Part shown: piece by piece, positions 1 through 27,516 of the stretch
Layout of the letters: each line of letters starts with the position of its first letter
Position numbering within the stretch: position 1 is the first letter of the stretch
The notes under the pieces: generated by a model
What the model saw: only the letters and a program-made list of their open reading frames with translations
Database searches by the model: none
What the model was told of the DNA's origin: nothing
IMG/VR virus record: IMGVR_UViG_3300025151_005430
Span: 1-27,516 of that record
Origin: a virus
DNA length: 27,516 nt
Reading direction: 5' to 3' (one strand)
Made by a program: the position numbers and the translations under genes

Positions 1-48
1 GAATTCTTTTGGATTAGTTTTGCATACAATACATAGACTATTTGTCAT
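1..48 (-). CDS. Partial small protein with an N-terminal CxxC pair (cut by the window edge)
   Basis: Only the first 16 codons are inside the window, reading MTNSLCIVCKTNPKEF. The ATG at 46-48 overlaps the end of the upstream 84-aa gene by 11 nt, the same overlapping style used throughout this minus-strand operon. The Cys-x2-Cys pair at residues 6 and 9 is the usual first half of a zinc ribbon, and several neighbours have the same feature. The rest of the protein is unseen, so the zinc-binding idea is inference from one half-site and from context. Confidence 0.6.
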   Translation of the reverse strand, partial: MTNSLCIVCKTNPKEF

Positions 49-292
49 CATCCATCCAATTTGCAGGTCGTTTTTCTACAACTGCTATACCACTACCTAA
101 CTCTATGTCATCAAGTTGTTTTTTAACTTGGTCAACAACTTCATTAATAATATAATCAGCATGTTCTCTAGTTCTATTTCCTATTTCTGTTTCATCACAC
201 ACTACTGATAAATCAATAGCATCTAATGGTTTTATATATATTCTTACACCATAATCTCTAACAGGATATTCTAATTCTCTAGGATTGGGCAT
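38..292 (-). CDS. Hypothetical protein, 84 aa
   Basis: I do not recognise the family. The 84-residue protein is acidic towards its end (WMDDDK) and has no membrane segment or cysteine pair. The centre, around residues 35-65, is rich in charged and aliphatic residues and probably helical. The start is well supported: GAGGAGGAATAATG gives a strong ribosome-binding site, and the ATG overlaps the stop of the preceding 40-aa gene by one base (TAATG), so the two are translationally coupled. It is the penultimate visible gene of the minus-strand early operon. Its role is unknown; small early phage proteins of this kind often modulate host factors, but nothing in the sequence shows that here. Confidence 0.75.
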   Translation of the reverse strand: MPNPRELEYPVRDYGVRIYIKPLDAIDLSVVCDETEIGNRTREHADYIINEVVDQVKKQLDDIELGSGIAVVEKRPANWMDDDK

Positions 293-414
293 TATTCCTC
301 CTCTACTTCACTAATTTCATCTACTAAATCACTTCCACTAAGACTTAATATATGTTCCTCAGCTTGTTCCAAAGATTGCTCATCTACTTCTATTACTACT
401 CTGTAAATAGGCAT
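292..414 (-). CDS. Hypothetical microprotein, 40 aa
   Basis: A 40-codon gene fills the gap between its neighbours exactly, sharing one base with each through TAATG junctions. The protein begins MPIYRVVIEVDEQSLEQAEE and ends in a strongly acidic tail (EISEVEEE). The layout of a short beta-like start, then EQAEE, then an acidic end resembles the 53-aa protein at 4125-4286, which reads LRIEREVSVEVEAEDYEQAE. The two may be distant relatives encoded on opposite strands. Function is unknown. The main support is the perfect packing and the GAGGAGG-like ribosome site that its own end supplies to the next gene. Confidence 0.65.
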   Translation of the reverse strand: MPIYRVVIEVDEQSLEQAEEHILSLSGSDLVDEISEVEEE

Positions 415-764
415 TATTCCTCCTCACTAAATGCTTGTTTAATTACTTCTGCTGTTTGCTTTACAAAGTCCTTACGCATTTGCTCTATTTTTACTATTAT
501 GTTTTCTAAATCAGGTACGCTTACTGTTGACTTAAAATCTTTGCCCTGATTTACAAACTTAACATCAACGTAATATATATCTCCCCACGTTAAATAGATT
601 TCTCCATCTACGTTTGGTGTCATAAAAGTTATACCACCACGCTCTTTGTCTAATCTTTTAATTATCCAATCTTTATGGTCAATATCTTTTCTAATAAATA
701 TATCTATAAGACCACGATACCCATATTCTGTATCGCTTATTGTTGGTCTAGTGTCCTCACTCAT
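414..764 (-). CDS. Hypothetical protein, 116 aa
   Basis: An unrecognised soluble protein. The first two thirds look like a mixed alpha/beta fold with many aromatic residues (residues 14-75 include several Tyr and Trp). The last 35 residues form a charged, probably helical tail ending AFSEEE. The start at 764 overlaps the upstream gene by 8 nt, and the stop overlaps the next start by one base. There are no cysteines, signal peptide or transmembrane stretch. It sits in a run of small early genes with no clear functional landmark, so no role is proposed. Confidence 0.75.
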   Translation of the reverse strand: MSEDTRPTISDTEYGYRGLIDIFIRKDIDHKDWIIKRLDKERGGITFMTPNVDGEIYLTWGDIYYVDVKFVNQGKDFKSTVSVPDLENIIVKIEQMRKDFVKQTAEVIKQAFSEEE

Positions 765-1005
765 TTATCTTTACCTTTCTAATTAAATTATCCCTGTTAT
801 AATTGCACAAATCACAATAACAATCGCCATCTCTTGCTAAGTCTTGATATTCCCAATGAATATTATCCCAACAATCCCAACAATATTTATCGTTTATATC
901 TAAATCCCACAACTCACTTGCTTTTTGTGATACTGTACACTCTGCAATAGTTTGTTCATTATTTTCTAAACACGAAACGCATAATTCATTTGTTAATATT
1001 GTCAT
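757..1005 (-). CDS. Cysteine-rich, probably zinc-binding protein, 82 aa
   Basis: This protein has eight cysteines in 82 residues: a CVSC pair at 9/12, C23, a CWDC pair at 42/45, and a CYCDLC cluster at 62/64/67. Three Cys-x2-Cys pairs on such a short chain strongly suggest one or two structural zinc sites, as in zinc-ribbon or treble-clef microproteins. Such proteins usually bind nucleic acid or protein partners, but the partner cannot be read from the sequence. Trp and Tyr residues surround the second pair. The start shares one base with the preceding stop, within TTTTAATGAC. It lies directly downstream of a winged-helix gene, so a joint regulatory role is possible but speculative. Confidence 0.8.
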   Translation of the reverse strand: MTILTNELCVSCLENNEQTIAECTVSQKASELWDLDINDKYCWDCWDNIHWEYQDLARDGDCYCDLCNYNRDNLIRKVKINE

Positions 1006-1286
1006 TAAAACAACCTCGCTGTCTTTGCCTGTTCTAATATTTCTTGTGGTGTCATTAACAATTTATAGTAATGCTTACCACCTTTCTTAATTGTTTCTAT
1101 TTCCCACAAGTCCTCTCGCATATTAAAGATGTGTGCAGATATACGTGGTATTCCAAACTCATATACAAACGTGTGGCTTGATACCAATGGTTCACTACTA
1201 TCTCTAGCAGTTTTTAATATCCACTCTACCCTTTGCCTTTGCTTTAGTTGTGGAACAGGTTGTTCTCTAAAATATTTAAAGTCCAT
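1005..1286 (-). CDS. Helix-turn-helix (winged-helix-like) protein, 93 aa
   Basis: Residues 17-74 look like a small winged helix. There is a basic first helix (QRQRVEWILKTARD), a second and recognition-like helix (TFVYEFGIPRISAHIFNMRE), and a hairpin-like stretch with I-E-T-I-KKGGKHYYKL. The order 'R-V-x2-I-L ... GI-R-x-S-A-x-I-x-x-x-R-E' is typical of the small phage and prophage HTH domains that act as transcription or excision regulators. The last 18 residues form a helix. The start shares one base with the stop of the 99-aa gene upstream. Function as a DNA-binding regulator is inferred from fold resemblance; its target is unknown. Confidence 0.75.
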   Translation of the reverse strand: MDFKYFREQPVPQLKQRQRVEWILKTARDSSEPLVSSHTFVYEFGIPRISAHIFNMREDLWEIETIKKGGKHYYKLLMTPQEILEQAKTARLF

Positions 1287-1585
1287 TACTGCACCTCAAC
1301 ATTAGTATCACCATAAACACCGATTTTATTTAAGAACTTTAATTGTTCATCAGTTGCTACAAATGGTCTTTTGTCTGCTACTTCTAACGTTCTATCGCTA
1401 TCCCAATATCTATTCTCTTTATCCCAATCACTATCGGCTTGTGTTAAATCTCTACCAAAAAACTCATTGATAAGGTCAACATCAAGTTTGCTATTCACAT
1501 AATCTCTAGGATAGTAATAGCTTAGGTCGTGTTCATACTCGCCTACTCTTACTGTAAAAATAACCATTATGTATTCTTTTTCCAT
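1286..1585 (-). CDS. Hypothetical acidic protein, 99 aa
   Basis: I do not recognise this 99-residue protein. It starts with a hydrophobic beta-like strand (IMVIFTVRVG), followed by a Tyr- and Asp-rich centre (YYYPRDYVNSKLDVD, then DSDWDKENRYWDSD). The later part, near residues 77-90 (TDEQLKFLNKIGV), is helical. The start at 1585 overlaps the upstream stop by one base; an alternative ATG seven codons in has a weaker leader. The high acidic and aromatic content recalls DNA-mimic or inhibitor proteins, but that is only a compositional remark. Confidence 0.7.
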   Translation of the reverse strand: MEKEYIMVIFTVRVGEYEHDLSYYYPRDYVNSKLDVDLINEFFGRDLTQADSDWDKENRYWDSDRTLEVADKRPFVATDEQLKFLNKIGVYGDTNVEVQ

Positions 1586-1782
1586 TATGCACTCTCGCTT
1601 TCTGTTGGCTTGTCGTGGTTAGTATGCTTTCTGCATATTGTTATTGAACCATTAAGAACTTCTATCTCTCTGTCTAACATATCACTTTCATCTCGCTCTG
1701 ATAGATTGGATTTAAGTTCTTGCAGTTCACCTAACCATTTGTTTAGCTCGTGTATAGCTAAGAGTAAAGGTGTATCACTCAT
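1585..1782 (-). CDS. Small, probably coiled-coil protein, 65 aa
   Basis: The sequence from residue 8 to about 48 is a continuous amphipathic helix with heptad-like spacing of Leu and Ile (IHELNKWLGELQELKSNLSE, then MLDREIEVLNG). It is followed by a short polar tail. This is typical of a dimeric coiled coil or an oligomerisation module. There is no DNA-binding motif. The ATG shares one base with the stop of the SGNH-like gene upstream, so its translation is coupled to that gene. Function unknown. Confidence 0.7.
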   Translation of the reverse strand: MSDTPLLLAIHELNKWLGELQELKSNLSERDESDMLDREIEVLNGSITICRKHTNHDKPTESESA

Positions 1783-2591
1783 TAGAATACACCTTTCTCT
1801 TGTAGATACTTATGTATGTTGTTTGCTATACGTTTAGAACCTTTCTCGTTTGGTTCTATCTCGTTGTAATAACAATCTACTGTCATAAAGTTTCTTGTGT
1901 CTATGACATCATAAGTTTGATTGTTATTTCTACGATTGTATTTGTTAGCTAAACTGTACAATCTGTCGTTCCACATAGATACGATAGACAAAGCTATGTT
2001 ATCTACGTTGTTGAAACGTGTTGGATTGAAAGCTAGATTACCTGTGTAGCATGTAAGAAACACAAACGTTCTACCTTTTTGTGATAGTTCGCTAAGTAAT
2101 GTTTCGTATGCACTAGATAACTTGTCTAACTCTTGGTTCATAATGCCCATAATCTCGTTAGTATCTTTGTTGTCTTTAAGTAAATGCAGTTTTGCTAACA
2201 AATCATTACCACCTGCACTAATTACAACGTAATCACCACGAACTTTATTTGCTGAACTGATACAATCGCTTACTACATATCCATCAACAGCTTGGTCGTT
2301 GTAAACATGTTGGCTAACTTTTGACTTAGCTCGTAAATAATCTACTGTACCTTTGCCTGTTCCTGTATATGCAGAGTTGTCAATCACACTATCGCCTATC
2401 AATGTGCAGATAGCGTTCTCGTTAACTGTTCTATTGCTACCAAAGAAAGAGTTATTTGTAATACTCTTTGATGTTATTGGCTTACCAAACTCTAACTTCT
2501 CATCATGTATAATGATGTCCTCGTTGGTCAAGTCAATATTACTTTGGTCAATATACCATGTGTTATCAATATCATCTATTCCTTTAGACAT
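1782..2591 (-). CDS. SGNH/GDSL hydrolase-like protein with an altered catalytic block V
   Basis: This 269-aa protein keeps three hallmarks of the SGNH esterase fold: block I with the nucleophile Ser68 (IGDSVIDN, 65-72), a block II-like Gly104, and block III GGND (127-130). The C-terminal block V, normally D-x2-H-P-N-x2-G, reads N-E-I-E-P-N-E-K-G at 243-251. The catalytic His is therefore Glu246 and the preceding Asp is Asn243, although the surrounding PNEKG is preserved. Family knowledge: these enzymes de-esterify sugars or lipids using Ser-His. Inference: it is either catalytically altered or a binding protein derived from a host-type esterase, perhaps a surface O-acetyl esterase. No signal peptide is visible. 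It is the first gene of the leftward operon, with an AGAAAGGA ribosome site at 2596-2603. Confidence 0.75.
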   Translation of the reverse strand: MSKGIDDIDNTWYIDQSNIDLTNEDIIIHDEKLEFGKPITSKSITNNSFFGSNRTVNENAICTLIGDSVIDNSAYTGTGKGTVDYLRAKSKVSQHVYNDQAVDGYVVSDCISSANKVRGDYVVISAGGNDLLAKLHLLKDNKDTNEIMGIMNQELDKLSSAYETLLSELSQKGRTFVFLTCYTGNLAFNPTRFNNVDNIALSIVSMWNDRLYSLANKYNRRNNNQTYDVIDTRNFMTVDCYYNEIEPNEKGSKRIANNIHKYLQEKGVF

Positions 2592-2595
2592 GTAT

Positions 2596-2622
2596 TCCTT
2601 TCTGTCAATATGTATTGTAGCA
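2596..2622 (-). promoter_or_regulatory. Extended -10 promoter plus RBS for the leftward early operon
   Basis: Reading the minus strand there is TG at 2621-2622, one base, then TACAAT at 2614-2619, which is an extended -10 element. No convincing -35 at normal spacing is seen. Ten bases after the -10 is AGAAAGGA (2596-2603), five bases before the ATG at 2591. The order -10, about 11 nt, AGAAAGGA recurs at 3121-3145 and 3799-3824. The promoter lies just after the U-tract of the structured RNA, so the SGNH operon can be transcribed independently of it. Confidence 0.5.
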
Positions 2623-2642
2623 TATTGTTAATATATGTGTAC

Positions 2643-2713
2643 AAAAAAAAGTATCTAGTTTTCGGTCTATCACTAAACAGGGCTTGGAAAATGAAATCCT
2701 ACTCACTAGATAC
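2643..2713 (-). terminator. Intrinsic terminator closing the structured RNA
   Basis: GTATCTAGT (2705-2713) pairs perfectly with ACTAGATAC (2651-2659), followed at once by eight T residues (2643-2650) on the minus strand. The loop is long (about 45 nt) and contains TAGACC (2664-2669). That segment can pair with GGTCTA (2722-2727) just outside the stem, which would give an H-type pseudoknot. The U tract gives the strand and the 3' end of the RNA. Confidence 0.75.
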
Positions 2714-3057
2714 TTTCTTGTTAGACCTTTTGATACTTGTCTAGGTATGACACACTTCTGTCAAGCAACCGATATGAGTTATAGACTTCGGTTAGTCTTG
2801 CTATTTACCGATTAGCGTTTCCTTATCCCTACTAATCGTTCAAGGCTCTCTTTAATAAGTGAGGGCTTTATAAATAGCTTGTAGCACACAGTTGGTGGCT
2901 TACACAATTAAGTCTTAGCAGTTTACCCAATGCTATGTGCTACAAGCTACCTACTGCACTAGGAACACTTGGTTGCCTTGTATATTTTCAAATACAATCC
3001 CTGTGCTTACGTTCAACAAAGGGGCTTTGTTTTTCGTAAGTAGCTTGAAAGAAACAA

Positions 3058-3114
3058 TTAACGTGGTCTGCAATTAGTTGTTTCGTGTCTAGGTGGTAAT
3101 GAACCACCAACCAT
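3058..3114 (-). CDS. Possible 18-codon ORF in the 5' part of the structured RNA
   Basis: The sequence AGAAAGGA (3121-3128) lies six bases before an ATG at 3112-3114. This is the same ribosome site, with near-identical spacing, as at the real genes starting at 2591 and 3794. The frame encodes MVGGSLPPRHETTNCRPR and stops at 3058-3060. Its first codons form a 6-bp hairpin (3092-3108) and can alternatively pair with an internal loop at 2892-2899. It may be a leader peptide, a true micropeptide or a decoy start. No family is recognised. Confidence 0.4.
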   Translation of the reverse strand: MVGGSLPPRHETTNCRPR

Positions 3115-3139
3115 TATCGTTCCTTTCTCATTTAACATT

Positions 3140-3145
3140 ATCATA
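3140..3145 (-). promoter_or_regulatory. Possible -10 box for the structured RNA
   Basis: TATGAT on the minus strand lies 11 nt before the AGAAAGGA at 3121-3128. This matches the spacing at the two other leftward promoters (10 and 12 nt). No good -35 is seen, so readthrough from the 3794 promoter is the alternative source of the RNA. Confidence 0.35.
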
Positions 3146-3152
3146 TCTGTAA

Positions 3153-3299
3153 TTATATGTTGTCTTTTTCTCTAATTTTTTTCTCTTGGTAAATCCTGTA
3201 ATAAAGATTTACTTTACTTGCTAACCAATTACTAATAGTTAATGCACCAACTAAATAAATTGGAATAGATAACCAAAAGGATAATTCAATCTTGCTCAT
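3153..3299 (-). CDS. Small single-pass membrane protein, 48 aa
   Basis: The protein begins MSKIELSFWLSIPIYLVGAL; residues 5-26 form one hydrophobic transmembrane helix. A basic tail follows (YRIYQEKKIREKDNI), giving an N-out, C-in prediction by the positive-inside rule. The start ATG at 3297-3299 overlaps the end of the upstream 87-aa gene by 14 nt, so it is probably coupled to it. Small early membrane proteins in phages can act in exclusion, membrane remodelling or lysis control, but none of these can be assigned. There is no lysis cassette next to it. Confidence 0.65.
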   Translation of the reverse strand: MSKIELSFWLSIPIYLVGALTISNWLASKVNLYYRIYQEKKIREKDNI

Positions 3300-3549
3300 C
3301 TTGTTGCTTTCTATATTCTTCTTTGAACTCTAATGCAGTTTCGTTCATGCTCTGCATAAATACTTTCATATCATCATCACCTTTATCGTTGATGTATTCT
3401 GTAAAAGAGTTTCTTAACTTATCGTTAGCTAAATAACCTGCTATGAGTAATCTCATAAAGCTATCATCTTTACTTAAATGCTCTACGATTGTCATTTGAG
3501 TAATCTTTAGCATTTGTATTTGGTCTTGTATTTGTTCTATGTCTTGCAT
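3286..3549 (-). CDS. Hypothetical helical protein, 87 aa
   Basis: A largely helical, charged protein. The N-terminal part (MQDIEQIQDQIQMLKITQMT) looks like a coiled-coil segment, and the C-terminal part (MNETALEFKEEYRKQQDEQD) is another polar helix. The start lies inside the upstream gene (13-nt overlap) and is preceded by AAAAAGGGGA, a usable ribosome site. Its first 15 bases are identical to the first 15 bases of the upstream gene (both encode MQDIE), suggesting a shared or copied gene start. Function unknown; no similarity is recognised. Confidence 0.7.
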   Translation of the reverse strand: MQDIEQIQDQIQMLKITQMTIVEHLSKDDSFMRLLIAGYLANDKLRNSFTEYINDKGDDDMKVFMQSMNETALEFKEEYRKQQDEQD

Positions 3550-3794
3550 ATATTCCCCTTTTTATTAAGCATACTCATTACTTTTTCAAGTGTTTTTATT
3601 TGTGTCGCATACCAAACTGCATTATCTACACCTGTAAAATCCCAATCATCAACTCGTTTAACAAACTCATCTGTATTAATGTCTGTTAATCCAAGCTGTG
3701 TATCAGTTGTTTCACACCAATCAAACATATTGCTATCTATGTGTGATTGTAAGTCTTTCTTAATAGTATTAAGTAGTTCTTCTATGTCTTGCAT
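3537..3794 (-). CDS. Hypothetical protein, 85 aa, first gene behind the 3842 promoter
   Basis: The reading frame can be extended to a GTG at 3818, but the ATG at 3794 has AGAAAGGA at 3799-3806, and 3818 lies against the promoter's -10 box, so 3794 is chosen. The 85-residue product starts with an amphipathic helix (MQDIEELLNTIKKDLQSHID). A Trp-rich middle follows (FDWCETTD, RVDDWDFTGVDNAVW), then a helical C-terminus. It resembles no family I know. It leads a three-gene leftward group (3794, 3549, 3299) with overlapping ends. Confidence 0.7.
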   Translation of the reverse strand: MQDIEELLNTIKKDLQSHIDSNMFDWCETTDTQLGLTDINTDEFVKRVDDWDFTGVDNAVWYATQIKTLEKVMSMLNKKGNICKT

Positions 3795-3818
3795 AGTTTC
3801 CTTTCTGTTGTCTTGCAC

Positions 3819-3847
3819 ATCATATCACATATCTTTTTTTATGTCAT
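3819..3847 (-). promoter_or_regulatory. Sigma70-type promoter, leftward
   Basis: On the minus strand, ATGACA (3842-3847, five of six matches to TTGACA) is followed by exactly 17 nt and TATGAT (3819-3824, five of six matches to TATAAT). The predicted start is near 3812, giving a short leader with AGAAAGGA at 3799-3806 before the ATG at 3794. It is the best-formed promoter in the early region. Confidence 0.7.
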
Positions 3848-3889
3848 TAAATGTTTACATATAATCTTACATCTAGTAATCTTAATTAT

Positions 3890-4051
3890 ATGAAATGCGT
3901 AATTTGTGGTAGACCAATGCGTAGTGTGCATGAACAGCACAATGCAGAACCTGTTGCACAAGGTGTGTGTTGTGATTGGTGTAATGTTATGCAGGTTATC
4001 CCTAAAAGATTAGAACAACATAAACATATAATAAATACAATAAGTTTGTAA
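3890..4051 (+). CDS. Zinc-ribbon microprotein of the 'HNAEPV...CCDWCN' type, 53 aa
   Basis: MKCVICGRPM opens the protein, with Cys3/Cys6 as the first zinc pair. HNAEPVAQGVCCDWCN (17-32) gives the second pair, Cys28/Cys31, next to an extra Cys27. The pattern CxxCG, then HNAxPVxxGxCCxxCN, then VIPxRL is one I know from many small phage and bacterial zinc-ribbon proteins, so the start at 3890 is preferred over an in-frame ATG at 3851. There is no Shine-Dalgarno sequence; a perfect TATAAT at 3860-3865 lies 24 nt upstream, so the message may be nearly leaderless. Function of the family is unknown; nucleic-acid or protein binding is inferred. Confidence 0.75.
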   Translation: MKCVICGRPMRSVHEQHNAEPVAQGVCCDWCNVMQVIPKRLEQHKHIINTISL

Positions 4052-4124
4052 ATAGATGTTGCATATATTTATTGAACTATTATTATTGCTGTATGTATTT
4101 AACAATTAGAAAGGTTAGTTAATA

Positions 4125-4286
4125 ATGGCAAAATACTATTTAAGAATAGAGAGAGAAGTTTCTGTTGAAGTTGAGGCAGAAGATTATGAACAGGCAGAAC
4201 AAGAAGCTATGTCTAAATTTATAGCAAATCCTAATGAAGAACTTTTATTAAACAAAGTTGTAGAGGCTACAGAGGTGGAGGAGTAA
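4125..4286 (+). CDS. Hypothetical acidic microprotein, 53 aa
   Basis: The 53-residue product begins MAKYYLRIEREVSVEVEAED and continues with a Glu/Ala/Gln-rich helix (YEQAEQEAMSKF) and an acidic tail. Its layout (beta strand pair, then an 'EQAE' helix) resembles the 40-aa protein at 292-414. The ribosome site AGAAAGG (4108-4114) lies ten bases before the ATG. This leader is almost repeated in front of the gene at 4787. The stop shares one base with the next ATG (TAATG). Function unknown. Confidence 0.7.
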   Translation: MAKYYLRIEREVSVEVEAEDYEQAEQEAMSKFIANPNEELLLNKVVEATEVEE

Positions 4287-4468
4287 TGGCTAAGATAGTT
4301 ATACATGCTTACACAGAGGATAAAAATAATTCTCGTCTACCTAGTGCTAAAGAATTACTTACAACCTTAAGTGATACTTTAGGTGGTTATGTCGCTTGGA
4401 TAGATGTTGTAGATACAACAAACAAGACTACATTTGAACACGAAGATAAATTAGAAAGGAACAAATGA
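4286..4468 (+). CDS. Hypothetical protein, 60 aa
   Basis: A short soluble protein that starts MAKIVIHAYTEDKNN and looks like a beta-alpha-beta unit: strand MAKIVIHAY, helix AKELLTTLSDTL, strand GYVAWIDVVD. The end of the upstream gene supplies its ribosome site (GGTGGAGGAG) and a one-base overlapping start. The stop overlaps the next ATG by four bases (ATGA). No family is recognised. It is the second gene of a four-base-coupled group of rightward early genes. Confidence 0.65.
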   Translation: MAKIVIHAYTEDKNNSRLPSAKELLTTLSDTLGGYVAWIDVVDTTNKTTFEHEDKLERNK

Positions 4469-4725
4469 CATTACAAGAAAAAAAAGAATTAGCAAATCTT
4501 TATATTGAACAAACGACATTACAAGAATTATATGAACATAGAGAGGAAGTGAGAAAAGCTCTACGAAAAAAAGCTGTTGAACTTTCTCTTGATACTCATA
4601 AAGCAGATATTGTCATGGGTGTTGGTAGAGAGATACGAATACTTGATGAACTAATCAAAGAGAAACTATCTAAAAAAGATTATCAACAGTTTATTGAAAC
4701 TAATATCAATAAAATTTGTAAATAA
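4465..4725 (+). CDS. Helical, probably coiled-coil protein, 86 aa
   Basis: Nearly all of the 86 residues are predicted helix with abundant Lys and Glu (LQEKKELANLYIEQTTLQEL, REEVRKALRKKAVELS, IRILDELIKEKLSKKDY), consistent with a two- or three-helix bundle or coiled coil. AGAAAGGA (4454-4461) lies before the ATG, which overlaps the preceding stop by four bases. Function cannot be assigned. After its end there is a 61-nt gap holding a likely promoter for the following two genes. Confidence 0.7.
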   Translation: MTLQEKKELANLYIEQTTLQELYEHREEVRKALRKKAVELSLDTHKADIVMGVGREIRILDELIKEKLSKKDYQQFIETNINKICK

Positions 4726-4728
4726 GAG

Positions 4729-4756
4729 TTGGCATAAAACTACAAGCTAGTAAGAT
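4729..4756 (+). promoter_or_regulatory. Likely promoter for the 4787-5380 gene pair
   Basis: TTGGCA (4729-4734, five of six to TTGACA) is followed after 16 nt by TAAGAT (4751-4756, four of six to TATAAT). The start would be near 4763, just before a leader with AGAAAGG at 4770-4776, ten bases ahead of the ATG at 4787. The -10 is imperfect, so confidence is moderate. Confidence 0.4.
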
Positions 4757-4786
4757 AGTTATATCAATTAGAAAGGTTGGTTAGAA

Positions 4787-5092
4787 ATGACAGATTGGAA
4801 AGATGTTTTAGTTAAAGCTGAATTGCGTTTAGCTGAACTAGAAAACAAACGTGCTGAAGTAGAAAGCACAAATCAAGCACCTTTTCCAAAGGTTGCAGTG
4901 CCTTATGAAACAGAGTGTATTGATTGCGAAGTTAGCTACACAGACAGAGATGTTGACAACGAAATTGAAGTCTATGAAGTTAATAAAATAGAAAGTGAAT
5001 ATCTATGCATGGATTGTGGATTTACTTACATTGATAAAGAAATCTCAAATACAAAAATACGTATTGAGATGATTAAAGAAAAGGTAGGTTAG
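4787..5092 (+). CDS. Zinc-binding protein with a coiled-coil N-terminus, 101 aa
   Basis: Residues 5-28 form an amphipathic helix (KDVLVKAELRLAELENKRAE). Two Cys-x2-Cys pairs follow, CIDC at 44-47 and CMDC at 74-77, the second continuing into GFTYIDKEI. This is a four-cysteine zinc ribbon with a 26-residue loop. The last 15 residues are helical again. The four cysteines and beta-rich intervening residues make a structural zinc site likely; the biological role is unknown. The leader with AGAAAGG at 4770-4776 is nearly the same as that of the gene at 4125. Only three bases separate it from the next gene. Confidence 0.75.
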   Translation: MTDWKDVLVKAELRLAELENKRAEVESTNQAPFPKVAVPYETECIDCEVSYTDRDVDNEIEVYEVNKIESEYLCMDCGFTYIDKEISNTKIRIEMIKEKVG

Positions 5093-5095
5093 AAC

Positions 5096-5380
5096 ATGAG
5101 TAAGCAAGGTCATAGTCAAGAACAGATTGACAGGAAGTTGCAGAGTATTGAAAGTTGGAAAGATACAATTACTAGATACAAAAAAGAAGTACAACAAATC
5201 AATGACAGAATAACTCCTTACAAGAATTTAAGTCAATGTGATTTAGATAGGTACGATAGAAATAAATCTATATTGCGTAATGATATTCAAATCGCTGAAC
5301 ATCAAATAAGGATATTGGAAAGTCAATTAATGGTAGATAAGTTAAGGAAAGATAACTACAAAATTAAAACAAAGATGTAA
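5096..5380 (+). CDS. Coiled-coil protein, 94 aa
   Basis: This is a highly charged, almost entirely helical protein with long heptad-like runs (QIDRKLQSIESWKDTITRYK, EVQQINDRI, ILRNDIQIAEHQIRILESQL). A short loop around residues 43-52 (PYKNLSQCDL) divides it into two helices that could pair as a hairpin. The ribosome site AAAGGTAGG precedes the ATG. It is the last gene of the rightward early operon, and a strong intrinsic terminator follows 25 nt after its stop. The family is not recognised. Confidence 0.7.
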   Translation: MSKQGHSQEQIDRKLQSIESWKDTITRYKKEVQQINDRITPYKNLSQCDLDRYDRNKSILRNDIQIAEHQIRILESQLMVDKLRKDNYKIKTKM

Positions 5381-5405
5381 TCATCTGACTAACCAATAAA
5401 GGAAG

Positions 5406-5437
5406 GCACTTGTTTAATCGCAGGTGCTTTTCTTTTT
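5406..5437 (+). terminator. Intrinsic terminator ending the rightward early operon
   Basis: GCACTTG (5406-5412) pairs with CAGGTGC (5421-5427) with one G-U wobble and an 8-nt loop, followed by TTTTCTTTTT. The reverse strand lacks a U tract, so it terminates rightward transcription only. Confidence 0.85.
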
Positions 5438-5992
5438 GTTGTTGCTAATCCTTCACAGTTTATTGTCGCATATCCTTCTATGATGTAAGTTAACTATATA
5501 TCCCTAGTATTTAATCAAAAGGGGTACACTACATCTAGTATCACTACATAATGTATGCACAATATGTTGTATGTCTACTATTATGCGTTATCTCTACTTG
5601 TCGCACAGGCAGGATTGTCGTGGGCTTTCACATAGGGGGGTTAAATGTGGGCGTGGCTTTATTTATATGTACACCCTCTAAATATATGCTGTTAACTAGG
5701 TACTATATCTTGTGGTACTACATATAGTGGTGTACCTAAAACAATAAAATAAGTAATTTCTTTAAGTCTGTTGTAGTCAAGTAAAGTAAACATAGAGAGT
5801 ACAGCTAACCCTGTGTCATCCCTCCCAACCGATAACAAATCTGTTTATGACTTATTTAAATATTATGAAGTAATAGGCTTTGACCCTAGTTATGATGGTC
5901 CTGCTAGTCCACTTTATTGAAAGTTTTTATCAAGAATCCTTTTCTAAAAGCAGGAAGAATCCTCTGATTGTCTGACTACCATATCACATAAA
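5438..5992. other. Non-coding control region, no convincing gene
   Basis: About 555 nt without a well-supported gene. It contains an inverted repeat made of TAGGTACTATAT (5697-5708) and the matching ATATAGT ... ACCTA arm ending near 5738. There are three copies of ACTACAT (5528-5534, 5543-5549, 5717-5723), a G6 run at 5635-5640, and a direct repeat AAGAATCCT (5932-5940 and 5955-5963, 23 nt apart). Base composition near 5600-5660 is richer in G and C than the surroundings. It could hold regulatory sites or an origin, but nothing diagnostic is seen. Confidence 0.4.
5813..5920 (+). CDS. Doubtful 35-codon ORF or gene remnant
   Basis: From a GTG at 5813 the frame reads protein-like sequence (KSVYDLFKYYEVIGFDPSYD) before a TGA at 5918. 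The frame stays open upstream to a TAA near 5778 without an ATG. There is no ribosome site at the right distance. Codon choice fits the real genes, including GAC before Pro, which is the window-wide habit. It could be a short gene with an unusual start or the tail of a decayed one. Low confidence. Confidence 0.25.
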   Translation: MSSLPTDNKSVYDLFKYYEVIGFDPSYDGPASPLY

Positions 5993-6070
5993 TTATTTAT
6001 TTACAAGTTTCACAAAATAACAACATTGTGATATTATGTTATTGGGTTTCATGAGTGATTCTTTATTCAT
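5993..6070 (-). CDS. Possible 25-codon micropeptide gene behind a strong RBS
   Basis: The strongest Shine-Dalgarno sequence in the window, AGAAAGGAGG (6077-6086), lies six bases before an ATG at 6068-6070. The frame encodes 25 residues, starting MNKESLMKPNNIISQCCYFV and ending KLVNK. Five bases upstream of the ribosome site is a very stable two-part hairpin (6092-6134), which in this orientation would sit in the 5' leader and could control ribosome access. The product resembles nothing known to me. It may be a regulated micropeptide or the remains of a longer gene. Confidence 0.4.
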   Translation of the reverse strand: MNKESLMKPNNIISQCCYFVKLVNK

Positions 6071-6091
6071 AATAGCCCTCCTTTCTGATTG

Positions 6092-6134
6092 ATACGACAA
6101 TAAATCCCTTCAGGCAACTGAAGGGTAGTCGTAT
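6092..6134. promoter_or_regulatory. Strong two-tier hairpin upstream of the 25-codon ORF
   Basis: ATACGAC (6092-6098) pairs with GTCGTAT (6128-6134), and inside it CCCTTCAG (6106-6113) pairs with CTGAAGGG (6118-6125) around a four-base GCAA loop (TTGC on the other strand). All 15 base pairs are perfect, with a 7-by-2 internal loop. No U tract follows on either strand, so it is not a simple terminator. Its position against the minus-strand ribosome site suggests a leader regulatory element. Confidence 0.55.
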
Positions 6135-6153
6135 AACAACAACATCTAATTAC

Positions 6154-6187
6154 AAAAAAATTTTTTTTACGCACTTATTGGGGGGGG
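6154..6187. other. A7T8 tract and G8 tract ahead of the late region
   Basis: Seven A then eight T (6154-6168), then eleven bases, then eight consecutive G (6180-6187). Such a G run is conspicuous in an AT-rich genome. It sits just upstream of the TATAAT at 6192 and within 500 nt of the terminase gene. It could be a structural DNA element or part of a packaging site; homopolymer length may also suffer sequencing error. Confidence 0.4.
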
Positions 6188-6191
6188 AAGC

Positions 6192-6197
6192 TATAAT
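6192..6197 (+). promoter_or_regulatory. Perfect -10 box ahead of the hairpin-rich late leader
   Basis: TATAAT lies at 6192-6197. The region 16-19 nt upstream (TTACGC, 6167-6172) is a weak -35 with the G8 tract in the spacer. A start about seven bases downstream (near 6204) would put the 5' end of the RNA at the base of an 11-bp hairpin, a common arrangement for stable structured RNAs. Confidence 0.4.
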
Positions 6198-6202
6198 GAC
6201 AT

Positions 6203-6460
6203 AAGCACAAGAAAGTCTTGTGCTTAGGTAGAAATACCTATAGAAAAGAAAGTATGCTTTTCATCATATGACATTTGTGATTATGTGATTGATTAAGTTT
6301 ATTTCTTTTTCTTTCATAGAGTAGCGTAGGTGCGAGGACCTCCGAGGCTAAGGAAAATGGTTGCATGACCTGCCCAAAGTGATGGCAAAACAACTGCCTA
6401 CATACTCATAACAGTAATGGACATACTGTACGTGCAGAACCTCACTTCGGTGAGGTTTTG
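6203..6460 (+). ncRNA. Candidate structured leader or small RNA upstream of the late operon
   Basis: A series of helices runs rightward: TAAGCACAAGA/TCTTGTGCTTA (6202-6212/6216-6226); TAGGTA-GAAA-TACCTA (6225-6240), a GNRA-capped stem; GAAAAG/CTTTTC in 6244-6265; a domain closed by GAGTA/TACTC (6319-6323/6403-6407) and GTAGG/CCTAC (6326-6330/6397-6401); ACAGTA/TACTGT (6411-6416/6424-6429); and a UUCG-capped 9-bp stem (6437-6458). No ORF with a ribosome site is present. It may be an independent RNA, or an untranslated leader that alters RNA polymerase before the 21-kb late operon. Both are inference. Confidence 0.5.
6437..6459 (+). terminator. UUCG hairpin with short U run (terminator or attenuator)
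   Basis: GAACCTCAC (6437-6445) pairs with GTGAGGTTT (6450-6458), with a TTCG tetraloop and one terminal G-U pair. The run TTTT spans 6456-6459. The U tract is short, and readthrough into the late genes must be possible unless the promoter at 6461 starts them afresh. Confidence 0.5.
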
Positions 6461-6479
6461 TGGTATAGTACCAATAAGC
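6460..6479 (+). promoter_or_regulatory. Extended -10 element, candidate late promoter
   Basis: GTGGTATAGT followed by AATAAGC, with TG at 6461-6462 one base before TATAGT (6464-6469). The same 20-nt pattern, 14 of 20 positions identical, occurs at 27402-27421 ahead of the next transcription unit. No clear -35 is visible; the hairpin at 6437-6458 occupies that space. The first gene (ATG 6497) is about 20 nt beyond the predicted start. Confidence 0.5.
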
Positions 6480-6496
6480 AACAACAGGAGATAGAA

Positions 6497-6559
6497 ATGC
6501 CGGTAGGCAAAAAAGGAAAGAAAAAAAGATACCCAAGTAAAAGAATTACTAAAAGATAA
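6497..6559 (+). CDS. Very small basic protein, 20 aa
   Basis: The peptide MPVGKKGKKKRYPSKRITKR has eleven Lys or Arg among 20 residues. AGGAGATAGAA gives a textbook ribosome site before the ATG, so translation is likely. Such a basic peptide may bind nucleic acid and could be a minor virion or regulatory component; I know no family. It is the first gene of the late operon, and the next frame starts with a TTG immediately after its stop. Confidence 0.6.
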   Translation: MPVGKKGKKKRYPSKRITKR

Positions 6560-6655
6560 TTGAAAATACCATGTCCTGCTTGTCAGGAGGATTTAGTGGT
6601 GGTTAAAGAGAAAGTAAAGTGCGTTAATAAAGAATGCAAAAATTATGACAGATAA
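6560..6655 (+). CDS. Zinc-ribbon microprotein, 31 aa, TTG start
   Basis: The frame starts with TTG directly after the stop of the 20-aa gene and overlaps the terminase start by 11 nt (ATGACAGATAA). It reads M/L-KIPCPACQEDLVVVKEKVK, then CVNKECKNYDR. A CPAC pair and a C-x4-C pair about 17 residues apart make a minimal zinc ribbon. No ATG start is available and the ribosome site is weak (AAAAGA), so expression would depend on coupling to the upstream gene. The perfect fit between two genes and the four ordered cysteines argue that it is real. Confidence 0.5.
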   Translation: MKIPCPACQEDLVVVKEKVKCVNKECKNYDR

Positions 6656-8567
6656 AAAATTATGTTATGCAGGTGGGTGTCATAGACCTTTACCACCTAA
6701 AGCTAGTAAGTATTGTTCTGAACGTTGTCGTAACAGAATTAATATGCAAAAAAAACGTGCTAGAAAAGCAGGTAAAGAATGGTCACAACAAGATGATGTG
6801 CTTGAAATACCTAGTAAAAAAACAAACGTACAATCACGTAGAGGTCAAGTATATAACGACATAGTAGAATCAGGTTTAGCTGCAGATATATATACAGAAA
6901 AAATAACAATGCAAGAAGTAGCTACAATACTTGGCACAACATCAGGTGCAGTATCTATGGCATACTCTGCATACGTAGAAGATTTAAATACAAAACAACA
7001 ACAAGATGAATGGTCATTACCACAGGTTGCAGAAAAAACATTAGCTGACTTTGATGATTTTAGACAAAGGTATTTCCAAACAGAACAAGGTGTAGCATAC
7101 GAAACACCGGAGTTTCACAAAAAATGGATAGAACAAATTATGGACACTATAGAAAATGGTGGACAGCATATGATATTGTCACCTCCACGACATGGTAAAA
7201 CAGATTTGTTAATACATTTTGCTGTGTGGTTAATTTGTAAAAATCCAAACATACGTATTTTGTGGGTAGGTGGTAATGAAGAGATAGCTAAAAACGCAAT
7301 AGGTTCTGTTCTTGACCAACTAGAAAGTAATGAATTATTAATAGAAGAAATATGTGGACCGGGTGCAAAATTTAAACCTACATCACGTACAGGTAAGTCT
7401 TGGTCACAAAATGGTTTTACTGTAGGCACTAGAACTGTAACAGGTATTAAGTCACCTACAATGGTTGGCATTGGTCGTGGTGGTAAAATATTGTCTAGGG
7501 ATTGTGACATAATAATTGCAGATGACATTGAGGACCACAACTCTACTATGCAACCATCATCAAGAGAAAACACAAGAAGTTGGTGGACTACAACATTATC
7601 TAGTCGTAAAGAAGAACACACAGCTATGGTCGTTATTGGTTCTAGGCAACATTATGATGATTTATATTCACACTTACTAGACAACGAAAGTTGGACTACA
7701 ACTGTAGAAGAAGCACACGATACAGCTTGTAACTTACCTGATTGGAATGAAGATGAACACGTAGATTGTATGTTGTGGGGTGGAAAGAGAACATACAAAT
7801 GGTTAATGGATAGAAAACGTGCAGCAGAAACTACAGGTGGTAGAGCAATATACGAAATGGTTTATCTTAACGTAGCTATGCCTGATGGACTAGCTTTGTT
7901 TGACAGAGTAGAGATAGAAGCGTGTCGTGACCAAAAACGTGACATAGGACATATTCCACATGGTACAAGATTGATAGCAGGACTAGACCCTGCATCTACA
8001 GGTTATCAAGCTGCATTTTTGTGGGCATATGATTCTGTAGAAAATAAATTACACATGGTAGATATGAACAACAATCTAGGTGGTGGTATTCCACAAGCAC
8101 TAGATGTGATAAAAGATTGGTGGTTAAAATACAATTTGTCACATTGGGTTATAGAAGAAAATGGTTTTCAAAAAGCAATAAGACAAGACAAGAGCATTAG
8201 AGAGTTTGCATCAGGTCATGGTATATTTTTAGAAGGACACGAAACATTTAAGAATAAGTTTGACCCTCTTTATGGTGTTACAGCTATGCGACCAATGTTT
8301 CAGGAACAAAATATTTCTTTGCCATATCTTAGCTTTGAAGCACAAGAAAAGGTAAACTTATATACAAGTCAGCTTGTGTATTTTAGTTCTGCAAAGAACA
8401 AAAGCAAAAGTGTGGGTACAAAAACTGACATAGTTATGGCAAGTTGGTTTCCAATGAGAGCCATAAGAAGAATGCAAAAAGAACGCTACGCAGAGTTAGG
8501 GTACGATTATAATCCTAGCTTTACAGGGTACGAACCTAGTAGTATGGATGTAGATAATTGGAGATAA
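6645..8567 (+). CDS. terL: Large terminase subunit (TerL) with N-terminal zinc finger and HTH-like segment
   Basis: The 640-aa protein has the packaging ATPase and nuclease of tailed phages. Walker A is SPPRHGKT (179-186), Walker B is DIIIADD (288-294) with a following Glu296, and the RNase H-like nuclease residues are probably Asp448 (GLDPAS), Glu504/505 (VIEENG) and Asp595 (TKTDIV). Ahead of this sit two additions: a zinc finger, Cys7-x4-Cys12-x11-Cys24-x3-Cys28, with a basic tail (RNRINMQKKRARK), and an HTH-like stretch at about 86-112 (ITMQEVATILGTTSGAVSMA). These may supply DNA recognition normally given by a small terminase, as no separate TerS is seen; that is inference. It acts at the procapsid portal, whose gene follows with no gap. 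Confidence 0.95.
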   Translation: MTDKKLCYAGGCHRPLPPKASKYCSERCRNRINMQKKRARKAGKEWSQQDDVLEIPSKKTNVQSRRGQVYNDIVESGLAADIYTEKITMQEVATILGTTSGAVSMAYSAYVEDLNTKQQQDEWSLPQVAEKTLADFDDFRQRYFQTEQGVAYETPEFHKKWIEQIMDTIENGGQHMILSPPRHGKTDLLIHFAVWLICKNPNIRILWVGGNEEIAKNAIGSVLDQLESNELLIEEICGPGAKFKPTSRTGKSWSQNGFTVGTRTVTGIKSPTMVGIGRGGKILSRDCDIIIADDIEDHNSTMQPSSRENTRSWWTTTLSSRKEEHTAMVVIGSRQHYDDLYSHLLDNESWTTTVEEAHDTACNLPDWNEDEHVDCMLWGGKRTYKWLMDRKRAAETTGGRAIYEMVYLNVAMPDGLALFDRVEIEACRDQKRDIGHIPHGTRLIAGLDPASTGYQAAFLWAYDSVENKLHMVDMNNNLGGGIPQALDVIKDWWLKYNLSHWVIEENGFQKAIRQDKSIREFASGHGIFLEGHETFKNKFDPLYGVTAMRPMFQEQNISLPYLSFEAQEKVNLYTSQLVYFSSAKNKSKSVGTKTDIVMASWFPMRAIRRMQKERYAELGYDYNPSFTGYEPSSMDVDNWR

Positions 8568-10340
8568 ATGCCACTTAATAGTGATAAATTAGCTGAAAGA
8601 GTAGATTACCTTAGAGTAATTAATCAAGAACAAATGTCAGATAGGGCAAGAATACGTGACATTATGAATGGTGGCGAAGCTGCTGTTCGTGCTTTGTTAG
8701 GTAGGTCAATTAATGTTGAGTACAACGAACTACCTGCACCTAATTTATTTTTAACTGCGTTAGAAAGATTTGCACAAAAATTAGGTAGAAGTCCTGATTT
8801 AAAAGTAGATATTATAAATGAAAAAGATAGCGAAAGAGCTAGAAAAAAATCAGAAAAAGTAGAACGCATAGTTTTAGCATATGATAAATTTCAAAAACTA
8901 CATATGCAGTTACCACAGGCAGCTAGATGGTTGCCGGGTTATGGTTTTGTAGCGTGGACTATAGGACATAAAAAAGACAAAGATGGTAATCCATATCCTT
9001 ATGCTGAACTACAAGACCCTTTTACTTGCTATCCGGGTGTGTTTGGTAACGACCAACAACCACAAGAGTTAGCAATAATACGTAGAGTGCCACATAGAAT
9101 ATTGGCAGAACAATATCCTGATGCAAAAGGATTTATATATGCACAAGAAGAAACAGATACAGGATTTCAAAATCCATATTCTTCTTTATTAGAAACTACA
9201 GAAAGAACAGGTAGTTGGGCAAACTCTACAGGACATGGGAAAGTTGTAGTTGAGTATAGAGATACAGAAGGCACATACATATTTTTACCTGAAAATAAAA
9301 AAATTATAGATTTTATGCCAAACATTTTATCATCAGGTCCTTGTTTTGTTGTAGCTAAAAGATATGCGTTTGACCAAATGCAATCACAATTTCATCACAT
9401 AACAGGACTTATGTCTAACATGGCAAAAATAAATATACTAGGAACAATAGCTATGGAAGATGCAGTATTTACTGAAACTAACATAGTAGGTGAAATAGAA
9501 TCAGGAAAATATCGTAAAGGTAGATTTGCTGTTAACTATTTAACACCGGGTTCACAAGTGTCTAAACCGGTCAACAATCTACCATACCAATTATTTCAAC
9601 AAGTAGACAGATTAGAAAGACACTTGCGACTTGGTGCAGCATATCCTGTATCTGATGATGGACAATCTCCTAATGCTTTTGTTACAGGTAGAGGTCTTGA
9701 AGAATTAGGTCAATCTGCATCACTACATGTTAGAGAATATCAAACAGTATTAAAAGAAGCATTACAAGAATTAGATGCAAAACGACTAGAGTACGACCAA
9801 ATTATGTTTGGTAGTAAACGTAAACCTATTGCAGGTAGGCATAAAGGCACAGCATACAAAGAAAGTTATACACCTGATAATGATATTAAGGAAGTGTATG
9901 AAACACGTAGAGTGTATGGTGTTATGGCAGGTTTTGATGAGCCACAAAAAATTATTACAGGTTTGCAATTAAAACAACAAGGCATTATAGATACACAAAC
10001 ATTACAAGAAAATATGGATGGATTAGATAACATTACAAAAATACAACAACGTATATCTGCAGAAAAAGCAGAAACAGTTTTGTTTGAAAGTTTAATGGCA
10101 CAAGCAGCAGAAGGTAATCCTAAAGCAACTATGGCAGCTATAGAGATAAGAAAAAATCCACAAAAGATGTCAGAGATATTAGATAAGTTTTATACAGCAG
10201 AAGGTGATGAACCATCTGAACAAGAACTAGCTATGCTAGGAATGGGTGGACCACAAATACCTGCAGGACCGGGTGGAGGATTGCCGGGATTAGAGCAAGT
10301 GTTAGGTTCTCTTGGTCAAGGAGGTCCTAGTGCCGGATGA
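8568..10340 (+). CDS. Portal protein
   Basis: A 590-aa protein starts one base after the terminase stop, behind GGAG. Position, size and layout (helix-rich N-terminus, mixed core, long C-terminal helices, Gly/Pro-rich flexible end) fit the phage portal, the dodecameric ring through which DNA is packaged and ejected. Supporting segments are a helical N-terminal region with an ArgLys-rich wing (residues 80-105), a conserved-looking LPGYGFVAWTIGH stretch near 123-135, and long amphipathic helices at about 375-400 (RGLEELGQSASLHVREYQTV). The last 45 residues are mostly Gly, Pro and Leu. I see no protease or fused MuF domain. The call rests chiefly on synteny with TerL. Confidence 0.8.
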   Translation: MPLNSDKLAERVDYLRVINQEQMSDRARIRDIMNGGEAAVRALLGRSINVEYNELPAPNLFLTALERFAQKLGRSPDLKVDIINEKDSERARKKSEKVERIVLAYDKFQKLHMQLPQAARWLPGYGFVAWTIGHKKDKDGNPYPYAELQDPFTCYPGVFGNDQQPQELAIIRRVPHRILAEQYPDAKGFIYAQEETDTGFQNPYSSLLETTERTGSWANSTGHGKVVVEYRDTEGTYIFLPENKKIIDFMPNILSSGPCFVVAKRYAFDQMQSQFHHITGLMSNMAKINILGTIAMEDAVFTETNIVGEIESGKYRKGRFAVNYLTPGSQVSKPVNNLPYQLFQQVDRLERHLRLGAAYPVSDDGQSPNAFVTGRGLEELGQSASLHVREYQTVLKEALQELDAKRLEYDQIMFGSKRKPIAGRHKGTAYKESYTPDNDIKEVYETRRVYGVMAGFDEPQKIITGLQLKQQGIIDTQTLQENMDGLDNITKIQQRISAEKAETVLFESLMAQAAEGNPKATMAAIEIRKNPQKMSEILDKFYTAEGDEPSEQELAMLGMGGPQIPAGPGGGLPGLEQVLGSLGQGGPSAG

Positions 10341-10536
10341 TGCTAAAAGATTTTTTGACATAATAAATCAAGAAAATTGGTCAGAAGATGTATTTACAGG
10401 TGTTGAAGATGATTCAAATATTGTATTTAAACAATTTGTAACTATACCTACACCACACCCACATTATTTTATTAATTTAGCTTTTGAATACGAATACAAT
10501 CCGACATTAGGAGATGATTTATTTGGCGAAATATAA
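10330..10536 (+). CDS. Hypothetical acidic protein, 68 aa, GTG start
   Basis: The frame is open from 10312, but the best start is the GTG at 10330, five bases after a perfect AAGGAGG (10318-10324) embedded in the portal gene. This gives an 11-nt overlap with the portal stop. The protein begins MPDDAKRFFDIINQENWSED, is acidic and aromatic, and ends EYEYNPTLGDDLFGEI. No motif or family is recognised. A small protein between portal and giant virion proteins could be a head-completion or scaffold partner, but this is only positional. Confidence 0.65.
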   Translation: MPDDAKRFFDIINQENWSEDVFTGVEDDSNIVFKQFVTIPTPHPHYFINLAFEYEYNPTLGDDLFGEI

Positions 10537-10915
10537 TAGAGGTAGAAAAAGTAAATCTATGCAAGAAGCTACTGACTTAACACAAGGTGGTGCATTTGCT
10601 GACATTGTTGCACCTCCAAGAAAAGAAGGCGACCCAACAGGACAAACAACAGCATTAGAAAATCAAGCAGGTGCTATTAGTCCAATACAAACAAACACAC
10701 CTACTCCACCTAGACCACAAATGCCTGTATCACCAATGAATATAGCTGCACCTACTAACAAACCTGCAGAACCAATTACATCAGGAATACCAATAGGTGC
10801 AGGAGATAATGGACCTACACCTGTTCCTACAGATACAGTTGCTAATATTTTCAAAGCTGCAAAGTCAGTTTTACCTGACCCGATATGGGATGAGTTACTA
10901 GAAGCAGATTTTTAA
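10523..10915 (+). CDS. Pro/Thr-rich, low-complexity protein, 130 aa
   Basis: The likely start is a TTG at 10523, which has ATTAGGAG eight bases upstream and gives MAKYNRGRKSKSMQEATDLT. The in-frame ATG at 10514 touches that ribosome site and is too close. The first 15 residues are basic. Residues 35-115 are mostly Pro, Thr, Ala and Gly, probably disordered (SPIQTNTPTPPRPQMPVSPM). A short helix ends it (SVLPDPIWDELLEADF). A disordered linker with a basic start and a helical end resembles scaffold-like or head-associated proteins, but no homology is claimed. It abuts the giant gene with no gap. Confidence 0.6.
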   Translation: MAKYNRGRKSKSMQEATDLTQGGAFADIVAPPRKEGDPTGQTTALENQAGAISPIQTNTPTPPRPQMPVSPMNIAAPTNKPAEPITSGIPIGAGDNGPTPVPTDTVANIFKAAKSVLPDPIWDELLEADF

Positions 10916-13900
10916 ATGGATAGAAGAGCTAATTTCTATTTGCCTTCACACTACAAGGAATCTGTAGCAGAACAATCTACACAGAACCTTAATGAGATTG
11001 CAAACTATCGTAGAGCAATAACACCTGATTTAGCAGCAACTATGCGTGATATGGCATATACATATCCATCTATGGATAAACGTTTAGTAGCATATTTACC
11101 TCTTATGGGATTGCAACCTGATAATGAAGAAGTATTACAAATTGCACAAGTACAACAAAAAGCTATGGAAAAAAAACAACGTGTAAATGTAAAAACACAA
11201 GTTAATCCATTAAAACGTGGCACACAGTTAGGATTCTTAGCTATGGATTCTGCGTTTCAAAATATATCAAGAAATTTTAAATCATCAGTTGTAGCAGCAC
11301 AGCAAAGTGATAAATCACTACCTACAGCAATTATTGGTAATACATTAGCAGGATTAGTACCGGGAGAAAAATATACTGAAAACATACGTAAAGCTACATT
11401 AGGCAAAGAGTTTAACGAAAAATATAATGCAACAAAATCTGCATATGGTGAAAACGAATTTCGTAGAGCGTTAAATGAAGCAGGTGGTTTTGGTAAAGCA
11501 TTAGGTATAGGTAGACCTGATAACCCACTTAACTTAGGTGTTGGTATTTTACCTAATTCAATAAAACTAGAAGATACAGAAGTATATAGTAAACAGATTA
11601 AATTAGGTAAGTCACCAACAGAAGCATATGAAATTGCTGCAGATGTTTATGGTAGACCTATTACAGATGAGTTTGAACGTGATGAGTATAGATATAAATA
11701 TAAAACTAAAACAGGTGATGAAATACCTATATCACCGGGAAGAATAGTTGCAGCACAGTTTTCACAAGAAGGAGATATTGCATACGCTTTAGCATCTACA
11801 ATTATTGATGGTGCGTTTAGATTAGGTGCAGACCCTATAAACTTATTGCTTGGTTATGGTGGTGCTGCTAAAACAGCAGGTAGAAAAATTGTATCACAAG
11901 CAGAAGTAGCACAGTATGTAGATGATGCTGCGTTTATTACACGTGCAGTAAATACAATTAAACCTACAAAAGCAGGTAAAGAAGCACGTAGATTAACTTT
12001 TGGTAAAACTGCAGAACAGATTATGGATAGCAAATGGGGTGATGATTTTATATCTGCATTAACAGAAAATGAATCTGTAGCTAGATTAAAAGATATACCA
12101 ACGTTTGCAAAAGTAGATACACGTGTATTAAATCTATTAGCAACAGTTAAAAACAAAGAATCTATGCGTGAAATAGTTATGTCATTACTTAAACATGGTG
12201 ATTTGTCTGAACTTATGATTGCACCTTATTCAGGAACATTTGTAGGTAAAGAGATAGCTGAAGCAGCATACTCTACACCTATAACAAAATTACCAATGCG
12301 ACAATCTGTTGTTGCTGATATGGCAAATGAGTTAAGTAAAAAGTATGCAGGTAAATCTGTAGATATAGCACCTATGAGAAGAAGTGCAGGTGCATTACTT
12401 GGCAAAATGAAAGATGACCCATTTAAAGGCGTTATAGGTATGGGTGGTTCTATAAAATACGCATTACCACAAAAAGTTAAAAGATTATTTGATTTAGCAC
12501 CAAGTAGATTTGCATCTATAAATTACATAGCAGAAACAATAGAAAACATAGATGGAATATTGATTGCATTAGGAGAAAATCAAAACACAAGAGATTATTA
12601 CATACGTGAATTAATAGAAGCTAGAAATCAAGATGACATTGTACGCATAGTTAGAACTATGAACAACAGAATAAAAGCAAAAGTTATAAAAGATAATCCT
12701 GATTTACAAGATGAAGGTGAATTAGTAGATAGTGTAATGGATTTTATTAACAATGAAATATCTGAAAAAAGAAAATATCTTTATGATAGCGAAGGTCAAC
12801 CACTAGCTTTTCCGGGAAGTAAGTTTAAATTTAGACCTGACAGAGTAGATGCAGAAGGTAACATATTAGAAGCTACAGAGGTAGCATTACCTACAGCATT
12901 TTCTATGAGCCAATTTGCTGACAATTTTGTACCATTAATTGATTATCAAGAAGTTGGTAGAGCATTATCTAGTTTTAGAAGAATGGTAGGACCTAACACT
13001 ACAGGATTAAGAAGATTGTTATCAGGTAAGTGGGGTAATCAAGATTATACATTAACACAGAAAATATTAGATAATGCAAAAATACCTACAAAAGCGTTAA
13101 AAACTAATTTACGTACAGGCAAACAAACACTTGCACCTACAGGTTGGTTAGAGTATATGTATTCAGATTTTATAATGCAACGTTTATTAAAACCATCTTG
13201 GATGTTAAGACCTGCACTAGCATTACGTGTACCACCTGAAGAAGCAGTACGTATTGCTATGTATGGTGGACCAAATGTATTCACACACCCAATACTTAGA
13301 GCATCACTTAATGGTGGTATAGGTTATGGTAAAGGTAAACCTACAAGTATTAGATTAGAAAATTCATTTGGTGAACAATTCTTTTCTACAAATATAGATG
13401 CAGATGAGATAGAACCTGTAGCAGAATTACTAGGCAACATAGATATGGTAAAACAAATAGAAAATCTTAAATATGATGATATACAACAGATTATTAAAGT
13501 ATTAAGACTTAATACAAATCAATCAGGACAAGTTGGAGATTCGTTTATACAAAATGCTATTGATGGTGGTAATGCTACAGACTTTGCGTTTGATGAAATT
13601 ATTGGAGATGTAAAACAACTTAAAAAACAAAGAATAGATTTACAAGATTTTAATATTGTTATGGATAGTATTGATAATTCAGGTACTTTACCTAATGTAT
13701 TACCTGCTATACCAATATCTAAAGAAGGTATTGATTTACCAATAACAGTAATACCAAATAAAAAGTATCAAAAAATATTTGAATTTGAAAACACAAAACA
13801 ATTTGCAGATTCATTAAAAAACTATGTACAAAATCCATCTATACAAGAACAACTTAAAAAAATAAATCATGCTGTTTCAGTACAAGTTGTAGATGGAAAT

Positions 13901-16900
13901 ACTGCAGTAGTTAATGTAAGTTTAAAACTTGGTAAAAACATTGATAATGCAAATGATGCAGATGTGGCAATTAAAAATGCATTAAGTGTGGCAATCAAAG
14001 CACATGAACCAAAAATATATATATCAAATGATGTGTACAGTTTATTACCTGAAAATCATCCTATTAAAAAAATAGCTAGTCGTGAAGGATTAAATTACAG
14101 AATAGGCGTGTACGCACAACCTGACCCACGTATAGATAATGTTGACATCAATTCACCTGTATTTAAAGAAGTTATGGAATATTTATTTAATGAAAATTTT
14201 GAAGTAGCTAAAAAAATAATAAGCAAAAAAGGTGGATATGCACAAGCTGCACCATCAGGTACATTTTTAAATACTACTAAAGAATATATATCTACTATGT
14301 CAGAACAAACATTAGCTTTAGCACTTAAACCACGTAGTAAACAAATAAGTTCAGCAGAAGATTTTTTTATTATGGTTGATAAATATATGCCTGATGGAAG
14401 TATAAATCCACAATATTGGCGTGGTTGGATTCACGATATGATTTCTAAAGCAGGTGACCCATTGTTTGTTGTTGTAGCAAGAGATGGTGCAGATAAAGCA
14501 TTTCAATATTTTAGAGGTCCGGGTAAAAAATATATAGATGATTTAATTAAAAGAAGTGAAGATGTAGAAGCTAGAGAGTTACTTAATACTGAAGAAGGTT
14601 TAAGAAAATATTTAAAATCTGCAGAGTATGAAATAGGTAGATTACAAGGTAATCCAACAATGAAGATTATGCGTGAAGGTGCAGAGATAAGTGAACAACA
14701 AGCTAGAGAACTTATAGAAAGTGCAGAGGGATATGTATTTCCTGATTACGAAGTTGATTTAACCCAAGGTGCTGTAAAGGTACGTGAGTTTTTAGCAAAT
14801 GGTGGATTTATAGATGGAGAGGATTGGTTAGAGTTAGCACAAAAATATTCTGTAAATGGACAGAAAGGTAAAAAATATTTTAATAACTTTTTTAATAAAA
14901 TAAAAGAAGTGTTTGATAATGAAATAAGAGAATTGGATTTAGGTCCAAGGCGACAAGCATTTAATCAAAATCCTAATTTAAGTAAAGCAGGTACATTAAC
15001 AGGTCGTGCTATAGAGAGATGGGATGAAGCACTAGGTAGTGCATACAACTTGTTATTAGCAAAACCATCTGATTATCTTAATCGTGACCCTATGTTTAGG
15101 TGGTCATTTTATACATTAGCTGAAGATTTGTTTCCATTTATGACAGAAGATGTACGTAAAGAATTTATAGTTGGTGCTAAACCTTGGATAGAGGGTAGTG
15201 AACTATACACTAACCTATTAGCTAAAGCTAAATCAACAGTATCAGAGAATAGCATTACAACATTAGAACAAGCAGAAACATTACTTAAATACAAAGCTAT
15301 GGATGAAGTAAAGAATTTATTATATGCTAGTTCTGATAGACACGTGCTATCTGATGTTATGTCATCATACGTACCATTTCCTGAAATATGGCAAGAGGTT
15401 ATAAAGACTTGGGGTAAATTATTAGTAGATAATCCTGCTAAATTTAACAGAACTCGTATTGCTATAGATAGAGGTAAAGAAGCTAAACCTTGGGATACAG
15501 ACAATGCTTTCTTTACTACTGACCCTGTAACAGGTGAACTAATGTTTAATTACCTAGATGTAGCTAATGTATTAACATTTGGTCTAACTGCAATACCGGG
15601 TGCATTAGGATTTAAACCATTACAACGTACTACATTAGGTGAAGATTTAACAGATGAAGGTGTAAGAGTAAAACCATATGGATTCTTAGAAGGACTTAAC
15701 CTAATTGCAGCTAATGGTTTCTCACCGGGTTTCGGTCCTATTGTTACCTTTCCTTTTAAAGTATTAACTAAAGTTGCATCTACACCTAAATATTGGCAGG
15801 ACTTTATATTAGGTAACTTTGAACAACCGGGTAGTGGTGTAAACTTTTTTGATGAATTACCATCTTGGTTTAAAGGTTATCTAAAAGCTATGCCACTTAC
15901 ACAAGAAGCAACAGATGAAATAAATGCATCATATTCTAAAACAGTTATGGATATATTTACATTGTATTACTACGCAGGTAAATGGACACCTGATGACCAA
16001 CAAAGTATTGATGATGCTATGGAACAAGCACAAAGTGCTGCTGCTACACATTGGCTTATAAGAGGTACAGCACAAGCAGCATATCCTACAGCTATACAAC
16101 CTAGATACGAAGTTAAAGATAAAAATGGTGCATGGTGGACAATACAAGTATTAGGACAAAAATATCAACAAATGTTAGAAGCAAATGATTTTGATTATTA
16201 TCAAACAACACAACAGTTTATGACAAGATTCGGATTAAATCCAATACCACTTAGACAATCAGGCACAATTAAAAAAGGTAGATTTCCTGTTAAAAAAGAA
16301 TCATATGCGTTTTGGCAACAAACAGAAAATAAAAAATTATTACAAAAGTTACCATACACAGCTATATTTATAAAACCTGACAATATTGATGATGAGTTTT
16401 CATTACCTGCATTTATGGCAGGTGCAGAAACATTAGAACCTAACGCATACAAACGTGCAGTATTACAATCATTAGCACAGTTTGAATTAGAAAATTTTAA
16501 AGAACAATTAAACAGTGATAATTCTTTGTCATCACAAGCTAGAAAAGAAAGATACTCTGCAGAAGTTGCAAGAATTACAGAGGAGTATGGTGTTATACCT
16601 TATGGTTCTCTTGGTGATGCTGTGTTAATGGCAGACAAATATCAGATAATAGCTGAATTAAGACAATGGGAAAATTATGAAGAAACACGTAATTCTCCTG
16701 AATTTGAACCTTTGCAAAAATTTCTTAAAGAGTATGATAGAGCTGTAGATGTAGCATTAAATGGTGGTACGTTTAGAGGTGTAGTAATTCCTAGTGGTGG
16801 TATTCCTAACAAAACTGCTGCTAAACTTGGTGGTACATCAGGTAAAATTGATGCTATAAGAGAAGAACTAGATGCATATGCTAGAGAGTTAGCTTTGCAG

Positions 16901-16978
16901 TATGAAGATACAAATTGGATTAGTTTGTATTTAGGAAGTTTTTGGAAAGAGTTAGATAATAGAAGGTATTTGAAATGA
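10916..16978 (+). CDS. Giant probable virion protein, 2020 aa (internal or ejection-type)
   Basis: This is the longest gene in the window, starting directly after the upstream stop (TAAATG). It is largely helical and soluble, with Ala/Gly-rich helices near 290-330 that could touch membranes. The C-terminal third contains segments of a kind I associate with very large phage virion or polyvalent proteins: QNPNLSKAGTLTGRAIERWD (about 1352-1371), then SSYVPFPEIWQEVIKTWGKL (about 1483-1502), and LEGLNLIAANGFSPGFGPIV (about 1592-1611). No enzyme motif is evident. By position after the portal and by size it could be packaged inside the head and ejected with DNA. That role, and any capsid-maturation role, are inference. 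Confidence 0.7.
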   Translation: MDRRANFYLPSHYKESVAEQSTQNLNEIANYRRAITPDLAATMRDMAYTYPSMDKRLVAYLPLMGLQPDNEEVLQIAQVQQKAMEKKQRVNVKTQVNPLKRGTQLGFLAMDSAFQNISRNFKSSVVAAQQSDKSLPTAIIGNTLAGLVPGEKYTENIRKATLGKEFNEKYNATKSAYGENEFRRALNEAGGFGKALGIGRPDNPLNLGVGILPNSIKLEDTEVYSKQIKLGKSPTEAYEIAADVYGRPITDEFERDEYRYKYKTKTGDEIPISPGRIVAAQFSQEGDIAYALASTIIDGAFRLGADPINLLLGYGGAAKTAGRKIVSQAEVAQYVDDAAFITRAVNTIKPTKAGKEARRLTFGKTAEQIMDSKWGDDFISALTENESVARLKDIPTFAKVDTRVLNLLATVKNKESMREIVMSLLKHGDLSELMIAPYSGTFVGKEIAEAAYSTPITKLPMRQSVVADMANELSKKYAGKSVDIAPMRRSAGALLGKMKDDPFKGVIGMGGSIKYALPQKVKRLFDLAPSRFASINYIAETIENIDGILIALGENQNTRDYYIRELIEARNQDDIVRIVRTMNNRIKAKVIKDNPDLQDEGELVDSVMDFINNEISEKRKYLYDSEGQPLAFPGSKFKFRPDRVDAEGNILEATEVALPTAFSMSQFADNFVPLIDYQEVGRALSSFRRMVGPNTTGLRRLLSGKWGNQDYTLTQKILDNAKIPTKALKTNLRTGKQTLAPTGWLEYMYSDFIMQRLLKPSWMLRPALALRVPPEEAVRIAMYGGPNVFTHPILRASLNGGIGYGKGKPTSIRLENSFGEQFFSTNIDADEIEPVAELLGNIDMVKQIENLKYDDIQQIIKVLRLNTNQSGQVGDSFIQNAIDGGNATDFAFDEIIGDVKQLKKQRIDLQDFNIVMDSIDNSGTLPNVLPAIPISKEGIDLPITVIPNKKYQKIFEFENTKQFADSLKNYVQNPSIQEQLKKINHAVSVQVVDGNTAVVNVSLKLGKNIDNANDADVAIKNALSVAIKAHEPKIYISNDVYSLLPENHPIKKIASREGLNYRIGVYAQPDPRIDNVDINSPVFKEVMEYLFNENFEVAKKIISKKGGYAQAAPSGTFLNTTKEYISTMSEQTLALALKPRSKQISSAEDFFIMVDKYMPDGSINPQYWRGWIHDMISKAGDPLFVVVARDGADKAFQYFRGPGKKYIDDLIKRSEDVEARELLNTEEGLRKYLKSAEYEIGRLQGNPTMKIMREGAEISEQQARELIESAEGYVFPDYEVDLTQGAVKVREFLANGGFIDGEDWLELAQKYSVNGQKGKKYFNNFFNKIKEVFDNEIRELDLGPRRQAFNQNPNLSKAGTLTGRAIERWDEALGSAYNLLLAKPSDYLNRDPMFRWSFYTLAEDLFPFMTEDVRKEFIVGAKPWIEGSELYTNLLAKAKSTVSENSITTLEQAETLLKYKAMDEVKNLLYASSDRHVLSDVMSSYVPFPEIWQEVIKTWGKLLVDNPAKFNRTRIAIDRGKEAKPWDTDNAFFTTDPVTGELMFNYLDVANVLTFGLTAIPGALGFKPLQRTTLGEDLTDEGVRVKPYGFLEGLNLIAANGFSPGFGPIVTFPFKVLTKVASTPKYWQDFILGNFEQPGSGVNFFDELPSWFKGYLKAMPLTQEATDEINASYSKTVMDIFTLYYYAGKWTPDDQQSIDDAMEQAQSAAATHWLIRGTAQAAYPTAIQPRYEVKDKNGAWWTIQVLGQKYQQMLEANDFDYYQTTQQFMTRFGLNPIPLRQSGTIKKGRFPVKKESYAFWQQTENKKLLQKLPYTAIFIKPDNIDDEFSLPAFMAGAETLEPNAYKRAVLQSLAQFELENFKEQLNSDNSLSSQARKERYSAEVARITEEYGVIPYGSLGDAVLMADKYQIIAELRQWENYEETRNSPEFEPLQKFLKEYDRAVDVALNGGTFRGVVIPSGGIPNKTAAKLGGTSGKIDAIREELDAYARELALQYEDTNWISLYLGSFWKELDNRRYLK

Positions 16979-18414
16979 GTGATAACAAAGTTGTACTAGA
17001 CATAGATAATTATTTAGAGGGATTAGATAAAAGTCAAGAATACCCTGCAGATTTACCTACTTTATTATCTGAGGTAAACAGAAGGTTTACTATTCCAATA
17101 CAAATTGAGCAACCTGATGGAACAAAATTAGTTGTTAATTTATCTATAAGTGAATATTTATCACAAGATGCAGTTGATTTAGGTTGGGATTTTGAAACAA
17201 TACAAGTTTATAAAGAAGGTTTAACTGAAGCTACTACTTGGGAAGAATATATGACAACAGTTAATAATTTATTAGATGATATAACTGAACCTACAGAAAC
17301 TTCAGGTGGTGTTGGTTTAACAGAAACATGGACATTTAAAACTTTAGCTGATAGAGAACAAATTAATAATATAGCTGATTTTAATGATTGGTTTCAAACA
17401 GATGTCGAACAATCTGATGGAACAATCGTTCCATTTAATATAGATAATCAAAAAATACCAGATGCAGTTGCAAAAGCACAACCTTCAACATATGAAGACC
17501 CTGAAGGAGGAGTATATTTTAAATCTTATGAATTTTATTCCGGTCCAAATCTTGCGATTGATAGTAATGGTTATTACATTGACCCTGAAACAAAAAAATT
17601 AAAAAAAGATGCAGAAGGTAATCCTATTAGACCTGTATTTAGGACAGGTTCAGCATCAGAATTATTTAGAGGATTAAGTCAAGAAGCAATTTTTGAAATA
17701 CAACAAGAGTTAGCAGGTTTAGGATTAGACTATGGTTCTTTTACTTTTGTGCCGGGTGTAATAGATTTTACAGCTAAAGGTAATGAAATAGATTTTATAG
17801 CACAATTAATGACACAAGCTAATGATGCTAATGCTATGTTTCCACAATTAAATTTAATTGATAAAACAGCACCTACATTACTAGGACAACTAAGACCATA
17901 CTTAGAATATAAAAAAGGTATAGATGCAGAAGCAAATGCATATTTTGAAGATTTACAAGGCAAGTTTGCAGGAGAAATAGTGCCACCTACTGATGCAGAA
18001 GTTAAAGCAGCAGTAGATACTTTGTTTGCAGAAAGAGGTTTATACGCTACATCTAAAGATTATGCTAAGTATTCAACTATATTTGGTAACTTACAGAAAC
18101 AAGCTGCTGAGAGAGAAACAGAGATAGAAGATAATAGAATATCATTAGGTGATGTAATTGGTTTAATGGAACCTTATGATGCATCAGGAGTTTATAGTTA
18201 TGCAGGATTTGGTGTGACTACACCTACTGCAGAGGAAGCAAGAGAAAAATTAGGAAAACCATTACTACAACCTCTTGATGTAATGAGTGAGCTAGGAAAA
18301 GTAATGGATGATTTAGAATCAGGTAGGATAGATGCAAGTCAAGAGATAGCAAGTAGAGCTGCAGCAGCACAACAATTTAAATCTAACTTTATGCAATTTG
18401 AGGAGAACTTTTAA
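16975..18414 (+). CDS. Probable virion protein with a peptidoglycan-binding-like segment, 479 aa
   Basis: The start overlaps the giant gene by four bases (ATGA). The centre contains FRGLSQEAIFEIQQELAGLG followed by LDYGSFTFVPGVIDFTAKGN, around residues 225-265. This has the pattern of PG-binding or tail-associated repeats: Q-x2-L-x2-LGL-x-PG-x-x-D-x-x-T. The rest is helical, with an Ala-rich C-terminal helix (IASRAAAAQQFKSNFMQFEE). No catalytic motif is present. It precedes a lysozyme-like gene, so a role in docking the ejection apparatus to the wall is a reasonable inference. Exact function unknown. Confidence 0.6.
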   Translation: MSDNKVVLDIDNYLEGLDKSQEYPADLPTLLSEVNRRFTIPIQIEQPDGTKLVVNLSISEYLSQDAVDLGWDFETIQVYKEGLTEATTWEEYMTTVNNLLDDITEPTETSGGVGLTETWTFKTLADREQINNIADFNDWFQTDVEQSDGTIVPFNIDNQKIPDAVAKAQPSTYEDPEGGVYFKSYEFYSGPNLAIDSNGYYIDPETKKLKKDAEGNPIRPVFRTGSASELFRGLSQEAIFEIQQELAGLGLDYGSFTFVPGVIDFTAKGNEIDFIAQLMTQANDANAMFPQLNLIDKTAPTLLGQLRPYLEYKKGIDAEANAYFEDLQGKFAGEIVPPTDAEVKAAVDTLFAERGLYATSKDYAKYSTIFGNLQKQAAERETEIEDNRISLGDVIGLMEPYDASGVYSYAGFGVTTPTAEEAREKLGKPLLQPLDVMSELGKVMDDLESGRIDASQEIASRAAAAQQFKSNFMQFEENF

Positions 18415-19817
18415 TGTACACACCACAACAACTTTACCAATACATACAGTACGCTATGAATTACCTGTCTACAGAAGATTTTGAATACAAAGATGGAGAT
18501 ACATTACTTAATCCTAATAACGAAGAAGATATGACAAGACTTATATCTGTAGCATTAGCAGAGCATAGAGATGGAGATGTACCTACAGGATTTGCACAAA
18601 ATGTACCGGGTGACCAAGGCAGGTCACGTGGTCCTTGGCAAGTGTATGGAACTACTTGGGAAAGTGAGTTACGTAAATACGATATATTTAATTCTTATGA
18701 CAACATAAATGATGCACTAGATGACCCCGGATTAAATGCTATAGCAGCAGTAATCATTGGACAATATGATGTAGGTGGCAGAACAGGTATAAATAATTGG
18801 ACTACAAACGATATATCAGGACAAGAAACATTTTTAAATGCAGCTAAAGAATACGATACAAATTTTATAGAAAACCCTACACAGATACAAACACCTGATG
18901 GAAATGTAGAAGAAATACCAACAGACCCTACTGTAAAAGGATATGAAAACAGTATTAGTGGTAAAAACCTAATGGAAGTTCCTGAACAAACTATTGCAAG
19001 TATGAAAGGTAGTTTAAGAAGTGCAAGTTTAGGTGGTTTGTTTAAAAACGAAGAAACCTATTTGTCGTATAAAGGTAATCGTGTACGTGAAAACAGAGGT
19101 AGCGATTTAAACAATATGACAAAGAATATGTTGGCAAATGTAAACTTAGATACTCTTAGCAATCAAAAGATTATGCAAATGTACGTTGAGAATATACACC
19201 CCTATTTACCACTAGATGTTACGTATAGAGGTGTAAATGTACAAGGTGATGGACAAAACATTGTGGATTTACTACAAAACAAAAAATTAAATCCTAATGA
19301 TAATTATTACATACATTCTGAAGGTAGAGTTGCATCAGGTAAAGAAATTAACAAAAGATTAGATTATGCTAAAAATACTATGTATCAGTATTACCTTAAT
19401 AATAAAGGTACTGAACCTACTACACAATTACAAGATGTATATGAATACATATTTAGAACAATACATCCATACATAAAAATAGCAGAAGAAATTGCACTAG
19501 AAGAATTTGAACCAAAAACTTATAGTAATAGAACCCCGGTAATGACACCTGAATCACAATTAACAAGGAGAACACCTGTGTATACATCTGAATCACAATT
19601 TACAAGGAGAACACCTGTGTATACACCTGAATCACAATTAACAAGGAGAACACCTGTGTATACATCTGAATCACAATTCACAGGCAGAACACCTGAAATG
19701 AAAGCAGCACCTAAATTTTTAAATAATATGGAAAAAATATTGCGTGTAAAACCACAAGGTAATAAAAATAATCAACCACAAGAACGTAATATGGCATCAA
19801 GGTTTTTGGATAGATGA
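18414..19817 (+). CDS. Virion-associated lysozyme/transglycosylase-like protein, 467 aa
   Basis: The N-terminal 140 residues resemble a lytic transglycosylase or goose-type lysozyme. A candidate catalytic Glu50 lies in SVALAEHRDGD, followed by GDQGRSRGPWQV (66-77), similar to the 'S-x-G-x-x-Q' element that lines the active site, and then by an Ala/Ile helix near 108-118. Family knowledge: such enzymes cleave the glycan strands of peptidoglycan so DNA can cross the wall. Residues 373-428 are four 13-residue tandem repeats starting RTPV (39-nt DNA repeats), probably a flexible stalk. A basic tail follows. The start overlaps the previous stop by one base. The assignment is by motif similarity, not full homology. 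Confidence 0.6.
   Translation: MYTPQQLYQYIQYAMNYLSTEDFEYKDGDTLLNPNNEEDMTRLISVALAEHRDGDVPTGFAQNVPGDQGRSRGPWQVYGTTWESELRKYDIFNSYDNINDALDDPGLNAIAAVIIGQYDVGGRTGINNWTTNDISGQETFLNAAKEYDTNFIENPTQIQTPDGNVEEIPTDPTVKGYENSISGKNLMEVPEQTIASMKGSLRSASLGGLFKNEETYLSYKGNRVRENRGSDLNNMTKNMLANVNLDTLSNQKIMQMYVENIHPYLPLDVTYRGVNVQGDGQNIVDLLQNKKLNPNDNYYIHSEGRVASGKEINKRLDYAKNTMYQYYLNNKGTEPTTQLQDVYEYIFRTIHPYIKIAEEIALEEFEPKTYSNRTPVMTPESQLTRRTPVYTSESQFTRRTPVYTPESQLTRRTPVYTSESQFTGRTPEMKAAPKFLNNMEKILRVKPQGNKNNQPQERNMASRFLDR
19530..19697 (+). repeat. Four tandem 39-nt repeats inside the lysozyme-like gene
   Basis: Units begin at 19530, 19569, 19608 and 19647, each encoding 13 residues of the form R-T-P-V-x-T-P/S-E-S-Q-L/F-T-R, with a partial fifth (RTPE) at 19686. 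Odd and even units alternate (PESQL versus SESQF), so a 78-nt duplication of an older 39-nt pair is likely. In protein terms it makes a Thr/Pro-rich extendable linker. Confidence 0.9.
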
Positions 19818-20005
19818 GTGAAGAACTTAAAGATTATTTAGAATTTAATACACATCTACAAAAATATGTCGTAGGTGGTGTAATACAATGGGATATGTTA
19901 GCTGTAGACATTGTTGAGTTAAGAGAAGAAAATTCTGATATGACAGATGAAGAATTATTTATGGAAATTACTGCAGAGTTTTATGAAGCAAAGTTTTACG
20001 AATGA
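19814..20005 (+). CDS. Small acidic protein, 63 aa
   Basis: A 63-residue protein fills the junction between two larger genes, overlapping each by four bases (ATGA at both ends). It is strongly acidic (MSEELKDYLEF, ELREENSDMTDEELFMEITA) and mostly helical, with no cysteines or membrane segment. Between a lysozyme-like and a giant virion protein it could be an assembly chaperone, a typical job for small acidic proteins in such positions, but this is inference from charge and place alone. Confidence 0.65.
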   Translation: MSEELKDYLEFNTHLQKYVVGGVIQWDMLAVDIVELREENSDMTDEELFMEITAEFYEAKFYE

Positions 20006-23000
20006 ATTTAAACAGATTTGTTACAAACGTACAAGAAATAATATTAAATATAGCTAGTAGTGAAGGTATAGAACAAGCTGCAATAACACCGGAATTAAAA
20101 AGTAGGTTAAGGGCAGTAATAAGGTCAACTGCATTATATGCAAATAGAGTAGCTATAGATACTAATACGTATAAAAATGAATTTATTGATGCAATAATAC
20201 CACGTTTAAGAAACACAGGTATTTCACAAGGCATAAATATACCTGATTCTGTTTTATCTAATATAGGCAATTCAATATCACAAACATTTGGTGATTCAGA
20301 CTTTAATGAAATAATTATGGATATGGATGATACTGCAGAGTATGAAGCATTCTTAGATAATGATTATGAAAATATTGTAAATGAATTAGAAAACATAGAA
20401 GAAAATAGACAGGCATTAGAAGCTGCACAAGATACTGACCCTGATAACACACCCTCACATGTTGATGAAATTGCTGAATTTATGGATAGACAAAATACAC
20501 CTGAAAGAATAGAAAGCAATATCAATACTTTACTAAATGTAAACCCTGATACTGAACCAAGAGCATTAAAAAAAGGTCGTGTACAAAAGGCAATATATAA
20601 TTATATAGGTAGTGATTACAACCAAGCAGACATAGATTTATTTAAATTTTTAGATAACATTGAAGTTTTAGATTCAACATTAACAGGCAATCCAGATTCA
20701 AAAATTATTTTGAAATTTTCAGGTGATATAGTTACAAAAACTAACGAAGGCATTGAATTGCTTGATGCAGTTGTAACAGATATAGAAACTATATTAAGTG
20801 ATATAGAAGGTATTGATGTTGTTGGGATAGAATACACAGATGTAGATGAAGTATCAACATCACAAACAAATTTAAAAGCAAGACAAAATAGTAGGCGTAG
20901 AAGTAGTATAAATCAAGAGTCAGCAGTAGCTTACAAATATATCAATATGAGTGCTGAAGAAGTGAAAAATATGTTAGGTGATATATTGTTTGATGAAGTT
21001 AGATTGTTATCTAGTAAATATAATGTTAATGTTACAAATTTATATCCCGGTGGACCTTTGATTACTGCAGCACAAACAGGACATAAATATTTTGTACAAG
21101 ATATATTTGAAATGATTGCAAACAGTAATGAGTTACAAAGTATATTAGATAACTCAAAATTAAAATGGGTAATTTTAGGTGGTAATAAAAAAAATGGTTC
21201 ATTTCAGGATATGAACCTATACAAAGGTGGTGTAAGTAAATATTTTAAAAGATTACAACGTAATGCTAATCCTGAAACAAAAGCATCATATAAAAAAATA
21301 AATGAAAAACCCGGATATGTTTTAGGTTTAGAATTTACAGACCCATCAGGTAGAAAACATATTGTGACAGGTATGGTATCAGATGGTGAATATAGTAATT
21401 CTATATCTTTTAATACAGGTTCGAACCAATCTGATATAACAACTAATTTTTTTAATTTTGACCCTGACTATGGAAGTAGATATGGTTTAAAAGGTTATTT
21501 TCCTAATACATTAAATGGTCTTGCTATGAAGATGAAAGGTGCTGCATTAACTGTAGTAAGACAATGGTGGCAGGGTGTGTTAGGTATTGCAGATAAAGAA
21601 GAAATGATACTAACACAAAGTCCAATAAATGCATATGTTGGCAATTTTTATCAAAGAGGTGGATTTTTATTTGAAAGTGTAAATTTAGTAAACGAAACTT
21701 TTTTAGATGCACAAGAAAGTTATGATGTTTTTAATCGAAGCATGATTCGTTTTCCAAACAAAGATGTGGTATTAGATGATGGTTGGAAAATACCTAATGC
21801 CAAACATGAATGGACAGTAACACTTAAAAAAGATACTAATTTAATTGGTAGACCATCAAACATACAAGTTGTGAGAGCTAAAAGAAGTTATTTTAGTTTA
21901 GATGATATAGAAAAATCACCAAGGCACAATGCAATAAAATATTTAATGAATGTGCAAAACGCAAATCGTATTCAAGATGCTAATCGACTAATGTTAAATA
22001 TTGCAGGTATAGCATTTGGTTCAGGTTCATCTTTAGCAGATGAAGTAATAGATTACATACAGAGTAATCCCGATACAAAATATATATTTAAATACTCAGA
22101 TATAAATAATATGTTATTAGAAATATATAAATTAGACCCTAAAATTATTGGGCAAATAATTGCAAGTTCAGAACAATTAAAACGTGTAACAGGTATAGAT
22201 TTACAAAACGTTTCTGATGATGTTAAACAAATATTTAATTATAAAGAAACATTACCTTTAGATATTGAAGGTGGTATATCAGAAAAATCTTTGTATCAAT
22301 TTATAGAAATAATAGCAGATTCAGTAGGACCGGAAATAGTAACAAATAATTTAAAAATATATAAAAGAGAAGATGTTATAAATGATTTAACTTCAGATGT
22401 TGAACTAAACGAATGGATTTATGATGTAAATGAAACTACACTACAAACTACAGATACTACAACGACATCTAGAACAACACCAATTTATACAAATTTAAAT
22501 GATGTAATGAACTCAGATTTTTATAGTAATAACGAATTTGGATTTTTTTCCAACAGAGTTTCTGAAGTATATGACAATATGACTTATGATGAATTTAGTA
22601 ATGATTTTACAGGTATGCACATAGCTGACGATGATTATATTGATTGGGCTATTCTTACAAGAAGTGCAGGTGAAGATGATTTAAGAGGTGATGTATTTAC
22701 ACCGAGAGAGATAGCTCAAGCAAATAGGTGGGGAGATATTACTCCAATTAACACAAATGTAGATGGTATGTATTATTTAGATGATACATTTAGACACAAC
22801 TTTCTTCGCAATATTCAATATACAATTAGTAGTGCTGCTGATGATATGTCAGATGTTAAATTACTAGCTGCAGATGTAGAGTATATGGGTGCAGCAAGTT
22901 TAGGTGGTGATGTTCACGATTATTTTGAAATAGGTGTTATATACGAAAAAACAGAATTTGATGGAACAACAAAACAATACAGAATATATGAAACTGTAAG

Positions 23001-24795
23001 AGTAGAATCAGATATGTATATTAATTCAGTTGATGCAAATCATGTAAATTTTCTTGATACAGTTAGAACAGGAACACCTACAGACTTTGCAAGGCGTTCA
23101 CGACTTGCTTTAGTTGATGCATTAGGTATGACATTTACAGAGCAAGGATATACTGTAAACCACACACAAATAGATGACACATCTTTAAATGGTCGAGGTA
23201 GGATGTTAATAAAAACACACCCATCAGGTAGAATTGGTAGAGTTATGGATATTGCTATGCCTTATCCCGGTCAACGTGGTAATTATATAAATAATTTTAG
23301 AGGTGCAGTTACATACACACCATTAGGAGATGAAAATGTAAGAGTACAACAACAAAGAGATTTACATCAAGAAAATTTAGAAAAAAGAAACAATCAAACT
23401 AAAGTACCTGCAGCTAATGTTACAGAATCACAAATACAAACATTCTATTCGCAACATGAATTAGATTACTTAGTTAATAATGATGGAAGAAATCCTGAAT
23501 TAATCAATAAAAACTTAGAAGAACTATTTAATTTTATAGACAACAAAACTACAGGTGCAGTACAGATTACATTTAACAATGGTATTGATGCATTTGTATT
23601 AACAAAACACACTAATCAACCATTAGTATGGGCAGCACATATAGATTCTTTAGACCAAGACCTTATGCCTCCTGATGATATTCAATATTTAAAAAACAAT
23701 TTACAATTTCCTGAAGGGTCTGAAATTATATCACCTGAAGGTCTTCTACATAGAATTAACAAAGTTACATTCTTAGTTCCTAATGAAGATATTGTACATG
23801 GCGTATTACCAAGTTTTATTAAAAGATTAAATGATGAAGGTACTGCATTAATAACAGATGGCAGCAACGTTAATTTATTTTATGTAGGAAATATGGCACA
23901 TGAGCAACCAACTTTAGCACAGTATAGAGTTACAGAACCTGCACCTGATGATGGGTTAGATATATTTGGTGACCCTGATTCACCTGATAATCAAAACGTT
24001 AGAGCTAATTATGGTTATGGACAATCAATGAATCAGTATGATGACAGAGTACCATTGTATCAACAATTTAACGAAACAAGAGTTCCTGTTGGTAACAATC
24101 CATCTACACGTAATTTAAGAGAGATGGCACGTGCATTTGCACAAACTAAAACAGGTAAGGGTTTAGGTTATGCTTGGAAAACAATAGACATAGGTGAAAC
24201 ATTAATATCTAAAGCATTTGCACAAGCACAGAAAGCAGCACTTGCAGCAGGTGCAGTAGGTCTTGGTGGTGCTGCAGCTACAGCAGCAACAGTATGGGCA
24301 TTTTACGAAATAGGTAATTTAATATTTTCTGTATTACAAGGTATTCCTGAACTATATAACGTAAACAGAAAGAGAAATGAGATATTACTTAATGGTGAAC
24401 AATGGGAAAAAGATTTTGTTGAAGATACTTTTTGGCAGGATTATGGACCTGAACTGCTAGAGATACTACAAGAAGCAGGAGATAGGTCACCTGCAGAAAT
24501 GTTGTCAGAAAAAATATGGACATTTACTTTAGATAATTTATTTAAACAATCACAAGGAGAAGTAATACCTGAAGCATTAGTAGATGATAGTGAAGAATTA
24601 GATATGAGAGATGACTTATGGTATGCAAATGTACCTAATGACTACAAGATAGAACTAATGCAAGACAATATAGATTATGATAAAGTGTTATCAGGGTATT
24701 ACAACAATAGACCTGAAGCAAATGTAATTATGAACAGGACATTACAATTAGCTAATGATGTCTATAATAGAGATAGATTCCCGGGGAATAGATAA
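20002..24795 (+). CDS. Giant probable virion protein, 1597 aa, with C-terminal hydrophobic segment
   Basis: The protein starts in the four-base overlap with the 63-aa gene. The first 300 residues are acidic and helical. Around 500-550 is a stretch with GNAT-acetyltransferase flavour (a Gly/Lys helix LAMKMKGAALTVVRQW, then INAYVGNFYQRGGFLFES, like 'N-x2-A-x3-Y-x-x-x-GF'). Residues about 1410-1450 form one long hydrophobic, Ala/Gly-rich segment (AGAVGLGGAAATAATVWAFY) that can span a membrane. Together with its size and neighbours this suggests an internal protein that enters the host envelope during ejection. Enzymatic activity is uncertain: the acetyl-CoA loop is not clear. No family is recognised over the whole length. 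Confidence 0.65.
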   Translation: MNLNRFVTNVQEIILNIASSEGIEQAAITPELKSRLRAVIRSTALYANRVAIDTNTYKNEFIDAIIPRLRNTGISQGINIPDSVLSNIGNSISQTFGDSDFNEIIMDMDDTAEYEAFLDNDYENIVNELENIEENRQALEAAQDTDPDNTPSHVDEIAEFMDRQNTPERIESNINTLLNVNPDTEPRALKKGRVQKAIYNYIGSDYNQADIDLFKFLDNIEVLDSTLTGNPDSKIILKFSGDIVTKTNEGIELLDAVVTDIETILSDIEGIDVVGIEYTDVDEVSTSQTNLKARQNSRRRSSINQESAVAYKYINMSAEEVKNMLGDILFDEVRLLSSKYNVNVTNLYPGGPLITAAQTGHKYFVQDIFEMIANSNELQSILDNSKLKWVILGGNKKNGSFQDMNLYKGGVSKYFKRLQRNANPETKASYKKINEKPGYVLGLEFTDPSGRKHIVTGMVSDGEYSNSISFNTGSNQSDITTNFFNFDPDYGSRYGLKGYFPNTLNGLAMKMKGAALTVVRQWWQGVLGIADKEEMILTQSPINAYVGNFYQRGGFLFESVNLVNETFLDAQESYDVFNRSMIRFPNKDVVLDDGWKIPNAKHEWTVTLKKDTNLIGRPSNIQVVRAKRSYFSLDDIEKSPRHNAIKYLMNVQNANRIQDANRLMLNIAGIAFGSGSSLADEVIDYIQSNPDTKYIFKYSDINNMLLEIYKLDPKIIGQIIASSEQLKRVTGIDLQNVSDDVKQIFNYKETLPLDIEGGISEKSLYQFIEIIADSVGPEIVTNNLKIYKREDVINDLTSDVELNEWIYDVNETTLQTTDTTTTSRTTPIYTNLNDVMNSDFYSNNEFGFFSNRVSEVYDNMTYDEFSNDFTGMHIADDDYIDWAILTRSAGEDDLRGDVFTPREIAQANRWGDITPINTNVDGMYYLDDTFRHNFLRNIQYTISSAADDMSDVKLLAADVEYMGAASLGGDVHDYFEIGVIYEKTEFDGTTKQYRIYETVRVESDMYINSVDANHVNFLDTVRTGTPTDFARRSRLALVDALGMTFTEQGYTVNHTQIDDTSLNGRGRMLIKTHPSGRIGRVMDIAMPYPGQRGNYINNFRGAVTYTPLGDENVRVQQQRDLHQENLEKRNNQTKVPAANVTESQIQTFYSQHELDYLVNNDGRNPELINKNLEELFNFIDNKTTGAVQITFNNGIDAFVLTKHTNQPLVWAAHIDSLDQDLMPPDDIQYLKNNLQFPEGSEIISPEGLLHRINKVTFLVPNEDIVHGVLPSFIKRLNDEGTALITDGSNVNLFYVGNMAHEQPTLAQYRVTEPAPDDGLDIFGDPDSPDNQNVRANYGYGQSMNQYDDRVPLYQQFNETRVPVGNNPSTRNLREMARAFAQTKTGKGLGYAWKTIDIGETLISKAFAQAQKAALAAGAVGLGGAAATAATVWAFYEIGNLIFSVLQGIPELYNVNRKRNEILLNGEQWEKDFVEDTFWQDYGPELLEILQEAGDRSPAEMLSEKIWTFTLDNLFKQSQGEVIPEALVDDSEELDMRDDLWYANVPNDYKIELMQDNIDYDKVLSGYYNNRPEANVIMNRTLQLANDVYNRDRFPGNR

Positions 24796-26009
24796 TGGCA
24801 ATATTTAAAGAAGGAAGTTTACTACAAGTACCTGATGAGTTAATCATTGTAAATGGTAAGTATTATGCTGTATATAATTACGTAGCTACAAGTGGTAACA
24901 CTATGCCTTTAGTGGTAGATGTAGATTTACCTGAAAGTTTTGCAGAAGGTGCATTAGATGCTGCAGTAGCGTACACAGAACAGGAGTTTGCAGACCAATA
25001 TGGATATGCATTTTTTCCAATGTTTAATTTATCAGACTTAAAAGTTATTGACCCTGAAAGTGAAACTACAGATATTGATTGGTTATTAGAGAATGTAGAG
25101 AATGATTTGCAAAAGAAAGCAACTATATTTGGTAAAGAATGGTATTTAGATGATGAAGTACAGCAGTTGTTTGCATATGGTGCAATTACAGGTGAGGACA
25201 TATCACCATATTTAGAAAATTTAACTTGGTTTAAAGACCACAACGCAGCACAAAGGGATTGGATTACGCTTGTATATAACAATCCACAAAAAGCACAAGA
25301 GTTTATTAACGATAATTACATAGCACTTAGAACACAAATGAACCAATTAGGTATATCAGGTTCAGGTGTAGATGATTTAACAAGGCAATTAGCAGGTGAT
25401 ATAGCACAAGGAAATATTGATTCTGCCGAGGCATCACAGATATTATCTTATCTTATAGACCCATATAAATTAACTATGGCAGGTGGTATAGATGCACTAA
25501 ATGAAGATTACAGAGGTTTTACAGATAAAATTAATCCAAGTAAAAATGGTATATCAAGTGCTAAAGATTTAATAACAAAATATCTTGGTGTAGATGCTGC
25601 ACAAGAGTTTACAAAAAATGGAATAGTAGAACAGTATGCAGCTATGTTAAGAGCAGATGCAGAAACCGGCACTACAAATAACGAAGATATTATTAAAGAA
25701 CAATTACAAACTGCACACGATAAATTGTTTCCACAGTTTGAAGGTAGTCAACACGAGATGTGGTCAGCACCAATGTATAGTAAATTTTTATCGCTTACAG
25801 GTAAAACAGCTTTATCAAATACAGACAAAAAAAATGTAGATATAATTTCACAAAAAACCGGTGGAGATATGACATTGTTTGCAGGTGAAATAAGAAATCA
25901 ATATGAAGATGACCCTACATACGCAGACCAAGTGTTAGGTGCTATGACTACTGCATTTGGTAACCAAGATGTATCAGGTGTATTTACAGGACAGAGTTTA
26001 GTAGGATAG
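24795..26009 (+). CDS. Probable virion protein, 404 aa
   Basis: A soluble protein whose first 90 residues look beta-rich (VPDELIIVNGKYYAVYNYVA). The following 300 are helical, with repeated short Ala/Gln/Asp helices (DDLTRQLAGDIAQGNIDSAE, DAAQEFTKNGIVEQYAAMLR). It starts in a one-base overlap with the giant gene and ends one base before the next ATG. No catalytic residues or known fold are recognised. Its helical C-terminal part resembles in style the helical parts of the 479-aa and 450-aa neighbours, suggesting that the three belong to one assembly. A structural or ejection role is inferred from context only. Confidence 0.55.
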   Translation: MAIFKEGSLLQVPDELIIVNGKYYAVYNYVATSGNTMPLVVDVDLPESFAEGALDAAVAYTEQEFADQYGYAFFPMFNLSDLKVIDPESETTDIDWLLENVENDLQKKATIFGKEWYLDDEVQQLFAYGAITGEDISPYLENLTWFKDHNAAQRDWITLVYNNPQKAQEFINDNYIALRTQMNQLGISGSGVDDLTRQLAGDIAQGNIDSAEASQILSYLIDPYKLTMAGGIDALNEDYRGFTDKINPSKNGISSAKDLITKYLGVDAAQEFTKNGIVEQYAAMLRADAETGTTNNEDIIKEQLQTAHDKLFPQFEGSQHEMWSAPMYSKFLSLTGKTALSNTDKKNVDIISQKTGGDMTLFAGEIRNQYEDDPTYADQVLGAMTTAFGNQDVSGVFTGQSLVG

Positions 26010-26010
26010 T

Positions 26011-27363
26011 ATGACAGTAGAAGAAATAAAAGCAATACAAGCAGAACTTGGTGTAACAGTAGATGGAATTATAGGTCCTGAAACACAAGAAGCTGCAAGA
26101 GCAGCACAAGCAGCATCACCATTTGATGAAACTAAATATGATTTTATTGTTGATTTTATTATTCCTGAAACAGACACTAATGAAATTGTTGAAAACAATG
26201 GTGAAAACATAATAAGTACTGCTGAAGATTTTTTTGCAACGAATGTACAAGAAGATAAATTTGGTAGTGCATTAGGCACTACATTGTATGTTAAGTTATC
26301 TGATGGTTCTATTGCAACTGCAGGTAGTTTAGAAGAGTTTGAATCAAGATTTTTTAATACTGAAACAGGTACATTAAATGAAGGAATTGAGTTAGCATCA
26401 TCAAGTGACATAATTAAATTTAAATCTGATACAGCAGCATCTATTTCATTAGATATAGATACATCAAAATTTCAAATAGACACAAGTGCTATGGAAAAAA
26501 CACTTGGAACATATGCAGAAGATGCACAAGTAGCAGAGTTGGCACAAACAGGACCATCTACATTTGAACAAGCAAAAGGATTATATCCTTATTTAGATGA
26601 CAGATTAATACGTAAGTTTATGGATAAATATGCAGAAAGTGGTAATGAAAAATTAGCACTTGCTGAAATGAGAGCAGACCCAATAATGAATGATGTATAT
26701 CCGGGAATAAAAAGAACAGATGGTACTTTACGTATGACAGAAAAAGAATATGTAGCTGCTGTAGACAATATGAAAGCTACTATACGTACATACAATTTAA
26801 ACCCTAACGAATTTCAAGATGATATTGTATCTGCAATTAGTGGTGATGTATCTCCATTAGAGTTTAGACAGAGAATGGATGCAGGGTATGAAGGTGTAGT
26901 AAATAATATTCCTCAAATTAAAGAAGCGTATCTAAATAATTTTGGTATTGATTTACCTGATGAATCTATATTTGCTATGTTTGTTTCACCAAATGTTTCT
27001 ACAAAAATATTAGAAGGGCAAATTAGAGCATCACAAATACTTGGTGAAGCAGAAGCATCAGGATTCGGTGGTATATCTGCACAAGTAGGACAATCACTAG
27101 CACAACAAGGTCTAACACAAGAAGGTGCAAGAAAAGGATTTGGACAAGCAGCATTAACATTAACAGGTTTACAAACTGCTGCACAAACACAAGGTAGAGA
27201 AGGTCCAACTGCTACAGAGTATGTACAAGCTACACAACTTGGACAAGCAGAACAGTTAGACCAATTACAAAAATTATCACAACAAATACAATCTGAAAGT
27301 TCTTTGATAACAGGTGCAGCTAAATCACAAACAGGTGCTGTAACAGGTTTAGAAGAAGCATAA
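26011..27363 (+). CDS. Peptidoglycan-binding-domain protein, 450 aa, probable virion component
   Basis: Residues 2-36 are a recognisable PG_binding_1-type module: VEEIKAIQAELGVTVDGIIG, then PETQEAARAAQ, matching 'I-x-x-IQ-x-x-LG-V-x-VDG-I-x-G-P-x-T'. The middle (about 50-150) is beta-rich; residues 170-330 are helical. The last 120 are a Gln/Ala/Gly-rich helix (SAQVGQSLAQQGLTQEGARK) typical of coiled or tail-needle-like parts. It is the last gene of the late operon; its TAA is followed by a new promoter. Role: probably anchors a virion component to host cell wall during entry (inference from the domain and the lysozyme-like neighbour). Confidence 0.65.
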   Translation: MTVEEIKAIQAELGVTVDGIIGPETQEAARAAQAASPFDETKYDFIVDFIIPETDTNEIVENNGENIISTAEDFFATNVQEDKFGSALGTTLYVKLSDGSIATAGSLEEFESRFFNTETGTLNEGIELASSSDIIKFKSDTAASISLDIDTSKFQIDTSAMEKTLGTYAEDAQVAELAQTGPSTFEQAKGLYPYLDDRLIRKFMDKYAESGNEKLALAEMRADPIMNDVYPGIKRTDGTLRMTEKEYVAAVDNMKATIRTYNLNPNEFQDDIVSAISGDVSPLEFRQRMDAGYEGVVNNIPQIKEAYLNNFGIDLPDESIFAMFVSPNVSTKILEGQIRASQILGEAEASGFGGISAQVGQSLAQQGLTQEGARKGFGQAALTLTGLQTAAQTQGREGPTATEYVQATQLGQAEQLDQLQKLSQQIQSESSLITGAAKSQTGAVTGLEEA

Positions 27364-27384
27364 CCACAATATATAGTATATAAC

Positions 27385-27411
27385 TTGCACAACCACAATA
27401 TGTGGTATAAT
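27385..27411 (+). promoter_or_regulatory. Extended -10 promoter for the next transcription unit
   Basis: TG at 27403-27404, one base, then a perfect TATAAT (27406-27411). TTGCAC (27385-27390) is a -35-like element but at a short 15-nt spacing. A 5-bp palindrome (CCACA-ATA-TGTGG, 27393-27405) overlaps the extended -10, and the first half, ACCACAATAT, is repeated at 27363-27372. This looks like an operator-promoter pair. Start predicted near 27418. Confidence 0.65.
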
Positions 27412-27516
27412 CAAATCAAGCTGCGTTTGTAAGTCTGCAGGATAATATGACTTCAATTTTGTAATCGGTCTTGATGCCTACTGACAAGACCTGTCAAATA
27501 AAAACAGTAGTGTAAG
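27412..27516 (+). promoter_or_regulatory. Hairpin-rich 5' leader with competing stems, gene beyond the window
   Basis: No ORF starts in these 105 nt. Three stems cannot all form: GGTCTTG/CAAGACC (27467-27473/27485-27491), TGACA/TGTCA (27482-27486/27492-27496) and CTACTG/CAGTAG (27478-27483/27505-27510). Mutually exclusive stems in a leader point to folding-based control of the next gene, which by elimination may be the capsid gene. The leader is cut by the window edge. Confidence 0.5.

Follow-up and report, generated by a model that had tools for sequence, protein, structure and literature searches.

Type III toxin-antitoxin RNAs (ToxI-like repeats) and phage escape mimics are arrays of small structured RNA units with a plausible context in phage defence; in CRISPR arrays and RNA anti-CRISPRs variable sequence lies between conserved repeats; integron attC sites and gene cassettes are modular cassettes bounded by inverted, foldable sequences; and REPINs and MITEs lie between genes and have a spacer flanked by short inverted repeats. 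Shuffling of domains is characteristic of proteins, and we know of no natural RNA family whose domains can be exchanged freely under a universal connector grammar. GOLLD and ROOL form RNA-only cages (PMC12286853), and are the nearest known kind to the RNA described here, which resembles them in being long, densely structured, non-coding and phage-borne (PMC12286853), although the model match that defines them fails. GOLLD and ROOL are single conserved architectures, often located near tRNA islands, whereas this RNA consists of exchangeable domains joined by universal connectors.

The window, which is the whole 27,516-nucleotide stretch that was analysed, is a 27.5 kb IMG/VR virus record (IMGVR_UViG_3300025151_005430) of 33% GC. 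The RNA is located between a short leftward-transcribed gene pair on its upstream side and a SGNH hydrolase gene with the same reading direction downstream. Its 5′ end probably lies slightly past position 3133, near a TATAAT at 3152–3157 that is a putative −10. The features of the locus are as follows.

2643–3157, minus strand: whole modular RNA unit, from the putative −10 to U8; fold z −5.15, borders kept in relatives, no ORF.
3147–3164, minus strand: putative promoter −10 context (GACAACATATAATTACAG); kept in the relatives listed below, the matches of a promoter scan of the locus not being above chance.
2602–2624, minus strand: putative extended −10 promoter of the SGNH hydrolase gene (TATGCTACAAT); kept in relatives, weak match to the consensus.
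1782–2591, minus strand: downstream neighbour gene, GDSL/SGNH hydrolase; Pfam PF00657 above its cut-off.
3286–3549, minus strand: upstream neighbour gene, of no known family; 93–94% identical in L003 and L054.

The preliminary description of this DNA had placed the RNA between early operons. Because it sits after the leftward gene pair and before a SGNH gene of the same direction, that placement requires the putative extended −10 promoter at about 2602–2624 to be real.

The minus strand of 2640–3150 has a predicted folding energy of −143.1 kcal/mol, compared to −111 ± 6.2 for dinucleotide shuffles (z −5.15, 0/100), and the plus strand is also non-random with a weaker fold (z −3.66). One helix is a stem of 17–18 bp formed by 2874–2890 with 2934–2950; the stem closing the terminal hairpin (2643–2716, followed by U8) and several helices of 5–12 bp complete a series that runs end to end, as had been proposed for about 490 nt. 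The earlier assignment of the strand as minus and of the 3′ end from the stem plus U8 also stands, and both the terminal hairpin and the T-run are kept in relatives; the hairpin was not picked up by a simple terminator scan because its loop is too long for the rule of that scan. Open stretches on the minus strand of the RNA region do not exceed 41 codons, which agrees with the claim that it lacks a long ORF. Equally, no tmRNA or tRNA signature had been seen, and ARAGORN reports no tRNA or tmRNA genes in the window or in 60 loci with the element. None of the Rfam 15 covariance models, GOLLD and ROOL included, matches the window at the gathering level or with a useful E-value, and there is no credible match in 34 loci at either gathering or relaxed thresholds. 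Two relaxed hits to a microRNA family in L110, one on each strand, fell well short of the gathering score and were dismissed.

The preliminary description had likened the RNA to the large ornate RNAs such as ROOL and GOLLD. It is instead a chain of separate, interchangeable hairpin domains, and we are almost certain of its architecture, in which these domains are joined by the near-universal connectors UAGCUU and AAGCUA. Two types of module alternate along the RNA: A modules have the form UAGCUU-stem-payload-stem′-AAGCUA, and B modules the form AAGCUAYYUA-payload-UARRUAGCUU. Where an A module adjoins a B module the connector is common to both, which puts their closing stems in competition for the same six or seven bases and makes the coordinates of adjoining modules overlap in the window. 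The units within one array differ from each other, and those of the window are given here from the 5′ end.

3047–3129, minus strand: 5′ module, with a core (3057–3117) that is payload family 1 and is elsewhere an A-module payload; covariation, fold z −2.9.
2944–3046, minus strand: B module, a hairpin with a CCCCUUU loop (3006–3040) plus an extra hairpin, closed by AAGCUACUUAC / GUAGGUAGCUU; fold z −3.46.
2874–2950, minus strand: A module of payload family 5, with arms at 2934–2950 (GUAGCUUGUAGCACAUA) and 2874–2890 (UGUGUGCUACAAGCUAU); fold z −5.54, 161 homologous cassettes, arm-type covariation.
2800–2880, minus strand: B module of B family 4, with hairpin GAUUAGUAGGGAUAAGGAAACGCUAAUC (within 2809–2838), closed by GCUAUUUA / UAAAUAGC; fold z −1.92.
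2717–2802, minus strand: module AGCAAGAC...CUUGACAG...AGGUCUA; recurs in L107, L161, L188 and L285.
2643–2716, minus strand: terminal B-type hairpin with a GCCCUGUU loop and U8, an intrinsic-terminator-like 3′ end; fold z −3.62, T-run kept in relatives.

The module at 2717–2802 does not on its own fold better than its shuffles (z −0.49). Payload family 1, aligned over 10 sequences including the 5′ module of the window, has 13 pairs of which six are changed on both sides, with 99.2% paired; B family 4 has six entries from five loci, and the terminal hairpin covaries when aligned with 23 B modules of the same (main B) family.

The window RNA belongs to a large family of modular phage RNAs that appears to be undescribed, and its arm sequence was not found in the open-access literature. 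A scan of viral contigs with the left arm only gave at least 119 stretches, and at least 161 cassettes with inserts of 22–189 nt were extracted from 112 loci. The right arm is present for 148 of 150 testable left arms by exact pattern, compared to 114 of 2340 windows drawn at random from the same loci. A search with 36 different 9-nt arms found at least 212 distinct A modules (each sequence counted once) in 139 partly overlapping loci, and three scrambled connector pairs gave none. The A payloads fall into at least 105 families, of which 62 are singletons (the Chao1 estimate is about 216), and there are at least 45 B families, the largest having the GCCCUGUU loop. Three of the 161 cassettes (L139:8189, L172:5900 and L153:2359) appear to be chance matches inside genes, and these hold all three of the unpaired double changes.

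That the arms are conserved as paired RNA is seen in several ways. First, pairing of the arms extends over 17 positions in the 161 cassettes, with conserved G·U wobbles at positions 1, 11 and 16 (in 125, 136 and 152 cassettes, respectively); these would be A·C mismatches on the opposite strand, which fixes the RNA strand, minus in the window. Secondly, in loci that were found independently by the neighbouring B module only, with no arm pattern, the 14 nt following the module are complemented downstream at 13–14 positions in 44 of 45 instances, whereas shuffled controls never reach 14 and reach 13 in 0.7%. Thirdly, an alignment of 21 distinct arm pairs, in which the payload was swapped for an artificial 8-nt spacer that was left out of the counts, has 99.4% paired cells and 12 of 16 pairs changed on both sides. 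This paired percentage leans upward because the 3′ arms were located as the best complements of the 5′ arms, a lean that is covered by the shuffle control of the B-module-found arms. The same alignment contains 70 compensatory cells compared to 15.5 ± 3.8 in shuffles, and sliding the register destroys the signal. The arm sequence is thus free provided that pairing holds, and the A stem is established by covariation, with helices conserved at the RNA level on the minus strand as in conserved structured RNAs. Covariation among the homologues is very strong and no reading frame passes through the RNA, which bears out the initial suspicion of an undescribed structured non-coding RNA. The commonest arm is conserved in sequence, which could mean that it is a site of protein recognition or of processing and not simply a connector.

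These properties separate the family from the other systems introduced above. Type III toxin-antitoxin RNAs are tandem repeats of one unit with a toxin gene, whereas the units here are unlike each other and have no Rfam match; next to the window locus no toxin gene family was seen, the neighbours being the SGNH hydrolase and an unknown small protein. CRISPR arrays have near-identical direct repeats and spacers of even length, in contrast to the paired, inverted and covarying arms of these RNAs, with variable parts that are structured and 22–189 nt long, and A and B modules that alternate. Unlike those of integrons, the cassettes are non-coding RNA domains, and no integrase was noticed among the partly annotated genes. 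REPINs and MITEs are DNA-level repeats without strand preference; the modular RNAs have strand-specific wobble pairing, covarying arms and gene-tied orientation, and are nearly confined to phages.

Reassortment has moved domains between phages, and turnover at the locus far outpaces that of the genes flanking it. The same locus is found in eight relatives identified by their terminases (L003, L006, L011, L014, L015, L020, L042 and L054), with conserved borders, ACATATAATTACA on the 5′ side and a hairpin plus T-run on the 3′ side, and an interior that is a patchwork; a conserved stem GTAGCTTGTAGCACATA...TGTGTGTTACAAGCTAT surrounds differing inserts. The window, L003 and L054 share 95–96% protein identity in the SGNH hydrolase and 93–94% in the upstream gene, with largely different arrays between them, and L011, L014, L020 and L042, with terminases 92–95% identical to that of the window (SGNH 53–58%), have other arrays again. 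Payloads also move between positions and arms: family 1, which forms the 5′ module of the window, serves as an A payload in L101, L107, L161 and L172; the GGUUGGAACUCGUG module occupies an A slot in L181 and a B slot in L157; and ten payload families are borne by clearly different arms.

The element is almost confined to viral contigs and is common there. The left-arm pattern occurs in 18 bacterial or archaeal contigs, with the right arm in only one of them (L208 / L291, C21), which lies in a MAG labelled Gammaproteobacteria and encodes a terminase 72% identical to that of the window. A bacterial or archaeal origin was rejected, as this sole full cassette sits on a terminase-bearing phage contig; the contig is probably mis-binned, and would otherwise be the only hint of a host. 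No DNA relatives were found in isolate phages, either for the whole region or for one cassette, and the window terminase shares only 24–26% identity with those of isolate phages, mostly of Streptomyces. A terminase search of 397 genomes from the order of a Pelagibacteraceae single cell gave no match, and one of 369 genomes from the class of the MAG returned only the MAG itself. A WhiB-like motif was not found. Our guess is that the host is a marine actinobacterium; we infer the marine origin from the relatives examined in the host question and from a Mediterranean-type MAG label.

As to function, the reading that we favour, with an even chance, is that the payloads are exchangeable trans-acting RNA effectors. 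The window array would probably be made as its own transcript of about 500 nt ending at U8, and many other arrays would form an untranslated part of operon mRNAs. The short shared connectors could support homologous recombination that swaps or adds domains, and each payload would work independently, as a structured effector that targets host or competitor factors in trans. Action on host factors is suggested by the diversity of the payloads, their turnover at fixed sites and their near confinement to phages; trans effectors would account for all of these, and for the independence of the payload from the neighbour gene. The likeliest role for such effectors would be as decoys or inhibitors of host defence, and a search of the open-access literature for phage RNA decoys found nothing. 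We suggest only tentatively, and regard as on the unlikely side, that shuffled payload combinations neutralise different host defences, making the locus a combinatorial RNA arms-race island; if true, this would be the equivalent, in RNA, of anti-defence gene islands and would comprise at least 100 undescribed RNA domain families.

The genomic placement of the arrays bears on a second explanation, that they are cis-acting leaders or intercistronic elements controlling their own mRNA through attenuation, RNase III-type cleavage of the long A stems, or protection of transcript ends. The cassettes are mostly intergenic, and where a simple ORF caller identified the neighbour their orientation is that of the downstream gene in 126 of 151 instances and of the upstream gene in 135 of 152. 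This co-orientation with both neighbours would suit such a role, as would the position of many arrays just upstream of genes, ending shortly before a start codon, and, for attenuation, the terminator-like hairpin plus U8 that precedes the SGNH gene in the window. However, payload identity does not track the downstream gene and changes while that gene stays, and about 100 payload families are hard to explain as a generic processing signal; we thus consider a cis role rather unlikely. We regard as improbable an RNA scaffold or cage, a large particle assembled from the domains, perhaps as multimers, with the payloads as variable decoration: the arrays share with the cage-forming GOLLD and ROOL a phage-encoded, long, dense and non-coding character (PMC12286853), and recurrent loops such as GCCCUGUU could make contacts, but the domains vary in number, order and kind, which is ill suited to one fixed particle, and neither the GOLLD nor the ROOL model matches. 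That the arms are the DNA-level terminal repeats of mobile hairpins (MITE- or REPIN-like) with an incidental RNA fold is very improbable, since in spite of inverted repeats around variable cargo that are spread over many phages, the repeats are asymmetric and pair as RNA on one strand (G·U, not A·C), orientation mostly follows the genes, arm sequence is free so long as pairing is kept, and no payload family has two members in one locus, though only about one such pair is expected by chance.

Whatever the function, the arrays raise the question of why phages diversify RNA domains so fast at fixed sites. They provide about a hundred new RNA domain families that are absent from Rfam, several of them already with covariation, and, should the payloads act in trans, RNA-based inhibitors of bacterial proteins or defences would be obtainable from them.

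Several smaller features recur among the modules and around the arrays. UAGG-N5-6-GGAAACG is a small hairpin with a constant loop and strongly differing stems that is found in otherwise unlike payloads and B modules (e.g. window 2809–2838, L156:3113-3239, L188:3578-3701, L190:11542-11719 and L103:4076-4178). Some payloads of families 0 and 11 contain a T-arm-like hairpin (GUAGGUUCAAAUCCUAC or GUAGGUUGAAUUCCUAC; e.g. L082:9254-9350 and L110:3227-3363), though ARAGORN sees no tRNA. B family 0, the largest (e.g. L181:4951-5001 and window 2643–2716), has a conserved AGUA opposite GAA around the inner stem, an arrangement that resembles a bulged-G (sarcin-ricin/loop E) motif. A further large RNA may lie ahead of the arrays in L161 (upstream of the array at 5282–5620), L273 and L277, where there is a long non-coding stretch that is conserved (…GAGGAACATTTGGTCAATGTGAAACTACGAGTTTGCCGAAAAGACAAAGTC…); L161 has no Rfam match. 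The flanking genes were clustered and 10 representatives scanned with Pfam; one common neighbour protein (L139:3167-3940), for which Pfam returned no family, is reminiscent of annealing recombinases, although this is a guess. Elsewhere in the window, about 1.2 kb before the terminase (5380–6645) has runs of G and no plausible long gene, and two back-to-back promoter-like sites (minus TGATATGAT, plus TATAAT) are located at 3827–3865, between the leftward and rightward gene blocks.
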